Shown here: positions 1 to 64,000 of the stretch, piece after piece
Position numbering within the stretch: position 1 is the first letter of the stretch
How the letters are laid out: each line of letters starts with the position of its first letter
DNA from: Sphingorhabdus rigui
Lineage (GTDB): Bacteria > Pseudomonadota > Alphaproteobacteria > Sphingomonadales > Sphingomonadaceae
Assembly (NCBI RefSeq): GCF_014196595.1
Contig: NZ_JACIEA010000001.1
Coordinates: 436,845-500,844 of the forward strand
Length of the DNA: 64,000 nt
Reading direction: 5' to 3'
Made by a program: the position numbers and the translations under genes
The notes under the pieces: generated by a model
The model's database searches: none
The model's input: only the letters and a program-made list of their open reading frames with translations
Told to the model about the DNA's origin: nothing

Positions 1-671
1 AACGCTATGCCGCGGGGCAGGGGTGGAAGATCGAACCTATCTCGATCAGCCCGTCCGATGTGGGCGGCTTCAAGGAAGTTGTTGCCGCGATCAAGGGCAA
101 TGGTGTTTTCGCCAAGCTAAAATATGAAAGCGGCGTCCACCGTGTGCAGCGCGTGCCTGTCACCGAAAGCGGCGGCCGCATTCACACCAGCGCAGCGACC
201 GTCGCGGTACTGCCGGAGCCGACCGAGGTCGATATCCAGATCGAGGCGCGCGACCTGAAAATCGACGTGTACCGTGCGTCGGGTGCGGGCGGACAGCACG
301 TCAACACCACGGACTCGGCCGTGCGCATTACCCATTTGCCAACCGGCATTGTGGTGACCTGCCAAGACGGGCGCAGCCAGCACAAGAACAAAGAACAAGC
401 CATGCAAGTACTGCGCGCGCGGATGTATGAAAAAGAGCGCGAGGAAGCCCAAGGCGCCGAAGCCGAGGCCCGCAAGGCGATGGTTGGCTCAGGCGACCGT
501 TCGGAACGCATCCGCACCTATAATTTCCCGCAAGGCCGCGTCACCGACCACCGGATCAACCTGACGCTGCATAAGCTTCCGGAGATATTGGAAGGCGGCG
601 GCCTTGGTGAATTGGTTGCGGCGCTGATTGCCGAAGATCAGGCCGAGCGCATGGCGGGTCTTTCGGATTAA
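1..671 (+). CDS. prfA: Peptide chain release factor 1, 3' part
   Basis: This is the C-terminal two thirds of RF1, which reads UAA and UAG stop codons and triggers hydrolysis of peptidyl-tRNA on the ribosome. The frame is open from base 3 to the TAA at 669-671, so the true start lies upstream of the window. The stop-recognition tripeptide is PVT, in the P-x-T form of RF1 rather than the SPF of RF2, and is followed by [15 protein letters not shown]. The catalytic GGQ is encoded at 288-296 inside [14 protein letters not shown]. Downstream is a REP-like hairpin and then a convergent operon, so no operon partner is visible on this side. The family call is not in doubt. Confidence 0.97.
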
Positions 672-688
672 GTCGGTAACCTCTCTCC

Positions 689-717
689 CGTCATCCTGAA
701 ACAAGTTCAGGATAACG
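689..717. repeat. REP-like palindromic repeat (single unit)
   Basis: In the gap between prfA and the convergent monooxygenase gene there is a short inverted repeat. ATCCTGAA (693-700) and TTCAGGAT (706-713) are separated by ACAAG and flanked by CGTCA. The same core plan (CGTCA, then an NTGAA/TTCAN stem with a 5-base loop) recurs at 57855-57931. This looks like a single REP unit and may also act as a weak bidirectional terminator, since it sits between converging genes. Confidence 0.7.
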
Positions 718-735
718 GAATGGCGTTAAGTTGGT

Positions 736-1803
736 TCAGATTACCAACCGCCCATGGTCCAATTTCGGCAACACATAACGTGCAAACATGTCGCATTCGT
801 TGATGTGCGGGTAACCCGACAAAATGAACGCTTCGATGCCGACGGCGCGATAGGCTTCGATTTTGGCGAGCACTTGGTCCGGGTCGCCAACGATCGCAGC
901 GCCGCAGCCTGAACGTGCACGGCCAATTCCGGTCCACAGATTGTCTTCCAGATATCCGTCGTTCGCTTCCGATTGCGCGCGCAATTCGGCCTGATGCGCC
1001 ACACCGAAGGTTTGCGTATCCAAGGATTTGTTGCGGATTGCGTCGCCTTGCTGCGCATCCAGCTTGGACAAGAGACGGTCCGCATAGGCCCTGGCTTCGG
1101 CTTCGGTTTCACGCACGATGACATGCGCGCGGAAGCCATATTTCAATGTCCGTCCAAATTTTGCCGCGCGCGCGGTCATGTCTTCGACAAGGTCCTTTGC
1201 GCCCTGAACCGTTTCCGGCCACATCAAATATACATCGCAACCTTCGGCAGCAGCGTCTTTAGCTGCGGGCGAGAGACCACCGAAGTACAAAGGCGGACAT
1301 TTGCCGCTGACGGTCTTCATGCGTGGCGGGTCGAGATCGATTTTATAATGTTCGCCATCAATCGACAGATGCTCGCCGTTCAACAATGTCTTGAGGATCT
1401 GCATCGCTTCGACCGTCCGGCGATAGCGTGGTTCGCTGTCCATCTTATCACCCGGCAAGTCAGACGAGATGATGTTGATGTTCAACCGCCCACCCGAAAT
1501 CTGGTCCAGCGTGGCAATCTGCCGCGCCAATTGCGGTGGCCAGCTTTCGCCAATACGCACCGCCATCAGCAACTTGATGCGTGTGGTCAGCGTCGCAATT
1601 GCGCTGGCAAAAGCAGTGGTATCCAACCCAAGCGTGTAGCCCGAGGGAAGCAATATATTGTCGAACCCGCCCTTTTCCGCGGCGAGCACGATATTGCGGC
1701 AATGCTCCCAACTCGACGCGAGCATGGGGTCGGATTGCCCAAGAAATTCGTAATCATCGTCGCATAATGCCGAGAACCAGCTGACTTCGATTGGATTTTT
1801 CAT
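736..1803 (-). CDS. SsuD-like LLM-class flavin-dependent monooxygenase, probable sulfoquinovose monooxygenase (SmoC-like)
   Basis: A 355-residue member of the FMNH2-dependent alkanesulfonate monooxygenase branch of the luciferase-like family, which cleaves C-S bonds of sulfonates with O2 to release sulfite and an aldehyde. Relative to E. coli SsuD the active-site residues are kept at nearly the same numbers: W195, R225 and H227 in FRAHVIVRE, R297 and Y331 in LSGYPH. The SsuD Cys54 position is not a cysteine. It is the last gene of a four-gene operon, overlapping the aldo/keto reductase by 4 nt, with a sulfoquinovosidase as first gene. That context argues for sulfoquinovose as substrate, giving 6-oxo-glucose. 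No flavin reductase gene is adjacent, so FMNH2 must come from elsewhere. Family certain; substrate inferred. Confidence 0.85.
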   Translation of the reverse strand: MKNPIEVSWFSALCDDDYEFLGQSDPMLASSWEHCRNIVLAAEKGGFDNILLPSGYTLGLDTTAFASAIATLTTRIKLLMAVRIGESWPPQLARQIATLDQISGGRLNINIISSDLPGDKMDSEPRYRRTVEAMQILKTLLNGEHLSIDGEHYKIDLDPPRMKTVSGKCPPLYFGGLSPAAKDAAAEGCDVYLMWPETVQGAKDLVEDMTARAAKFGRTLKYGFRAHVIVRETEAEARAYADRLLSKLDAQQGDAIRNKSLDTQTFGVAHQAELRAQSEANDGYLEDNLWTGIGRARSGCGAAIVGDPDQVLAKIEAYRAVGIEAFILSGYPHINECDMFARYVLPKLDHGRLVI

Positions 1804-2702
1804 GGCAGGGGAACTCCTCGCGCAGCGACCAATACGCTATACCAGTCAGCGCGGGTCCATGTGATTTTGAAGGCATCGGCAGCCTCTATGATGCGTGCCG
1901 GGTTTTGCGAGCCGACAATCGGGATGGGGCGGGCAGGGTGCGCCATAATCCAGCTATAGGCCGCTGCCGTGCGCGAAACGCCATGCGCTGCTGCAACGTC
2001 GGATAGGGCCGCCGCTACATTTTGTTCACGCGTGTTGCCGGGATCGCCGATGCGACCGCCGCCAAGTGGTGACCATGCCAACACCGCCAAATCCATGGCG
2101 ATGGCTTGATCAAGCTCGCCATTTTCGATGGTATCGATCCGCAACGGGGAAAGCTCCGGCTGTGTCGAGACAATCGGAACGCTGCTGAACTGTGCCAAGG
2201 TCGTTATTTGCGCCGTCGTGAAGTTCGACACACCAAAAGCGCGGATTTTTCCGTCTTTATGCGCGTCTTCAATTGTGCGTGCGATTTCTTGCGGGTGGGT
2301 GAGGATATCGGGACGGTGGATTTGCCACAGGTCGACATATTCAGTGCCCAAACGCGACAGGCTGTCGTCAATCGCCTTGGTCAGATATTCCGGGCTGCTG
2401 TCATATGGCGTCGGCGGGGTAATACCGCCCTTGGTGGCCAGCACCATGCGGTCGCGATATTCGGGTGCCTCTGCAAATACGCGGCCAAGCAGTTCCTCTG
2501 CCTTGCCAAAGCCTTGTTCCCCAAAGCCATAAATGTCCGCCGTATCGAAAAGGGTGATGCCGGCTTCGAACGCCGCATCAATGGCCGCGCGGGCTGCGGA
2601 GATTTCGAGACCCGCAAAGCGCCACATGCCCCAGGCAATCGATGAAATTTCAATGCCGCTCTTGCCCAAAAGGCGCGTGGACGGGGGTGTTGGAAGGGTC
2701 AT
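1800..2702 (-). CDS. Aldo/keto reductase, probable 6-oxo-glucose reductase (SmoB-like)
   Basis: A 300-residue single-domain TIM-barrel NAD(P)H-dependent oxidoreductase. The AKR catalytic tetrad is visible as D53 and Y58 (FDTADIYG), K91 (ATKGG) and H129 (QIHRPD), and the C-terminal cofactor-binding segment reads IPIVGSQNPARI. It overlaps the LacI gene upstream and the monooxygenase gene downstream by 4 nt each (ATGA), so the three are translationally coupled. In the Agrobacterium sulfo-SMO pathway an AKR (SmoB) reduces the 6-aldehyde left by sulfoquinovose desulfonation to glucose. The gene order here fits that role. Taken alone the protein could be any YdhF-type AKR; the specific assignment rests on context. 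Confidence 0.85.
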   Translation of the reverse strand: MTLPTPPSTRLLGKSGIEISSIAWGMWRFAGLEISAARAAIDAAFEAGITLFDTADIYGFGEQGFGKAEELLGRVFAEAPEYRDRMVLATKGGITPPTPYDSSPEYLTKAIDDSLSRLGTEYVDLWQIHRPDILTHPQEIARTIEDAHKDGKIRAFGVSNFTTAQITTLAQFSSVPIVSTQPELSPLRIDTIENGELDQAIAMDLAVLAWSPLGGGRIGDPGNTREQNVAAALSDVAAAHGVSRTAAAYSWIMAHPARPIPIVGSQNPARIIEAADAFKITWTRADWYSVLVAARGVPLP

Positions 2703-3730
2703 GTATTTTTGCTCTTTTTTATGGAAGGTGAATAAGGAGGGGCAACCGACTCGCGGCTGATCAGTTCATGGGGAAGGCGGCGATGCTCAATGCCGCCCTC
2801 GCCAAATAATAGGTCCGCAGCGGTCGACGCGAGATCACGTACAGGCTGGCGCACGGTGGTTAAAGGCGGCCAAACAACGCGGGCAAGCGTGGTGTCATCG
2901 AACCCGGCGACAGACAATTGTTCTGGTACCTGAATGCCGCGGCGATGGGCGACGGCAAGGACACCTGAGGCCATGTCATCGTTCGATGCAAAGACCGCCG
3001 TAGGCGGATATTTAAGCGATAGAAATAGCTCGGTCGCCGCAACGCCGCTTTCAAAATCAAAATGGCCCTCGGCGATCAAGTCGGGATCCACCGATATGCC
3101 AACACGGCTAAGCGCGCGTTCATATCCTGCTTGACGTTCGGCACTGGCCATATGGTTCGCATGACCCTTGATAAAGGCAATCCGCCGGTGACCAATGTTG
3201 ATGAGGTGCGTCGTCATGTCGTCGGCGGCCTGCATATCATCCATGAATACCGAGCTGGTAAGCGCATGGTTGGTGCCGGGCGAAATGCGCACGAAGGGAA
3301 TGTTCATCGCTTCAAGGACGTTCAACACGGGGCCGCAATCGGTGACGGGTGAAGACAATATCGCGCCATCCACATGCGTTTGCCGGACCATACCGCGCAC
3401 CTGCTCGCCCACATCGGGGTCGGATACATCGACGGGCTGGGCAATCAGGCGCATGCCTTCTTCATGGCAACGGTCCCAGCAGCCCTGCATGATCTGGTGC
3501 ATATAATAGGGGCTGTGATTGTCATAAATCAGCGCAATCTGGCCCGACTTCGTGCCCGCCAATATGCGCGCTGCGATGCTGGGCGAAAAGCGCAGCTCCG
3601 CCATCGCGGCGTCGACCTTCGCTTTGGTTTCTGCGCTGACATAAGGGTGGTTGTTGAGGACGCGGCTGACGGTTTTGACGGCCACACCGGCAAGCTTTGC
3701 AACATCACGGATATTGGATCGGGTGTTCAT
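2699..3730 (-). CDS. LacI family transcriptional regulator of the sulfoquinovose locus
   Basis: A 343-residue repressor of the LacI/GalR family. It has an N-terminal helix-turn-helix and hinge helix (residues about 6-50, DVAKLAGVAVKTVSRVLNN, then PSIAARILAGTKSG) followed by a periplasmic-binding-like sugar domain (FASNDDMASGVL, SVAGFDDT). The gene is second in the operon, overlapping the glycosidase stop and the reductase start by 4 nt, so it is probably autoregulated. The effector is likely sulfoquinovose, its glycoside or a catabolic intermediate. The natural target is the 5833-5954 divergent spacer and the start of the glycosidase gene, where short inverted repeats are present. Confidence 0.9.
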   Translation of the reverse strand: MNTRSNIRDVAKLAGVAVKTVSRVLNNHPYVSAETKAKVDAAMAELRFSPSIAARILAGTKSGQIALIYDNHSPYYMHQIMQGCWDRCHEEGMRLIAQPVDVSDPDVGEQVRGMVRQTHVDGAILSSPVTDCGPVLNVLEAMNIPFVRISPGTNHALTSSVFMDDMQAADDMTTHLINIGHRRIAFIKGHANHMASAERQAGYERALSRVGISVDPDLIAEGHFDFESGVAATELFLSLKYPPTAVFASNDDMASGVLAVAHRRGIQVPEQLSVAGFDDTTLARVVWPPLTTVRQPVRDLASTAADLLFGEGGIEHRRLPHELISRESVAPPYSPSIKKSKNT

Positions 3731-5832
3731 GCCCTGAATTCCTGCGTGATCGCGCTGAACAGCGCTGCGTGCCCGCTGTCTTTGCGGGTGAATACGGGGG
3801 GCTGCCCATGCGGAGCCGCGATGTCATATGTCCCCTTGGCGTACACGTCGCCGGACCAAAGATGGACCCAATCCCCACCTGGCAAAGTCACGTTGCGGCT
3901 GCTTGCACCCTCTTCGACCACAGGGGCGACGATCATGTCCGCGCCATAGAGATATTGGTCCTGAATGTCGTAATAGGCCGCATCGTCATAGTGCAGGAAC
4001 AACGGGCGCTGAAGCGGCAGGCCCGTGGCAACAGCCTCGTCGGACAAGGCGCGGACATATGGCGCAAGGCGGGCATGGACTTGGCTCATGCGGGCAAAAT
4101 GGGTCAGTATTTCGGCGCTGCTATCGAGTTGCAGATTGTCTGCAGGGCGATTGCCCTCATGACTGCGCATGACGGGTGCAAAGGCCGCCAAGTCAATCCA
4201 ACGGTGCATCAATTCTGCGGTCCGGACTACGCCATGCAGGCTGGTATACCCGCCGAGGTCGCTGTGGTGGTAAGCGTTGCCCAATAATCCGGACGACAAT
4301 GCCGCTGTGATGACGGTGTTGATCCCGTCGTGGCGGGTGAAGTCGACGCATTGGTCGCCTGCCCACAATAATGGACAATGCGCCTGCACGCCCGAGAAAC
4401 CTGCGCGCATGAAAAATGTCGCGTCATGCGTTTTGCCGCGCGATGCTATGGCGTCGGCATTCACCTTTGCCCAAAGCACGGGCCAGCGATTATGCGCCTC
4501 CATCGGGTCAGACCCGTCGAACAGGCGCACATCGGTCGGCAGATATTCGCCAAAATCCGCCATCCATCCCGAAAGCCCGAAGTCGAGCATTTCCTGACCG
4601 ATGATGCGTTCGGCAAACCACGCTGCGGCGGCCGGGTTGCTGAAATCCACAACGCCTGCGTCAAATTCGCCGAAGTCGACGGCATAAGGCGCGTCGCTGT
4701 CCTGCCGCAGTGCGAGGAAGCTGGCGGCGCGGGCCTCTTGATACAGCGACCCATCCACCGCCAAATAGGGGTTCACATAGCCGAGAAAGCGAATGCCGCG
4801 TTCGGCAAGCGCCGCAATCTGTGCGGGCAAATCCGGATAGCGGGCAGCATTCCATTTCCAGTCCCAGAACAATCGCTTGCCAAAGCTGGTCTGACGAATA
4901 CCGATCCAATCTTCGCACCACAGGCCGGTAATCGCGGCGCCCGATGCGGCAATTTTTTCGAACCGGTCAAAGGTGTCGGCACCATCCTTCAGCCCAATAA
5001 TGGCACCGGAAATGGCCCAATCTGGCAGGGCAGGCTGGCGACCAAAGCGATCGGACATTTTGGTAACAAGCGCAGGAAGCGACGGCGCGTCAAAAAGCTC
5101 CAGATCGACATTTGCCGACCAACATTCGACCCCGACCCGGCCCGCGTCCGTCAGATCAAGCACCGAATAGGCCGCTGTTTCGAGGTGCACCGCATAACGC
5201 GCACTGCTTACCCATGTCGGCTGCGGATAGTTGGTGGTCCAATAGTCACCACCGGCCAAGCCATCGGCATCCATCGTCTGCGTAAGCGCGGTCGACTTAT
5301 CGCGGCCAACCCCGGGTTCCGAGGTCCAGAACGGAAAGCGCCTGCCGTTGAGGCGCACATAGGACATTTGTTCGCCGCCGCCCCAAAAGGCCTCGGACAT
5401 TGCGCACTGCATATCTATCCAAAGCCGGTTAAAGGCCGGATCTGTGCAGCGAAATGTGAGGATGGATTGCAGTGCCCGTTCCTCGAGCGCCAGCGTTGCG
5501 ACGATGTCAGGCCGCTTTTCGTTCCAAAGCCGGATACAGCCATCGACTTGCGCGAAACAATCAAGCGCCAATCGTGTTTCAACGACATCGTCAATTCTGA
5601 AATTGCCGCGCACCATTTCCAAGTCAGGCCGCCCGGTACCGATGCTGATCGCAGGCGCGTCATTTCGGTGCGACAATATGCTGGCATCACCATGCAGCAG
5701 GTCAAAGCCTTCAGGATGCATGATGACTGTAAATGGCAACTTCTGTCCCTCTCGCGTTTTCGAGCCTGTGACTATGGCAGTATTGCAACAGTCATGGTTT
5801 AAATAATATGACCATATGACACCGCTAGACAT
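3727..5832 (-). CDS. yihQ: Sulfoquinovosidase, glycoside hydrolase family 31
   Basis: A GH31 retaining alpha-glycosidase that aligns along its length with E. coli YihQ, which releases sulfoquinovose from sulfoquinovosyl glycerol. Visible are the nucleophile D426 (GWMADFGEYLPTD) and acid/base D493 (WAGDQ). The five sulfonate-binding positions are K282, E307, R320, W323 and Y529, matching the KERWY form described for the Agrobacterium enzyme, with almost identical spacing (25, 13, 3, 206). This separates it from ordinary alpha-glucosidases. The protein lacks a convincing signal peptide, so it is probably cytoplasmic. The first ~30 residues do not align with YihQ; a TTG start near codon 32 is possible and would move the promoter inward. 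It is the first gene of the operon. Confidence 0.93.
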   Translation of the reverse strand: MSSGVIWSYYLNHDCCNTAIVTGSKTREGQKLPFTVIMHPEGFDLLHGDASILSHRNDAPAISIGTGRPDLEMVRGNFRIDDVVETRLALDCFAQVDGCIRLWNEKRPDIVATLALEERALQSILTFRCTDPAFNRLWIDMQCAMSEAFWGGGEQMSYVRLNGRRFPFWTSEPGVGRDKSTALTQTMDADGLAGGDYWTTNYPQPTWVSSARYAVHLETAAYSVLDLTDAGRVGVECWSANVDLELFDAPSLPALVTKMSDRFGRQPALPDWAISGAIIGLKDGADTFDRFEKIAASGAAITGLWCEDWIGIRQTSFGKRLFWDWKWNAARYPDLPAQIAALAERGIRFLGYVNPYLAVDGSLYQEARAASFLALRQDSDAPYAVDFGEFDAGVVDFSNPAAAAWFAERIIGQEMLDFGLSGWMADFGEYLPTDVRLFDGSDPMEAHNRWPVLWAKVNADAIASRGKTHDATFFMRAGFSGVQAHCPLLWAGDQCVDFTRHDGINTVITAALSSGLLGNAYHHSDLGGYTSLHGVVRTAELMHRWIDLAAFAPVMRSHEGNRPADNLQLDSSAEILTHFARMSQVHARLAPYVRALSDEAVATGLPLQRPLFLHYDDAAYYDIQDQYLYGADMIVAPVVEEGASSRNVTLPGGDWVHLWSGDVYAKGTYDIAAPHGQPPVFTRKDSGHAALFSAITQEFRA

Positions 5833-5894
5833 ATTGAGTCAATCTGGTAACAACCTGCCCATTGATTAGGTATATCCCAGAATAGCTTTTGTTG

Positions 5895-5910
5895 CTTGAG
5901 GAAACTCAAG
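5895..5910. promoter_or_regulatory. Candidate operator in the divergent sulfoquinovose promoter region
   Basis: A perfect inverted repeat, CTTGAG-GAAA-CTCAAG, lies 45-60 bases upstream of the TonB receptor start, in the spacer between it and the divergent glycosidase operon. Its placement suits a repressor or activator site for the receptor. It lacks the central CG of classical LacI operators, so assignment to the local LacI protein is tentative. Confidence 0.4.
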
Positions 5911-5954
5911 TGATTTGGTTGAGAAGCGGATAGCCATTTTTAGGGAGGTACATG

Positions 5955-8345
5955 ATGTTCAGTTCTGAATTTAAGAAAACGTCGTTTATTCGCGCTTCGT
6001 TGTTCGCAAGCGCCGCGATTATGGCAGGGGTCAGCCTGCCTGCGATGGCGCAGACCGCTCCAGCCGAAAATGAATCGGCCAATGCAGAAATCATCGTAAC
6101 CGCGCAAAAACGTGAAGAGCGTTTGCAGGATATTCCGCTCGCTGTATCCGTTGTTGGCGGCGAGGCTATTGCCAATAATGGCGGCGTTACGCTTGAAAAT
6201 GCGCAGTATCTTGTTCCAAGCTTGAACTTCCGCAAGGCGGGTACATCACTTAACCAGGCATTGTTCCTGCGCGGCGTTGGTACCATCAACTTTTCGATTG
6301 CTGCTGAACCATCGGTTGCTGCCGTTCTCGACGGCGTTGTCTTGAGCCGCGCTGGTGAAGGCTTCACCGATTTGTTTGACGTTGAGCGTATCGAAGTCCT
6401 GCGCGGACCGCAGGGTACATTGTTTGGAAAGAACGCATCGGCTGGTGTTGTCAGCATCGTAACGAAGCGCCCAACGGCAGAATTCGGCGCGACAGTTGAA
6501 GGTTCGTTCTTTACGAAGTCCGAATATCGCGGTCGTGCGACCGTTAACGTGCCGCTGAGCGCCAATGTGCGTTCGCGTTTCACCGGATTTTACGGAAGCT
6601 ATGACGGCAACATCAACAATCTGACCACAGGTAACAAGGTCAATGGCTATGAACATTACAGTGTTCGTGGCGCGATTGAGGCCGACGTTAGCGAAAAGAT
6701 CATGCTGACGCTGCGCGCCGATTACCGCAAAGCCAATGATGATTGCTGTGCGGAAATTATTGGCAATACGCCAACGAACGCGGCTGCGCTGGCGCTCGCT
6801 GGAACTGGCTTCGACGCCTCGGATTCACGCAACATTCGGCAGAACCTTGTTACCACGACTAAGGAAGAAAGCTGGGGCATTGCGCTGCAAGCTGATATCG
6901 AATTGGGTGAACATAGCTTGACGTCGATCACCAGCCTTCGCGGTTGGGATAATACCGAAATCCGCGATGGTGACTGGCTCGACCAGCCCTATGTTGGTTT
7001 GAACCAATTGCACGATAATGGACCGCAAACATCGAATACCTTTAGCCAGGAAATTCGCCTTGCTTCGCCGACTGGCGAATTCCTCGAATATGTCGTCGGG
7101 GCATATTATTCAAAGGCCGAATCTGACCGTACATTCACGCGCAACGTGATTACCTGTTCAGCATCGACTCTCGCTGCGGTTGTGCCTGGCCTCGTCCCTT
7201 GTTCGACAGCTGCAGGTGCTTCGACCATCACAACCCCTGCCGGAACCGCGGACTTTGGATCGACGTTTAAAAACATGTCGCTATTTGGTCAGGCTACGCT
7301 CAACCTTTCCGACAGCCTGCGTTTTATTGGTGGCTTGCGCTACACAAATGACGAATTGGATGTAAACCATATCCGCCGTACCTCGCTCGCAGGTCCAGGT
7401 GTGCAAGGAAACTTTGACGCTGGCGTTTACAATAATGGTCTCGTGGCAACCGCGCCCGCTACCGGCTTTGTTGCAGGCACGTCAAACGGCGTTCCCTTCA
7501 CCACCAGCACCAGCAACAATAACCTTTCGGGTAAGGCGGCTGTTCAGGCGGACCTCACTGAAAACAATATGGCTTATGCGAGCTACACGCGTGGTTATAA
7601 GGGCCCTGCCTACAACATCTTCTATAACCTGACGACACCCGGCGCTGGTGTTATCGCACCAGAAACGGTCAACGCTTATGAAGTGGGTTTGAAAAATACC
7701 CTTTTCGACGGCGCCCTGATTCTTAACCTCGCGGCATATTATGCCAAGTATAACAACTATCAGGCAAACAGCCCAGACTTCGTAGCCGGTGTACGCACCA
7801 CGCGCCTGACAAATGCAGGTTCGGTATCGACCCAAGGTTTCGAGGTTGATTTTGTTGCGACGCCATTGCGTAACTTCACGCTTTCGGGCGGCGTTGCTTA
7901 CAACAAGGCGCAGGTTGAGAATTTCCGCTTGCCACCAGGTGCTGACGCATCGCAATTGGTTGCCAAGGGCACGCCTTTGGCGAACGCACCAAAGTGGAAA
8001 ATGTCGTTTGGCGCACAATATAACATTGAAACGTCGGGCTTTGCGAATATCGAGTTGGCAAGCCAGATCTCAAGCCAGTCCGACCAGATTTACGAAGCGA
8101 GTGCGAACCCGGCTGTTCGCCTTGGCTCGACCGTAGATGGGTATGCGATTGTCGATGTGTCAGCAGCGTTGGTTGATCCTAACGATGGATGGCGGCTTGC
8201 GCTGCAGGTGAAGAACCTGTTCGATAAAAGCTTTGCTTCCTCGATCGTATCGGGTGGCCCTGGCGGCGCATATCGCTACATCATCCCCCGTGAGGCGGAT
8301 CGGTATGTTGGCGTAACTGCAAAGATCAATTTCGGCGCGAAATAA
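5955..8345 (+). CDS. TonB-dependent outer-membrane receptor, probable sulfoquinovoside uptake
   Basis: A receptor of about 796 residues with an N-terminal signal peptide ending near PAMAQ, a plug domain (EIIVTAQKREERLQDIPLAV; VERIEVLRGPQGTLFGKNASAG) and a 22-stranded barrel ending in a hydrophobic/aromatic strand (YVGVTAKINFGAK). It imports large or scarce substrates through the outer membrane using energy from TonB/ExbBD. Of two adjacent ATG codons (5952, 5955) the second is 6 bases from a GGGAGG ribosome site and is preferred. It is transcribed divergently from the sulfoquinovosidase operon and ends in its own terminator. The substrate is inferred from context: sulfoquinovose, sulfoquinovosyl glycerol or a sulfolipid fragment. 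No inner-membrane transporter is in the locus. Confidence 0.92.
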   Translation: MFSSEFKKTSFIRASLFASAAIMAGVSLPAMAQTAPAENESANAEIIVTAQKREERLQDIPLAVSVVGGEAIANNGGVTLENAQYLVPSLNFRKAGTSLNQALFLRGVGTINFSIAAEPSVAAVLDGVVLSRAGEGFTDLFDVERIEVLRGPQGTLFGKNASAGVVSIVTKRPTAEFGATVEGSFFTKSEYRGRATVNVPLSANVRSRFTGFYGSYDGNINNLTTGNKVNGYEHYSVRGAIEADVSEKIMLTLRADYRKANDDCCAEIIGNTPTNAAALALAGTGFDASDSRNIRQNLVTTTKEESWGIALQADIELGEHSLTSITSLRGWDNTEIRDGDWLDQPYVGLNQLHDNGPQTSNTFSQEIRLASPTGEFLEYVVGAYYSKAESDRTFTRNVITCSASTLAAVVPGLVPCSTAAGASTITTPAGTADFGSTFKNMSLFGQATLNLSDSLRFIGGLRYTNDELDVNHIRRTSLAGPGVQGNFDAGVYNNGLVATAPATGFVAGTSNGVPFTTSTSNNNLSGKAAVQADLTENNMAYASYTRGYKGPAYNIFYNLTTPGAGVIAPETVNAYEVGLKNTLFDGALILNLAAYYAKYNNYQANSPDFVAGVRTTRLTNAGSVSTQGFEVDFVATPLRNFTLSGGVAYNKAQVENFRLPPGADASQLVAKGTPLANAPKWKMSFGAQYNIETSGFANIELASQISSQSDQIYEASANPAVRLGSTVDGYAIVDVSAALVDPNDGWRLALQVKNLFDKSFASSIVSGGPGGAYRYIIPREADRYVGVTAKINFGAK

Positions 8346-8371
8346 CCAAAAGCCCTTAAGGCGCACAAAAA

Positions 8372-8407
8372 AAGGCTGGAATCCGCAATGGGTTCCGGCC
8401 TTTTTTG
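8372..8407 (+). terminator. Rho-independent terminator of the TonB receptor gene
   Basis: GGCTGGAATCC and GGGTTCCGGCC form a stem with one mismatch and a short loop, followed by TTTTTTG and preceded by an A-tract. It lies 27 bases past the receptor stop codon. The A-tract/T-tract symmetry would let it work in both directions. Confidence 0.9.
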
Positions 8408-8429
8408 TTTTCAAATTTCAGGAGAGAAA

Positions 8430-8582
8430 GCGAGGACGGGCGGTGCGAGACCAAAAGCAAACCACCCGTCCTCGCTGAGTGGGTTTTGAACGTGAGCGTA
8501 TATGAACCCGTGTTACCATAGTTCGCTAAAAAGCCGAAAGTCAGACCAGTTGGGGCGGTTTTTGCGAACCGCCCCTTTTTCT
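8430..8582 (+). ncRNA. Possible small RNA between two terminators
   Basis: Between the receptor terminator and the hydrolase gene there is a long hairpin with 15-nt arms (8430-8444 and 8461-8475, one mismatch, 16-nt loop) with no T-tract. After 75 unstructured-looking bases comes a strong intrinsic terminator (8552-8582). A transcript ending at that terminator would be about 150-170 nt, with a 5' hairpin. No reading frame of note is present. I do not recognise the sequence as a known RNA family. The alternative is that both hairpins are only back-up terminators for the receptor gene. Confidence 0.35.
8552..8582 (+). terminator. Rho-independent terminator upstream of the MBL hydrolase gene
   Basis: GGGGCGGTT (8552-8560) pairs perfectly with AACCGCCCC (8567-8575), with a 6-base loop and a TTTTT tail. 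It ends 28 bases before the hydrolase start, so the hydrolase must have a promoter overlapping or inside this element, or the terminator belongs to a small upstream transcript. Confidence 0.85.
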
Positions 8583-8610
8583 TTGCGCGACATTGCGCCA
8601 TAGCCAGTTC

Positions 8611-9522
8611 ATGACCAACTGGCCCGATAGCATAGAAGCTGGCGAAACTGAGCAGCACGAACCACTTGTGCGCCGCGTGCTCGCGCCCAATGCCTCGCCT
8701 TACACCTATACAGGCACGCAAACCTGGTTGGTTGGCGCAGGGTCCGATGTTGCAATTATCGACCCGGGCCCAGTCGGCAGCGGGATGAGCATTGGCGATC
8801 CGGCTGATATCAATGGCGAGGGGCATGTCGAGGCGATCTTGCGCGCTGTTGCCGGCAAGCGTGTCGCCGCCATTATGTGCACGCACACCCATCGCGATCA
8901 TTCGCCAGCGGCAGCGCCGTTAAAGGCCGCGACAGGCGCGCCAATCATCGGTTGTGCGCCGCTTGTCTTGCGCGACGATGGCCCGCGTTCCGATAGTGCT
9001 TTTGACCCGGATTATGCCCCTGACCGCATTCTTGCCGATGGAGAGCGTATTTCAGGCGACGGGTGGACTTTGGAAGCCGTCACGACCCCCGGCCACACGA
9101 GCAACCATATATGCTACGGACTGGTCGAGAGCGGGGCGTTGTTTACCGGCGACCATGTCATGAAATGGTCCACCAGTGTTGTCAGTCCGCCCGATGGCGA
9201 TATGAGCGACTATCTGGCGTCCTTGCAAAAATTATATGAGCGTACGGATCGCATTTATTACCCTGCGCATGGGCCAGCGGTCGAAAACCCAAGGCAGCTT
9301 GTGCGCGGCATGATTGGTCATCGTCGCCAGCGGGAACGCCAGATTCTGAAATTGCTTGAGGCAGGCGAGGGGCACATTCCCGACATGGTCGCTGCGATGT
9401 ATAAGGGTCTCGATCCGCGTTTGACGGGCGCTGCTGGCCGGTCAGTCTTGGCGCATCTCATCGATTTGCAAAATCAGGGCCGGGTCGCTGCCCAAGGCGA
9501 TGGTTGGCATTTAATCCCGTAA
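8611..9522 (+). CDS. MBL-fold metallo-hydrolase
   Basis: A 303-residue metallo-beta-lactamase-fold protein with the dinuclear zinc motif THTHRDH (H92, H94, D96, H97) and further ligands in TPGHTSNH and FTGDHVM. It is followed by a small winged-helix-like C-terminal region, as in LACTB2-type hydrolases (glyoxalase II-like or RNA-processing relatives). The reading frame extends upstream to a TTG at 8593, but the ATG at 8611 gives a normal N-terminus (MTNWPDSIEAG) and is preferred. The substrate cannot be told from sequence. It stands alone, followed by nadA in the same direction after about 110 bases. Confidence 0.88.
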   Translation: MTNWPDSIEAGETEQHEPLVRRVLAPNASPYTYTGTQTWLVGAGSDVAIIDPGPVGSGMSIGDPADINGEGHVEAILRAVAGKRVAAIMCTHTHRDHSPAAAPLKAATGAPIIGCAPLVLRDDGPRSDSAFDPDYAPDRILADGERISGDGWTLEAVTTPGHTSNHICYGLVESGALFTGDHVMKWSTSVVSPPDGDMSDYLASLQKLYERTDRIYYPAHGPAVENPRQLVRGMIGHRRQRERQILKLLEAGEGHIPDMVAAMYKGLDPRLTGAAGRSVLAHLIDLQNQGRVAAQGDGWHLIP

Positions 9523-9631
9523 AAAACACCGTAAAAGCGCCCGCCAGAACTTGTTTCGACCGGCCTTATCGACCACATAAGGCTTCACTCGAAGCGCAGA
9601 TGACAATGCTGCAACGCAAAGGTAGGACAGA

Positions 9632-10624
9632 ATGAACGCCCCTGTAGCCCGCGAAAATCTCCAAGGACTTGACCTGCTCGCTGAAATCCAGCGGCTGAAA
9701 AAAGAACGCAATGCTGTCATTCTCGCGCATTATTATCAAAAGCCGGAAATTCAGGACCTTGCCGATTTTGTGGGGGACTCGCTAGAACTCAGCAAGCGTG
9801 CGGCGGAAACCGACGCGGATGTTATCGCTTTTTGCGGCGTCAAGTTCATGGCCGAGACCGCCAAAATATTGAGCCCACAAAAGACCGTTATCTTGCCCGA
9901 TATGGCGGCGGGCTGTTCATTGGAAGACGCGTGCCCCCCCGGCAAATTTAAGGCGTTCCGGGAAGCACATCCCGACCATATCGCGCTGACCTACATCAAT
10001 TGTTCGGCGGAAGTGAAAGCGCTGTCCGATATCATCGTCACATCCTCAAGCGCCGAGACGATTTTGAGCCAAATTCCCCCCGAACAAAAAATCATTTTTG
10101 GACCTGACCGGCATTTGGGTGGCTATCTGAGCCGTAAGTTCAACCGCGACATGCTGTTGTGGCCGGGCGTGTGTATTGTGCATGAGGCGTTTTCGGAAAC
10201 CGAGCTGCTGAAACTGAAAGCGCAGCATCCCGGCGTTCCTGTGGCAGCGCACCCCGAATGCCCGCCGCATATCATCGATCATGCCGATTATGTCGGCAGC
10301 ACCAGCGGTATTTTGCAATATGCGCAGACGATAACCGGCGACACGCTCATCGTCGCAACCGAGCCGCACATCATTCACCAGATGGAAAAGGCGGAACCCA
10401 CCAAAACCTTCATCGGTGCGCCGGGGGCTGACGGCAACTGCGCGTGCAATATCTGCCCTTATATGGCGCTCAACACGATGGAGAAGCTGTATCTCGCGCT
10501 GCGCGACCTTCAGCCGCAGATTCATCTCGACGAAACCGTGCGTTTGGCCGCCAAGAAGAGCCTGGACCGGATGCTTGAAATGGCAAGCGGGACCGTCGGT
10601 AAAGGCGACCTTGGCAGGGCCTAG
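9632..10624 (+). CDS. nadA: Quinolinate synthase
   Basis: NadA condenses iminoaspartate with dihydroxyacetone phosphate to give quinolinate, the second step of de novo NAD synthesis. The 330-residue protein has the family signatures LAHYYQKPEIQDLADFVGDS, GCSLED, VHPE-like AHPECPPH and VGSTSGI. The three [4Fe-4S] cluster cysteines are probably C95 (MAAGCSL), C181 (GVCIVHEAF) and C275 (CNICPYMALN). It belongs to the long A-type group with oxygen-sensitive cluster chemistry. Its partners nadC and nadB lie 7 kb and 27 kb away rather than in one operon. The start follows a GGTAGGAC ribosome site. Confidence 0.97.
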   Translation: MNAPVARENLQGLDLLAEIQRLKKERNAVILAHYYQKPEIQDLADFVGDSLELSKRAAETDADVIAFCGVKFMAETAKILSPQKTVILPDMAAGCSLEDACPPGKFKAFREAHPDHIALTYINCSAEVKALSDIIVTSSSAETILSQIPPEQKIIFGPDRHLGGYLSRKFNRDMLLWPGVCIVHEAFSETELLKLKAQHPGVPVAAHPECPPHIIDHADYVGSTSGILQYAQTITGDTLIVATEPHIIHQMEKAEPTKTFIGAPGADGNCACNICPYMALNTMEKLYLALRDLQPQIHLDETVRLAAKKSLDRMLEMASGTVGKGDLGRA

Positions 10625-10748
10625 CCCAGTCTGTGGAGAATTTGTGCACTATTCGCTGGATGCTAAAAAGCGCCTTCATCTGACGTTCAGCGAAAAGCGT
10701 AAATATACCCTCGCATTCACCGTTATATCGATATAATACAGCCACGCG

Positions 10749-12857
10749 ATGCTTTTCCGGCGCTCCTCTTCTGACATTCCTTCGGATATTGACGGCCGTC
10801 TTGCGGCCTTCGATGAAAGCTATGCGCAGCGCTTTCCCGATGACCCACAGCCTTGGAATCCCGATGCCAAGCCAGCGTCGACACGGCGCCTTATCTTGGG
10901 CAAAACCCGCTGGTGGTGGTTTAGCCGAACTAGCGCGGCCATGCTTGGCCTGTTCATATTGTTGATATTGTGGCTTGCGATTACGGCGCCATTGTCAAAG
11001 TCGCTTCAGCCCATTGCACCGCCGCGCATTACGCTGCTGGCGTCCGATGGTACGCCAATCGCGCGGAACGGCGCTATCGTCGACAAACCGGTTGATGTTG
11101 GCACGCTGCCCCCGCATGTGGTGCAGGCGTTTTTGTCCATCGAAGATCGCCGATTTTATTCGCATTTTGGTATCGACCCTCGCGGCCTTGCGCGTGCGTT
11201 TTGGTCGAATGCGTTTGGCAGCGGAATGACGCAGGGCGGCAGCACCATTACGCAGCAGCTCGCGAAATTTACGTTTCTGACGCCGGAGCGCAGCCTGACG
11301 CGCAAGGCGCGCGAGATGCTCATCGCCTTCTGGTTGGAAGGGCGTTTGACGAAGGACGAAATTCTTGAGCGTTATTTGTCGAACGTCTATTTTGGCGACA
11401 ATGTCTACGGCCTGCGCGCAGCGTCTTTACATTATTTCTACCGGCAACCCGAGCGCCTGACGCTCAGCCAGGCGGTGATGCTTGCCGGACTTGTACAGGC
11501 ACCATCGCGGCTTGCCCCGACAAAGAACCCCGAACGCGCGGCGAAGCGGGCGCAATTGGTGCTGAATGCAATGGTCGCCAATAATGTCATTACGCGGGCC
11601 AAGGCCGACGCAACACCGGTCGCGCGGCTTGACGTTCGCGTTCGCGAAACGCTGCCCACCGGAACCTATTTTGCAGATTGGGCCATTCCCCAGGCACGGC
11701 TGATGACCGACAGCGGCTATGCCGACGTCAGGATTACCACGACATTGGATGCGCGATTGCAGAATATCGCCCGCAAGGTTGTCGCGCGATCCGCCGTTGG
11801 CAATGCCCAAATCGCGCTCGTTGCGATGCGCCCCAATGGCGAAGTCGTCGCCATGGTCGGTGGCCGAAGCTATAAGGACTCCGCGTTTAACCGCGCGACG
11901 CAGGCAAAACGGCAACCCGGTTCGACCTTCAAACTGTTTGTCTATCTGGCGGCGCTCCGGTCGGGGATGACGCCTGAATCGTTGATTGCCGATACGCCGA
12001 TCAATGAAGGCGCGTATCGCCCCAAAAATTCGGGACAAAATTACCGCGGTGACATTACGCTGGAGCAGGCATTTGCCCAGTCAAGCAACGTGGCTGCGGT
12101 CCGTCTATATCAAAAAGTTGGCGGCGAAGCGGTGGCGCGCGCGGCAACGGATCTGGGCGTGCGCAGTCCGTTAACGATGGACCAGAGCATGGCGCTGGGC
12201 AGTTCGGGCCTGACGCTAATGGAGTTGACCGCTGCCTATGCTGGTGTGGCGGGGAACCAATGGCCCGTTGAACCGCACGCGATCAAACGCGAAGAACAAG
12301 GCTGGATCGAGTGGCTGTTTTACGGACCGCGTTCATTCAGCAGCCGTACGCACCGGATGTTGCTCGATTTGCTGGGTGCGACGGTCAATAAGGGAACCGG
12401 ACGCGCGGCGCGGCTGTCGATCCCCGCTTATGGTAAAACGGGAACGAGCCAAGACAATCGCGATGCATTATTTGTCGGATTTGCCGGTAACCTCGTGGTC
12501 GGTGTCTGGATTGGCAATGATGACAATACCCCGCTCCGCGGCGTCAACGGCGGCGGTTTGCCGGCGCGCATCTGGCGCGATTTCATGGCGCAGTCGATCC
12601 GCAATGCGGCGCCTGCGGCAAGGCCTAAGCCGCGGCAGCAACCTGACCCCGAAGGTCCGATTGAGCCGTTGGATTTACCGGAGCTTAGCGAACTTCCAGT
12701 CGATGTTGGCAATGCCGAAGTCCGGATTGACCAAGGCCAAGGTGTGACCGTGAACGCCGAGGTCGGCGGTATGCCGGTGGAGGTCAAGCTTGACCGTGGC
12801 GGCGTGAATATTCAGCCTGCGCCGCCTGAAACCCGGCCAGCGCAAGGCCCGCGATGA
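10749..12857 (+). CDS. Class A penicillin-binding protein (PBP1A family)
   Basis: A bifunctional peptidoglycan synthase of 702 residues, anchored in the inner membrane by one segment (about 62-82). The GT51 glycosyltransferase domain shows EDRRFYSHFGID (catalytic E132), GGSTITQQLAK and a KAREMLIAFWLE box. The transpeptidase domain shows STFK (S392), SSN (445-447) and KTG (563-565). The C-terminal ~90 residues are Pro-rich and acidic, a low-complexity tail. A TATAAT-like hexamer sits at 10732-10737. The stop overlaps the start of the following trypsin-like protease gene by 4 nt, so the two are probably co-translated, suggesting the protease acts in the envelope. Confidence 0.95.
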   Translation: MLFRRSSSDIPSDIDGRLAAFDESYAQRFPDDPQPWNPDAKPASTRRLILGKTRWWWFSRTSAAMLGLFILLILWLAITAPLSKSLQPIAPPRITLLASDGTPIARNGAIVDKPVDVGTLPPHVVQAFLSIEDRRFYSHFGIDPRGLARAFWSNAFGSGMTQGGSTITQQLAKFTFLTPERSLTRKAREMLIAFWLEGRLTKDEILERYLSNVYFGDNVYGLRAASLHYFYRQPERLTLSQAVMLAGLVQAPSRLAPTKNPERAAKRAQLVLNAMVANNVITRAKADATPVARLDVRVRETLPTGTYFADWAIPQARLMTDSGYADVRITTTLDARLQNIARKVVARSAVGNAQIALVAMRPNGEVVAMVGGRSYKDSAFNRATQAKRQPGSTFKLFVYLAALRSGMTPESLIADTPINEGAYRPKNSGQNYRGDITLEQAFAQSSNVAAVRLYQKVGGEAVARAATDLGVRSPLTMDQSMALGSSGLTLMELTAAYAGVAGNQWPVEPHAIKREEQGWIEWLFYGPRSFSSRTHRMLLDLLGATVNKGTGRAARLSIPAYGKTGTSQDNRDALFVGFAGNLVVGVWIGNDDNTPLRGVNGGGLPARIWRDFMAQSIRNAAPAARPKPRQQPDPEGPIEPLDLPELSELPVDVGNAEVRIDQGQGVTVNAEVGGMPVEVKLDRGGVNIQPAPPETRPAQGPR

Positions 12858-14413
12858 TGGTCGTCCGGTCCTTGTATTCACACATAAAAAAACTCGCGCT
12901 CGCACTGGCATGTGTTCTCGGCGCGATCGCCGCAACCCCGGTCTATGCAGATGCGAGTGATATTAGCGCTGCCGCACGCAGTGTTGTGCGCATCGTCGTT
13001 TTTAGCTCCGCAGAAGGCCAGCAGACCATTGTCAGCATTGGCTCTGGTGTGGTTGTTGACCGCAACAAGGTTATTACCAACGCCCATGTCGTGGAACAGG
13101 CGCGCTTCGACGACAGTGTAGAAATTGTCGTTGTACCCTCTGACGGGACACAAAGCTATCGCGCCAGGGTATCCGCCGTGGTCGCGCGCAAGGACCTTGC
13201 GCTTCTGCAGCTTTCTTCCGGCGCGTTGGTCCCAGCGAGCATATTTGCGGGCACGGTATCCGATGGCGCGGATGTCTTCGCAATTGGCTACCCGGCCAGC
13301 GTGGATGTCGCGCTTGAACAAAGCGAGGCCGACGTGCTGCGCCCTCAACCGCCCGTTAAAACGCGGGGGACCATTTCCTCAGGCCGGACATCGAAGTCCG
13401 TTGAATCGCTTTTGCACACCGCGCCTATTGCACCGGGCAATAGCGGCGGGCCAATTGTTGATGCATGCGGCCGCGTTGTTGGTATCAACAGCTTTGGCTC
13501 GGTCGCGAACGACGGCGGCGCCGAGTTTTACTTCGCCATTTCAACGCGCGAGCTTGCGGCATTTCTCGACAATCAAGGCGTGGCATTCCGGACGGTTCGT
13601 GGCGATTGCCGCTCGGTCGCGGAATTGACCCGCGCTGAGGCGGAGCTTGAAGCGGCGACTCGCGCCAAGGTTGAGAAAGAAGCACGCGTCGCCGCTGAAT
13701 TGCAACGCAGCCGTGAAGGCAAAGTGCGCAGTGACGCCGAACACGCCGTGATATCGGCCCGCGAAAACCACATTGCGCTTGCGGTTTTGCTGCTGGTCTT
13801 AAGTGCCGTCGCCGGCGGCGCAGCGTGGCAATTTTCGGAGCGTGCGCAAAATGACCGTTTCAAGGCGGCTGCCGCTGCGGGCGCGATATTACTGGTTTCG
13901 GCCGTCGGTATTTTTGCAGCGCGCCCCTCTTTCGACGAAGTCGATGACAGGGTGCGTGCGGCCCTAACTGCCGATGCGCCGCACGACAACGCGGTCAAAG
14001 CGGCCGTGACGGAAGTGGCCAAAATATGCGTGCTGCAGCCCGAACGCAGCCGTATCACCATGTCTGATACCGCCGATGTTGATTTCACATGGCGGCCGGA
14101 CGGATGCGTGAACGGCCGCACGCAATATGTGGAAAGCGGCGGGCGATGGGTCCGAAGCTTTGTGCCGAACAATGATGCACAGATTTCGGTGACGAGTTAC
14201 GCCCCCGACACCAACATCTATCGTATTGAGCGTTTTCTGCCGGGTACAGATGCCATGCGGTCCGCCCGCGAAGCGCGCCAGCGTTATGACGTGAAGACAT
14301 GTACGACGGACGCCAGTCAGCTGACCAATATCGACAATATGAATAAGGCGATTGCCGCACAATTGCCGCCCGCCCCGAACGAGATATTGCTGTTCACCTG
14401 CACTGACCGATGA
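12854..14413 (+). CDS. Membrane-bound trypsin-like serine protease
   Basis: A 519-residue exported protein: a signal peptide (residues 1-32, cleavage near VYA-DA), then a trypsin-like domain with H78 (TNAHVV), D114 (RKDLALLQ) and S197 (PGNSGGP), the DegP/HtrA-type triad. A charged helical stretch that may form a coiled coil (about 255-300) follows, then two hydrophobic segments (about 306-325 and 338-356) and a C-terminal domain I do not recognise. There is no PDZ domain, which distinguishes it from DegP. It overlaps the PBP gene by 4 nt and is followed by a lipoprotein gene. The architecture suggests an envelope protease with a cytoplasmic or periplasmic sensor part; the target is unknown. 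Confidence 0.85.
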   Translation: MMVVRSLYSHIKKLALALACVLGAIAATPVYADASDISAAARSVVRIVVFSSAEGQQTIVSIGSGVVVDRNKVITNAHVVEQARFDDSVEIVVVPSDGTQSYRARVSAVVARKDLALLQLSSGALVPASIFAGTVSDGADVFAIGYPASVDVALEQSEADVLRPQPPVKTRGTISSGRTSKSVESLLHTAPIAPGNSGGPIVDACGRVVGINSFGSVANDGGAEFYFAISTRELAAFLDNQGVAFRTVRGDCRSVAELTRAEAELEAATRAKVEKEARVAAELQRSREGKVRSDAEHAVISARENHIALAVLLLVLSAVAGGAAWQFSERAQNDRFKAAAAAGAILLVSAVGIFAARPSFDEVDDRVRAALTADAPHDNAVKAAVTEVAKICVLQPERSRITMSDTADVDFTWRPDGCVNGRTQYVESGGRWVRSFVPNNDAQISVTSYAPDTNIYRIERFLPGTDAMRSAREARQRYDVKTCTTDASQLTNIDNMNKAIAAQLPPAPNEILLFTCTDR

Positions 14414-14455
14414 ATCGTGGATTGTGCACCGCGACATTCTGATTATGGTGGCCGC

Positions 14456-15910
14456 ATGACCCGTTTGCTGCCGTTTTTGCTTTTGTTGCTGTCGGCTATA
14501 CTTGCCGGTTGTTCGCAGGGCGTCGACAATGAACGTGTCCGTGTAGACGTGATTGAGGAGCGCCCCAAGCCGTTCAACGTGTCTGCTGTGCCATTGCCGC
14601 TCGCCTCTGCCTATCTGCGCAGTGCCACGGCGCAGGGGCTTGTTACCTTCGACGAAAAAGGCCGCGTTGCGCCGGGGTTGGCGAGCCGCTGGATCGTTAA
14701 TGATGACGGTATGAGTTATATTTTCCGCCTGAACAAAGCGCGGTGGAACGATGGGCGTGAACTAAACTCGCAAGAGGTCGCGCAGCTTTTGACCCGGCGC
14801 ATAAGTGAACTCAAAAAGGGCCGTATGGGGTCAGAGCTTGCCGTCATTGACCGCGTCGTCGCAATGACAGGCAAGGTCGTTGAAATCCGGCTGAAGGCCC
14901 CGATGCCTTATTTGCTTGAGCTGCTTGCTTTGCCCGAATTCGGATTGTTACGTCGCGGTGCCGGGTCCGGCCCGATGCAGGCCAAGAAATTGGGTCAGGC
15001 CATGCAGTTGCGGCGCAATGAAACCGATGCCGAGGGGGCGACGGTTCTTGGCCCCGCAACCGTTACGCTCCGCCGGGGCGAAGCTTCGCTGGTGCTCGCG
15101 CGTTATGTGCTTGGGCAGACCGATTTGATTGAGGGTGGCCGGTTTGAAACCTTCCCGTTGCTCGAAGCGGCAAAGATCAATGCCAATGAGATCCAGTTTG
15201 ATGCTGTCCCGGGTTTGTTTGGATTGATGGTGGTGCAGGCTGGACCCTTTTTAGCGAACAAGGACAACCGGACCGCGATCGCGATGGCCATTGACCGGCC
15301 AAAGTTGCTCACAGCTTTCGACATTGTTGCATGGCGCGAAACGGTCACGCTGGTGCCCGAAAGCTTACCGAACCGCGCGGACATTGCTCGGCCCGATTGG
15401 GCGGCGCCATCCATGGACCAAAGGCGATCCATGGCGGCGGCAAGCATTGCAAACTGGAAGCGCGCGAACGGGGCCATCCGGCCTTTGCGGGTTGCCCTGC
15501 CACGAGGGTATGGCAGCCGCATATTTTTTGCGCGCCTGCGCGCTGATCTGGCGGCCGTGGGTGTCGATATTGAGCGGGTGACCGCCGATCGGCCACATGA
15601 CCTGCGTTTGATTGACCTGACGGCGCAGCAATCCAGCCCTGCATGGTATCTGGACCAATTGTCCTGCAAATTTGCCGCGATCTGCAGCGCGCGGGCGGAT
15701 GCAATTGTCGCAGAGGCGCGCATGACCAAGGACATGGCAATGCGCGCGCAATTATTGGGGCAGGCTGAGGCTGAAATGCAATCCACGGTTGGCTTTATTC
15801 CGATTGCCAATCCGCTGCGCTGGTCGGTCGTGCGGCCGGGGCTTTTGGGGCACTTTGCCAACGGACGGGGCTGGCACCTGTTGCAATATCTCGGGCGGGA
15901 CCCAACATAG
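14456..15910 (+). CDS. Peptide-type ABC substrate-binding lipoprotein (SBP family 5), orphan
   Basis: A 484-residue protein with a lipoprotein signal (MTRLLPFLLLLLSAILAGC; lipobox LAGC). The body resembles solute-binding family 5 (oligopeptide/nickel binders): GLVTFDEKGRVAPGLASRW, an internal FRLNKARWNDGRELNSQEV block and AIAMAIDRPKLL near the middle. Upstream in-frame codons exist, but the ATG at 14456 gives the signal sequence directly. No permease or ATPase genes are nearby, so it may be a sensor or a chaperone-like binder for cell-wall peptides, in keeping with its PBP and protease neighbours. The solute is unknown. Confidence 0.82.
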   Translation: MTRLLPFLLLLLSAILAGCSQGVDNERVRVDVIEERPKPFNVSAVPLPLASAYLRSATAQGLVTFDEKGRVAPGLASRWIVNDDGMSYIFRLNKARWNDGRELNSQEVAQLLTRRISELKKGRMGSELAVIDRVVAMTGKVVEIRLKAPMPYLLELLALPEFGLLRRGAGSGPMQAKKLGQAMQLRRNETDAEGATVLGPATVTLRRGEASLVLARYVLGQTDLIEGGRFETFPLLEAAKINANEIQFDAVPGLFGLMVVQAGPFLANKDNRTAIAMAIDRPKLLTAFDIVAWRETVTLVPESLPNRADIARPDWAAPSMDQRRSMAAASIANWKRANGAIRPLRVALPRGYGSRIFFARLRADLAAVGVDIERVTADRPHDLRLIDLTAQQSSPAWYLDQLSCKFAAICSARADAIVAEARMTKDMAMRAQLLGQAEAEMQSTVGFIPIANPLRWSVVRPGLLGHFANGRGWHLLQYLGRDPT

Positions 15911-15923
15911 GTCCAAAGGAGTT

Positions 15924-16352
15924 ATGCCAGTGCCGATTTCGCAGGAACAGTTTGCGCACATTGCCAAGGATCTGTCCGGAATGGGCAACGACCCACGGGC
16001 CGTTCGCATGCGCGTTGAGGCGCTCGAAAAGGTGCTTGAACGGGCCTTTCATATTCCCGGCACCAAAATTCCGGTCGGTTTAGACACCGTCATCGGTTTG
16101 GTGCCGGTCTTGGGCGATCTCGTGACCGCAGCCATGGGCGCTTATATCGTCTGGGAAGGCCGCAATCTGGGCATGTCGAAATGGCAGCTGCTGCGCATGA
16201 GCGCGAACATCGGCATTGATACCGCGATTGGCGCGGTACCATTTTTGGGCGATGCCTTTGACTTGGTGTGGCGGTCAAATACGAAAAACCTGAAGATCAT
16301 CCGCAAGCATCTGGACAAACATCATCCGTCCACGCGGATCATCGAGCGTTAA
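15924..16352 (+). CDS. DUF4112 domain protein
   Basis: A 142-residue small protein of the DUF4112 family, with the typical IPVGLDTVIGLVPVLGD and GAVPFLGDAFDLVWRSNTKN blocks. These form short hydrophobic hairpins separated by a hydrophobic segment (about 55-75), consistent with membrane association. The start at 15924 follows an AAAGGA ribosome site and lies 13 bases after the lipoprotein stop, so it is probably the last gene of the PBP-protease-lipoprotein run. Its end overlaps the convergent RNase T2 gene by 14 bases. The function of this family is unknown. Confidence 0.88.
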   Translation: MPVPISQEQFAHIAKDLSGMGNDPRAVRMRVEALEKVLERAFHIPGTKIPVGLDTVIGLVPVLGDLVTAAMGAYIVWEGRNLGMSKWQLLRMSANIGIDTAIGAVPFLGDAFDLVWRSNTKNLKIIRKHLDKHHPSTRIIER

Positions 16353-17079
16353 CGCCGCGCCAGATTTTGACGTGCGCCGTGCGTGATGCAACCCGGGTAA
16401 AGCTGGGGCATCGCCGTGGTTTGAATGTGCGGTCTAGGCAAATGCGTATTTCTTGAAGCCAGCCTTTCGGGCTGACCTTTACCGTCACCGAGTCCGCAGG
16501 CATGCCGTCGTTCAATTCGGCAAATCTCTCGGCGATCGTCGCTGCGGTCAATGGCGTTCCGCGTTCTGGCTCACGCGAAAGCCGCGCCATGTCGGGAAAC
16601 TCAATCGCGTTGAACAGCAGCCGCGCCGCACCGAAATAAGCTTCCGGCGTTTTGGCGATGCAGCTGCCATGCTTGGCCCATTGGTGCTGCAGCAATTGCG
16701 GGGAAGGGCTCAGGCAGATGTTGTTGCCAATGGTCTGCCGTGGCAGCACGCCCACCGGCCGGCAGTATTGCGGATAATTTGCGCCCTTTGCTTCGGGCCA
16801 GAGGCCATGAAGAATGAAGCCGAAGTCGCCAATTGTGCCTGAACATTGGAACCGCATCGCCGGGTCGCGTTCCCGCCCGCGGCAAAATTCGGGGCTCCAG
16901 CTTAATGCCAGAATATAGCCCGCAATCGCGGTGCGCCGGACCTGATTAGGTGACGGAAGCTCCAATGCTGGGCGCGGCAGATAATGTGTGGGCTGGCACT
17001 GCCATGCTTGCGCCAGCGCCGGTGCTGGCGACAGGCACGCGGCCGCGCCTAAAAGGACAAGGCCGCTAAGCCTGCGCAA
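16339..17079 (-). CDS. Secreted ribonuclease T2
   Basis: A 246-residue secreted endoribonuclease that cuts single-stranded RNA through a 2',3'-cyclic phosphate intermediate. It has a signal peptide ending near ALA-QA, CAS motif 1 (FILHGLWPE, H91) and CAS motif 2 (HQWAKHGSC, with H132, K136 and H137). Several cysteines would form disulfides in the periplasm. It probably serves in RNA scavenging. Its start overlaps the nadC stop by 14 bases in the same direction, so it is co-transcribed with nadC. Confidence 0.93.
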   Translation of the reverse strand: MRRLSGLVLLGAAACLSPAPALAQAWQCQPTHYLPRPALELPSPNQVRRTAIAGYILALSWSPEFCRGRERDPAMRFQCSGTIGDFGFILHGLWPEAKGANYPQYCRPVGVLPRQTIGNNICLSPSPQLLQHQWAKHGSCIAKTPEAYFGAARLLFNAIEFPDMARLSREPERGTPLTAATIAERFAELNDGMPADSVTVKVSPKGWLQEIRICLDRTFKPRRCPSFTRVASRTAHVKIWRGVNAR

Positions 17080-17914
17080 AATCCAGGCCGATATCCGCAG
17101 CGGGTGCGCTTTGCGTCAAGCGTCCAACCGAGATGTAGGTAACGCCGGTTTCCGCCTTGGCGCGAATGCTATCAAGCGTGACACCGCCCGACGCCTCAGT
17201 CGGCACGCGGCCCGCAATTAAGGCAACCGCCGTGCGCAGCGTATCTGCATCCATATTGTCGAGCAGCAAATGGCTCGCGCCCGCCGCAAGCCCGGGTTCG
17301 ATCTGCGCGATGCTATCGACCTCTAATATGATGCGTTCGACGCCAGCTTCGCGTGCGCGGCGTACCGCCTCTGCCACGCCGCCTGCGACCGCTACATGAT
17401 TGTCCTTGATCATCGCGGCATCCCACAATCCCATGCGGTGGTTCGTTGCCCCACCCATACGCGTGGCGTATTTTTCGAGCACGCGAAGCCCGGGAATGGT
17501 TTTGCGCGTGTCCAAAAGGGTGCAGCCCGTACCCGAAATCGCGTCGACATATTGCCGTGTTAGCGTGGCGATGCCCGAAAGATGTTGGACCGTATTCAGT
17601 GCGGACCGCTCCGCCGTCAGCATCGCGCGGGCATTACCCCGAAGGCGCATAAGGTCAGTTCCAGCGGCAACCTGCTGTCCTTCTTCGACCAGCAGGTCGA
17701 TCTCCATCGCGGGATCGAGCGAACTGAAGAACGCAACGGCAATCGGCAGACCGGCGACGACAATTGCGTCACGGCTGTCCATCGTGCCTTCAAACCGGAC
17801 ATCTGCCGGGATTACGCTTTGCGATGTAACGTCGGTTCCGGTTGGCCCCAGATCTTCGGCCAACGTCGCGCGGACAAAGGCGTCGAGATCAAAATGGGGA
17901 AGATTAAAGGCCAT
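17066..17914 (-). CDS. nadC: Nicotinate-nucleotide pyrophosphorylase (quinolinate phosphoribosyltransferase)
   Basis: NadC converts quinolinate and PRPP to nicotinate mononucleotide, CO2 and PPi, the third step of de novo NAD synthesis. The 282-residue protein has the N-terminal EDLGPTGDVTS-like block, LNTVQHLSGIAT, the phosphate-binding DTRKTIPGLR, the GGATNHRMGLWDAAMIKDNH block and a C-terminal EASGGVTLDSI. All the expected basic residues around PRPP are present. It is separated by 80 bases from folE, in the same direction, and overlaps the downstream RNase T2 gene. Confidence 0.97.
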   Translation of the reverse strand: MAFNLPHFDLDAFVRATLAEDLGPTGTDVTSQSVIPADVRFEGTMDSRDAIVVAGLPIAVAFFSSLDPAMEIDLLVEEGQQVAAGTDLMRLRGNARAMLTAERSALNTVQHLSGIATLTRQYVDAISGTGCTLLDTRKTIPGLRVLEKYATRMGGATNHRMGLWDAAMIKDNHVAVAGGVAEAVRRAREAGVERIILEVDSIAQIEPGLAAGASHLLLDNMDADTLRTAVALIAGRVPTEASGGVTLDSIRAKAETGVTYISVGRLTQSAPAADIGLDFAQA

Positions 17915-17994
17915 GTCAGTGCAGTCCGGCGATTCTTATCGGATGGGGTTGCCCCCACCCATAAGTGCGTTCGAACCGGGCAGCAATGCCGTAA

Positions 17995-18630
17995 TCAGTA
18001 GCCCATCAGGCTCATGACTTCCTTGCGGCTGGATTGGTCGTCAAGGAAGCAGCCGATAAGCTTTGACGTGACCATGCCAACGCCATGCACCTTCACACCG
18101 CGGCCCGTCATGCAACCATGTTGCGCCTCAATGACAACGGCTACGCCCTCTGGCTTCAGATGTTCCCAAATGCAGTTTGCGACTTCGGCGGTCAGGCGTT
18201 CTTGCACCTGAAGGCGTTGCGCAAAACCGTGGAGCACGCGCGCCAGCTTTGAAATGCCGACAACGCGATCCGTTGGCATATAGGCGATGGACGCCTTCCC
18301 AATGATCGGTGCCATATGGTGCTCACAATGGGACTGGAACGGGATATCCTTCAGCAGTACCAGCTCGTGATATCCGCCGACTTCCTGAAAGGTCCGCGAC
18401 AGATGCGCCGCCGGGTCTTCCGCATAGCCTGCGCAATATTCGCGCCAAGCCCGTCCAACGCGTGCGGGTGTATCCAGCAAGCCTTCACGGGCTGGGTCAT
18501 CGCCGGACCAACGGATTAACGTGCGAATGGCGTCTTGAACGTCGTCAGGAACGACAATTTTGCCGTTCTCACCAATTTCGTCTTCATAATGTATATGTGC
18601 GATGGGAAACACCTTTTCGGGCTGGGTCAT
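17995..18630 (-). CDS. folE: GTP cyclohydrolase I
   Basis: FolE opens GTP to 7,8-dihydroneopterin triphosphate at the head of folate (and queuosine) synthesis. The 211-residue protein shows the zinc ligands in FQSHCEHHMAPIIG and QHGCMTGRGV, the substrate-binding GKASIAYMPTDRVVGISKLAR and RLQVQERLT. It belongs to the classical FolE1 family. The promoter should lie in the 160-base spacer before the transaldolase gene, where I find no clear riboswitch fold. Confidence 0.97.
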   Translation of the reverse strand: MTQPEKVFPIAHIHYEDEIGENGKIVVPDDVQDAIRTLIRWSGDDPAREGLLDTPARVGRAWREYCAGYAEDPAAHLSRTFQEVGGYHELVLLKDIPFQSHCEHHMAPIIGKASIAYMPTDRVVGISKLARVLHGFAQRLQVQERLTAEVANCIWEHLKPEGVAVVIEAQHGCMTGRGVKVHGVGMVTSKLIGCFLDDQSSRKEVMSLMGY

Positions 18631-18791
18631 CTTGGGTCTCCAGCGGTCTGAATTGCCCGCTCTTCTTATTCCCCAAAATAGGTCCGCCCGCCTTTAAAAA
18701 CTATACGGCGAATAACCCATAGGCATTTCACCATGATGCGATATCATATTCATGCACGGCTATTGCTTCAAGCAGAGCCGCGCCGATAGCA

Positions 18792-19445
18792 TTAGCCGAT
18801 GGCTTGACCAGTCTTCGCCCAGTCCGCCAAAAAGCCTTCAATGCCCTTGTCTGTCAGGATATGTTTGAACAGGCCCTTGATGACCGCAGGTGGTGCAGTC
18901 ATCACGTCAGCGCCGATCTTCGCCGCTTCAAGCACATGCACACCATGGCGCACACTGGCGACGAGGATTTCCGTGTCGAATGCGTAATTGTCGTAAATCA
19001 GGCGAATGTCACTGATCAGCTGCATGCCGTCAAAGCCGTTGTCATCATGACGACCGACGAAGGGCGACACAAATGTTGCACCGGCTTTGGCCGCAAGCAG
19101 CGCCTGATTTGCAGAGAAGCACAAGGTCACATTGACCATGGTCCCTTCGGATGTCAGCGCTTTGCAGGTTTTCAGACCATCAATCGTCAATGGCACCTTG
19201 ATGCAGACATTGCTTGCGATCTTGCGGAGGATTTCCGCCTCTTTCATCATCGTTGGATGATCCAGCGCAACGACTTCGGCCGATACAGGTCCATCGGTCA
19301 GCGCGCAAATTTCGCGGGTGACTTCAATGAAATCGCGGCCCGATTTGGCAATCAGTGTAGGGTTGGTGGTGACGCCATCAAGCAAGCCAGTCGCTGCCAG
19401 ATCTTTGATATCGGCAATGTCAGCGGTGTCGGCAAAAAATTTCAT
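18792..19445 (-). CDS. fsa: Fructose-6-phosphate aldolase / transaldolase-like protein
   Basis: A 217-residue TalC/MipB-type short transaldolase or fructose-6-phosphate aldolase, a class I Schiff-base aldolase of central sugar metabolism. The Schiff-base lysine is in NVCIKVPLT, and [13 protein letters not shown] and [12 protein letters not shown] are the family signatures. Sulfofructose transaldolases of another sulfoquinovose route are distant relatives, but this gene has the housekeeping setting commonly seen near priA and shows no link to the sulfoquinovose operon 13 kb away. It is divergent from priA. Confidence 0.93.
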
Positions 19446-19620
19446 GGCACGTTATTCCTGATAGTAGATTCGGTATACTGCCTATTGGCAAAGTTAACGT
19501 GGAAATGACAGGCAATATTCCGTGCGGATTTGCCGTAATATATCACGCCAAAGGAACATGCTTTTGAATTGGCGGGGATAGGTGGGTGACGTCCCCCATT
19601 TGTCTGCCTATATCGACGGG

Positions 19621-21798
19621 ATGAATCCGCCCACCAACCGTGTCCGTGTCGTCCTGTTGACGCAAGCGATTGGTCCGCTCGACTATCGGTTGCCTGCGGG
19701 TATGGAGGCGGGCCCCGGGTGCGTGGTGATGGTCCCGCTGGGGCCGCGTAAATTGCCGGGTGTTATCTGGGATGATGATGTTTTTGGCGATCAAGCAGTC
19801 GATGCCAGCAAACTTCGGCCGGTGTTGGAACTGCTCGACTGTCCGCCACTTGGGCACGGGCTGCGCCGCCTCGTCAACTGGGTCGCTGATTATTATCTGA
19901 CCAGCCATGCCGCGGTGTTGCGTATGGTACTGGCGTCATCTGCGGCGTTTACGGTGTCTGGTACGATCATTGAATATCGCCGCACCGGCTTTGAACCCGC
20001 ACGGCTGACCCCGCAACGCGCCGCCGCGCTGGACGCGTTGGAGGGTGCGCAAGGCCTTGTTCGTGAACTTGCGGCAGAAGCAGGGGTTAGCGATGCTGTC
20101 ATCCGCGGGCTGATCAAGGCAGGGGCCTTTGAACCCGTTACGATCAGCGTGGATTCTCCGCTGCCTGAACCGCTCGCGGATTTCGGCGCGCCAAAATTGA
20201 ATGACGCGCAAATGGTCGCGGCAGACGCAATGGTCACCGCCGTCCGTTCGGGCGGGTTTGATACCTTCGTCCTCGACGGCGTGACGGGATCTGGCAAAAC
20301 CGAAACCTATTTTGAAGCGGTTGCTGAGGCTATTCGTCTGGGCAAGCAAGTTCTCGTCCTGCTCCCCGAAATCGCACTGACAGCGCCGTTTCTGGCCCGC
20401 TTTGAAGCCCGTTTCGGGGTGGAGCCTGCCGTATGGCATAGCAATTTGCGGTCAACGCAGCGCCGCCGTGTGTGGCGCGCGGTTGCGGACGGCAGTGCAA
20501 AGGTGCTTGTCGGGGCACGATCGGCTTTGTTCCTGCCCTTTGCCAATCTGCGGCTGATCATCGTCGACGAAGCGCATGAGAGCAGTTTCAAACAAGAAGA
20601 TGGCGTGCGGTACCACGCCCGCGATGTTGCCGTGATGCGTGGCCGCTTTGAAGGCTTTCCGGTGGTGCTGGCGTCGGCCACGCCCGCGTTGGAATCGCGC
20701 CATATGGTCACGATTGGCCGCTATAAGGGGTTGGAAATCCCGTCCCGTTTCGGCGCGGCCAAAATGCCGGAGATCAAGGCGATTGACCTCACCTTGGACG
20801 CGCCCGAGCGTCAACATTGGATTGCACCCACATTGCTCAAGGCCTTGGAAGAGCGGGTGGAGCGCGGTGAGCAAAGCCTGCTGTTCCTTAACCGACGTGG
20901 CTTTGCGCCGCTCACCTTGTGCCGGACATGCGGCCACCGCTTCCAATGCCCCAATTGCACAAGCTGGATGGTCGAACACCGGCTGGTTCGCCGGCTTGCG
21001 TGCCACCATTGCGGCCATGTCATGCCGCCACCGGAGGAATGCCCTGAATGCGGTGAAAGCGACACGCTCGTCGCCTGTGGCCCCGGCGTTGAACGGATTT
21101 GTGACGAGGTTAATCGCCTGTTGCCCGATGCGCGCACCATCGTCGCGACATCGGACACATTATGGTCGCCGGAAAAAGCCGCCGAGTTCGTCTCGCGGGT
21201 TGAAAATAAGGCGGTCGATATCATCATTGGCACGCAGTTGGTGACCAAGGGATATCACTTTCCCGAGCTGACCTTGGTGGGCGTGATTGATGCCGACCTT
21301 GGTCTTGAAGGCGGCGACTTGCGCGCGGCCGAACGGACGTTTCAGCAAATCGCGCAGGCGGCTGGCCGGGCAGGGCGTGGCGAAAAGCCGGGTGAGGTTT
21401 TCATACAGACGCGTAATCCCAACCATCCCGTCATCGCCGCGTTGGTCGCAGGGGACCGCGACGCATTTTACGATGCGGAAACCGAGCAACGCAAATCCGC
21501 AGGCGCGCCGCCCTTCGGGCGTTTTGCGGCGATTATCATTTCATCAGAAGACGAACGCGAGGCTATTGAAGCCGCGCGCGCGGTCGGTGGTGCCGCGCCG
21601 CAGGTTGACGGCATGTATGTCTATGGCCCTGCGCCAGCGCCGCTCGCTATGCTGCGTGGCCGGTACCGCCAGCGGCTGTTGGTGCATGCACAACGTTCGG
21701 TCGAGGTGCAGACCATCATTCGCGAATGGCTGGGCAGCGTGCATTTTCCCCGGAGCGTTCGGGTCGGGGTGGATGTCGATCCGTATAGTTTCTTATAA
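19621..21798 (+). CDS. priA: Primosomal protein N', replication restart helicase
   Basis: PriA binds D-loops and stalled forks, unwinds the lagging strand and starts primosome assembly. The protein has an N-terminal DNA-binding region, a superfamily 2 helicase core with Walker A (GVTGSGKTETYF) and DEAH (IVDEAHESSFK), and a zinc-binding insert with the C-x2-C pairs CRTC, CPNC, CHHC and CPEC. A GTG at 19582 would add 13 residues, but the ATG at 19621 gives the usual start just before RVRVVLLTQAIGPLDYRLP. It is divergent from the aldolase gene and followed by an unrelated alkylsulfatase. Confidence 0.96.
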   Translation: MNPPTNRVRVVLLTQAIGPLDYRLPAGMEAGPGCVVMVPLGPRKLPGVIWDDDVFGDQAVDASKLRPVLELLDCPPLGHGLRRLVNWVADYYLTSHAAVLRMVLASSAAFTVSGTIIEYRRTGFEPARLTPQRAAALDALEGAQGLVRELAAEAGVSDAVIRGLIKAGAFEPVTISVDSPLPEPLADFGAPKLNDAQMVAADAMVTAVRSGGFDTFVLDGVTGSGKTETYFEAVAEAIRLGKQVLVLLPEIALTAPFLARFEARFGVEPAVWHSNLRSTQRRRVWRAVADGSAKVLVGARSALFLPFANLRLIIVDEAHESSFKQEDGVRYHARDVAVMRGRFEGFPVVLASATPALESRHMVTIGRYKGLEIPSRFGAAKMPEIKAIDLTLDAPERQHWIAPTLLKALEERVERGEQSLLFLNRRGFAPLTLCRTCGHRFQCPNCTSWMVEHRLVRRLACHHCGHVMPPPEECPECGESDTLVACGPGVERICDEVNRLLPDARTIVATSDTLWSPEKAAEFVSRVENKAVDIIIGTQLVTKGYHFPELTLVGVIDADLGLEGGDLRAAERTFQQIAQAAGRAGRGEKPGEVFIQTRNPNHPVIAALVAGDRDAFYDAETEQRKSAGAPPFGRFAAIIISSEDEREAIEAARAVGGAAPQVDGMYVYGPAPAPLAMLRGRYRQRLLVHAQRSVEVQTIIREWLGSVHFPRSVRVGVDVDPYSFL

Positions 21799-21893
21799 AT
21801 TCTGATGGTTGGATAATCCCGGGTCGAAAAACCGGATTTACCTGCGCGGCCTTATGATGCATCGTCCAAAAAAATTTTGGGGGAGAGACCAAC

Positions 21894-23840
21894 ATGCAGA
21901 AATTCTTATGCGCCATGCTGTTGAGCACGGCGTCGGCCACAGGTGCTTTTGCGCAAGACGCCAAGCCAGCATCGGACGCGACCATTGCCGCCCAGCGCAG
22001 CATGGCGGCCCAGCTTCCGGTGGACGATGGTCGTGACCTCGAATTTGCAGATCGCGGATTTATCGGAACGCTTGCAGACCCCATTATCACGAACAAAGAT
22101 GGCAAGCCTGTCTGGAATTTGGGCGCTTATGACTGGATGGGCAATTCGGCATCACCGGACACGGTAAACCCCAGCCTGTGGCGGCACATGGGGCTTTTGC
22201 GCAAGCATGGCCTATATGCGGTGACCGACAATATGTGGCAAGTGCGCGGGTTTGATGTGTCCAACATGACCATCATCAAAGGGCAAACGGGTTGGATTAT
22301 CATCGATCCGTTGACCAGCCGGGATACCGCCGCCGCGGCGCTGAAGCTGGTAAATGAAAAGCTGGGTACACGCCCTGTATCTGCCGTCATTTATAGCCAT
22401 AGCCATGGCGACCATTTTGGCGGCGTGCGCGGCATCGTCAATGAAGCCGATGTTAAGGCGGGCAAAGTCACCATTATCGCGCCCGAACATTTTCTGGCTG
22501 AAACCGCGTCTGAAAATGTGATGGCCGGGCCAGCGATGGGACGGCGGGCGACATTCCAATTTGGCACCAACTTGGCACCGGGGCCGCAGGGTCAAATGGG
22601 CAGTGGCATCGGCAAAGGCATTGGCGGCGGTGACATTACGCTCATTTCGCCAACCATCGACATTCGCAAAACCGGCGAAGTGCGCGAAATTGACGGTGTG
22701 AATCTCGAATTTCAAATGGTGCCCGCGACAGAAGCGCCAGCCGAAATGAACGTTTATATCCCGGCAGCGCGCACATTTTTGGCGGCAGAAATAGCCACCT
22801 GCAGCCTGCACAATATTCTGACGCCGCGCGGTGCCAAGGTACGCGATGCGCTCAGCTGGTCCGGATTCCTGAACGAAGCCGTCAACCTGTACGGCGACCG
22901 AAGCGACACCATCATCTCAAGCCATTGCTGGCCACGCTTTGGACAGTCCGAGGTCAAAGGCTGGTTGTCGGGCCAACGCGATAACTATCGCTATTTGCAC
23001 GACCAGACAGTCCGCATGATGAACAAGGGCATGACCCAAGTCGAAATTGCCGAAGCGTTGAAAGCGCCGCCAGCGATTGGCGACCAATGGTTCAACAAGG
23101 GCTATTACGGCACCTACAGCCACAATTCGAAGGCCGTGTATCAATATTATCTTGGCTGGTATGACGCCGTCCCTGCCAATCTTAACCCCCACCCGCCTGA
23201 AGTTCGCGCGGCGAAAATGGTGGCCGCAATGGGCGGGGCAAAGAAGCTGCTCGCAGCGGCCAAAAAGGCCATGAAGGCGGGGGACTATCGCTGGTCTTCG
23301 GACCTGTTGAACCAATTGGTTTTTGCCGATCCCAAAAATGTTGAGGGCCGCGCTTTGCTTGCCGACAGCTATGAACAGCAAGGCTATCAGGCGGAGTCCG
23401 CGATTTGGCGTAACATGTTTCTGACCGGTGCGGCCGAGCTACGGCGCGGCATGAAGGCGGGCGTAAGTACCCAAAGCATCGACATGATTTCAGCGATACC
23501 AACTGGCCTGTTGCTCGATTCTGTCGCAACCCGATTGGATCCGAAGATTATCGGTAATGCCGCACTGACGCTGAATTTTGTGATTTCGGACCGGAAAGAG
23601 ACAGCAAAAGTCACCGTCGGCAATGCGGTGATGATCAGCGAAATGGGAACAGGCCATGCCGCGCCAGCCGTAACTATATCCGGACCGCGTCAATTGTTCC
23701 TGGCTCTGCTATTCCTGAAAATGCCGGCAGCGCAATTGCAAATGGCTGGGCTGAAGATCGAAGGCGACCGGTCGGTTGTCGACAAGCTTCAGGCGGCGCT
23801 TGACCCCATGCCGGGCGCATTCAACATCGCCGAACCTTAA
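21894..23840 (+). CDS. Alkyl sulfatase (type III, SdsA1-like)
   Basis: A 648-residue exported zinc alkylsulfatase with a signal peptide (cleavage near GAFA-QD). The MBL domain carries SHSHGDHFGG (H169, H171, D173, H174), TEAPAEM, a second acidic ligand in AAEIATCSLHN and SSHCWPRFG. A helical dimerisation domain and a C-terminal SCP2-like domain that binds the alkyl chain follow. Such enzymes release sulfate from primary or secondary alkyl sulfates such as dodecyl sulfate, in the periplasm, for use as a sulfur or carbon source. The start follows GGGGGAGAG. It is a second organosulfur gene in the window, but not linked to the sulfoquinovose operon. Confidence 0.93.
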   Translation: MQKFLCAMLLSTASATGAFAQDAKPASDATIAAQRSMAAQLPVDDGRDLEFADRGFIGTLADPIITNKDGKPVWNLGAYDWMGNSASPDTVNPSLWRHMGLLRKHGLYAVTDNMWQVRGFDVSNMTIIKGQTGWIIIDPLTSRDTAAAALKLVNEKLGTRPVSAVIYSHSHGDHFGGVRGIVNEADVKAGKVTIIAPEHFLAETASENVMAGPAMGRRATFQFGTNLAPGPQGQMGSGIGKGIGGGDITLISPTIDIRKTGEVREIDGVNLEFQMVPATEAPAEMNVYIPAARTFLAAEIATCSLHNILTPRGAKVRDALSWSGFLNEAVNLYGDRSDTIISSHCWPRFGQSEVKGWLSGQRDNYRYLHDQTVRMMNKGMTQVEIAEALKAPPAIGDQWFNKGYYGTYSHNSKAVYQYYLGWYDAVPANLNPHPPEVRAAKMVAAMGGAKKLLAAAKKAMKAGDYRWSSDLLNQLVFADPKNVEGRALLADSYEQQGYQAESAIWRNMFLTGAAELRRGMKAGVSTQSIDMISAIPTGLLLDSVATRLDPKIIGNAALTLNFVISDRKETAKVTVGNAVMISEMGTGHAAPAVTISGPRQLFLALLFLKMPAAQLQMAGLKIEGDRSVVDKLQAALDPMPGAFNIAEP

Positions 23841-23844
23841 AGGA

Positions 23845-24816
23845 TTACATTTCCCCGCGTTCGCGGCGGATTGCGTACCATTTTTTGACGTTGGCGTTGT
23901 GCTCTTGCAGGGTGTCGGCAAACACATGGCCACCCTTGCCATCGGCGACGAAGAACAAGGCGCTCGTCGCTTGCGGGTTCAACACAGCGGCAATCGCCGC
24001 GCGTGAGGGATTGGCAATCGGGCCCTTTGGCAGACCCGTCATCGCATAAGTGTTATAGCCATTGACGTCGCCTATTTCGGATTTGCGGATGCGGCGGCCA
24101 AGCGGTTTGCCCTTGGTAATCGGGTAAATGATGGTCGGGTCAGCCTGAAGCATCATGCCCTTGCGCAGGCGGTTGGAATATACCCCGGCCACAATCCGCA
24201 GTTCGGATTTCAGCGCGGTTTCCTTTTCGACAATCGACGCCAGCGTCAACGCCTCAAGCCGCGTTTTGACGACCGTGTTGGGGCTACGTTCTGGCCAAAG
24301 TTCGTCCATTGTCTTTGTCATCGCGTCTTGCATGCGTTTGAGCACGGCCGCGCGCGGCTCGCCTACGCCAAAGGCATAGCTGTCGGGAAGCACGGAGCCT
24401 TCGGCCGGCATTGCGATAGTGCCGCTGAGGCGGTCATTCGCCATCAAGCGTTCGTAGACCATGATCGATGGCATCCCCTCAGGGATCGTGACCATCCGCT
24501 GGACAGTTTTTCCGCCGGTCAGGATGGACAATATCTCGGCATTCGAAGCCTGAGGCTGGATGATGAATTCGCCCGCCTTAATCGTGCTGGTGCCGCCAAA
24601 AATTCGCGCGCGGTTTACGAACGCATCGGCGGACTTGATGACGCCGTCTTTTTCAAGCTGCTGTGCGGCCAGCGTGATGCTGGAGCCGGGCGTGATAACG
24701 ACGGTAACTTCGCGCTCCAGCGGACCGGGTGCGGTCCAGCCGTAGATGAAGTTACCCGCAATGATAGCAAGCAGCAGCGCCGCCGCTAATATCGCCCATC
24801 TGGCGAGGCGGCGCAT
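23845..24816 (-). CDS. mltG: Endolytic murein transglycosylase
   Basis: MltG cuts nascent glycan strands and sets glycan length. The 323-residue protein has one N-terminal membrane segment (about 7-26), a LysM-like region and the YceG catalytic domain with E197 in LASIVEKET, followed by LQADPTIIYPI and YNTYAMTGLPKGPIANPS. It is the last gene of the fab operon, only 4 bases after fabF. The fabF-mltG linkage is common in proteobacteria. Confidence 0.96.
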   Translation of the reverse strand: MRRLARWAILAAALLLAIIAGNFIYGWTAPGPLEREVTVVITPGSSITLAAQQLEKDGVIKSADAFVNRARIFGGTSTIKAGEFIIQPQASNAEILSILTGGKTVQRMVTIPEGMPSIMVYERLMANDRLSGTIAMPAEGSVLPDSYAFGVGEPRAAVLKRMQDAMTKTMDELWPERSPNTVVKTRLEALTLASIVEKETALKSELRIVAGVYSNRLRKGMMLQADPTIIYPITKGKPLGRRIRKSEIGDVNGYNTYAMTGLPKGPIANPSRAAIAAVLNPQATSALFFVADGKGGHVFADTLQEHNANVKKWYAIRRERGEM

Positions 24817-24820
24817 ATCG

Positions 24821-26077
24821 TTAGATCGCCTTCATGATCAAGCTGGCATTGGTCCCGCCAAAGCCAAAGCTGTTGTTCAGCACAGCTTTCACTTCACGCT
24901 TTTTGGCCACATGCGGCACCAAGTCGACGCCTTCAGTGCCTTCATCCGGATTGTCCAGATTGAGCGTTGGCGGAACGATTTGGTCGCGGAGCGCGAGGAT
25001 GCAGAAAATGCTTTCGACCGCGCCAGCGCCGCCCAAAAGATGGCCGATGGCGGACTTGGTCGAGCTCATGGAGACGTTCGCAATCGCATCACCAAATAAA
25101 CGCTTTACGGCACCCAGTTCGATGGTGTCGGCCATCGTCGATGTGCCATGCGCGTTGATATAATCAATATCGCTTGGCGTCATGCCCGCCTTTTTCAACG
25201 CCATTTGCATCGAACGATAGGCACCGTCGCCATCGGGATGTGGCGCGGTGACGTGATAGGCGTCGCCCGAAAGGCCATAGCCAACAACTTCGGCATAGAT
25301 TTTAGCGCCGCGCGCCTTTGCGTGCTCATATTCTTCCAGAACGATAACGCCTGCGCCTTCACCCATAACAAAACCGTCACGGTCCTTGTCATAAGGGCGG
25401 CTTGCGGCTTCGGGACGGTCGTTAAAGCTCATGTTCAATGCACGCGCTTGCGCAAAGCCCGCAATGCCCAGTGGATTAATCGTGCCCTCTGCGCCGCCAG
25501 CCAACATAATGTCCGCATCATCATCACGGATCATGCGCGCGGCATCGCCAATGGAGTGCGCGCCGGTGGAACATGCGGTCACCACGGCGTGATTGGGGCC
25601 TTTCAGGCCATATTTAATGCTTACCTGACCAGAGATCAGGTTGATGAGCCGACCATGCACAAAATGCGGGCTGACGCGGCCGGGGCCTTTTTCCGCGAGC
25701 AGCAATGCTTCGCTTTCAATGCCGGGCAGACCGCCAATGCCGGATCCGATGGAGCAGCCAGCGCGTACCTTTTGTTCTTCGGTCAATTCGGTGAGACCGG
25801 CGTCTTCCAATGCCTGACCTGCGGCATCGATGCCGTAAATGATAAAGGGATCAACCTGCCGCTGAACCTTGTGGTCAACGCGCTTGTCGGGGTCAAAGCC
25901 CCATGCGTGGTCCTTTGGCTTAACCTCACAGGCAATATGACATTTATGGTCGCTGGCGTCAAAACGCGTAATCATGCCTGCGCCGGATTTGCCAGCAATC
26001 AGGTTGGACCATGTCGTTTCGACATCAGCCCCCAAAGGTGTGACCAGACCCAGTCCAGTGACCACGACACGACGCAT
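24821..26077 (-). CDS. fabF: Beta-ketoacyl-ACP synthase II
   Basis: FabF elongates acyl-ACP with malonyl-ACP in fatty acid synthesis. The 418-residue protein shows the thiolase-fold triad C169 (VTACSTGAHS), H310 (INAHGTST) and H346 (SAIGHLLGG). It follows acpP in the same direction after a 149-base spacer that contains a strong hairpin, so part of the acpP transcript is probably terminated before fabF. mltG follows after 4 bases. Confidence 0.97.
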   Translation of the reverse strand: MRRVVVTGLGLVTPLGADVETTWSNLIAGKSGAGMITRFDASDHKCHIACEVKPKDHAWGFDPDKRVDHKVQRQVDPFIIYGIDAAGQALEDAGLTELTEEQKVRAGCSIGSGIGGLPGIESEALLLAEKGPGRVSPHFVHGRLINLISGQVSIKYGLKGPNHAVVTACSTGAHSIGDAARMIRDDDADIMLAGGAEGTINPLGIAGFAQARALNMSFNDRPEAASRPYDKDRDGFVMGEGAGVIVLEEYEHAKARGAKIYAEVVGYGLSGDAYHVTAPHPDGDGAYRSMQMALKKAGMTPSDIDYINAHGTSTMADTIELGAVKRLFGDAIANVSMSSTKSAIGHLLGGAGAVESIFCILALRDQIVPPTLNLDNPDEGTEGVDLVPHVAKKREVKAVLNNSFGFGGTNASLIMKAI

Positions 26078-26138
26078 TGCGTTATCTCCAAAATGCTAAT
26101 CTTCGCAGCCCATTACCGCGAACAAGTGCCAAAATGCA

Positions 26139-26185
26139 AACGGCTTTCCGACGGTAGCGCTGTTGACGCCGGTCGGAAAGCCGTT
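26139..26185 (-). terminator. Strong inverted repeat between acpP and fabF (attenuator or terminator)
   Basis: A 14-bp perfect inverted repeat (AACGGCTTTCCGAC at 26139-26152; GTCGGAAAGCCGTT at 26172-26185) with a 19-base loop. Read in the acpP direction it is followed by TTTGCATTTT, a fair T-rich tail. It would let short acpP mRNA accumulate over the longer acpP-fabF-mltG mRNA. Confidence 0.75.
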
Positions 26186-26226
26186 GGAATTTATAACTGC
26201 CCGCGCAACATAGCGCGCGAGACGGT

Positions 26227-26460
26227 TCAGCCGTTGCTGTTGATGAAGTCGATCGCGTCCTTAACGGTAGCGATCTTTTCAGCCGCATCGTCAGGGATTT
26301 CAACGTTGAATTCTTCTTCGAACGCCATGACGAGTTCGACGATGTCGAGGCTGTCTGCGCCAAGATCGTCGATGAAGCTTGCAGCTTCCGTGACCTTGTC
26401 AGCTTCAACGCCGAGATGCTCAACTACAATTTTTTTGACCCGTTCTGCGGTATCGCTCAT
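26227..26460 (-). CDS. acpP: Acyl carrier protein
   Basis: A 77-residue acidic carrier protein. The 4'-phosphopantetheine goes on S37 in the conserved [13 protein letters not shown]. The reading frame continues upstream to give 101 codons, but the ATG at 26460 gives the standard [12 protein letters not shown] start, preceded by GGGGCACAAAA. It holds all growing acyl chains for the fab genes on both sides. Confidence 0.97.
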
Positions 26461-26553
26461 TTTTGTGCCCCTTATATTGTTGGGAGGATGAATTTCAGTA
26501 ATCGCCCTAATGTCCAGATTGCCCGCTGGCAAGTGGCAAGCGACGGTTATGCG

Positions 26554-27291
26554 TCAAAGCATCGCCATGCCGCCATTTACATGGATTGTCTGGCCAGTGA
26601 CATAGCCAGCCTCTCTCGACGCGAGATACGCCACTGCAGCGCCAATATCCGCGCCTTCACCCATGCGTCCCATTGGAATGCGCGCATTTAGCGCTTCCTT
26701 TTGCGCATCGGGTAAAGTTTCGGTCATCGCGGTCGCAATGAAGCCCGGTGCGACGCAGTTTGCGGTGACGTTGCGGCTTGCCAGTTCCTGCGCAATCGCC
26801 TTGGTCATGGCGGTGAGGCCGCCTTTCGATGCGGCATAATTGGCCTGTCCGGGGTTGCCCGTCGTGCCCACAACGCTGGTTATCGTGATGATACGGCCAA
26901 AGCGCGCTTTCATCATCGGTTTGGTCGCAGCGCGCATGAGGCGGAATGTCGCTTCGAGGTTGATGCGGATGACGTCATCCCATTCCTCATCCTTCATACG
27001 CATGGTCAAATTGTCGCGTGTCACGCCCGCATTGTTGACCAAAATGTCGATTTTGCCCAATTTTTCGAGCGCAGCGGGGACAAGCGCTTCAACGCTATCC
27101 TTGTCGCCAAGGTTGCATGGCACGGCGACATGATCGCCGCCCAATGATGCGCGAAACGCCTCCAGCTTTTCGACGTTGGAGCCAGAAACAGCCAGCTGCG
27201 CGCCTTGCGTCGCAAGCGCGTGGCAGATTGCGCTGCCAATGCCGCCCGATGCCCCGGTGACGAGTGCAGTCATGCCAGTAAGATCAAACAT
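26554..27291 (-). CDS. fabG: 3-oxoacyl-ACP reductase
   Basis: FabG reduces 3-ketoacyl-ACP with NADPH. The 245-residue SDR has the cofactor motif TGASGGIG (12-19), NNAGVTRD and the catalytic S139, Y152 and K156 (YAASK). The ATG at 27291 (MFDLTGMTALVTG) is chosen over an upstream in-frame start because it follows AAGGGAGAA and gives the usual N-terminus. It lies 93 bases before acpP, and the crotonase gene ends just 1 base upstream. Confidence 0.96.
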   Translation of the reverse strand: MFDLTGMTALVTGASGGIGSAICHALATQGAQLAVSGSNVEKLEAFRASLGGDHVAVPCNLGDKDSVEALVPAALEKLGKIDILVNNAGVTRDNLTMRMKDEEWDDVIRINLEATFRLMRAATKPMMKARFGRIITITSVVGTTGNPGQANYAASKGGLTAMTKAIAQELASRNVTANCVAPGFIATAMTETLPDAQKEALNARIPMGRMGEGADIGAAVAYLASREAGYVTGQTIHVNGGMAML

Positions 27292-27292
27292 A

Positions 27293-28096
27293 TTATTCTC
27301 CCTTGAACTCGGGTGCGCGTTTTTCGAGAAACGCGGTGATGGCTTCGTCATTATCCGCGGTGGCATGCGCAAGGCTTTGCATCGCGGCGGACATTTCGAG
27401 GATATTTTTCAGGTCCGCCGTCTGGCCTTCGCGCAACAGCCGCTTGGTCATGCGGACGGCATGTGGCGGGTTGGCGGCGATCTTGTCCGCCACCTTGCGC
27501 GCAGCAGCCATCAGATCGGCGTCGTCCACAACTTCGGACACGAGGCCGATGCGCAGCGCCTCTGCCGCGTCAATGGTTTCGCCCGTCAACGCAAGCTCGG
27601 TCGCTTTGGAGAAGCCGACGATGCGCGGCAAAAGCCATGCACCGCCGTCACCCGGCGTAATGCCCAAGCGCACAAAGCTTTCCGCGAATTTGGCTGACGC
27701 AGCCGCGATACGGATGTCGCACATCGTGGTCAGGTCAAGCCCTGCGCCAATGGCGGGGCCGTTGATGGCCGCAACAACGGGAACCTCAAGCGCCTGAAAC
27801 ATCAGCGGGAGCCGCTGAATACCATATTTATAGTTCCGCCGCGTTTCGGCTGGCAATCCGGCGCGCAGGCCGCCGCTGTCGGGGCGCATCTGTTTCAGGT
27901 CGCCGCCGGATGAAAATACCGTTCCCGCACCCGTTAGGATGACGCAGCGCACCGACATATCTTGGTCCGCAGCCATAAAGGCATCGCAAATTTGTTCAAC
28001 GACGCCGACGTCCGATATCGGGTTGCGCTTTTCCGGCATGTTCATCGTGATGGTCAATATGCCGCCATCGCGCGACTGGAGAATTTGGTCCGTCAT
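27293..28096 (-). CDS. Enoyl-CoA hydratase/isomerase family protein (crotonase)
   Basis: A 267-residue crotonase-fold protein with the oxyanion-hole blocks FSSGGDL and INGPAIGAGL. The two hydratase glutamates are not kept: D121 stands at the first position and F141 at the second, a pattern closer to isomerases such as PaaG than to classical enoyl-CoA hydratase. It sits between fabD and fabG, with its start overlapping the fabD stop by 1 base (TAATG), an unusual insertion into a fatty-acid synthesis cluster. It is more likely a degradative or isomerising enzyme than part of ACP-linked synthesis. The exact substrate is unknown. Confidence 0.9.
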   Translation of the reverse strand: MTDQILQSRDGGILTITMNMPEKRNPISDVGVVEQICDAFMAADQDMSVRCVILTGAGTVFSSGGDLKQMRPDSGGLRAGLPAETRRNYKYGIQRLPLMFQALEVPVVAAINGPAIGAGLDLTTMCDIRIAAASAKFAESFVRLGITPGDGGAWLLPRIVGFSKATELALTGETIDAAEALRIGLVSEVVDDADLMAAARKVADKIAANPPHAVRMTKRLLREGQTADLKNILEMSAAMQSLAHATADNDEAITAFLEKRAPEFKGE

Positions 28097-29034
28097 TATA
28101 TCGCTTTCAACAAAGCTTCGATGTCATCCATGCTGATGACGCTCGTGGTGGTAATGTCTTCATGCGTGCTGCGCTTCACCATGGGTGATAGCACTTTGCC
28201 GCCGAACTCAACGAAATGGGTGACGCCCGTCTCTGCCATCGCGATTGCGGACTCACGCCAGCGCACGCGGCCGGTTACCTGCTGCACCAATTGCGCGGCG
28301 ATGATGTCGGGCTCGGACACCGGCGCTGCCGTCACGTTGGCAAAAAGCGGGACCAACGGCGCATGAATGGTCGTCGTGCCAAGCGCGCTTTGCATTTCAT
28401 CGGCGGCTGGTTGCATCAATGGGCAGTGAAAGGGTGCCGACACCGGCAACAATATGCCGCGTTTGATTCCATGGTCCTTGGCAAGTTCAATGGCACGGTC
28501 AATTGCGCCTTTATGCCCTGAAATCACCACCTGCGACGGGTCATTGTCATTTGCAACGGTGCAGGTTTCGCCCTGCGCCGCAGCCGCAGCCAATGCTTCC
28601 GCTTTCTCGATGTCTGCCCCAAGCAACGCAGCCATCGCGCCAATACCAACGGGGACAGCGGCCTGCATGGCGCGACCACGAAGCTTCAACAATGCCGCCG
28701 TCACGGATAATGGCAATGCGCCAGCGGCACACAGCGCGCTATATTCGCCCAAGGAATGGCCCGCGACGAAATTGCATTTCTCCGACAGGCGGACGCCGCC
28801 TTCGGTTTCGAGCACGCGCAACGTCGCAATGGCATTTGCCATAATCGCAGGCTGCGCATTTTCGGTCAGCGTAAGCTCGCTTTCGGGGCCATCACACATC
28901 AACCGGAACAGATGTTGGCCAAGCGCTTCGTCGACTTCCTGAAACACCGCGCGGGCGGTCGGGCTGGCGTCCGCGAGCGCTTTGCCCATGCCAACCGCCT
29001 GGCTGCCTTGTCCTGGAAATATAAATGCGCGCAT
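28096..29034 (-). CDS. fabD: Malonyl-CoA:ACP transacylase
   Basis: FabD moves malonyl from CoA to ACP. The 312-residue protein starts MRAFIFPGQGSQAVGMG and has the nucleophile S94 in AGHSLGEYSALCAAGAL and H203 (SAPFHCPLM). It is the first gene of the run fabD, crotonase, fabG, acpP, fabF, mltG. The promoter should lie in the 36-base gap to the LD-carboxypeptidase gene or further up. Confidence 0.96.
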   Translation of the reverse strand: MRAFIFPGQGSQAVGMGKALADASPTARAVFQEVDEALGQHLFRLMCDGPESELTLTENAQPAIMANAIATLRVLETEGGVRLSEKCNFVAGHSLGEYSALCAAGALPLSVTAALLKLRGRAMQAAVPVGIGAMAALLGADIEKAEALAAAAAQGETCTVANDNDPSQVVISGHKGAIDRAIELAKDHGIKRGILLPVSAPFHCPLMQPAADEMQSALGTTTIHAPLVPLFANVTAAPVSEPDIIAAQLVQQVTGRVRWRESAIAMAETGVTHFVEFGGKVLSPMVKRSTHEDITTTSVISMDDIEALLKAI

Positions 29035-29070
29035 ATTCGCTCCCGTTAGTCCGTGTTTGTGCCAAATCGC

Positions 29071-29907
29071 CTATGGTGCGGCGCTGGATGTTGCAAGCCC
29101 GAACGGCACGATGCGGTTATCGGCGTCATGGCCGATGTCCGCGCGGCCAAGATAGGCGATGCCCGTCTTCGCGCACCAGCGCTTTGCAATATCTTCTGCA
29201 CCTTCGCCAAATGGCCGGTCATTGTCGGGCACATCGCTGACCCGGCCAAGCCGCAATCCGGCGATGCCCGCCGATTGCAAATGGGTGCTGACATTGAAAA
29301 AGGCCCGGTCAAATCCATACAGATATTCGCTGACCTCCTCGACCATCAACACATGGCCATTCAGATCGGGCATCAAGGGCGTTCCGGCCATCATGGCCAG
29401 CGTCATCAGGTTGAACGCAGCATGTTTTTCCCCGGCCTGCACATGCGGCTCAAGCGCGTGCGGCGATTGGTGCACGATCCAGTCGAGCGCACGGGTTACG
29501 GCTGCTTCGCCGCCTGCGCGTCGTATGTCTGCGGGCATGGGGCCATGGCACACGCGGCCAATGCGCGCGCCATATAAAGCGCCGAGCAAATTGCCGGCAT
29601 CGCTATAGCCCATGTACATCTTGTCAGCTGCTGCGGGCTTTAGAGCCGCGACGGCGTCTTCCGCGATCCGGCATGCGCCATATCCGCCGCGGACAAACCA
29701 GACCGCATCAAAGCTGGGGTCATTGGCAAGTTCCACAAAAGCGTTGCGCCGTTCGTCATCGGAACCCGCGAAATGCCCCGCCTCGGCAAAGCATTGATCG
29801 TGAAAGTAAAGTTCCGCGCTTGGATGTGATGTTGCGGCAAGCGCCGAAACGCGTGCAGCGTCTTCACGCGTAAAGGGCGTCGATGGCGCGCATATCCCGA
29901 TTTTCAT
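29071..29907 (-). CDS. LD-carboxypeptidase (peptidase S66)
   Basis: A 278-residue muramoyltetrapeptide carboxypeptidase-type enzyme that removes the terminal D-alanine from recycled murein tetrapeptides. The serine nucleophile is S102 in MGYSDAGN, with the FVRGGYGACRI substrate loop upstream and the later Glu (VEEVSEYLY) and His (DIGHDADNR) of the S66 triad. The ATG at 29907 gives MKIGICAPSTPF, the normal start; upstream codons are not supported. It diverges from a Mur ligase gene that could rejoin the resulting tripeptide to UDP-MurNAc, so the pair suggests peptidoglycan recycling. Confidence 0.92.
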   Translation of the reverse strand: MKIGICAPSTPFTREDAARVSALAATSHPSAELYFHDQCFAEAGHFAGSDDERRNAFVELANDPSFDAVWFVRGGYGACRIAEDAVAALKPAAADKMYMGYSDAGNLLGALYGARIGRVCHGPMPADIRRAGGEAAVTRALDWIVHQSPHALEPHVQAGEKHAAFNLMTLAMMAGTPLMPDLNGHVLMVEEVSEYLYGFDRAFFNVSTHLQSAGIAGLRLGRVSDVPDNDRPFGEGAEDIAKRWCAKTGIAYLGRADIGHDADNRIVPFGLATSSAAP

Positions 29908-29942
29908 GAAAAACCTTCCATCCCCACACCGTAGCCCTGAGC

Positions 29943-29964
29943 CGTCAGCGCGCAAGCGCTGGCG
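29943..29964. repeat. GC-rich hairpin in the divergent peptidase / Mur ligase spacer
   Basis: CGTCAGCGC-GCAA-GCGCTGGCG forms a 9-bp stem with one G-U pair and a GNRA-type loop. It lies in the 188-base spacer between divergent genes, close to the peptidase start. It is flanked by CCCTGAG and TCGAAGGG, pieces typical of degenerate intergenic repeats. Role unknown. Confidence 0.45.
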
Positions 29965-30095
29965 AAAAGTCGAAGGGTGCTTCACCGCTGACATCCGCCC
30001 TTTGACCGGCGCAGCCGCGATGCGACTGCTGCGCAGGACTGCGGTTACCTTCGCTTGCCATTGCCAAATCCCTTCCTACCCAATAACCGACGCTT

Positions 30096-31490
30096 ATGCA
30101 CAAAAACAAATCCTATTTCTTCTGTGGCATTGGCGGTTCGGGCATGTTGCCCTTGGCGAATATCGTTCGCGATGCAGGCGCAACCGTCGTCGGGTCGGAC
30201 CGCGCGCTGGATCAGGGCCGCTTGGGCGCCAAGTTTGAATGGCTTCAAAGCCTTGGCATCGACCTGTTTGCGCAGGACGGCAGCGGCCTTATCAGCGGTG
30301 ACCAAATCCTGATTGCGTCTGCCGCTATTGAAGACAGCGTGCCTGATGTTGCCAAAGCGAATGCCTTGGGCTGCGCCCGCATGACGCGCGCCGAGCTGCT
30401 CGCGGATTTGTTCAACAATGCGCCGCGCAGCGTTGCCGTTGGCGGGACCAGCGGAAAGTCGACCGTCACGGGCATGATCGGCTGGATATTGACCGATGCA
30501 GGGCTGGACCCGACCATCATGAACGGCGCGGTAATGAAAAATTTCGTCGCCGATGACGCGCCTTTTGCCAGCGCACGCGTGGGGCAGGGGGACATTTTTG
30601 TTTCGGAGGTCGACGAAAGCGATGGCTCTATCGCCTTGTTCGCCCCCGAAGTCGCGGTGCTGAACAATGTCAGTCTCGACCATAAAAGCCTTGAAGAATT
30701 GCGCCAGCTGTTTGGTGACTTTGCCAAAAAAGCAAATACATGCGTGTGGAACGCCGATGACGCGGAGACTGTGGCGCTCATGGAACCCTTGGCGCTGGCA
30801 GGGGCCATCAGCTTCGGCTTTGCAGCGCAGGCTGATTTCCGCGCGACCGATATTGTGGACCTGCCGCTGGGCAGCCGTTTCACGCTCCACGCAATGGGCG
30901 ATACCCATGACGTCGCGCTCATCGTCCCCGGCCGCCACAATATTGCCAACGCACTGGCCGCCATCGCCGCTGCAACCGCGCTCGGCGTAACCGTGGCGCA
31001 GGCTGTTCGCGCGATAGAGCGTTTCAACGGCCTCGCGCGCCGCTTCGACATTGTTGGCACCGCAAACGACATCACTGTCATCGACGATTTCGGCCACAAC
31101 CCCGACAAGATCGCCGCAACGCTTGCAACACTCAAAGCCTTCCCGGGCCGGATCATCGCCTTCTTCCAGCCGCATGGCTACGGCCCGATCCGCGTGATGG
31201 GCGCTGAATTGGCGGGCGTTTTTGCCGACATGCTTGGCAAGGACGATCACCTCATCCTCTGCGATCCCGTCTATTTTGGTGGCACTGTCGACAAAAGCAT
31301 CGGCAGCCAAAGCATCACCGACGCTGTCACTGCAGCCGGCCAAAATGCCGAATATATCCCGGCGCGCGAACATTGCGGCAACCGCATGGTTAATCTCGCG
31401 CAACCCGGCGACCGTATCGTCATCATGGGCGCGCGGGATGATACGTTGAGCGCGTTTGCGGCAGGTATTTTGGCGCGGCTTGGTGCCTAG
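30096..31490 (+). CDS. Mur ligase family protein (MurC/Mpl-like)
   Basis: A 464-residue Mur ligase with the three usual domains: an N-terminal Rossmann-like UDP-binding domain (FFCGIGGSGMLPLA), a central ATPase with the P-loop GTSGKST (117-123) and SLDHKSLEEL, and a C-terminal domain (RRFDIVG, VIDDFGHNPDKI). It joins UDP-N-acetylmuramate to an amino acid or peptide. Being outside the cell-division gene cluster and next to an LD-carboxypeptidase, it is probably not the essential MurC but a recycling ligase of the Mpl kind. The P-loop has Ser where MurC and Mpl usually have His (GTHGKT). Substrate not certain. Confidence 0.85.
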   Translation: MHKNKSYFFCGIGGSGMLPLANIVRDAGATVVGSDRALDQGRLGAKFEWLQSLGIDLFAQDGSGLISGDQILIASAAIEDSVPDVAKANALGCARMTRAELLADLFNNAPRSVAVGGTSGKSTVTGMIGWILTDAGLDPTIMNGAVMKNFVADDAPFASARVGQGDIFVSEVDESDGSIALFAPEVAVLNNVSLDHKSLEELRQLFGDFAKKANTCVWNADDAETVALMEPLALAGAISFGFAAQADFRATDIVDLPLGSRFTLHAMGDTHDVALIVPGRHNIANALAAIAAATALGVTVAQAVRAIERFNGLARRFDIVGTANDITVIDDFGHNPDKIAATLATLKAFPGRIIAFFQPHGYGPIRVMGAELAGVFADMLGKDDHLILCDPVYFGGTVDKSIGSQSITDAVTAAGQNAEYIPAREHCGNRMVNLAQPGDRIVIMGARDDTLSAFAAGILARLGA

Positions 31491-31652
31491 CGATAACGCG
31501 ACGTCGCTCCATTCCGGCGAATCGCTTGCTTTTCCCGTAAATCCCACCTAAGCGCGCCACTTCACTTGGGGTAACCCTTGTGGAATCGAAGAAGGCCGGA
31601 GGGGCGTATGCATGGTGCTGCGTCAGCGATCGGTAGGAACAAGGAAACGCCC

Positions 31653-32093
31653 ATGCCAATGTACGAGCATGTATTTTTGGCGCGTCAGGACCTTTCACAG
31701 GCCCAGGTTGATGCGCTGGCAGAAGTTGCCACCAAGATTGTGGAAGACAATAAAGGTAAGGTCGTAAAGACTGAAACTTGGGGTCTTCGCACACTGACTT
31801 ACAAAATTCAGAAAAACCGCAAAGCGCATTTCGTAATGCTCGACATCGACGCCAATGGCGACACCATCGCCGAGCTCGAGCGTCAGACACGTATGAACGA
31901 AGACATCATTCGTTACATGACTGTCCGCGTTGACGAGCATGAAAAGGGCCCATCGGTCATGATGCGCAAGAGCGACCGTCCAGAGCGCAGCGAGCGCGGT
32001 GGATTCGGTGGCGGCGACCGTGATCGCGGTGCCCCACGTCCAGATCGTGGCGACCGTCCCGATCGCGCACCCCGTGCAGAGCAGGAGGCTTAA
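31653..32093 (+). CDS. rpsF: 30S ribosomal protein S6
   Basis: S6 binds 16S rRNA in the platform as a pair with S18. The 146-residue protein starts [16 protein letters not shown] after an AAGGAAAC ribosome site; upstream in-frame codons are not used. It has a Gly/Arg/Asp-rich C-terminal tail of about 35 residues after the folded domain. It heads the rpsF-rpsR-rplI operon, with a 160-base leader that may hold the S6:S18 autoregulatory site. Confidence 0.97.
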
Positions 32094-32096
32094 ATT

Positions 32097-32321
32097 ATGG
32101 CACGTCCGTTTTTCCGTCGCCGCAAGTCCTGCCCATTTCAGGGTAAAGATGCGCCGAAAATTGATTATAAAGATGTACGCCTGCTTCAGGGTTACATTTC
32201 AGAGCGTGGCAAGATTGTCCCATCACGCATCACCGCCGTTTCGGCAAAGAAGCAGCGTGAGCTGGGCCAAGCTATCAAGCGCGCCCGTCACATCGGCCTT
32301 CTGCCGTACATCGTGAAGTAA
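32097..32321 (+). CDS. rpsR: 30S ribosomal protein S18
   Basis: S18, 74 residues, is the partner of S6 on the small-subunit platform. It shows [43 protein letters not shown] and [10 protein letters not shown]. It follows rpsF by 3 bases and precedes rplI by 11, all on one transcript. Confidence 0.98.
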
Positions 32322-32332
32322 GGAGCCGAAAC

Positions 32333-33010
32333 ATGGATATCATACTTCTCGAACGCGTTGAAAAGCTTGGTGCAATCGGTGACGTTGTCACTGTGAAGGA
32401 CGGCTATGCCCGTAACTTCCTGTTGCCAAACAAAAAAGCGCTCCGTGCGAACGACGCAAACCGCAAGGTTTTCGAAGCCAACCGCGCGAAAATTGAAAGC
32501 GACAACGCAACCCGTCGTGAAGAAGCGCAAAAGGCTTCTGGCGGCGTCGAAGGCAAGCAGATCGTTCTGATCCGTGCGGCTTCGCAAACTGGCCAGCTTT
32601 ATGGTTCGGTTTCGGTTAAGGATATCGTTGACGGTCTGGTCGCTCAGGACGCCAAGGTTACCAAGTCGATGATCGTTCTCGAACGCCCCATCAAAACGCT
32701 TGGCGTATTTGACGTTAAGGTTGTTCTGCACCCCGAAGTTTCGGTTACGGTTCAGGTCAATGTGGCCCGTTCGGACGACGAAGCTGAGCTGCAGAAGGAC
32801 GGCGTCAACGTTCTCGACCAGATGTTCGAAGCAGAACAGGCCGAGATCGCTGCTGAAGTCATTGAAGCGCAGGTTGAAGCTGAAGTCGCTGCCGACGCTG
32901 CGGATGCAGCTGAAGCCGCTGCAAACGCAAAGCGCCGCGAAGAGCAAGCTGCTGCCAAGGCTGCTGCTGAAGCTGCCGGTGGTTTGTCGGCCGAGGCCGA
33001 CGAAGCGTAA
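32333..33010 (+). CDS. rplI: 50S ribosomal protein L9 with long C-terminal extension
   Basis: L9 binds domain V of 23S rRNA through its N-terminal domain (MDIILLERVEKLGAIGDVVTVKDGYARNFLLP) and has a long connecting helix and a C-terminal domain (about 85-150). At 225 residues it is some 75 longer than the E. coli protein: after the C-terminal domain there is an Ala/Glu/Lys-rich stretch likely to be helical (AEIAAEVIEAQVEAEVAAD and on). Last gene of its operon, ending in a clear terminator. Confidence 0.97.
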   Translation: MDIILLERVEKLGAIGDVVTVKDGYARNFLLPNKKALRANDANRKVFEANRAKIESDNATRREEAQKASGGVEGKQIVLIRAASQTGQLYGSVSVKDIVDGLVAQDAKVTKSMIVLERPIKTLGVFDVKVVLHPEVSVTVQVNVARSDDEAELQKDGVNVLDQMFEAEQAEIAAEVIEAQVEAEVAADAADAAEAAANAKRREEQAAAKAAAEAAGGLSAEADEA

Positions 33011-33034
33011 GCTTTCGCACCTAAAAAACAAAAA

Positions 33035-33066
33035 GCCGCCCCGTCGCAAGACTGGGCGGTTTTTTT
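33035..33066 (+). terminator. Rho-independent terminator of the rpsF-rpsR-rplI operon
   Basis: GCCGCCC (33035-33041) and GGGCGGT (33054-33060) with a 12-base loop, followed by a run of seven T and preceded by A-rich sequence, 24 bases after the rplI stop. Confidence 0.92.
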
Positions 33067-33093
33067 GTGTCTGGCTTTGCAATGCCTATCCAG

Positions 33094-33186
33094 TGTCATT
33101 CCCGCGTAGGCGGGAATCCATGGTTTACTCGCTCCTCTTGAACCGACAAGTTAGACCATGGATCCCCAATCAAGTTGGAGATGACA
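33094..33186. repeat. REPIN-like paired palindromic element
   Basis: A nested element of about 93 bases. The outer arms TGTCAT (33094-33099) and ATGACA (33181-33186) match. An inner pair, ATCCATGGT (33116-33124) and ACCATGGAT (33155-33163), is perfect. The left half contains its own hairpin ATTCCCGC-GTAG-GCGGGAAT, which also fits the dRS3 consensus (ATTCCC-N8-GGGAAT) known from Neisseria. It lies between the rplI terminator and the 2H-phosphoesterase gene and encodes nothing. Confidence 0.75.
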
Positions 33187-33230
33187 AGTGCGTGGTAGCG
33201 GTGACGTGCCCACACCGTTAAAGCCAGTCC

Positions 33231-33737
33231 ATGACCGCACCCATCATCATCACCGCCGAAATGGGCAAAGCGGATCAGGCGTGGGCCAATGGTTTGCGGC
33301 GCGCGCATTATCCTGCCGACCGCAACATGGTCGATGCGCATATTACGCTGTTCCATCATTTGCCCCCAAGCCATATTGCCGAGGTCAAAGCCCGCTTGGC
33401 GGCTCTTGCGGCGGAATGTCCTGCGCCGAAGGCCCGTTTAAGTGAACTTATGCAGCTGGGCGGCGGCGTGGCTTATCACGTTGAAAGCCCGGAACTCCTC
33501 TCGATTCGCGACGCATTGGCCGAAGCGTTTCGCGGCTTGCTGATTCCGCAGGACCAAGCGCGTCCGCGGCTGCACATCACCGTCCAGAACAAGGTCGAAC
33601 CCGCAATTGCAAAAGCGCTCTACGATATGCTTTCCAGCAATTTTCAGCCGCGATTCTTGTCGATTTATGGCCTCGCTGCCTATTATTATCGCGGCGGCCC
33701 GTGGGAACAGATTGGCAGATGGGCATTTCGCGGCTGA
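33231..33737 (+). CDS. 2'-5' RNA ligase family protein (2H phosphoesterase)
   Basis: A 168-residue protein of the 2H superfamily, with the two signature HxTx motifs H37-I-T39 (AHITLFHH) and H115-I-T117 (RLHITVQN). Relatives ligate or hydrolyse 2'-5' or cyclic phosphate bonds in RNA (ThpR-like). Length and motif spacing are normal. It stands alone before a tRNA gene; any link to tRNA processing is guesswork. Confidence 0.9.
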   Translation: MTAPIIITAEMGKADQAWANGLRRAHYPADRNMVDAHITLFHHLPPSHIAEVKARLAALAAECPAPKARLSELMQLGGGVAYHVESPELLSIRDALAEAFRGLLIPQDQARPRLHITVQNKVEPAIAKALYDMLSSNFQPRFLSIYGLAAYYYRGGPWEQIGRWAFRG

Positions 33738-33824
33738 ATAACGTTTCGCAGCCCTTGACCCATGCAACCCCCACGCTTATAGCGCCGCGTGCTTCCCCGC
33801 AAACGCCGGGATTCACGCTTGGAT

Positions 33825-33901
33825 GGCGAAGTAGCTCAGCTGGTTAGAGCGGTGGAATCATAATCCATAGGTCGGGGGTTCAAGTCCCTCCTTCGCTACC
33901 A
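33825..33901 (+). tRNA. tRNA-Met (CAT), elongator type
   Basis: A 77-base cloverleaf with encoded CCA. The acceptor GGCGAAG pairs with CTTCGCT (one G-U). The D arm is AGCTCAGCTGGTTAGAGC, the anticodon loop ATCATAA has anticodon CAT, and the T arm is GGGGG-TTCAAGT-CCCTC. The GGAATCATAATCC anticodon arm and the pairing at the acceptor end match alphaproteobacterial elongator tRNA-Met and not the initiator, which has an unpaired first base. A tRNA-Ile2 with the same CAT cannot be fully excluded. Confidence 0.95.
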
Positions 33902-33975
33902 TCCTCCCACATATACGATTGGGCAGACGGCATCATGAGCTTGCCCGTCGCTAAGGCGCCAGCTAAGCTTGGGTT

Positions 33976-34677
33976 ATGAAGGACTGCTCCCAATGCGTTG
34001 TGCGTAACCGTGCAATTTGCGCCGGCCTCGAACCCGATGAACTTGATGCGCTGGGCCAGCTTGGCCGAAAGCAACGTGTGGCAAAGGGACAGACGGTGCT
34101 TTGGGAAGGCGATGATTCGGTTGTCGTCGCCAACGTCATCGAAGGCGTCCTTAAAGTGTCCATGAGCATTTCGGATGGGCGCGAACAGATTGTCGGCCTT
34201 GTCTTCGCCTCAGATTTTATCGGCCGTCCCTTTGGTCAGCAAAGCCCCTACAGCGTCACCGCGCTGACAGATGCCGAATTATGCATTTTTTCCCGTTCCA
34301 CTTTTGACAGCTTCGCGCGGCAGCATCCGGAACTGGAGCATAAGCTGCTGCGGCGTACGTTGACTGAACTTGATCGCGCCCATGAATGGATGTTGCTGTT
34401 GGGGAAAAAGACCGCAACGGAGCGCATTGCGACCTTGCTGCTCGAAATGTCTGCGCGACTTGGTGAGACGGGTTGTTCGGCGGACAACAACGCTTTGGAT
34501 GCGTTTGAATTGCCGCTCGATCGTCAACAGATGGGCGATGTTCTTGGCTTGACCATTGAAACAGTCAGCCGGCAATTATCGTTGTTGAAAGCCGACGGTG
34601 TCATCAACTTGCCAGACCGCCGGACGGTGGCCATTCAAGACCGTGCGCGGCTTCAGGATCTTTCCGCTGCCGCATAA
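33976..34677 (+). CDS. FNR-type oxygen-responsive regulator (Crp/Fnr family)
   Basis: A 233-residue activator/repressor with a cyclic-nucleotide-like sensor domain and a C-terminal winged helix. Four cysteines fit a [4Fe-4S] cluster: C4, C7 and C15 at the N-terminus (CSQCVVRNRAIC) and C103 (ELCIFSR). The recognition helix reads LTIETVSRQLSLL with the E-x2-SR pattern that binds TTGAT half sites. These point to an FNR/FnrL-like oxygen sensor, lost on O2 exposure, controlling microaerobic genes. It lies just after tRNA-Met, with no operon partner. Confidence 0.93.
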   Translation: MKDCSQCVVRNRAICAGLEPDELDALGQLGRKQRVAKGQTVLWEGDDSVVVANVIEGVLKVSMSISDGREQIVGLVFASDFIGRPFGQQSPYSVTALTDAELCIFSRSTFDSFARQHPELEHKLLRRTLTELDRAHEWMLLLGKKTATERIATLLLEMSARLGETGCSADNNALDAFELPLDRQQMGDVLGLTIETVSRQLSLLKADGVINLPDRRTVAIQDRARLQDLSAAA

Positions 34678-34783
34678 GGCGCTTTTTATAATCCGCCCGG
34701 CTGGCGCATATGGTGCCAGCGCCCGTCCCGCCGATTTCCTTGGCCAAGGTCCAGCGCAGGAAATATTGGTTTAACCCGGGGCT

Positions 34784-34975
34784 TTAGTCTTTGCCGTTAT
34801 CCGCAGGGCCGCCGACAAGCACAAAATGCCGGTCGCAATAGCCGCAATCGACATAGCCTTTTTCATCAATCTGAAGCCAGACGCGGGGGTGACCCAATGC
34901 GGCAGGGATATCACCGCTGCCGTCGCAAGCAACGCGCGGTTCACGGACTCGGATCGTTTCAGGTTCGTTATTCAT
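34784..34975 (-). CDS. CHCC zinc-finger protein
   Basis: A 63-residue protein with the ligand set C17, H29, C44 and C47 (RVACDG, GHPRV, DCGYC), matching the zf-CHCC family and the NDUFS6-like accessory subunit of respiratory complex I in alphaproteobacteria. It probably serves complex I assembly or stability. No complex I genes are nearby. Confidence 0.88.
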   Translation of the reverse strand: MNNEPETIRVREPRVACDGSGDIPAALGHPRVWLQIDEKGYVDCGYCDRHFVLVGGPADNGKD

Positions 34976-35014
34976 GGGCGGCGCGTAGCAAAAGCGCTGC
35001 GGGGCTGCAACGGG

Positions 35015-35566
35015 TCAGAAGTAATTGAGCGTGATCGACCAGTTTCCGGAATACACGCCGGGTGCTTGGTTTGCGCCAACATCAAGCGTGGCGCCGACCG
35101 GAAATGAAAAAACACCGTTCAACGCTGCAATCCGAAAACTTAACGGCGTAGTTGTCAAAACAGCCGTCGGCGTACTGCCGAGGACAAAATCGCGGACCTG
35201 CATAGGGGCGCCCGGACCAGTCAGCGAAATGCTGCTTGCGCCAAGCGAGATTTCGACGCGTTGCAGGAATGTCCCTTGGCCGGCAAACAATGCGGGCTTA
35301 TGTCCGCCACCATTGATTAAGGTGACACCGCCTGTTTGTGTGCGCGTTCCTGTGGGTGTGACGGTGACCGTGCCGGCTGTTGTTCCCCGAACGATCGTTC
35401 CAAAATCGAGATTGTCGTCGATGACGAAGGATAAGGGACTGACAATGGTTATTTCACCGTTGCCGGGCATCGTTCCAGCATAAGCAGGTTGCGCCGCGAT
35501 CATTGCAAAAGCAGCGAGCAGTAATGCCGTTGCTGTGCGTTGAAAAAATCGGTTGGTCCTGATCAT
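35015..35566 (-). CDS. DUF4402 secreted protein (first of two)
   Basis: A 183-residue exported protein. The signal peptide ends at QPAYA-GT when the start is set at 35566 (MIRTNRFFQRTATALL). The body has the DUF4402 plan: a beta-sandwich with LDFGTIVRGTTAGTVTVTPTG, the paired blocks ending in ISLTGPGAPMQVRDF and the C-terminal VGATLDVGANQAPGVYSGNWSITLNYF. DUF4402 proteins are pilus-like or surface proteins of unknown role. It is tandem with a second copy 72 bases upstream, both in the same direction. Confidence 0.85.
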   Translation of the reverse strand: MIRTNRFFQRTATALLLAAFAMIAAQPAYAGTMPGNGEITIVSPLSFVIDDNLDFGTIVRGTTAGTVTVTPTGTRTQTGGVTLINGGGHKPALFAGQGTFLQRVEISLGASSISLTGPGAPMQVRDFVLGSTPTAVLTTTPLSFRIAALNGVFSFPVGATLDVGANQAPGVYSGNWSITLNYF

Positions 35567-35638
35567 GCTCAAGCCATTAACCCGAAAAAGTAAAAATATT
35601 CTGTAGATCCGCGAAACAATTCCCATGCCTGCATCGAT

Positions 35639-36181
35639 TCATTGGTAATCCAACGTCGCAGTAAATGACCCAGAATATGTGCCCGCAGGCTGATGCGCGC
35701 CGACATGTAAGCGTGCAGCCACTGCAAATTGGAATATGCCGTCAGCCCGCACCACGCGGTAGTTGGGCGAATTTCCAATTTGCGCCAACGAAGCCTCTGG
35801 CCCGATCGCAAAAATGTCCACGGTCATTGCTGGACCTGGGCCAATCAAGCTGATCACCGTCGGGGAAATGCGAATACGCACGCGTTGGTCTTGCGCAGCT
35901 AGACCGGCAAATTGCGCTGCCTGATAATCGTTGCCAACGGGAACGATGCCATTGGTGGTGGTTCGCCTATTCGTCTCAGATATTGAAACCGTTCCTGCAA
36001 CATTTGCAGGAATAATACGGCCAAAATTGAGATCCTCATTGTTAGTGAATGTCAATGGCGTGACGATGACAATCTGCGCCTCGCCGGTGGCAGGTGCGGC
36101 CCGTGTTGACGAAGGCATAGCCACAAGCATGGCAATTACCGCAAAAACACAGCAAAAATATGTGTGCTCGGTGTCTGACAT
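35639..36181 (-). CDS. DUF4402 secreted protein (second of two)
   Basis: A 180-residue paralogue of its neighbour: DLNFGRIIPANVAGTVSIS, VISLIGPGPAMTVDIF and the end LHVGAHQPAGTYSGSFTATLDYQ line up with the same blocks of the other copy, but overall they are well diverged. Start set at 36181 (MSDTEHTYFCC) because a signal peptide ending near STRA-AP follows; a GTG at 36196 is possible. No chaperone or usher genes are next to the pair. Confidence 0.82.
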   Translation of the reverse strand: MSDTEHTYFCCVFAVIAMLVAMPSSTRAAPATGEAQIVIVTPLTFTNNEDLNFGRIIPANVAGTVSISETNRRTTTNGIVPVGNDYQAAQFAGLAAQDQRVRIRISPTVISLIGPGPAMTVDIFAIGPEASLAQIGNSPNYRVVRADGIFQFAVAARLHVGAHQPAGTYSGSFTATLDYQ

Positions 36182-36315
36182 GTCACAGATATACACAATA
36201 ATGGTTAATTTAAACCTTCAGGATTTGGTTGATCATTAGCAGCAGTACATCTCCTTCTCTGTACCTGTCATTTCCCGTGATTGCTTAGAAGGGCGGCGTT
36301 CGCTATCGCATACAT

Positions 36316-37233
36316 ATGTCTGAACAAGCTATCTCCATCAAAAATCTTTCCAAAAAATATGCCGGCGGCAAACAGGCGCTGAGCGATGTCAGTTTTGACG
36401 TTGCTCAGGGATCTATTTTCGGCCTTCTGGGGCCGAATGGCGCGGGTAAATCCACGCTGATCAACATATTGGCCGGGTTGGTCATGAAAAGCTCCGGCTC
36501 CGCATCGATCTGGGGTTTTGATATCGATGCCAACCCACGCAATGCCAAGGCATCGATCGGTATTGTCCCGCAGGAAATCATGTTCGATCCGTTCTTTACA
36601 CCGAAGGAAGCGCTTGAATTGCAGGCGGGTCTATATGGCGTGCCGAAGTCCAAGCGGCGGACGATGGAACTGCTGAAAGCTGTCCGGTTGGAGGACAAGG
36701 CTGATGCCTATGCCCGGACATTGTCGGGCGGCATGAAAAGACGCTTGCTGGTAGCCAAAGCCATGGTTCACGCACCGCCGGTTATCGTGCTCGACGAGCC
36801 CACGGCTGGTGTCGATATCGAGCTGCGTCAGCAATTGTGGGATTATGTGCTTGAACTGAACAAGCAGGGCGTGACCGTGGTATTGACCACCCACTATCTC
36901 GAAGAAGCAGAACAATTGTGTGATCGCATCGCTATCATCAACCATGGGCAACTGATCGCCAACAAGCCAACGCGCGAGCTGGTCGGCATGGCGCGGGAAA
37001 AGGCCGTTGTTCTGACGCTCGATCGCGATGTCACTGTCGCGCCGACCCATGACGCCTTTGAAAAATCCGAATTGGTGAATGAGCGCACAATCGAGATTAC
37101 CTATAACAAGGACCGGATGAACGCGGGCGAAGTGTTGACGACCATTCAGGGACTCGGTCTTGGGATTGTGGACGTGACAACCAAGGAAGCGGACCTTGAA
37201 GACGTTTTCCTGCGTCTCACAAGCAGTGCATAA
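36316..37233 (+). CDS. ABC transporter ATP-binding protein (YadG-like), orphan
   Basis: A 305-residue ATPase of an ABC-2 type exporter. Walker A is GPNGAGKST (39-47), the signature LSGGM (136-140), Walker B VIVLDEP (156-162) and the H-loop TTHYLEEAE. The order and spacing match E. coli YadG. Such ATPases pair with an ABC-2 permease, but here the next gene is nadB, starting directly after this stop codon (TAAATG). The permease must be elsewhere or lost. Confidence 0.93.
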   Translation: MSEQAISIKNLSKKYAGGKQALSDVSFDVAQGSIFGLLGPNGAGKSTLINILAGLVMKSSGSASIWGFDIDANPRNAKASIGIVPQEIMFDPFFTPKEALELQAGLYGVPKSKRRTMELLKAVRLEDKADAYARTLSGGMKRRLLVAKAMVHAPPVIVLDEPTAGVDIELRQQLWDYVLELNKQGVTVVLTTHYLEEAEQLCDRIAIINHGQLIANKPTRELVGMAREKAVVLTLDRDVTVAPTHDAFEKSELVNERTIEITYNKDRMNAGEVLTTIQGLGLGIVDVTTKEADLEDVFLRLTSSA

Positions 37234-38808
37234 ATGGACGTCGATGTCCTCATTATCGGATCGGGTGCGGCGGGATTAACCGCTGCGCTGCAGCTCGCAA
37301 CAAGCCGAAAAGTCGCCGTATTGGCAAAGGGCGCGATATCCGATGGTGCGACAGCCTGGGCACAGGGGGGCATCGCCGCAGTGCTTGAGCCCGGCGACAA
37401 TTTCGAAAGCCATATCGAAGATACAATGGTCGCGGGTGCCGGTCTGAACAACCGTGCGACCGTCGAATTTGTTGTCGAAAATGCGCCTGTGGCCATCGAA
37501 CGGCTGGCGAAGCTGGGCGTGCCGTTTAATCTTGAGGGCAATGACTGGCACCTGACGCGTGAGGGCGGCCACAGCCACCGGCGCATTGTCCATGTCGATG
37601 ACGCCACGGGATGGGCGGTGCAGCAGGCATTGGAAGCCGCCGCGAGAGCGCATCCCAATATCGTGCTGGTGCCCGATATGGTCGCCGTTGATTTGATCTC
37701 AGGCCGCCATCAGGAACGCTTTTCAACCTCAGGACGCGTCCATGGCGTCTATGCGCTCAACCGCAAGACGGGGCAGGTGGAAGCGTTCACTGCGCGGGCC
37801 ACGATCTTGGCCAGTGGCGGCGCTGGACGCACCTATCTCTACTCCACGGCGCCACGCGGTGCGACAGGCGATGGCATTGCGATGGCGTGGCGCGCTGGCT
37901 GCCGCGTATCGAATATGGAATTCATGCAATTCCATCCGACCTGCCTGTACAATCTTGAGGTAAAAAACTTCCTGATTACCGAGGCGGTGCGCGGCGAAGG
38001 TGGCATCCTGAAAAACCCCAAAACAGGGCATCGCTATATGCCCGATTATGACGAACGCGCAGAGCTTGCGCCGCGCGATATCGTTGCGCGCGCCAATGAT
38101 GCGGAGATTAAGCGCGACGGGTTGGAATATGTCCATTTGGATATCAGCCACAAGCCAGCAGATTTTGTGAAGGGGCATTTCCCGAACATTTATGAAAAGC
38201 TGATGGGGCTTGGCATCGACATCACGCGTGAGCCCATTCCTGTGGTGCCAGCACAGCATTATACCTGCGGCGGTGTTCTGGTTGACCTTGATGGCCGAAC
38301 CGATGCGCCGGGGCTGTATGCGGCTGGCGAAGTGACGCAAAGCGGACTTCATGGTGCCAACCGCCTTGCGTCGAATTCGCTGCTGGAATGTTTCGTCTTT
38401 GGTGACGCCTGTGCGCGCCATATTGATGCCCATTGGGACAGCCTGCCGCCACCACCGCCCATCCGCGCGTGGGACGAAAGCCGTGTGACGGACAGCGACG
38501 AAGAAGTTGTCATTGCGCAATGCTGGCGCGAAATCCGGCAATTCATGTGGAACTTTGTAGGCATCGTCCGCACAACAAAGCGGCTGGAGCGCGCGCAGCA
38601 CCGTATCGATCTGTTGCGCAGCGAAGTTGCCGATTATTACAGCCATTTCCGTGTGACGCCTGACCTGATTGAACTGCGCAACCTGGTTGAGGTCGCAGCG
38701 CTTATCATTCAGTCCGCTTTGTCACGGCATGAAAGCCGGGGGCTGCATTTCACGCTCGATTATCCCGAAACGCTAAAGGAGGCGGTTGATACCGTGTTGG
38801 TCCCATGA
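37234..38808 (+). CDS. nadB: L-aspartate oxidase
   Basis: NadB oxidises L-aspartate to iminoaspartate with FAD, the first step of de novo NAD synthesis. The 524-residue flavoprotein begins MDVDVLIIGSGAAGLTAAL (FAD-binding), with EGGHSHRRIVHVDDATGW, MEFMQFHPTCLY, TEAVRGEGG and YAAGEVTQSGLHGANRLASNSLLE. The His and Arg residues of the succinate dehydrogenase/oxidase family are in place. It follows the ABC ATPase with no gap, and its stop overlaps the dipeptidase start by 4 nt. Confidence 0.97.
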   Translation: MDVDVLIIGSGAAGLTAALQLATSRKVAVLAKGAISDGATAWAQGGIAAVLEPGDNFESHIEDTMVAGAGLNNRATVEFVVENAPVAIERLAKLGVPFNLEGNDWHLTREGGHSHRRIVHVDDATGWAVQQALEAAARAHPNIVLVPDMVAVDLISGRHQERFSTSGRVHGVYALNRKTGQVEAFTARATILASGGAGRTYLYSTAPRGATGDGIAMAWRAGCRVSNMEFMQFHPTCLYNLEVKNFLITEAVRGEGGILKNPKTGHRYMPDYDERAELAPRDIVARANDAEIKRDGLEYVHLDISHKPADFVKGHFPNIYEKLMGLGIDITREPIPVVPAQHYTCGGVLVDLDGRTDAPGLYAAGEVTQSGLHGANRLASNSLLECFVFGDACARHIDAHWDSLPPPPPIRAWDESRVTDSDEEVVIAQCWREIRQFMWNFVGIVRTTKRLERAQHRIDLLRSEVADYYSHFRVTPDLIELRNLVEVAALIIQSALSRHESRGLHFTLDYPETLKEAVDTVLVP

Positions 38809-40001
38809 AAAAACTACTCCCGCTTTTTGCCTTGGTTGCGCTCTCGCCGGCATATGCCGCGACCCCCGAAGAAACCGCGCGGGAGGTACTGGCAAAGTCC
38901 CCGATCATCGACGGACATAATGATACGCCGCACCAGATTGCGGAACTGTTCGATCGGGATTTCTCGAAATTCAATCTCTCGGCGCTGCCTGCCGATGTTC
39001 TTGCCAAAACGCATACCGATATCCGCAATGCGCGCGCCGGTTTCCTCGGCGGTCAATTTTGGTCAGTATATGTTGATGCCGCACTGCCAAAGCATGAGGC
39101 GGTAACACGCACCATCGCTCAGATTGACGTCGTGCGGCAGATGATCGCGCGCTATCCGGAGAACTTTGCTTATGCATCGACCGCCGCTGAGGTGGAGCGC
39201 GCGATGAAGGCAGGCAAGATCGCGTCGATGATTGGCATGGAAGGTGGGCATTCCATCGGCGACTCGCTTGAGATCCTGCGCCAAACTTATGCGCTCGGCG
39301 CACGCTACATGACCATCACGCACAGCCTGACGACCGATTGGGCCGACAGCGCTACCGATGCGCCAAAGCATGACGGTCTTTCACCATTCGGTTTTGACGT
39401 GCTGGCGGAAATGAACCGGCTGGGGATGATTGCGGACATCAGCCATGTGTCAGAGGCAACGATGCATGACGTGTTGGATAAAACCACGGCGCCCGTGCTG
39501 TTCACGCACAGCAATGCCCGCGCCATCACACCGCATCCGCGTAACGTGCCGGACTCCGTGTTGAAGCGTTTGCCGCAAAATGGCGGCGTGGTCATGGTTA
39601 CATTCGTCCCCGGATTCACCTCGCCCGAACGCCGCCAATGGGAGTTTGAACGGTCGGCTGTGGCAGGGCGTGCGAAAACCGAGTTTTCCGGCAACCCTGT
39701 CGGCGAGAAAGCCGCGGTAGACGCATGGATTGCGGCAAACCCACAGCCCAAAGCAACATTGGCCCAAGTCGCTGACCATATCGATCATATCCGCAAAGTG
39801 GCGGGCATTGACCATATCGGCATTGGTGGCGACTTTGGCGGTGTCGATGAACTGCCCGTGGGATTGGAAAACGTATCCACCTATCCCGCTTTGTTCGCGG
39901 AACTGGTACGTCGTGGTTATTCCAAAAGCGATCTCGCCAAAATCGCCCAAGGCAACGCCATACGCGTCATGCGCGGGGTCGAAAAGGCAGCAGGGAAATA
40001 G
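38805..40001 (+). CDS. Membrane/renal-type dipeptidase (peptidase M19)
   Basis: A 398-residue exported zinc dipeptidase of family M19. It has a signal peptide (residues 1-19), the HxD zinc motif (H38, D40 in IDGHNDTPHQ), a bridging Glu in IGMEGGHSIGDSL and later histidines in LFTHSNARAI and HIGIGGDFGG. Such enzymes hydrolyse dipeptides, including some D-amino acid forms. It is translationally coupled to nadB through an ATGA overlap, without obvious metabolic link. Confidence 0.93.
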   Translation: MKKLLPLFALVALSPAYAATPEETAREVLAKSPIIDGHNDTPHQIAELFDRDFSKFNLSALPADVLAKTHTDIRNARAGFLGGQFWSVYVDAALPKHEAVTRTIAQIDVVRQMIARYPENFAYASTAAEVERAMKAGKIASMIGMEGGHSIGDSLEILRQTYALGARYMTITHSLTTDWADSATDAPKHDGLSPFGFDVLAEMNRLGMIADISHVSEATMHDVLDKTTAPVLFTHSNARAITPHPRNVPDSVLKRLPQNGGVVMVTFVPGFTSPERRQWEFERSAVAGRAKTEFSGNPVGEKAAVDAWIAANPQPKATLAQVADHIDHIRKVAGIDHIGIGGDFGGVDELPVGLENVSTYPALFAELVRRGYSKSDLAKIAQGNAIRVMRGVEKAAGK

Positions 40002-40027
40002 CTGCCGCGGCTTTGCGTGATAAAAAG

Positions 40028-41230
40028 TTACGCAAAACCTTCGGACAAATATCGCTCGGCTATTGCAGCGTGGAGGGCGGCTCCGCGGGCCATGACGCTG
40101 TCGTCTAGGACCATGCGGTTGGAATGCAGGCCGCAGCAGGACCGCCAGTCGTCGCCCTCATGTGACGCGCCCAAGAAGAACATGGCGCCGGGCACCTTCT
40201 CAAGGACATAGGCGAAGTCTTCGGCGCCCATGATCGGCGTGTCGAGCGTCAGCCAGCTTTCTGCGCCAAACATATCCTCAACCACGGCTTTACCGAATTG
40301 AACCGCACGGTCGTCGCAGACGGTAACAGGGAAGCCTTGTTCGATATGGACCTCCGCGCTGCAACCATGCGCCGCGGCGATGCCGGGGGCGAGACGATGC
40401 AGTTCCTCCGCCACGCGCGCGCGTGACTGCGGCGACAGTGTCCGGATAGTGCCCAAAAGATGCGCGGTTTCCGGAATGATGTTGTTGGTCGTGCCCGCTG
40501 CGATTTTGGCAATGGTAATGACCGCCGGGTTAAATACGGAAATCTTGCGCGTTACCATCGTCTGAATGGCCGATACGATTTCGCAGGCAACAGGAATGGG
40601 ATCAACCGCGTCATGCGGCATCGATGCGTGGCCGCCCGCGCCCTTGACGGTAATATTCAGGATGTCAGACGACGCCAGCAACGGTCCGCTTCGGCCGCTA
40701 AACACACCGCGCGGGGCGTTGGGCATGATGTGCAAGGCAAAGGCGGCATCAGGCAGCGGATCAATCAAGCCGTCGTCGAGCATATAGCGCGCGCCATGAT
40801 GGCCTTCTTCACCGGGCTGGAACATGAATTGCACCGTGCCGGCCAGCTGGTCGCGCTTGGCGCATAGCATCTTGGCCGCACCAACAAGCATCGCGACATG
40901 GGTATCATGCCCGCACGCATGCATCGCGCCTTCGGTCAGCGAGCTATATTCAAGGCCTGTATCTTCATGGAGCGGCAACGCGTCCATATCGCCACGTAGA
41001 AGCACCGTACGGCCATTGGCAGGGCCTTTCAGCGTCGCGATGAGCCCCGTGGTCGATGGCCCTTCACGCAGCTCCAGCGGCAGGCCAGCAAGCGCGGCCT
41101 TTATCTTCACAAGTGTCTTGGGGTTTTGCAGGCCAAGCTCAGGCTCGGCATGAATGGCGCGGCGCAGCGCGATCAGGTCGGGAAGGATGTCTTCGGCGTC
41201 GTCGCGCCAGTCAGTGCTGATTAAGTCCAT
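40028..41230 (-). CDS. M20 amidohydrolase (hippurate hydrolase-like)
   Basis: A 400-residue cytosolic metallo-amidohydrolase of family M20D. The metal and catalytic blocks are GDMDALPLHEDTGLEYSS, HACGHDTHVAMLVGAAKML, PGEEGHHGARYM and ADMFGAE-like VVEDMFGAESWL. Members hydrolyse N-acyl amino acids such as hippurate or N-acetyl-amino acids. It stands alone and convergent with the dipeptidase gene. The substrate is unknown. Confidence 0.92.
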   Translation of the reverse strand: MDLISTDWRDDAEDILPDLIALRRAIHAEPELGLQNPKTLVKIKAALAGLPLELREGPSTTGLIATLKGPANGRTVLLRGDMDALPLHEDTGLEYSSLTEGAMHACGHDTHVAMLVGAAKMLCAKRDQLAGTVQFMFQPGEEGHHGARYMLDDGLIDPLPDAAFALHIMPNAPRGVFSGRSGPLLASSDILNITVKGAGGHASMPHDAVDPIPVACEIVSAIQTMVTRKISVFNPAVITIAKIAAGTTNNIIPETAHLLGTIRTLSPQSRARVAEELHRLAPGIAAAHGCSAEVHIEQGFPVTVCDDRAVQFGKAVVEDMFGAESWLTLDTPIMGAEDFAYVLEKVPGAMFFLGASHEGDDWRSCCGLHSNRMVLDDSVMARGAALHAAIAERYLSEGFA

Positions 41231-41269
41231 AGCTTAACTAGCACCACCCTGGCGCGGCCGACAACTGCC

Positions 41270-42763
41270 TTATTTTTCCAGACGTACCGTCACATATTGT
41301 GTGGCAGCACCGCGACGTTTGACGCCCAGCAAGATCGCACCACGACCGGCTGCTTGGGCTTCCTTGAGGGCGGCCGCGAGACCGGCTGCTGTGCTTATTG
41401 GTTTGTAGTTTGCCGATACGATGACATCGCCACGACGCAGACCAACCTGCGCACCCGTGCCGGTGCCCGGAACGTCAATAACGACACCCTTTGTATCAGT
41501 GGTCAAGCCAAGAGCGCGCGCGATTTCGGCATCCAGCGGAATAACGCTGATGCCCATAGCATCACGCACGACCTTTGAATCTGCCGTGTCGCTTTGCTTG
41601 TCGAAATCCTTGTTTTCTTCAGGATTGAAACTTTGCGCCAGCTTCTCTTCGGGAGGACGTGTGCCAACGGTTGCGGTCAGCTTCAGCGGCTTGCCTTCAC
41701 GTAAGATATCCAGCGGAATGCGGGTGCCAGGTTTGATATTGGCGACGATGAACGACAGCGTGGCTTCAGGCGACACATCGCGGTCATTGACGCGCAGAAC
41801 GATGTCGCCTTCTTTCAGGCCAGCCTTATCGGCGGCTTCGCCAGCAACAACGCGGGCGACAAATTCGCCGCGGTTCTTGTCCAGACCAAGCGCGTCGGCG
41901 GTATCCTCATCGACGGGCCGAATGCTGATCCCCAAATAGCCGCGTTCCGGACGGACGCCCTTTTTCAGGGACTCCACAACAGGAATGGCTTCTTCTGCAG
42001 GAATGGCAAATCCGACACCGATATTTGCGCCGACTGGCGAGATCAGGCGGTTGTTGATGCCAACGACTTCGCCCTTGAGATTGAACAACGGACCACCCGA
42101 GTTGCCGGGGTTAATCGCGGTATCAGTTTGAATGAAGCGGTCATAGGCACCACCGGCGCCAATATTGCGCTGAAGCGCGGAGATGATGCCCGCGGTCACG
42201 GTGTTGCCAAGGCCAAGCGGGTTACCGATTGCAATGACCCAGTCACCCACACGGCTTTTCTTCGAATCTGCCATTTTGACAAACGGCAAATCGGTCGCAC
42301 GGATTTTGAGCAACGCGATGTCTGACTGTGGATCACGGCCGACGATTTCGGCCTGATATTCTTTGCCGTCAAACAAGGTGACGGTCACGCGGTCAACGGC
42401 GTCGCCCGATGGACCACCCGCGACGACATGGTTGTTGGTCACAATGTAGCCATCGCTCGAGATCAAAAAGCCTGAGCCACCGCTCGCTTGGTCCTGCGTT
42501 ACGGGCCGGCGTTCGCCGGTGAGCGGGTTAAAGCTGGTCGCGACTTGCACCTTTTGACGCGTGGCGATGTTGACCACCGCTGGCTGCAACTGTGCGGCCA
42601 AGTCTGCAAAGCTTGACGGTGCGCCGCCGGGCGCGAGGTTAACTTGTTCCGAAACAGCAAGGCCGGTTTGCGCGGTCACGGGATTGTTGTTGACCAAAGC
42701 TACGGCGGCACCTGTCATCAAAAGCGCGGTGGTAACTGCATAAGCGTAACGCACGGATATCAT
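41270..42763 (-). CDS. degP: Do-family periplasmic serine endopeptidase
   Basis: A 497-residue DegP/DegQ-type protease-chaperone. It is exported, has the triad H112 (VTNNHVV), D148 (SDIALLK) and S222 (NPGNSGGPLFN), and two PDZ domains (about 285-375 and 405-495). Start at 42763 (MISVRYAYAVTT) gives the signal peptide directly; the upstream frame is not used. It degrades or refolds misfolded envelope proteins. It lies downstream of hflK-hflC in the same direction, a common grouping of membrane quality control genes. Confidence 0.95.
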   Translation of the reverse strand: MISVRYAYAVTTALLMTGAAVALVNNNPVTAQTGLAVSEQVNLAPGGAPSSFADLAAQLQPAVVNIATRQKVQVATSFNPLTGERRPVTQDQASGGSGFLISSDGYIVTNNHVVAGGPSGDAVDRVTVTLFDGKEYQAEIVGRDPQSDIALLKIRATDLPFVKMADSKKSRVGDWVIAIGNPLGLGNTVTAGIISALQRNIGAGGAYDRFIQTDTAINPGNSGGPLFNLKGEVVGINNRLISPVGANIGVGFAIPAEEAIPVVESLKKGVRPERGYLGISIRPVDEDTADALGLDKNRGEFVARVVAGEAADKAGLKEGDIVLRVNDRDVSPEATLSFIVANIKPGTRIPLDILREGKPLKLTATVGTRPPEEKLAQSFNPEENKDFDKQSDTADSKVVRDAMGISVIPLDAEIARALGLTTDTKGVVIDVPGTGTGAQVGLRRGDVIVSANYKPISTAAGLAAALKEAQAAGRGAILLGVKRRGAATQYVTVRLEK

Positions 42764-42880
42764 TCCTCTCGTATATTCAATTGGGCAGCAGGCCCGAAAG
42801 TCAGCCATTCGATGGCGTGGTAAAGCTTAACGCCAATTGAATGGATGCCATCCAATTGGTCAAAGTCATCCGTCGTTCGA

Positions 42881-43726
42881 CTAACGCCCGGTACGGAATT
42901 TCTCAAGATAAGCATTCTGCGGCGACAAGATGATGTTGCTTGATCCTTCGCCATTCTGGAATGTCTGGCGATAGCTCTGCATGGCGCGGTAGAAGTCGTA
43001 GAAACCCGGATCCTTGCCATAGCTTATGGCGTAGATGCGTGCGGCTTCGGCTTCGGCATCAGCACGGATAATCTGTGCTTCTTTCTGGCCCTCGGCATCA
43101 ATGGCAATCGCTTCCTGATTACGCGCGCTGCGCATCCGGTTATAGGCCGACTGCAGCGTTGCTGCGGGCAAATCGGCGCGCTTAATGCGGACATCAATGA
43201 CTTCTGCGCCATATTTCTTGGCTTCACGGTTCAACGCCGTCTGGATATTCTCCATAACTTCGCCGCGCTCGGCGCTGAGCAACGCCGCAAAGGTGCGCTT
43301 GCCCAATTCGTTGCGAAGCGATGATCCCAAGATTGTCTTCAACTGGTCACGCAGGCGATCTTCGGTACGGATGGTCCGATACATGACATCGGGTTGCGTG
43401 ACACGAAACCGGGCAAAAGCATCAACTTGCAGCCGCAGCTGGTCCGTGGAAAGCACTTCCTGCTGATCCATTTCGACGCTCAACACGCGCTTGTCGACAA
43501 TCTGGATTTGTTCAACAAAAGGTATACGGAAGGTGAGGCCCGCGCGCGTTTCGCCAAATTGTTCGTTCGCACGATATTTGTTCACAACGCGGTCAACCTT
43601 GCCGTAGCTGCTGATAATCGCTTGTTGCGTCTCAGGGACGATGGTGACCGACATACTCAACAAAATGAGCGTACCGATCCCAATCAATGCCAGATAAATC
43701 GGGTTTCTGATGATATTCGTCATCAT
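42881..43726 (-). CDS. hflC: HflC, SPFH-family FtsH modulator
   Basis: HflC with HflK forms a large inner-membrane cage around FtsH and tempers its proteolysis. The 281-residue protein has one N-terminal transmembrane segment (about 11-29) and an SPFH domain (TIVPETQQAIISSYGKVDRV, GLTFRIPFVEQIQIVDKRV), then a helical coiled region (RSARNQEAIAIDAEGQKEAQII). Its start overlaps the hflK stop by 4 nt. Confidence 0.96.
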   Translation of the reverse strand: MMTNIIRNPIYLALIGIGTLILLSMSVTIVPETQQAIISSYGKVDRVVNKYRANEQFGETRAGLTFRIPFVEQIQIVDKRVLSVEMDQQEVLSTDQLRLQVDAFARFRVTQPDVMYRTIRTEDRLRDQLKTILGSSLRNELGKRTFAALLSAERGEVMENIQTALNREAKKYGAEVIDVRIKRADLPAATLQSAYNRMRSARNQEAIAIDAEGQKEAQIIRADAEAEAARIYAISYGKDPGFYDFYRAMQSYRQTFQNGEGSSNIILSPQNAYLEKFRTGR

Positions 43727-44844
43727 TGCTTTTTTCCTGTCACAACAACGGGTTCAGCCTTTTGCGCGGCCTTTTTCTGAAATTCAGGGAGCGGGAGGTA
43801 CGGCGTCACGCCGCCGGTTTCGACAATCGTCTTGTCGACCTTGCCCAGCACTTGCTCCATCGTTTCGTAATATAGCCGCCTTTTGGTGACTTCGGGCGCT
43901 TCCTTATACTGCACGTAAATCTTGTCGAACTCGGCAGTTTCACCCAGAGCCAACTCGGTAACGCGGCTGGCATACGCGCGCGCATCGTTCAGATAGCTCT
44001 CGCGGCGTTGTTGCGCCGCGTTTACTTCGCGGAATGCGTCATTCACTTCCGCCGGAGGGTCTGACTGACGGATTGAAATGCTCTGCACCAACACACCGGC
44101 GCGATATTCGTCCAATATCTGCTGCATGCGGCGGCGCACTTCCAATTCGATTGCGCCACGACCCGGGCCAATGGCTTGGGTCAGATCAAAATTGGCAACG
44201 GCGGCACGCATGGCGCTTTCCGCGACTTCCTTGACCGTGCCTTCAGGGCTGTCGAGTTGAAACAGATACAGCGACGGCTTCTTGATCGACCAGCGGACGT
44301 CATAGGCCATATCGATGATACTCTGGTCTTTGGTCAGGACCAGATTTTCGCTGCTTGCCTTCGGCGAACCGATTGAGGTCGTCTGGATCTGCTTGGTATC
44401 GATTTTGGTGATATTCTCGATGGGCGAGGGCAGCGTAAAGCGAATGCCAGGCTGCACTGTGCGGGCATATTTGCCAAGCTGGGTTACAACGCCTTCTTGT
44501 TCAGGGCCAATCCGGTGAACCGTTGACCAAGCCAGCCAGAGCACCAGAAAGCCACCGACGATAAGCGGCCACCAGCTTTTGCCATCGGGCCGTTGCGGAA
44601 TGCCACCAAAGCCACCGCCTTTGCGGCGCAGCAATTCTTCCAGTGACGGGCCACGGGTGCGCGATTGTTTCGCCGCGCCTTCCGGTGTCGGGTCCCACGG
44701 ATTAACCGGATCAGGCTTTGATCGGCCGCCTTTTTCATTTGCATTACCGGATGTACCGGTGTCGTGGGAATCGTCTGAATCCCACGGTCCTTTGCCTTCT
44801 ACCGCCAAAATATGTGACCCCTGTTCGTCAATTTTTTTGCTCAT
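43723..44844 (-). CDS. hflK: HflK, SPFH-family FtsH modulator
   Basis: HflK, 373 residues, the partner of HflC. A Gly/Pro-rich cytoplasmic N-terminus (about 1-90, with FGGIPQRPDGKSW) precedes one transmembrane segment (about 92-108) and the SPFH domain (HRIGPEQEGVVTQLGKYARTVQPGIRF). The gene overlaps hflC by 4 nt. It diverges from mrp, 71 bases away. Confidence 0.96.
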   Translation of the reverse strand: MSKKIDEQGSHILAVEGKGPWDSDDSHDTGTSGNANEKGGRSKPDPVNPWDPTPEGAAKQSRTRGPSLEELLRRKGGGFGGIPQRPDGKSWWPLIVGGFLVLWLAWSTVHRIGPEQEGVVTQLGKYARTVQPGIRFTLPSPIENITKIDTKQIQTTSIGSPKASSENLVLTKDQSIIDMAYDVRWSIKKPSLYLFQLDSPEGTVKEVAESAMRAAVANFDLTQAIGPGRGAIELEVRRRMQQILDEYRAGVLVQSISIRQSDPPAEVNDAFREVNAAQQRRESYLNDARAYASRVTELALGETAEFDKIYVQYKEAPEVTKRRLYYETMEQVLGKVDKTIVETGGVTPYLPLPEFQKKAAQKAEPVVVTGKKQ

Positions 44845-44915
44845 AAAGTCTATGTAGTAGCGGTTTTTCAGAAAAACAGTGTCAATCCCGCAATTCTGAA
44901 TCTATTCGGCATGAT

Positions 44916-45890
44916 ATGCCAAATATTGAAGATTTTTCTCATATAATTTCTGCCGTTGCCGGCGCACGCGCAAGCGGTTTGAAAATCGCCGATGGCGCAG
45001 TTTCGCTTATGCTCGATGTGTCGGGATTAAACGCGGATGCGCGCACGCAAATGGAGGCCGATGTTCGCAGCGCCGTTGAACGCGCAGGGGCGACCTCGGT
45101 TCGGATCATGTTGACGGCGGAGCGGATTACGCCGCGCTTGATCGCTGTGGCCAGCGGCAAAGGTGGCGTGGGTAAATCAACGCTGTCGACGAACCTTGCC
45201 ATCGCCATGGCGCGGGCCGGCCGATCGGTCGGGCTTGTCGATGCCGATATCTACGGCCCATCGCAACCACGGTTGATGGGTGTTGAGGGCGTGAAGCCAG
45301 AAGCCGAAGGCAAGAATATGATACCCGTAATGGGCGCTGGTGGCGTGCCTTTCCTGTCGATGGGCCAGTTGGTCAATCCGGGCCAGGCCATTGCGTGGCG
45401 TGGCCCGATGGCGGGCAATGCCCTGTCGCAGCTTGTCGATGCCAAATGGGGAGATGTGCGCGACATCGTGGTCGATATGCCGCCGGGCACCGGTGACATC
45501 CAATTGTCGATGATCCAAAAACACAAGCCGGTCGGTGCCGTTATCATTTCCACGCCGCAGGATTTGGCGTTGATTGACGCTACCCGCGCCATCAGCTTTT
45601 TTGACACCGCGAAAGTCCCGATCATTGGGCTCGTTGAAAATATGGCAGGCTATCTCTGTCCGCATTGCGGCGAAATGAGTGATCCTTTTGGTTCCGGCGG
45701 AGCGGAAGCCGCGGCAAAGGAACTGGGCATTCCGTTCTTGGGTCGCATTCCGCTCGATATCAAAATCCGCATGGCAAGCGATGCGGGCAATCCGCCGGCA
45801 CTGGATGAAGGCCCCATTAGCGATGCGTATGCGGCGATTGCCCGGCAAGTGTCCGCATGGATGGATGCGCCACAGGCCGCGCCTGCATGA
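44916..45890 (+). CDS. mrp: Iron-sulfur cluster carrier ATPase Mrp/ApbC
   Basis: A 324-residue P-loop ATPase that holds and delivers [4Fe-4S] clusters. The nucleotide motif is ASGKGGVGKSTLSTN (P-loop 81-89), with VDADIYGPSQPRLMG and DMPPGTGDIQL following. The CxxC that binds the bridging cluster is C248-P-H-C251. A short MIP18-like N-terminal domain (about 1-70) precedes the ATPase. Its stop overlaps the start of the next gene by 4 nt, a molybdoenzyme subunit that would itself depend on Fe-S partner proteins. Confidence 0.95.
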   Translation: MPNIEDFSHIISAVAGARASGLKIADGAVSLMLDVSGLNADARTQMEADVRSAVERAGATSVRIMLTAERITPRLIAVASGKGGVGKSTLSTNLAIAMARAGRSVGLVDADIYGPSQPRLMGVEGVKPEAEGKNMIPVMGAGGVPFLSMGQLVNPGQAIAWRGPMAGNALSQLVDAKWGDVRDIVVDMPPGTGDIQLSMIQKHKPVGAVIISTPQDLALIDATRAISFFDTAKVPIIGLVENMAGYLCPHCGEMSDPFGSGGAEAAAKELGIPFLGRIPLDIKIRMASDAGNPPALDEGPISDAYAAIARQVSAWMDAPQAAPA

Positions 45891-48163
45891 CAGAAGACGC
45901 AGGGGCAAGCGAAGGCATTAGCCGCCGAAAGCTGCTCATTGGCGGCGGCGCTGGCGTCGGTTTGCTTGTGGCTTGGGGCCTGTGGCCGCGCCGCTATACG
46001 CCCAATTTACGGACAGTAGAGGGCGAGCATCTTTTCGGACCGTGGCTTAAAATAGCCGAGGACGGCAAAATCGTCGTCGGCGTTCCACAAAGCGAGTCTG
46101 GCCAAGGCGTGTATACGGCATTGGCACAGATCGTCGCCGGAGAGCTTGGCGCTGACTGGCGATCGGTGGCAGTCCAGCCAGTGCCGCCAAGTCCGATATT
46201 CGCAAACACATTATTGGCGCGTGAGTGGGCCCCGGCATTCATGCCCGAAAACCTCTCGCTCAACGCAGATGGCGGTCCCGTTGCCAGCAGCATTAACGAA
46301 CTTGCGAGACGCGACGTCTTTGTGGTGACCGGCGGATCATCCTCCATAAGGCAGTTTGAACAGCCATGCCGTGAAGCTGGCGCAGCGGCCCGGGCGGTCT
46401 TGTGTCAGGCCGCGGCAGCGCGCTGGGACATTTCGTGGGAACAGTGCCAAACGGACCGCGGCTTTGTGGTCTTTGGAAAGAAACGCCTCGCATTCGCTGA
46501 TCTTGTCATTGAAGCATCAGAGCTTGCGCCGCCATCGCCGATCCCGCTGAATTCATCGCCGCGCAACCGCCTTTCGGGCCGTGACGCGCCGCGGCTCGAT
46601 CTGTCTGCCAAGGTCGATGGCAGCGCAAGCTTTGCGGGCGACATTCGTTTGCCCGATATGCTTTACGCGTCGGTCCGGGGCGGTCCTGCGGGCGACACCA
46701 GGCTGAAATCGGTCAACACAAAAGCGGCGCTGAAAATGCGCGGCGTGGTGCAAGTTGTGCGCACCAAAAGCTGGGTTGCCGCGGTGGCAAGCAACTGGTG
46801 GGCAGCGAACACCGCGCTCGATGCAATGAAGCCCGTCTTCGCGACAAAAGGCGGCCTGGCGGACAGCCAGAAAATCGGCCAGTCGCTGAACGACGCTATC
46901 GCCAAAGGCCCCGGCTTCCGTGCCTTCAAATCAGGCGACGTTGACGCGGCAATGGCGCCGGAGACGGCAACGCGCATTTTTAAAGCCGACTATTCGGTGG
47001 GTGCGGCGGTGCACGCCCCTATTGAAACACGTTCAGCGACGGCGGATTATCGCAATGGTCGTCTGCAATTATGGATCGCATCACAAGCGCCACAGGCCGC
47101 GCGCGTTGCTGCAGCAAATGCCATTGGCATCGATGTAAATGATGTCGTTCTCTACCCCGTCATGGCGGGCGGAAGTTTTGACCGCAATTTTGACAATGTG
47201 ATCGCCGCGCAAGTTGCGGTCATTGCCAAGGAAGTGGGACGACCGGTGCAACTGGTCTGGTCGCGCCCCGAAGACTTCCTGCGGGATCATGTTCGCACAC
47301 CGGCGCTGGGCCGTTTATCCGCCGCGATAAATGCCGAAGGCGCAGTGACCGCCATGAGCGTGCGGGTGGCGGCAGCATCCAGCATGCGTGAGCTTGCGAA
47401 CCGTATCGATGGGCAAAGCGCCGACGCAGCGCGCAAGGCGTCTGCAGGCGAATTTGACGCGCTGGCGGTGCACGGTGCGGAGATACCATATGCCATTCCC
47501 AATCTGACGATTGACCATTTCCCCGTGCGCATGCCGGTACCAACCGGGCCGTGGCGGAGCCTTGCCAACAGCTACAACTGCTTCTTCGTCGAAGGTTTCA
47601 TCGACGAGCTTGCCCAAAAAGCTGGCGTCGAGCCTTTGTCGTTTCGCATGCAAATGCTTGTCGGCCAAACGCGGCTTGCCCGATGCCTTACGGGCGTCGC
47701 CAACATGGCGGGATGGGACGGGGGCGGCTCGGGCAGCGGACGCGGCATTGCTTGCCACAGCATGCGCGGCAGCCACATTGCCGTTATCGTGACGGCGCGT
47801 ACCAGCGAAACCGGCGTGCGTGTCGACCGTATTCATGCGATGGCGGATTGCGGGCGGCTCATTAATCCCGACCTCGCGCGCCAGCAGATTGAGGGCGGCA
47901 TTGTGTTTGGATTGGCGCAAGCATTGGGTTCAACAACTGAATATCAGAACGGCATGCCAACTGCCCGCCGTCTGCGCGATGTGGACTTGCCGAAATTGGC
48001 CGATGTGCCGGAAATCACCGTTGAATTTGCGCGCAGCGATGCGGCGCCGGGCGGTGTAACAGAACTCGGGGTGCCACCAGTCGCCCCCGCACTTGCAAAC
48101 GCATTATTCTCTGCAGCGGGAATACGTTTGCGTGAACTTCCATTGCTGTCCCGGGGACTATGA
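45887..48163 (+). CDS. Tat-exported molybdopterin-binding oxidoreductase subunit (IorB-like), orphan
   Basis: A 758-residue large subunit of the xanthine dehydrogenase/aldehyde oxidase family, closest to the isoquinoline 1-oxidoreductase beta type. It has a Tat signal (SRRKLL, residues 12-17, then a hydrophobic stretch), a molybdopterin-binding pattern with GQGVYTALAQIVAGELG near the start and GGSFDRNFDNVIAAQVAVIAKE, GRGIACHS and GGIVFGLAQALGST later. Such enzymes normally need a [2Fe-2S] alpha subunit; none is here. The start at 45887 overlaps mrp (ATGA), and the stop overlaps hemH (ATGATG). Substrate unknown. Confidence 0.85.
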   Translation: MTEDAGASEGISRRKLLIGGGAGVGLLVAWGLWPRRYTPNLRTVEGEHLFGPWLKIAEDGKIVVGVPQSESGQGVYTALAQIVAGELGADWRSVAVQPVPPSPIFANTLLAREWAPAFMPENLSLNADGGPVASSINELARRDVFVVTGGSSSIRQFEQPCREAGAAARAVLCQAAAARWDISWEQCQTDRGFVVFGKKRLAFADLVIEASELAPPSPIPLNSSPRNRLSGRDAPRLDLSAKVDGSASFAGDIRLPDMLYASVRGGPAGDTRLKSVNTKAALKMRGVVQVVRTKSWVAAVASNWWAANTALDAMKPVFATKGGLADSQKIGQSLNDAIAKGPGFRAFKSGDVDAAMAPETATRIFKADYSVGAAVHAPIETRSATADYRNGRLQLWIASQAPQAARVAAANAIGIDVNDVVLYPVMAGGSFDRNFDNVIAAQVAVIAKEVGRPVQLVWSRPEDFLRDHVRTPALGRLSAAINAEGAVTAMSVRVAAASSMRELANRIDGQSADAARKASAGEFDALAVHGAEIPYAIPNLTIDHFPVRMPVPTGPWRSLANSYNCFFVEGFIDELAQKAGVEPLSFRMQMLVGQTRLARCLTGVANMAGWDGGGSGSGRGIACHSMRGSHIAVIVTARTSETGVRVDRIHAMADCGRLINPDLARQQIEGGIVFGLAQALGSTTEYQNGMPTARRLRDVDLPKLADVPEITVEFARSDAAPGGVTELGVPPVAPALANALFSAAGIRLRELPLLSRGL

Positions 48164-49161
48164 TGACATTACCAATTGACCACCCACCCGTAGCGACGCC
48201 CAAAGTTGGCGTCCTGTTGGTGAATCTGGGCACGCCAGACGCACCGACGACGTCAGCGGTGAAGCGCTATTTGAAACAGTTTTTGTCGGATCGACGCGTT
48301 GTCGAAATTCCGCCTTTGCTGTGGCAGCCGATTTTGCGCGGCATCATTTTGAACACCCGTCCGCAAAAATCGGCGAAGGCATATGCCAAAGTTTGGACGG
48401 AAAAAGGATCGCCGCTCGCCTTTTTTACAGCCGGACAGGCGGAAGCTTTGCAGGCGCGCATGGAAGGGATCGCCGATGTGCGGTACGCCATGCGTTATGG
48501 CAATCCGTCCGTCGCTGACCAACTTGCCGCGATGAAAGCGGCGGGGTGCAACCGGATTTTTATTGCGCCATTATACCCGCAATATTCGGGGGCGACGACG
48601 GGTACTGTGCTTGATGAGGCATATGCTACGCTGACCGCTATGCGATGGCATCCGGCGATCCGGACGCTACCCGCTTATCATGATGATGCACGCTATATCG
48701 GCGCGTTGAAGTCGTCGATTGAAGCGTCGCTTGCGAAGTTGGATTTCGTACCCGACGCGCTTGTGATCAGTTTCCACGGAATGCCGGAACGGACGCTCCA
48801 TTTGGGTGACCCTTATCATTGCCACTGCCAAAAGACCGCACGGCTTCTGTCGGAAGCCATGGGTCGCGCGCTTATTGTCAGTTTTCAATCCCGCTTTGGG
48901 CGGGCAAAATGGCTTGAACCCGCCACGGATAACACGCTGATGAAGCTTGCGCGCGAAGGGACGAAGAAAGTCGCGATTTTTGCGCCGGGCTTTTCGGTCG
49001 ATTGCCTCGAAACGCTCGAAGAGCTGGCGATGCAGGGGCATGAGCAGTTCGAAGAAGCAGGCGGCACGCATTATGCCTATCTGCCGTGCTTGAACGACAG
49101 CGATGTCGGCATGGATATGCTTGAACAGATTATCGCGCAGGAACTCGCTGGCTGGATCTAA
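48160..49161 (+). CDS. hemH: Ferrochelatase
   Basis: HemH inserts Fe2+ into protoporphyrin IX to make haem. The 333-residue protein starts KVGVLLVNLGTPDAPTT and has the catalytic H206 (ISFHGMPERTLHLGDPYH) and E284 (VDCLETLEEL). The ATGATG at its start overlaps the preceding oxidoreductase stop. Third of three coupled genes from mrp onward, so haem and Fe-S cofactor supply are linked with the oxidoreductase. Confidence 0.96.
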   Translation: MMTLPIDHPPVATPKVGVLLVNLGTPDAPTTSAVKRYLKQFLSDRRVVEIPPLLWQPILRGIILNTRPQKSAKAYAKVWTEKGSPLAFFTAGQAEALQARMEGIADVRYAMRYGNPSVADQLAAMKAAGCNRIFIAPLYPQYSGATTGTVLDEAYATLTAMRWHPAIRTLPAYHDDARYIGALKSSIEASLAKLDFVPDALVISFHGMPERTLHLGDPYHCHCQKTARLLSEAMGRALIVSFQSRFGRAKWLEPATDNTLMKLAREGTKKVAIFAPGFSVDCLETLEELAMQGHEQFEEAGGTHYAYLPCLNDSDVGMDMLEQIIAQELAGWI

Positions 49162-49269
49162 TCGTTGGCACAGCGTGGCTGCGGCTTTTTTGTGCTAACG
49201 TTTACGGCAACTTGCACTTGCGCCCTTGTGCATTAATCATGGCGGAAATGGCGATGAGGAGAGCAATGC

Positions 49270-49992
49270 ATGTCACGAATTGCGGTGGTTACGGGCGGCA
49301 CCAGAGGTATTGGCGAAGCGATCTGTTTGAAGCTTCAGGAAAAAGGCCGGATGGTCATCGCCAACTATGGCGGCAATGACGCGGCCGCCAAGGCATTTTC
49401 CGAGCGTACCGGCATTGCGGTGCGGAAGTGGGACGTTGGCGATCACCAAAGCTGTCTAGCCGCCTGCGCCGCGATTGAGGCGGAGTTCGGGCCGATCGAC
49501 ATCATGGTCAACAACGCGGGCATCACCCGCGATGCTACGATGATGAAGATGACCTTTGAACAATGGGACGAAGTTATCCGTGTCGACCTGACCGGCTGTT
49601 TCAACATGGCCAAGGCGGTATTTGCGGGCATGCGCGAACGCAAATGGGGCCGCATCGTCAATATTGGCTCGGTCAACGGTCAGGGCGGCCAAATCGGGCA
49701 GGTGAATTACGCGGCCGCGAAATCAGGCATCCATGGTTTTACCAAATCGCTTGCTGCTGAAGGTGCGCGTTATGGCGTGACCGCCAATGCGATCGCGCCG
49801 GGCTATATCGGCACCGAAATGCTCTCGACCATCCCAGAAAATGTGATGGAAAAGATTGTCGCACAAATCCCCGTGGGCCGATTGGGTCAACCCGACGAAA
49901 TCGCGCGCGGCGTCGAATTTTTGACGAGCGACAATGCAGGCTTCATCACCGGTTCGACTTTGTCGATCAACGGTGGTCAGCACATGTATTGA
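49270..49992 (+). CDS. phaB: Acetoacetyl-CoA reductase
   Basis: PhaB reduces acetoacetyl-CoA to (R)-3-hydroxybutyryl-CoA with NADPH for PHA synthesis. The 240-residue SDR has TGGTRGIG (8-15), NNAGITRD and S134, Y147, K151 (YAAAK), plus the PhaB-typical GSVNGQGGQIGQVNYAAAK. It lies about 9 kb from phaC and 6 kb from the phasin, so PHA genes are clustered loosely. A TGCAC-N10-GTGCA inverted repeat (49213-49232) and an ACGTTTACG stretch lie upstream. Confidence 0.92.
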   Translation: MSRIAVVTGGTRGIGEAICLKLQEKGRMVIANYGGNDAAAKAFSERTGIAVRKWDVGDHQSCLAACAAIEAEFGPIDIMVNNAGITRDATMMKMTFEQWDEVIRVDLTGCFNMAKAVFAGMRERKWGRIVNIGSVNGQGGQIGQVNYAAAKSGIHGFTKSLAAEGARYGVTANAIAPGYIGTEMLSTIPENVMEKIVAQIPVGRLGQPDEIARGVEFLTSDNAGFITGSTLSINGGQHMY

Positions 49993-50005
49993 TGGTCGTC
50001 GGCGG

Positions 50006-50233
50006 GTGAGCGACATTTATCATCCGCCCGTAAAGCGCAGCATGACGGTGGCGGGGCATCAAACCTCCATCAGTCTGGAACCGCTTTTCTGGGACGCGTT
50101 GAAACGGGTTGCCGAGCAGAGGGATTTGCCCGTCAATGCGTTGGTCGCGCAAATCGATGTGGAGCGTCTGGAATCAGGCACGCCGTGTGGGTTGGCGAGT
50201 GCGATTCGATTGTGGGTGATGGCGAACGCATAA
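50006..50233 (+). CDS. Ribbon-helix-helix domain protein
   Basis: A 75-residue protein beginning at a GTG (MSDIYHPPVKRSMTVAGHQTSISLEPLFWDALKRVAEQR). The segment from about residue 12 to 65 fits the RHH_4 family of small DNA-binding-like proteins common in alphaproteobacteria. The GTG lies 14 bases after the phaB stop, so the gene is co-transcribed with phaB. The function is unknown; a DNA-binding role is only inferred from the family name. Confidence 0.75.
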   Translation: MSDIYHPPVKRSMTVAGHQTSISLEPLFWDALKRVAEQRDLPVNALVAQIDVERLESGTPCGLASAIRLWVMANA

Positions 50234-50264
50234 AGGGTTCCGTCGCATCGACCTGTCCGGTCGG

Positions 50265-50897
50265 TTAAAGCCCCGCTTCGACGGCTATGCGGACGGCATC
50301 TGCCGCATTCGACGTCGACAGTTTCTTGAACATCAGCATGCGGTGCATTTGAACCGTTTTTTCGCTTAAGGACAATCGATAGGCAATCTGCTTTGTCCGG
50401 AAACCGCGGGCCATCTGCTGCAAAATCTCCCGCTGGCGGGGCGAAAGCCGGTCGACGATCTGTGCAGCCTGTTGTTGCCGCACCAGCCCAATGCTCTCCT
50501 CTTCGGGTAGAACTTCGATCTGGGACCCGACGAACAGCTCAAGATTCCCATCATTGTCGAACAATGGCGCGATCATCACCGCGTTGCGAAAGGGGGTGCC
50601 GTCTTTCCGGTAATTGATAAGCTCAGCCAGTGCAGGGTGCTTCCCATATACTGCGGAACGCAGTTTTTCGGTTTGGCCATTTTCGGTGTCCGGACCGCGC
50701 AAAAAGCGGCAGTTGCGACCGATAACTTCGTCTTCTGCATAGCCGGTCAGTGCACAAAAAGCCGCATTCACCGCAATCAGGGGATTGTCTGCCTTCGTGG
50801 GGTCGCTGACGACGGTTGCGATGGGGCTAAAGCGGATCGAATCCAAAACTGGATGACGCGTGGCTCGGCTTGGCTTCGGATTCAAATTCGTTTTCAC
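50265..50897 (-). CDS. LOV-HTH blue-light-responsive transcription factor (EL222-like)
   Basis: A 210-residue protein made of a LOV domain (about 20-130) and a C-terminal LuxR-type helix-turn-helix (about 145-207). The LOV signature GRNCRFLRG carries the photoactive C63, which forms a flavin adduct under blue light, and Q126 in VGSQIEV is the residue that couples to the flavin. The whole order and much of the sequence (VVSDPTKADNPLIAVN, NYRKDGTPFRNAV, LSEKTVQMHR) match EL222 of Erythrobacter litoralis. In that protein light frees the HTH to dimerise and bind DNA. Starts at a GTG. It converges with the RHH protein gene. Confidence 0.95.
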   Translation of the reverse strand: MKTNLNPKPSRATRHPVLDSIRFSPIATVVSDPTKADNPLIAVNAAFCALTGYAEDEVIGRNCRFLRGPDTENGQTEKLRSAVYGKHPALAELINYRKDGTPFRNAVMIAPLFDNDGNLELFVGSQIEVLPEEESIGLVRQQQAAQIVDRLSPRQREILQQMARGFRTKQIAYRLSLSEKTVQMHRMLMFKKLSTSNAADAVRIAVEAGL

Positions 50898-50974
50898 TAC
50901 GATGGGAGATGCCGCAAAAATATCAACGTGGCAACTGTTCCTTCAATGCGAAGTTCCGATTCGAATGGCGCTGT

Positions 50975-52255
50975 TTAGTCTGAGCCCACCCGCTCAACAT
51001 CGGCACCGATCAGCTGAAGCTTTTCTTCTAGCCGCTCATAGCCCCTGTCGAGGTGGTACAGCCGGCTCACATGCGTTTCGCCCTCTGCCACTAGGCCAGC
51101 GATCACGAGGCTCATAGAGGCTCTCAAATCGGTTGCCATAACAGGCGCGCCCGTCATTTTCTTCACGCCGTGGACAATGGCCGTACGGCCCTTGGTTTCG
51201 ATATGCGCGCCCATACGGTTGAGTTCGGGCACGTGCATGTACCGGTTCTCGAAAATCGTTTCGGTCAGAACACTTGCGCCATCTGCAACGCACAGCATGG
51301 CCATAAACTGCGCCTGCATATCGGTTGCAAAGCCGGGATATGGCGCGGTTGAAATCGTCAGCGGCTTTAATTTGCCATCGGAAGCGACGCGGATCCCGCC
51401 TGCCGTTTCTTCAACGGTGACGCCTGATTGGCGCAGCGCATCCAGCGTTGCATCCATTTCGCTCGCTTTTGCGCCGACAAGTTCAATATCGCCGCCGGTA
51501 ATGGCTGCGGCGCAGGCATAGCTGCCAGCTTCGATTCGGTCGCTCATCACGCGGTATGTCGCGCCATGCAGACGGTCTTTGCCGTGAATGATGAGGTCGG
51601 AAGTACCGATGCCCTCAATCTGCGCGCCCATCGCGACAAGCAAGTTGCACAAATCGACGATTTCTGGCTCGCGCGCCGCATTGTGCAGAACACATGTGCC
51701 CTTCGCAAGGCTTGCCGCCATCAATGCATTTTCAGTCGCGCCCACGGACACCACGGGGAAGGTATAGGTCCCGCCGGGAATCCCTTTTTTGGCGACCGCC
51801 TTCACATATCCTGCGGCAACTTCAATTTCGACGCCAAAGGCTTCCAGCGCCTTCAGGTGAAGGTCGATTGGCCGGTTGCCAATGGCGCATCCGCCGGGCA
51901 ACGACACGGTCGCCTCGCCCGCACGGGCAAGCATTGGGCCCAAAACCAGAATCGACGCGCGCATTTTGCGGACAAGATCATAGGGCGCGATGTTTGTGGT
52001 GATACGCGTCGCTTCGAGCGTCATCACGCGGCCGAAATCTTCGGGACGCGATCCGGCAACCGTTGTGGAAATACCGAACTGGTTCATCAAATGTTGAAAA
52101 CCGTCAATGTCGGCCAAGCGCGGCAAATTGCGCAAGGTCAGCGGCTCGTCGGTCAGCAACGCGCAGGGTATCAGCGTCAATGCGCTGTTCTTCGCACCTG
52201 AAATGGGGATCTTCCCCTTGAGCGTATTGCCGCCGCGTACGATTATCTTATCCAT
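50975..52255 (-). CDS. murA: UDP-N-acetylglucosamine 1-carboxyvinyltransferase
   Basis: MurA makes UDP-GlcNAc-enolpyruvate, the first committed step of peptidoglycan synthesis. The 426-residue protein has K22-N23 (SGAKNSAL) and the fosfomycin-sensitive C123 in [16 protein letters not shown], plus [14 protein letters not shown] later. It reads [14 protein letters not shown] at the start. Same direction as the LOV gene downstream of it, with a 77-base gap. Confidence 0.97.
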
Positions 52256-52305
52256 CGCAGCGTATTTAGCGGGAATCGATTGCGGCGCAACTTAGGAATT
52301 GGAAG

Positions 52306-52908
52306 TCACAACGTCGTGAGCGCAATCTCAAGCTGACCAAGTCGTTCTTTGCCCCAATATATCTCGTCGCCGACAAAGAATGTCGGGACGCCAAATGCCC
52401 CGCGTTTGGCGGCATCTTCGGTATTCGCGATCAATTCCGCTTTCACAGACGGATCCTCGGCCTTTGCAAGCAATGCGGCACTGTCGAGGCCAGCTGCGTC
52501 TAGAACCGTCGCGACAATCTGTGCATCGCCCATGTCCGCGCCGTCTTCCCACATCGCCGCCATCACTGCGTTCACATAAGGCGCAAAGGAGCCGAGATGT
52601 TGGGCGGCAATCGCGCCACGCATCAGCTGCAGCGAATTGATGGGAAAGCGCGGGTTCATTTTGAACGGCAGCGCATGCGCTTTGACGAAACGGTCGAATT
52701 CCAGCATCTCATAATTGCGTTTTGCAGGCGTCTCCGCATAGCGCATAAGCGGCGCTTGGTTGTTCGTAAGTTTGAACAATCCCCCCAGCGAGATGGGGAT
52801 ATAGACCGCTTCAGCGCCCGTACGCGCGCAGATATCGGGCAGCATCTTGTGGGCGAGATAGCTGTTGGGGCCGCCGAAATCGAAAAGAAATTGGAAGCTT
52901 TTGGTCAT
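52306..52908 (-). CDS. 2-hydroxychromene-2-carboxylate isomerase-like protein (DsbA/GST-kappa fold)
   Basis: A 200-residue thioredoxin-fold protein of the HCCA isomerase family, which works on glutathione-dependent isomerisations in aromatic breakdown. The family N-terminus normally reads F-D-F-x-S-P-x-S-Y-L-A; here it is FDFGGPNSYLAHK, so the first Ser is Gly. The C-terminal FGVPTFFVGDEIYWGKERL is intact. Start at 52908 (MTKSFQFLFDFGG) overlaps the upstream SDR stop by 1 base (TGATG). The upstream enzyme also lacks a key catalytic residue. Its native substrate cannot be named. Confidence 0.82.
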   Translation of the reverse strand: MTKSFQFLFDFGGPNSYLAHKMLPDICARTGAEAVYIPISLGGLFKLTNNQAPLMRYAETPAKRNYEMLEFDRFVKAHALPFKMNPRFPINSLQLMRGAIAAQHLGSFAPYVNAVMAAMWEDGADMGDAQIVATVLDAAGLDSAALLAKAEDPSVKAELIANTEDAAKRGAFGVPTFFVGDEIYWGKERLGQLEIALTTL

Positions 52909-53633
52909 CAAAAATTCTCCGTCCATGGCCGTAAATCCATCTCATGCGTCCACGCGCTTCGGTGTTGCTTGTGCAATGCCACATATTGCAGTGCAATCGC
53001 ATCGGGCGACAACACACCGTCGGCCGCCTTGGCCGCTTCGAAATCGGGGTGAATGCCCCTGATAAAAGCTGTGTCGATGCCGCCATCAATGATGACATGC
53101 GCCACGTGAATATTCTTCGGCCCAAGTTCGCGCGCCATTGATTGCGCCAGCATGCGCAGCGCGCCTTTTGCGCCGGAAAAGGCTGAAAAGCCGCTTCCGC
53201 CGCGGATGCTTGCGGTCGCGCCGGTGAAAATGATTGTTCCCGACTGGCGCTCGACCATCCGTCGTGCCGCCTCACGTCCCATGAGGAAACCCGCAAAGGC
53301 CGCCATTTCCCAGACCTTGCGGTAAACCTGTGCGGTCATATCCAGAATTGAGAAGTTCACATTGGCCCCGATGTTGAACACGGCGACCTCAATTGGGCCC
53401 ACATCGCGTTCAATCGCGTCGACCATTGCCACGACTTCTTCCTCAATGCGCGCGTCTGCGGGATAGGCGCGGGCAGCATAGCCCTCCGCATGAATGGATT
53501 TTACCAACGCTTCCAGCTGGTCCGCATTGCGGGCGCGTCGGTTGACACAAGCGGTGTAACCTTCGCGGGCAAAAGCCTTTGCAATCGCGCCGCCCGTTGC
53601 GTCACCTGCGCCAACGATCAATGCTGCTGCCAT
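52908..53633 (-). CDS. SDR-family protein lacking the catalytic tyrosine
   Basis: A 241-residue short-chain dehydrogenase-like protein. The Rossmann motif is VGAGDATGGAI (8-18). Ser142 (ATASIRGG) is present, but the YxxxK motif reads FSGAK, so F152 replaces the catalytic Tyr while K156 is kept. The NNAG block is NIGAN. Without the tyrosine, normal hydride transfer should be poor, suggesting a lyase, isomerase or non-catalytic role. Start at 53633 (MAAALIVGAGDATGG) follows AAGGAGAAAT. It is the first gene of a pair with the isomerase-like gene. Confidence 0.85.
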   Translation of the reverse strand: MAAALIVGAGDATGGAIAKAFAREGYTACVNRRARNADQLEALVKSIHAEGYAARAYPADARIEEEVVAMVDAIERDVGPIEVAVFNIGANVNFSILDMTAQVYRKVWEMAAFAGFLMGREAARRMVERQSGTIIFTGATASIRGGSGFSAFSGAKGALRMLAQSMARELGPKNIHVAHVIIDGGIDTAFIRGIHPDFEAAKAADGVLSPDAIALQYVALHKQHRSAWTHEMDLRPWTENF

Positions 53634-53719
53634 ATTATTTCTCCTTGCATGATTGGATGGCTTGCCAGCCCGGAATTTGCAACCGATAGTCGGCCGATAA
53701 AGTCTTGGGAGAGAGAATA

Positions 53720-55417
53720 ATGCGTTTGAAATATGGCCTGCTGTGCGCATTTGCACCGTTGCTATTGGCTGCGACCCCAGCGCAAACGACGGACGTCATC
53801 CTAACGGGCGGGTCGATACTCACCATGGCTGGCGATCAGCCCGAGTTTGTTGAGGCCATATTGCTGCGCAACGGCAAAATCGCCGCTCTTGGCACGCTCG
53901 CCTCGGTCAAAAAAGCTGCGGACAAAAAGGTTGAATTGCTGGACCTGAAAGGGCGCACCGTTCTGCCCGGCTTCATCGATGCGCACGGGCATATGGGCTA
54001 TGTTGGGCAGAATGCCGCGATGGCGCAATTGCAACCACCGCCCGTTGGGACCGTTACATCGATCGCAGAGTTGCAGGACGCGCTGCGCCGATATCCACGC
54101 CCCGATGGCATGCCGCTGATTATCGGCAATGGCTATGACGACTCGCAACTGGCCGAGCGGCGCCATCCGACACTGGCGGATCTGGATGCGGTTTCCAGTA
54201 CCGTGCCGATTTTGGTTCTGCATGTCAGCGGGCATTTTGCAGCGATGAATTCGGCGATGCTCAAGCTGGTTGGCTATACGCCAGAAACGCCCGATCCAAT
54301 GGGCGGGGTGATCCGGCGTGAGGCCGATGGCAAAACCCCCAATGGCGTGCTGGAGGAAACGGCGCTGTATCCCGTGATGAAAGTGCTGACACCGCCCAGT
54401 ATGGATGCCAGCATTGCGCCGCTGGTGACGGGTGCCAAAATCTATGCCGCCAACGGTATCACCACCGGGCAGGACGGACGGATCATGCCGGAAAGCTGGG
54501 CAGCGATGGAGGAAGCGGACAAGCGCGGGCTATTCCCGATTGACGTCGTGGCGCTGACATCTTTTGAACGTGACTGGTCCCCGGCGGTACGTGCGCGGAT
54601 TGGCAAGCCTTATCCAGCGGGCGGGCATTTGCGCATTGGCGGCATTAAACTGACGCTCGATGGTTCGCCGCAGGGACGTACGGCGTGGTTGAAAGACCCG
54701 GTACCCATCCCGCCACATGGCCAGAAAGAAGGCTATGCCGGTTATCCGGCGATTGATCTGAAATTGTTCAACGCCAAACTGGCGGATGCCGCACAAAATG
54801 GCTGGCAGGTTTTTGTCCATGTCAACGGCGATGCCGCGGCGCAGGCCTTGATCGACGGGGTCCGGGATAATGGTCTGGCGGGCAAGCGCACCATCGCCAT
54901 CCATAATCAAGTCGTCCAACTGGATCAGCTAAAAGATATGAAGGCGCTGGATATCCAGCCCAGCTTTTTTGCCAACCATACCTATTATTGGGGCGACTGG
55001 CACCGCGACGTAGCGCTTGGGCCCAAGCGCGCCGATTTTATCTCGCCACAGGCAACGGGATGGGCACTGGGGCTGCGCCCGACGGCGCATAATGATTCCC
55101 CGGTTGTGCCGCCCGACATGATGCGGCTGGTCTGGTCATCGGTGAACAGGCTGACGCAGAGCGGCGACATATTGGGACCAATGGAGCGGATATCGCCCTA
55201 TCGCGCATTGCAACAAGTGACGATCAATGCCGCATGGCAAATCGGAGAGGACGGGAACAAAGGCAGCCTAGTGGCGGGTAAGCGCGCGGATCTTGTTGTT
55301 CTAGACGGAAACCCGCTGACCGTGGACGCGGCCAAAATATACAGCATCAAAGTGGTCGCGACGATTAAGGATGGCAAAACAATATATGGGTCGTTGGGTT
55401 CGCCGCGCGAACCATAG
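53720..55417 (+). CDS. Exported amidohydrolase (YtcJ-like)
   Basis: A 565-residue metal-dependent hydrolase with a signal peptide (MRLKYGLLCAFAPLLLAA) and the amidohydrolase TIM barrel: metal motif DAHGHMGYVG near residue 85, a mid-domain HVNGDAAAQALIDG, and a C-terminal composite beta-sandwich (LVAGKRADLVVLDGNPLT). It starts at an ATG after GGGAGAGA. YtcJ-like enzymes act on N-formyl or amide compounds; the true substrate is unknown. It diverges from the SDR gene. Confidence 0.9.
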   Translation: MRLKYGLLCAFAPLLLAATPAQTTDVILTGGSILTMAGDQPEFVEAILLRNGKIAALGTLASVKKAADKKVELLDLKGRTVLPGFIDAHGHMGYVGQNAAMAQLQPPPVGTVTSIAELQDALRRYPRPDGMPLIIGNGYDDSQLAERRHPTLADLDAVSSTVPILVLHVSGHFAAMNSAMLKLVGYTPETPDPMGGVIRREADGKTPNGVLEETALYPVMKVLTPPSMDASIAPLVTGAKIYAANGITTGQDGRIMPESWAAMEEADKRGLFPIDVVALTSFERDWSPAVRARIGKPYPAGGHLRIGGIKLTLDGSPQGRTAWLKDPVPIPPHGQKEGYAGYPAIDLKLFNAKLADAAQNGWQVFVHVNGDAAAQALIDGVRDNGLAGKRTIAIHNQVVQLDQLKDMKALDIQPSFFANHTYYWGDWHRDVALGPKRADFISPQATGWALGLRPTAHNDSPVVPPDMMRLVWSSVNRLTQSGDILGPMERISPYRALQQVTINAAWQIGEDGNKGSLVAGKRADLVVLDGNPLTVDAAKIYSIKVVATIKDGKTIYGSLGSPREP

Positions 55418-55426
55418 GTCCTGACC

Positions 55427-55768
55427 CTAGTCTTTTTCCAACGTACATTGCAGCGGGTGCTGATTTTTTTGGGCGAAGTCCATGACCTGAGTCACTTTGG
55501 TTTCAGCAACTTCATAGGTGAAGATGCCGCACACGCCGACGCCCTTTTGATGGACATGTAGCATCACGCGGGTGGCCTGATCTGTGTCCATCTGAAAAAA
55601 TGCCTTCAGCACATGAACGACGAACTCCATCGGCGTATAATCGTCGTTGAGCAGCAGGACTTTATACAGGCTGGGCTTTTGCGTCTTTGGCCGTGTGCGC
55701 GTGGCAAGGCCGACGCCGGGTGTGCCCCCTGATTTGTCGTCGTCATCATGTGCCATGTGGATATGCAT
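55427..55768 (-). CDS. clpS: ClpS adaptor for ClpAP
   Basis: ClpS binds N-degron substrates and passes them to ClpAP. The 113-residue form has the [23 protein letters not shown] block, where the Asp pair and Met line the N-end pocket, then [24 protein letters not shown]. The ATG at 55768 is preferred over an upstream one because of a weak AGAG site; 55756 is also possible. clpA is not nearby. Confidence 0.95.
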
Positions 55769-55833
55769 CACTCTAAAATAGGTCAGGGTAGGGTGCCTGT
55801 GCAACCCCTGTTCAATATCAATTTCCATCGGCT

Positions 55834-55869
55834 AAAAAGAAACCGCCCTTTCCGCAGGGGAAAGGACGG
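55834..55869 (-). terminator. Rho-independent terminator of the phasin gene
   Basis: CCGCCCTTTCC (55843-55853) and GGAAAGGACGG (55859-55869) form an 11-bp stem with one mismatch. Read in the phasin direction it is followed by TTTCTTTTT. It lies about 100 bases downstream of the phasin stop and before clpS. Confidence 0.8.
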
Positions 55870-55973
55870 CTCTTTTATGATTGCGCTAGCGTGTCTCGGT
55901 TGCCCACCACCATAAGGAGGAGAGAGAGAAGGCAGCGGACGCGAAATGCACCAGCGCAATAACCTCGGAAAAC

Positions 55974-56606
55974 TTATGCAGCTTTCTTGAAAAGCTCAGT
56001 CGTTGCCGCGATGCGGTTCGAAATCGGCTGGAACATTTCGTTTACCAGCTTGACCATCGCTTCGGTGTTCTTCGAACCCTGCGCTACTGCAGTGTCAAAG
56101 CCCTTGCGTGCAAGTTCACCCTGCAGCTTCACGAAATCGGTTGGCGATTTGACGGCAGTCAATTCTTTCACCGCAACCTGAGCGTCTTCGAAATTCTTCT
56201 TGGCGAATTCGATGTTGGTCTTGCCCATTTCCTGAGCGCCCTTGGCAACGATCTTGCCAGCTTCAACGATCGCTTCGACGTTCGCTTTGTTGAATTCAAC
56301 GGCATCAGCCGCGAACTTCTTGCCTTTTTCAGTCGCTTCGCTTGCCTTTTCACGCACGTCAGCGAAAAACTCCGTCGCCTTTTCAGCGGTGGCTTTTACA
56401 GTGTCAGTCATATTCGTCACTCCTTGAGCAATCGGTTCAGATCCAACAGACACGGCTTTCTTGGCCGGTAAAGCAGCAGGTTTCGCAACCTTCTTCTTTG
56501 CAACGGTGCTTGGAGTAGCTTTCGCAGGCGCAGCGTTCGACGCCGTTGGTTCAACGGTTTCAGTCGAAGGCGTAGCTGCTAATTTGCGTACCATGGCGTG
56601 CACCAT
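55974..56606 (-). CDS. Phasin family PHA granule protein
   Basis: Phasins coat polyhydroxyalkanoate granules. The long form is 210 residues: an Ala/Lys/Pro/Thr-rich N-terminal stretch of about 65 residues, then the phasin helical domain (KATAEKATEFFADVREKASE, KKFAADAVEFNKANVEAIVEAG, ELARKGFDTAVAQGSKN). Within it, the ATG at 56411 (MTDTVKATAEKATEFF) has a strong AAGGAG site 8 bases upstream and would give a 145-residue classical phasin. Both forms may be made. Two near-identical TGC-rich repeats lie just upstream, likely PhaR-type operators. It is the granule coat for PhaC and PhaB product. Confidence 0.88.
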   Translation of the reverse strand: MVHAMVRKLAATPSTETVEPTASNAAPAKATPSTVAKKKVAKPAALPAKKAVSVGSEPIAQGVTNMTDTVKATAEKATEFFADVREKASEATEKGKKFAADAVEFNKANVEAIVEAGKIVAKGAQEMGKTNIEFAKKNFEDAQVAVKELTAVKSPTDFVKLQGELARKGFDTAVAQGSKNTEAMVKLVNEMFQPISNRIAATTELFKKAA

Positions 56607-56614
56607 TTCTGTTG

Positions 56615-56679
56615 TGTTGCAGTGCACAATAAAGATTCGTGCACGCACTGTCAACAAAAATGTTGCACTGCACAATAAA
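56615..56679. promoter_or_regulatory. Two TGC-rich repeats upstream of the phasin gene (candidate PhaR sites)
   Basis: TGTTGCAGTGCACAATAAA (56615-56633) and TGTTGCACTGCACAATAAA (56661-56679) differ by one base and are 46 bases apart. TGC-rich, partly palindromic sites of this kind are bound by PhaR, which represses phasin genes and leaves when granules form. The first copy nearly touches the long-form start, favouring repression by blocking polymerase or ribosome. Confidence 0.6.
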
Positions 56680-56692
56680 TTGAATTGGCGCG

Positions 56693-57832
56693 TTAATCCG
56701 CCAATGTCAGGCGTTCAAAACGCTCATAATGATGGTCAGCCGAACCAAATTGGCTTTCAATCATGGTAGCGCGCTTGAAGAAATGACCGATGGCCAGTTC
56801 CTGCGTGATGCCAATACCGCCATGCGTTTGAATGGCACTTTGGCCCACGAACTTCGCTGCGCGCGAAACCTTCGCCTTGCATGCCGATACCGCAGCCATA
56901 CGTTCTGCCGCTGGCAAATCGAGCTTCAAGGTAGCCATTGTGGTCATGGATTTTGACTGTTCAACTTCCATGAACATATCGACCATGCGGTGCTGCAATA
57001 CTTGGAAGCGCGAAATGGGCTGGCCAAATTGGTTACGCTGCCGCGCATATTCGAGCGTGCCCGAATGCAGCTTGGCAGTGACACCGCAGGCTTCTGCACA
57101 GACGGCAACCGTTGCTTCGTCAACAATGCGCTCGATTAGCGGAAGGCCAGCGCCCTCATCACCCAACAACGCGTCGCCGGGGATAGCAACATTTTCAAAA
57201 TAGACTTCAGAAGCTTGGAAGCCGTCAACGGTGGGATAGTCGCGGCGCACGATACCAGCGGTATTTGCGTCAATCAGGAACAACGATACGCCATTGGCTT
57301 CGCTGCCTGAACCGCCGGTGCGGGCGGTGACCAGCAAATGCGTTGCCCAAGGGGCGGCGTAAACCACGCCCTTATGGCCGTTCAGCACATAGCCTGCGCC
57401 GTCTTTCTTCGCTGTCGTGCGAATGTTCGCAAGATTATAGCGACCCTGCGGCTCCGCGTAGGCAAATGCGATGATGACGTTGCCGCCAATGATTTCTGGA
57501 ATGACGGCATCGGCAATCGCGCCGCCAACAGCCTTCAACGCACCACCGCCAAGAACGACGGTCTGCAGATAAGGTTCGATCGCAATGACCTTACCCAATT
57601 CTTCCATGATCAAAGCATTTTCGAGGTGGCCGCCGCCAAGTCCGCCATGTTCTTCGCTAAATGATGCGCCGAGCATGCCGAGATCTTGCGCCAGTGCCTT
57701 CCAGATGCCGGGGTCACGCCCGCTGCCGCTGGAGATCATCTTGTTGCGGCTGTCAAAGTCATATGTGTCCGCCAGAAAGCGGCTCAGGGTTTCGCGGATC
57801 ATGTCCTGCGTTTCGGTGTAGCTGAAATCCAT
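56693..57832 (-). CDS. Acyl-CoA dehydrogenase
   Basis: A 379-residue FAD-dependent dehydrogenase of the ACAD superfamily. The blocks EEHGGLGGGHLENALIMEELG, FAYAEPQGRYNLANI, a C-terminal QTHGGIGITQELAIGHFFKR and the helical substrate end are present. Start set at 57832 (MDFSYTETQDMIRETL); the longer upstream frame reads through a REP element (KQVQHDG is its translation). It follows the second ACAD gene in the same direction, so a pair or heteromer is likely, as in steroid or branched acyl-CoA breakdown. Confidence 0.92.
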   Translation of the reverse strand: MDFSYTETQDMIRETLSRFLADTYDFDSRNKMISSGSGRDPGIWKALAQDLGMLGASFSEEHGGLGGGHLENALIMEELGKVIAIEPYLQTVVLGGGALKAVGGAIADAVIPEIIGGNVIIAFAYAEPQGRYNLANIRTTAKKDGAGYVLNGHKGVVYAAPWATHLLVTARTGGSGSEANGVSLFLIDANTAGIVRRDYPTVDGFQASEVYFENVAIPGDALLGDEGAGLPLIERIVDEATVAVCAEACGVTAKLHSGTLEYARQRNQFGQPISRFQVLQHRMVDMFMEVEQSKSMTTMATLKLDLPAAERMAAVSACKAKVSRAAKFVGQSAIQTHGGIGITQELAIGHFFKRATMIESQFGSADHHYERFERLTLAD

Positions 57833-57854
57833 TATAATTATCCTGTCCAGTGGT

Positions 57855-57931
57855 CCGTCATGCTGAACTTGTTTCAGCATCTTAATGTCAACGTTGCGCA
57901 TTAAGACCCTGAAACGCGTTCAGGGTGACGG
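57855..57931. repeat. REPIN-like paired element between two acyl-CoA dehydrogenase genes
   Basis: Two REP units face each other: CCGTCATGCTGAA-CTTGT-TTCAGCAT (57855-57880) and ACCCTGAA-ACGCG-TTCAGGGTGACGG (57906-57931), joined by CTTAATG...CATTAAG (57881-57887, 57899-57905). The outer CCGTCA and TGACGG pair. The 77-base unit can fold into one long hairpin. It resembles the single unit at 689-717 and shares its nested architecture with 33094-33186. Confidence 0.85.
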
Positions 57932-57943
57932 CAAAATGTTAGA

Positions 57944-59140
57944 TTAAATACCCAGCACCATCTTGGCGATGATGTTGCGCTGGATCTCGTTGGAGCCACC
58001 GTAAATCGTCGTCTTGCGGGTGTTGAAATAGGTCGGAGCAGCGCGATGCGCGTAATCCGGACCAATTGGATGTTCGTTGTCGCCTTCGCCAAATCCGCGG
58101 AAATAGGGCGCGCCATAATGGCCGACTGCTTCCAGAGCGAGTTCGGTAATCCGCTGCTGGATTTCAGAGCCCTTGATTTTCAACAGGCTGGATTCAGGGC
58201 CGGGGCCCTTGCCTGCCGCTTCGCCCGCAAGGCTACGCAGTTCGGTGAATTCCAACGCGGTCAGGTCGATTTCAAGTTCCGAAATCTTACGCTTGAAAAA
58301 TGGGTTGGCGATCAATGGAAGGTCACCGTCCTGCTCTGTGCGTGCAATCGCTTTGATCTTTTCAACGCCACGCTTCGAACGGGCAACTGCGGCAATGCCG
58401 GTACGCTCATGCGCCAGCAAGAACTTGGCGCAAGTCCAGCCTTTGTTTTCTTCATAGACGCGGTTTTCAACGGGTACGCGGACGTCTTCCAACCACACTT
58501 CGTTGACTTCATGCTCGCCGCCCAAAGTGATGATTGGGCGAACGGTTACGCCGGGCGTCTTCATGTCGATGAGAAGGAAGCTAATGCCTTCCTGCGCCTT
58601 GGCATCGGAATCGGTACGGACGAGGAAGAAACCCCAGTCAGCATGTTGCGCCATCGTGGTCCATGTCTTTTGGCCGTTCACAACATAATGGTCGCCATCG
58701 CGGACCGCCTTTGTACGCAGCGAAGCAAGGTCAGAACCTGCGCCAGGTTCCGAATACCCTTGGCACCACCAATCGTCGCCGGACAAGATGCCGGGCAGGA
58801 AGCGGGCTTTTTGCTCTGGCGTGCCGAAGGTGTAGATGACGGGTCCGACCATCGATAGGCCAAATGGCATGGTGCCGACGCAATCCGCTGCGGCGAGTTC
58901 TTCGGACCAGATGAAGCGTTGCGTTGCGGTCCAGCCAGTGCCGCCATATTCGACAGGCCATGCTGGCGCGATCCAGCCTTTTTTCGCAAGAATGCGATGC
59001 CATGACAGAAAATCTTCTTTCGAAAGATCATGTCCTTCGTCTTGCACCGAACGGAGATTCTCGGGATAATTTTCGGCGATGAATGTGCGCACTTCCTTTT
59101 GGAAGGCGATTTCTTCGGGACTGAATTCCAATTGCATCAC
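57944..59140 (-). CDS. Acyl-CoA dehydrogenase
   Basis: A 398-residue ACAD. The blocks VEYGGTGWTATQRFIWSEELAAADC, CQGYSEPGAGSDLASLRTKA, GQKTWTTMAQHADWGFFLVRT and GSNEIQRNIIAKMVLGI are standard. Either of two adjacent ATG codons (59140 or 59137) may start it. It is the upstream member of the ACAD pair; both lie behind the 16-bp palindrome at 59176-59191. Substrate chain not known. Confidence 0.93.
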   Translation of the reverse strand: MMQLEFSPEEIAFQKEVRTFIAENYPENLRSVQDEGHDLSKEDFLSWHRILAKKGWIAPAWPVEYGGTGWTATQRFIWSEELAAADCVGTMPFGLSMVGPVIYTFGTPEQKARFLPGILSGDDWWCQGYSEPGAGSDLASLRTKAVRDGDHYVVNGQKTWTTMAQHADWGFFLVRTDSDAKAQEGISFLLIDMKTPGVTVRPIITLGGEHEVNEVWLEDVRVPVENRVYEENKGWTCAKFLLAHERTGIAAVARSKRGVEKIKAIARTEQDGDLPLIANPFFKRKISELEIDLTALEFTELRSLAGEAAGKGPGPESSLLKIKGSEIQQRITELALEAVGHYGAPYFRGFGEGDNEHPIGPDYAHRAAPTYFNTRKTTIYGGSNEIQRNIIAKMVLGI

Positions 59141-59175
59141 GATTCTCCTAAAAATAGCTGAATCAGAACTAGTGA

Positions 59176-59191
59176 ACGTTTACGTAAACGT
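59176..59191. promoter_or_regulatory. Perfect palindrome upstream of the acyl-CoA dehydrogenase pair (LiuR-like site)
   Basis: ACGTTTACGTAAACGT is a perfect 16-bp palindrome 35 bases upstream of the first ACAD start, in the gap to phaC. It resembles the LiuR (MerR-family) motif of branched-chain amino acid and acyl-CoA catabolic genes in proteobacteria. No LiuR gene is in the window. Confidence 0.6.
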
Positions 59192-59201
59192 CAATTGAAT
59201 C

Positions 59202-60848
59202 TCATCGCGCTTTTACATAGCTTCCCGGAGCGGATTCTAAGGCCTTCAATGCGCCTTGACCGGGTATGCGTGCACCCTGTGCAGGGACTTTATCGTCACC
59301 CTTGTCCAGCAGCCAAACAAGCCAATCGGGCCACCAGCTGCCCTTGGTTTCGGTGGCGCCGTCGATGAATTCTTCAAGCGAGCCTGCGGTGCCTTCGTTG
59401 GTCCAATATTGATATTTGTTTTGCGCCGGAGGGTTCACCACACCCGCAATATGTCCGCTGCCGGCCAACAGGAATTTGACAGGGCCGCTCAGGTGATCCT
59501 GAAGCTTCCAAACGCTTTCGGCAGGCGCGATATGGTCTTCACGTCCGGCCTGAATGTAGGAAGGTGTTTGCACGCGACGCAAATCAATCGGCGTACCCAG
59601 CGCAGATAGGCTGTCCGGTTCAACCAGACGGTTATCGCGATAGAGGTCCGCCAGATAGGCTTTGTGCCATTTTGCGGGAAGATTGGTGACATCGCCATTC
59701 CAGTGCAGCAGATCGAACGCGGGGTAATCTTCGCCCAGCAAATAATTTTTGACGACCGTCGACCAGATCAGATCCTTGCCGCGCAGCATGTTGAACGTCA
59801 GCGCAAGGAAGCGACCGTCCAAATAGCCATGCGGGGCGCTCAACATTTCGACCATTGCGATCTGGTTGTCGTCGATGAAATTCAGCAATTCGCCGCCCGT
59901 GCTGAAATCGACTTGCGCGGTAAAGAATGTCGCGCTTCGCACTTTGTCGGCACCGCCTGTTGCGGCGAGCACGGCAAGCGTCGCTGCCAAGGTCGTTCCT
60001 GCAACACAATATCCTATCGCATGCACATCTGGCACGCCAAGGCCGTCGCGAACCGTATCGATCGCATCTATCTGCGCCGCGATATAATCGTCCCAGATGA
60101 TGTCCTTCATCGAACTGTCTGCAGATTTCCAGGACACGACAAAAACGGTGATGCCTTGGTCAACGCAATATTTGATGAAACTTTTTTCCGCTGTCAGATC
60201 GAGAATGTAGAAGCGGTTTATCCATGGCGGAAAAATAATCAGCGGCGTCGCCAACACGTCCGGGGTCGCTGGGTCATATTGGATCAGCTGATACAACGGC
60301 GTTTGATGGACGACTTTACCCGGCGTTGCCGCGATGTTTTCGCCCAGCTTAAAGGCATTAGAATCGCTGTGCGTCAGCTGACCGCGCTGCAAATCTGTCA
60401 TCAGGTTCTGCATGCCCGCCATCAGGCTTGCGCCGTTGGTCTCCATCGCCCGTTGTAGTGCGACGGGGTTTGTGAAGGGCGAATTTGCGGGGCTCATCGC
60501 CTCGATCATGCTGCGCACGGCAAAGCCCATTTTGGCTTTGTCACTATCGGCGACGCCATCCAGTTGGTCAGCCGCGCCGAGCATATAGTCAGCCATCACC
60601 TGATATCCCTGACGCATCAGGTCGAAAACGGGGTGTTCCCATTCAGGTGCAGCAAAGCGGCGATCGGAGGGATCAATTTTGCTGCGACCGGCCTTGGCCA
60701 ATGGCGCAAGTATCGTTCCCCACGCGTCCATCGCGGCGCGATATGCCTGCATTGGGTCAGCCGCAGAGGCTGCCGAACCCTCCAGCATTTTGGCGAATTG
60801 GTCGGGATCCATGAAGGGTGGGGATTTCGGTGAATCGGCCATATTCAA
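59202..60848 (-). CDS. phaC: Class I polyhydroxyalkanoate synthase
   Basis: PhaC polymerises (R)-3-hydroxyacyl-CoA into storage polyester on granules. The 548-residue protein has the lipase-like box GYCVAG with the nucleophile C281, D438 (GREDHIAP) and H466 (GSGHIAGVVNPP), and the conserved PPWINRFYILDLTAEKSFI. The N-terminal ~100 residues are the poorly conserved class I lead. Length fits class I. It lies just upstream, in the same direction, of the ACAD pair, separated by the 16-bp palindrome, and is divergent from the helicase gene. Confidence 0.95.
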   Translation of the reverse strand: MNMADSPKSPPFMDPDQFAKMLEGSAASAADPMQAYRAAMDAWGTILAPLAKAGRSKIDPSDRRFAAPEWEHPVFDLMRQGYQVMADYMLGAADQLDGVADSDKAKMGFAVRSMIEAMSPANSPFTNPVALQRAMETNGASLMAGMQNLMTDLQRGQLTHSDSNAFKLGENIAATPGKVVHQTPLYQLIQYDPATPDVLATPLIIFPPWINRFYILDLTAEKSFIKYCVDQGITVFVVSWKSADSSMKDIIWDDYIAAQIDAIDTVRDGLGVPDVHAIGYCVAGTTLAATLAVLAATGGADKVRSATFFTAQVDFSTGGELLNFIDDNQIAMVEMLSAPHGYLDGRFLALTFNMLRGKDLIWSTVVKNYLLGEDYPAFDLLHWNGDVTNLPAKWHKAYLADLYRDNRLVEPDSLSALGTPIDLRRVQTPSYIQAGREDHIAPAESVWKLQDHLSGPVKFLLAGSGHIAGVVNPPAQNKYQYWTNEGTAGSLEEFIDGATETKGSWWPDWLVWLLDKGDDKVPAQGARIPGQGALKALESAPGSYVKAR

Positions 60849-60940
60849 TGCATAACAAATGTCAGAAAATTGTCGAAGATTGTTTTGTTGTGCGGCGCAG
60901 CATGGACATTAGGTAAAAAAGGGCGCAAAGGCGCGCAATA

Positions 60941-62785
60941 ATGACGTTTGAAAATCTTCCCCCGCTTCTTGATGAAGCGCTCACCGCTCGTGGCTATACT
61001 GCTTTAACCCCTGTTCAATCTGCTGTCATGACAGCTGAGGCCGAAGGCCGCGACCTTGTCGTGTCGGCCCAGACTGGATCAGGCAAAACCGTTGCTTTTG
61101 GCTTGGCCATGGCACCGCAAATCCTTGATGGTGGACTGGTCAGCCTTGCGCGCGAACCCGCCGCACTCATCATCGCACCAACGCGCGAACTGGCCTTGCA
61201 GGTCAGCCGCGAACTCATGTGGCTATATGCCAAGGCTGGCGTTCGCATCGCGACCTGCGTTGGCGGTATGGATGCGTCGAAAGAACGCCGCACGTTGAAT
61301 CAAGGCGCACAAATTGTCGTCGGAACACCTGGCCGTTTGCGCGATCACTTGGAGCGTGGCGCACTTGACCTGTCGGCATTGAAGGTCGCGATTCTCGACG
61401 AAGCTGACGAAATGCTCGACATGGGTTTCCGCGAGGAACTCGAAGAAATATTGAACGCGACGCCCGAAGGCCGCCGCACTTTGCTTTTCTCGGCCACGAT
61501 GCCGAAGCCAATCGTGTCGCTGGCCAAGCGTTACCAACAAGACGCCCTGCGCATCTCAACCGTCGGTGAAGACCGCGGCCATGGTGATATCAGCTATCAG
61601 GTCGTCACGGTCGCTCCACCGGACATTGAGAACGCAGTTGTGAACCTGCTGCGTCTGCATGAGGCCGAAACCGCTATCCTGTTCTGTGCGACGCGCGAAA
61701 ACGTGCGTCGCCTGCACGCCAGCTTGACCGAGCGCGGCTTCAATGTCGTTGCGCTGTCGGGTGAGCATTCGCAGTCCGAACGAAATCAGGCGCTTCAGGC
61801 GCTGCGTGACCGCCGTGCCCGTGTATGCGTTGCAACCGACGTTGCGGCACGCGGTATCGATTTGCCGAACCTGTCATTGGTGGTCCACGTCGAATTGCCG
61901 CGCGATGCCGAAGGGCTTCAGCACAGGTCGGGGCGCACCGGGCGTGCAGGTCGTAAGGGGACCGCAGTTCTCATTGTGCCTTATCAGCGCCGCAAGCGCG
62001 TGGAATCGATGTTGCGCGGCGCGAAGATTGAGGCAGACTGGATTAAAGTCCCGACTGCCGCAGATATCCGCGCCAAGGACCATGAACGTCTGCTCGAAAC
62101 ACTTTTGACACCCGTCGAAGTTGAAGATGAAGATCGTGCATTGGGTGCAAAGCTGCTCGAAACGATGTCGGCTGAAGACATCGCCGCTGCACTTGTTCGT
62201 GTGCATCGCGCCAAAATGCCGCAGGCAGAAGACATGCTGGATGACGGCACGCGCGAACGTCCGCGTGATGACCATCGCGCCGGATTTGATGATTCTGTTT
62301 GGTTCAAGCTCAACGTTGGCCGCCGCAACAACGCAGATCCAAAATGGATATTGCCGCTGTTGTGCCGCCGTGGCGGTGTGACCAAGAATGACATTGGTGC
62401 CATCCGGATTGCAGCGAACGAAACCCATGTGGGTATCGCTGCTGCCGCTGTTGCAAAATTTGCCAAAGCAATCGCGCAGCCGGGGCATGACGAAGACAAT
62501 GATGTCGAGATCGTGCAAGCCAATGGCCCGCCACGTGAAGCTGCGCGTGAAAACAAGCGCATGGGTCGCGACGGAGGCCGCGATGGAGGTCGCGATGGTG
62601 GCCGCCCGCAACGTGCCCAATTGGGCGTCAATCCACGCGGAGATGGACCTCGCGGTGACGGCCCGCCACGCGGCGGTCCACGTGGTGGATCAAACCGTGA
62701 CGGTGTACGTCCATTCCGCAATGATGGGCCACCACCATCAAAGCATGGCGTGCGGCACAAAGCGAAAGGCAATCGGCCGCGCTAA
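60941..62785 (+). CDS. DEAD-box RNA helicase with DbpA-type RNA-binding domain
   Basis: A 614-residue RNA helicase. Motif I is AQTGSGKT (43-50), motif II DEAD (153-156) in ILDEADEMLD, then SATMPK, VATDVAARGID and HRSGRTGRAGRKG. After the core there is a DbpA-like RNA-binding domain (about 435-510, VWFKLNVGRRNNADPKWILPLLCRRGGV) and a Gly/Arg-rich tail with GRDGGRDGG and RGDGP repeats. It fits DeaD/CsdA-like proteins used in ribosome assembly, RNA decay and cold growth. It is divergent from phaC. Confidence 0.95.
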   Translation: MTFENLPPLLDEALTARGYTALTPVQSAVMTAEAEGRDLVVSAQTGSGKTVAFGLAMAPQILDGGLVSLAREPAALIIAPTRELALQVSRELMWLYAKAGVRIATCVGGMDASKERRTLNQGAQIVVGTPGRLRDHLERGALDLSALKVAILDEADEMLDMGFREELEEILNATPEGRRTLLFSATMPKPIVSLAKRYQQDALRISTVGEDRGHGDISYQVVTVAPPDIENAVVNLLRLHEAETAILFCATRENVRRLHASLTERGFNVVALSGEHSQSERNQALQALRDRRARVCVATDVAARGIDLPNLSLVVHVELPRDAEGLQHRSGRTGRAGRKGTAVLIVPYQRRKRVESMLRGAKIEADWIKVPTAADIRAKDHERLLETLLTPVEVEDEDRALGAKLLETMSAEDIAAALVRVHRAKMPQAEDMLDDGTRERPRDDHRAGFDDSVWFKLNVGRRNNADPKWILPLLCRRGGVTKNDIGAIRIAANETHVGIAAAAVAKFAKAIAQPGHDEDNDVEIVQANGPPREAARENKRMGRDGGRDGGRDGGRPQRAQLGVNPRGDGPRGDGPPRGGPRGGSNRDGVRPFRNDGPPPSKHGVRHKAKGNRPR

Positions 62786-62873
62786 TCCGCGGACCGAAAG
62801 CTTTTTCTGGAAATGCACGAAAACTTCGCGCATGAGGGCGGCTCTGTAATCAACTAATCGGAAACGGGAGCCA

Positions 62874-64000
62874 ATGTCCGAAGAATTCTACCGCATCAAG
62901 CGTCTGCCACCTTATGTTATCGCCGAAGTTAATGCGATGCGTGCGGCGGCCCGTGGTGCGGGAGAGGACATTATCGATCTGGGCATGGGCAATCCTGATT
63001 TGCCCCCGCCGCCGCATGTCATCGAAAAATTGTGCGAAGTCGCGCAAAAGCCCGATGCCCATGGCTATTCGGCTTCCAGAGGTATTCCCGGGCTCCGTAA
63101 GGCGCAGGCCAATTATTACGCGCGTCGCTTTGGGGTGGATGTTGATCCTGAAACCGAAGTCGTGGTCACGATGGGTTCAAAAGAGGGCCTTGCAAGCCTT
63201 GCAACCGCTATCACTGCGCCGGGTGACGTCGTATTGGCGCCGAACCCGAGCTACCCGATCCACACGTTCGGTTTCATCATCGCTGGCGCGACCATTCGGT
63301 CCGTGCCCACGACACCTGATGAAAATTATTTCCGGTCGCTGGAGCGCGCAATGGCGTTCACAGTCCCGCGGCCGTCGATTTTGGTGGTCAACTATCCATC
63401 CAACCCCACCGCAGAAACCGTTGATCTGGCGTTTTACGAGCGGCTTGTTGCTTGGGCGAAAGAGAACGAGGTCTGGATATTGTCCGATCTTGCCTATTCA
63501 GAACTCTATTTTGACGGCAACCCGACCCCGTCCATTTTGCAAGTGAAGGGCGGCAAGGATGTTGCGGTTGAATTCACATCATTGTCCAAAACCTATTCGA
63601 TGGCAGGATGGCGTATCGGCTTTGCGGTGGGCAATCGCGAACTGATCGCGGCGATGACGCGCGTTAAAAGCTACCTCGATTATGGTGCGTTTACGCCTAT
63701 TCAGGCGGCGGCGTGCGCTGCATTAAATGGCCCACAAGACATTGTTGAACAAAATCGCCAGCTCTATCACAAGCGCCGCGATATCCTTGTGGAGGCATTT
63801 GGCCGCGCAGGGTGGGATATTCCCGCACCAAAGGCGTCGATGTTCGCATGGGCCCCCTTGCCACCTGCGCTTGCGCATCTGGGCAGCCTTGAGTTTTCCA
63901 AACAGTTGCTGACCGAAGCAAAGGTCGCGGTCGCGCCGGGCGTGGGATATGGCGAAGACGGCGAAGGCTATGTCCGTATCGCTATGGTTGAAAACGAGCA
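62874..64000 (+). CDS. alaC: Alanine-producing aminotransferase AlaC, 5' part
   Basis: A class I/II PLP aminotransferase open to the end of the window after 375 residues. AlaC transfers an amino group from glutamate to pyruvate to form alanine. The start (MSEEFYRIKRLPPYVIAEV) matches AlaC/YfdZ, with IDLGMGNPDLPPPPHV, VNYPSNPTA, SDLAYSELYFDG and the PLP lysine K239 in SLSKTYSMAGWRIGF. The C-terminal end with MVENE is cut by the window edge just before the stop. Confidence 0.92.
   Translation, partial: MSEEFYRIKRLPPYVIAEVNAMRAAARGAGEDIIDLGMGNPDLPPPPHVIEKLCEVAQKPDAHGYSASRGIPGLRKAQANYYARRFGVDVDPETEVVVTMGSKEGLASLATAITAPGDVVLAPNPSYPIHTFGFIIAGATIRSVPTTPDENYFRSLERAMAFTVPRPSILVVNYPSNPTAETVDLAFYERLVAWAKENEVWILSDLAYSELYFDGNPTPSILQVKGGKDVAVEFTSLSKTYSMAGWRIGFAVGNRELIAAMTRVKSYLDYGAFTPIQAAACAALNGPQDIVEQNRQLYHKRRDILVEAFGRAGWDIPAPKASMFAWAPLPPALAHLGSLEFSKQLLTEAKVAVAPGVGYGEDGEGYVRIAMVENE

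Follow-up and report, generated by a model that had tools for sequence, protein, structure and literature searches.

A candidate chromosome-scattered sulfoquinovose regulon of the sulfo-SMO type in Sphingorhabdus rigui

Results

In the 64,000-nucleotide stretch of the Sphingorhabdus rigui genome analyzed here (the window), positions 736-8345 hold four minus-strand open reading frames (ORFs) and, diverging from them on the plus strand, the gene for a TonB-dependent outer-membrane receptor (5952..8345; PF07715 plug, PF00593 barrel). The minus-strand genes encode an SsuD-like FMNH2-dependent monooxygenase of the SmoC/SquD type (736..1803; PF00296 Bac_luciferase, E 3.9e-54), an aldo/keto reductase of the SmoB/SquF type predicted to convert 6-dehydroglucose to glucose (1800..2702; PF00248 Aldo_ket_red), a LacI-family regulator (2699..3730; PF00356 LacI and PF13377 Peripla_BP_3), and a GH31 sulfoquinovosidase presumed to be cytoplasmic (3727..5739, the listed ORF running to 5832; GH31 barrel and C-terminal domain, NF007746). 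Three 4-bp ATGA overlaps join these ORFs, and the whole arrangement was found as the first-pass annotation had described it, namely as a four-gene operon facing a TonB receptor. Motif scans located an operator-like site, TATGACACCGCTAGACATA, at 5815..5833 on the plus strand. The ATG at 5832 is probably not the true start of the sulfoquinovosidase: the matched sequences of several relatives carry in-frame stops across the N-terminal extension, and this ATG is overlapped by the operator-like site; judged by eye, TTG 5739 or ATG 5721 is likelier. Our ORF and family search of 736-8345 returned neither an ABC importer gene nor a flavin reductase gene, in line with the absences already reported by the first-pass annotation.

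The monooxygenase matched the solved chains 7olf (365 bits) and 7oh2 (362 bits) best, both of which we take to be sulfoquinovose monooxygenases, the entries themselves being named sulfonatase/alkanesulfonate monooxygenase; E. coli SsuD (1nqk/1m41) reached 201 bits, and the score against the SsuD equivalog TIGR03565 stayed below the cut-off (264.7 vs 518.2). The R-x-H and GYPH motifs, presumably of functional importance in this enzyme, are kept in the alignment, and by homology the protein is a likely SmoC/SquD-type sulfoquinovose monooxygenase of the sulfo-SMO pathway. The best solved chain for the aldo/keto reductase was 7bbz (7.1e-47), which we assume to be SmoB of Agrobacterium tumefaciens, and the gene adjoins the monooxygenase through one of the ATGA overlaps; in PMC13372026, a genome was scored sulfo-SMO-positive if both genes lay within 10 ORFs. 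The GH31 enzyme scored 858.9 bits against NF007746 (cut-off 553), and its alignment placed it far nearer to yihQ chains (5ohy, 1.9e-250; 5aed, 2.2e-181) than to any other GH31 protein (1e-39). The residues that we take to be the catalytic Asp pair and the sulfonate-binding K/E/R/W/Y set are identical between the GH31 enzyme and the best yihQ chain, suggesting membership in the YihQ clade of sulfoquinovosidases. The earlier assignment of glycosidase, monooxygenase, and reductase to the sulfo-SMO route is thereby supported at the level of sequence, since the best matches are solved sulfo-SMO proteins. The main substrate might instead be a different sulfonated sugar or, as in SsuD-like sulfur scavenging, a simple alkanesulfonate, given that the monooxygenase is a member of the SsuD superfamily and that the related sulfosugar sulfofucose is a bacterial substrate according to PMC12421959. 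We regard this as quite unlikely in view of the distances of the monooxygenase from SsuD and of the glycosidase from other GH31 enzymes; a LacI regulator and a receptor would also suit carbon use better than sulfur starvation.

A sample of 296 genomes from the order contained 55 with the monooxygenase. Among the 163 loci given, 28 were dropped as duplicates or for lack of a monooxygenase of 300 bits and 22 were too short; the remaining 113 are non-redundant and extend for 8.5 kb or more on the 5' side of the monooxygenase. In 104 of these 113 loci, irrespective of orientation, tblastn detected a TonB receptor scoring 380 bits or higher, which argues that the arrangement of receptor and enzymes is not due to chance. 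An initial ORF clustering held antisense ghost ORFs and served candidate finding only, all counts being taken from tblastn. The first-pass annotation had named a sphingomonad host, which was borne out, the organism being a freshwater-type sphingomonad, and had proposed a search for the same genes in synteny in related sphingomonads, where they were indeed found together. With its plug and barrel domains and conserved linkage, the protein is a putative TonB-dependent sulfoquinovoside receptor.

The 19-bp core site lies between the sulfoquinovosidase and receptor genes. Exactly two zero-mismatch matches to TATGACACCGCWAGACATA were found in the window's genome (G000), one being the core site and the other lying at a satellite locus with MFS and YeiH genes, and the two sites are identical at 18 of 19 bases. 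They are imperfect palindromes whose outer half-sites are complementary (TATG-C...G-CATA); the motif came from a shared-word comparison, and a search for even palindromes with a central CG found none. Within the genus Sphingorhabdus, the exact core site was present in 28/32 sulfoquinovosidase-positive and 0/13 negative genomes. The site also occurred in all 20 satellite loci examined, and a family-consensus site with 0 mismatches was detected in 30/30 further monooxygenase-positive genomes, which were hand-picked among the remaining 54 and are predominantly of the GH31 type. The motif (≤2 mismatches) was present in 68 of 73 loci with a LacI of ≥60% identity, in 3 of 22 at 45-60%, and in 1 of 18 in which LacI was not found; loci with a diverged LacI or none had it in 4/40 cases, and it was missing in 4/4 GH188 loci with a LacI ≥60% identical. 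A reversed-pattern control yielded 15 matches of ≤3 mismatches in 45 genomes. An operator-like element common to more than one locus and linked to the regulator points to a LacI regulon. The 19-bp element could also be read as a conserved short coding start (a leader peptide, MTPLD...), since ATG ACA CCG appears on the strand read at all three G000 sites, the satellite site is the likely YeiH start, and several variants at the centre still encode leucine. This reading is very unlikely, as the complementary half-sites, a stop at codon 4 in the G316 variant, the differing sequence downstream of the sites, and the dependence of the element's presence on the LacI orthologue all favor an operator.

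At the satellite, 0.31 Mb from the core, the operator-like copy lies between the gene for an MFS sugar-acid-type symporter, our candidate importer (G000:C1:128642-129904), and a YeiH-GlpD pair. TonB receptors pass substrate across the outer membrane only, so the first-pass proposal that the receptor stands in for an importer is not supported, and we rejected it once an MFS candidate had been found elsewhere in the genome beside the same operator-like motif. Orthologues of this MFS protein at E ≤1e-120 occurred in 35 of the 296 order genomes, all 35 of which carry the monooxygenase (Fisher 1.4e-31); this cut-off was chosen post hoc after a gap in scores, and at E ≤1e-90 the count was 40/55 genomes. 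By coordinates, the MFS gene lies ≤20 kb from the monooxygenase in 26 of the 35 and not in the other 9, the window's genome included. This MFS type is absent from 20/55 monooxygenase genomes; another type (~38% identical to the query) was found in 9 of the 20 satellites read and also in Sphingorhabdus genomes that lack the sulfoquinovosidase (G296, G302, G326). Both the receptor and the MFS genes beside the operator are replaced in sister species. At the locus, no counterpart was found of the ABC importer and binding protein that accompany the enzymes in Agrobacterium; of the four PF00528 ABC permeases encoded in the genome, two look PotBC-like by eye and the other two form a pair on contig C3. 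The core might be a stand-alone unit in which a general, unrelated permease completes TonB uptake and the MFS/YeiH/GlpD satellite is an independent glycerol or sulfate unit. The distance of the satellite, the 21 MFS_1 matches in the genome, the different MFS types of sister species, and the occurrence of one type without the sulfoquinovosidase are compatible with such independence. We nevertheless consider it unlikely, because the two sites are nearly identical, the same satellite genes are located inside the locus in relatives, and the MFS gene co-occurs one-way with the monooxygenase.

A weaker third site, with 3 mismatches, precedes a gene for an alpha/beta-hydrolase-like/flavin-reductase fusion (G000:C1:530379-531593; PF01613), which suggests that the fusion may be a recruited FMN reductase. 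The flavin reductase of the SmoA/SsuE kind that could have been expected within 736-8345 is absent there, and this fusion, elsewhere in the genome, is the only PF01613 match in G000; its alpha/beta-hydrolase domain has leucine at the expected catalytic-histidine position. The third site (≤3 mismatches) was found before 17 of 25 assessable Sphingorhabdus orthologues, decayed traces (≥6 mismatches) before 3 of the 25, and no site before the 8/8 fusions read outside the genus. All 26 genus genomes with a fusion orthologue have the sulfoquinovosidase, compared with 32/45 overall (Fisher 3.7e-7). A partnership with some other two-component monooxygenase, such as one acting in the breakdown of aromatics, is a serious competitor to which we give somewhat less than even odds: in NCBIfam the reductase domain scores best against HsaB, p-hydroxyphenylacetate hydroxylase reductase, and FerA types, without reaching the cut-off of any of them, the G000 neighbours look dioxygenase-like by eye, the monooxygenase is missing from 4 of the 14 order genomes that carry the full fusion, and the fusions read outside the genus lack the site. 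The strict genus co-occurrence, the absence of a second PF01613 protein, and the placement of the site directly before the fusion in the 17 orthologues, although its neighbours differ between G000 and G278, speak for the sulfoquinovose monooxygenase as partner.

Several further 2- to 3-mismatch sites in the motif scan stand outside the regulon count. The 3-mismatch sites L288-L290, in three genomes without the sulfoquinovosidase, were excluded as lying near another LacI (~40% identity), and L291-L297 because no regulon gene among those tested is close to them. L286, in G315 and without the fusion, was likewise excluded, and L287 (G000:C1:1611404, 3 mismatches) has no fusion gene.

Discussion

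On the observed gene families, synteny, co-occurrence, and shared motif with its link to LacI, we consider it probable (roughly 80%) that the locus is the core of a chromosome-scattered sulfoquinovose regulon of the sulfo-SMO (sulfo-ASMO) type. Sulfoquinovose is a plant sulfur-sugar, and sulfo-SMO is an oxygen-dependent route for its use. We infer the substrate, the direction of transport, the repression, and the reductase partnership as follows. Sulfoquinovosyl glycerol would enter through the TonB receptor in the outer membrane and be carried across the inner membrane by the MFS symporter, after which the cytoplasmic GH31 enzyme would free sulfoquinovose. Supplied with FMNH2, possibly by the recruited fusion to which the third site draws attention, the monooxygenase would release sulfite and form 6-dehydroglucose, which the aldo/keto reductase would convert to glucose. 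Sulfite or sulfate probably leaves the cell through the YeiH-family transporter encoded next to the MFS gene, GlpD may take the glycerol part once it is phosphorylated, and LacI would repress the whole set via TATGACACCGC(T/A)AGACATA-type operators. We hold a fuller proposal at even odds, namely that the LacI regulon spans three loci (the core with its receptor, the importer/exporter/GlpD satellite, and the unlinked fusion reductase as dedicated FMNH2 supplier) and that, in addition, both transporter genes are swapped from one species to another in cassettes, an edge of which coincides with the operator or lies no more than ~50 bp from it.

Surveys restricted to gene clusters would overlook parts of such a sulfoquinovose system, for which the operator offers a direct handle on hidden members. 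The fusion provides a one-gene test of which reductase feeds sulfoquinovose monooxygenases that lack SsuE, and the exchange of receptor and importer at a fixed regulatory site would represent a natural case of its kind. Searching the open-licence literature for sulfoquinovose together with TonB, LacI, or major facilitator, we found no description of such a regulon, and the transporter passages of PMC13372026 and PMC12890257 contain nothing on sphingomonad uptake.

The sulfo-SMO route itself is already known in sphingomonads, also without a clustered flavin reductase, and the first-pass suggestion of a possibly undescribed pathway was accordingly abandoned. Recombinant enzymes of Novosphingobium aromaticivorans DSM 12444 are reported to have served for the characterization of the route, and the cluster of this strain also lacks SsuE (PMC9594981); Novosphingobium was further labelled by 13C-sulfoquinovose, sulfo-SMO being predicted in reference genomes (PMC13372026). 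The N. aromaticivorans sulfo-ASMO system (SquD, SquF; Liu et al. 2021) resembles ours in its sphingomonad host, in the missing SsuE, and in a flavin-dependent monooxygenase and aldo/keto reductase found via the cluster of a YihQ-type sulfoquinovosidase, as described in PMC9594981; in Sphingorhabdus, by contrast, the candidates for importer and reductase are encoded at loci of their own, each next to a copy of the common operator-like site. The A. tumefaciens sulfo-SMO system (Sharma et al. 2022, as summarized in reviews) likewise has a monooxygenase, an aldo/keto reductase, and a GH31 enzyme. According to the same sources, however, it possesses an ABC transporter (PMC9594981) and a clustered flavin reductase, SmoA (PMC13372026), whereas Sphingorhabdus has a TonB receptor with an MFS candidate and an unlinked reductase candidate. 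Clusters of the GH188 type, exemplified in PMC10755693 by Sphingomonas sp. Leaf17, share the same monooxygenase step, and those of sphingomonads mostly also have a TonB receptor as in Sphingorhabdus, but they carry a Gfo/Idh-type (GH188-like) gene instead of GH31, and their LacI is mostly diverged or absent.

Core locus and enzyme identities

The five genes that the first-pass annotation had placed at 736-8345 (a monooxygenase, an aldo/keto reductase, a LacI regulator and a GH31 sulfoquinovosidase, divergent from a TonB receptor) were all found at those positions, with three 4-bp ATGA overlaps and the families as assigned. Against solved chains, the monooxygenase scored 365 bits with 7olf and 362 bits with 7oh2, which we take to be the Rhizobium and Agrobacterium sulfoquinovose monooxygenases, compared with 201 bits for E. 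coli SsuD, and its score did not reach the SsuD equivalog cut-off. The GH31 enzyme matched the yihQ-type chains 5ohy (1e-250) and 5aed (1e-181), with the next GH31 kind at 1e-39, and its catalytic and sulfonate-pocket residues were those of the best yihQ chain in the alignment. The solved chain nearest to the aldo/keto reductase was 7bbz, presumably Agrobacterium SmoB. Judged by these similarities, the core very probably encodes a sulfo-SMO pathway. The listed sulfoquinovosidase start, ATG 5832, falls within an operator-like site, and in several relatives the N-terminal stretch as listed is interrupted by in-frame stops; the true start is therefore probably TTG 5739 or ATG 5721. Because inspection by eye revealed no apparent signal peptide after the revised start, the predicted enzyme is taken to be cytoplasmic. 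Elsewhere in the window, an SdsA-type alkyl sulfatase (21894-23840; Alkyl_sulf_dimr, Alkyl_sulf_C, Lactamase_B) represents a second sulfur-releasing enzyme near the core, and an SBP_bac_5 solute-binding protein is encoded at 14417-15910.

The monooxygenase was present in 55 of 296 sampled Sphingomonadales genomes (E <= 1e-70) and the sulfoquinovosidase in 32 of 45 Sphingorhabdus genomes; the near relatives carrying names were Sphingorhabdus species and MAGs. A search of related sphingomonads for the same genes together, as the first-pass annotation had proposed, bore out their association: among 113 non-redundant monooxygenase loci with enough upstream sequence, and at bit-score thresholds of our own choice, 104 had a TonB receptor, 77 GH31, 32 a GH188-like gene, 63 an MFS of type I or II, 48 a YeiH-like gene and 20 a GlpD-like gene. 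Rhizobium sp. SL86 carries a sphingomonad-like monooxygenase (69% identity), perhaps through horizontal transfer; in a first scan the other four reference genes were absent save for a weak receptor match.

A candidate LacI operator shared by separate loci

Comparison of two divergent intergenic regions, that of the core and that of a satellite locus 0.31 Mb away, revealed a single shared stretch, CCATATGACACCGCTAGACATAT in the core and CCATATGACACCGCAAGACATAA in the satellite. Across the S. rigui genome, TATGACACCGCWAGACATA matched twice without mismatch (window 5815-5833 and the satellite) and twice more with three mismatches. The exact core form occurred in 28 of 32 sulfoquinovosidase-positive Sphingorhabdus genomes versus 0 of 13 negatives, the remaining four positives having 1, 1, 3 and 4 mismatches at the core site; a reversed-pattern control gave 15 matches with <=3 mismatches across the 45 genomes. 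The site was present in all 20 satellites fetched, and the family consensus TNTGACAMCGCTTGACANA was matched perfectly in 30/30 further monooxygenase-positive genomes, picked by us from 54 and mostly of the GH31 type, in which the reversed control gave 6 matches with <=2 mismatches.

Within the 113-locus set, the motif at <=2 mismatches accompanied an orthologous LacI (>=60% identity) in 68 of 73 loci, a diverged LacI (45-60%) in 3 of 22 and no detected LacI in 1 of 18, with the reversed control at 0/113. Restricting the comparison to GH31 loci sharpened it to 68/69 with an orthologous LacI versus 0/7 with a diverged one; the one GH31 locus without a LacI match has a 2-mismatch motif match. By contrast, four loci of the GH188 type have an orthologous LacI (62-66%), and the motif was missing from all of them. 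For loci of the GH31 type, the tie between the motif and the orthologous LacI is well supported. The element is an imperfect palindrome whose sequence can also be read as a short ORF. We infer that LacI binds at the motif, and we put the probability that the 19-bp sites are its operator at about 0.9. Three genomes that lack the sulfoquinovosidase (L288-L290) have a site of similar sequence, TATGACATCGTTAGACATG, close to a different LacI (about 40% identity), which may be a sister regulator using a related operator.

The satellite transporter

S. rigui encodes a 61% identical copy (contig C1:128642-129892) of the MFS that neighbours the receptor elsewhere among sphingomonads. Adjoining this copy in divergent orientation are a YeiH-family gene and GlpD, gene kinds that also accompany the core locus in relatives. 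At E <= 1e-120, a cut-off chosen after a gap between 1e-123 and 1e-108 was seen, this MFS occurred in 35 of the 296 genomes, all 35 of which had the monooxygenase (Fisher 1.4e-31); at 1e-90 the figure was 40 of 55 genomes, the lower scorers being 40-47% identical paralogues. By printed coordinates it lay within 20 kb of the monooxygenase in 26 of the 35 genomes and not in nine, S. rigui included. This MFS is not universal: of the 55 genomes with the monooxygenase, 20 have none of this type. Nine of 20 Sphingorhabdus satellites read carried a different MFS type (38-40% identity to the query), one that members of the genus lacking the sulfoquinovosidase (G296, G302, G326) also have. S. rigui has four PF00528 permeases in two pairs, one of them PotBC-like by eye. 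The satellite MFS is a likely importer.

A candidate flavin reductase

S. rigui has a third site, GATGACACCGTTAGACAGA, which carries 3 mismatches and is located 38 bp upstream of the start ATG of a gene joining an alpha/beta-hydrolase-like domain to a PF01613 flavin reductase, the sole PF01613 match in this genome. The site precedes the same fusion in 17 of 19 further-site regions fetched (L269-L285), and the fusion was absent near the site in the other two (L286, L287). Of 26 Sphingorhabdus genomes with a fusion orthologue (>=80% identity), all of which had the sulfoquinovosidase (Fisher 3.7e-7), one carried a truncated gene; among the 25 assessed, the upstream site had <=3 mismatches in 17, 4-5 in five and no fewer than 6 in three. 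Three observations argue against a partnership: the site preceded none of the eight fusions from other genera that were read (out of 10 full-length ones in the order sample), it preceded none of five more divergent fusion genes of the genus, and the monooxygenase was missing in 4 of 14 order-sample genomes with a full fusion. The hydrolase domain may be inactive, because the 16 fusions printed have leucine at the expected catalytic-histidine position and 12 of these have an A-T/S-H-S-A-W elbow-like motif. On balance, we lean slightly towards the fusion as the FMN reductase partner of the monooxygenase.

Possible cassette swapping beside the operators

The window and its counterpart in a sister genome (G083) are 94% identical in DNA over 739-5834 and again from 8542, while the receptor between them (window 5834-8541) is only 41% identical in protein, indicating that the gene was swapped and that one edge of the swap lies at the operator. 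Similarly, the S. rigui satellite region (L229) aligned with another (L232) over 7105-9329 and again beyond 10615. In between, the MFS of L229:9330-10614 gives way in L232 to another MFS type, while YeiH, GlpD and flanks are kept; here about 50 bp separate the swap edge from the operator. No pairing of receptor type with MFS type was apparent by eye in the genus. In S. rigui, GlpD is separated from the conserved flank by a stretch of about 4.9 kb (L229:1750-6681) that is absent in two other satellite regions (L230, L231); by eye, its ORFs include an AraC-like gene and one for a TIR-like/TPR-like protein.

Proposed mechanism and comparison with known systems

Sulfoquinovosyl glycerol or sulfoquinovose would enter through the TonB receptor and the MFS, and hydrolysis by the glycosidase would be followed by oxygenolytic C-S cleavage and reduction to glucose. 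YeiH would export sulfite or sulfate, glycerol would pass into GlpD, and a ligand would derepress the genes through LacI. The portions of the literature searched contained no description of the split regulon, the operator or the reductase candidate. The suggestion that a sphingomonad version of the pathway may be undescribed did not stand: from PMC9594981, PMC13372026 and PMC10755693 the headline pathway is already known, including in sphingomonads whose cluster lacks the reductase. A Sphingomonas cluster with GH188 is named in a figure legend (PMC10755693), and Novosphingobium was labelled by 13C-sulfoquinovose, with sulfo-SMO predicted in reference genomes (PMC13372026). Besides work on the route in Agrobacterium, recombinant enzymes of Novosphingobium aromaticivorans have been studied, and clusters such as that of N. 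aromaticivorans are described as missing SsuE (PMC9594981).
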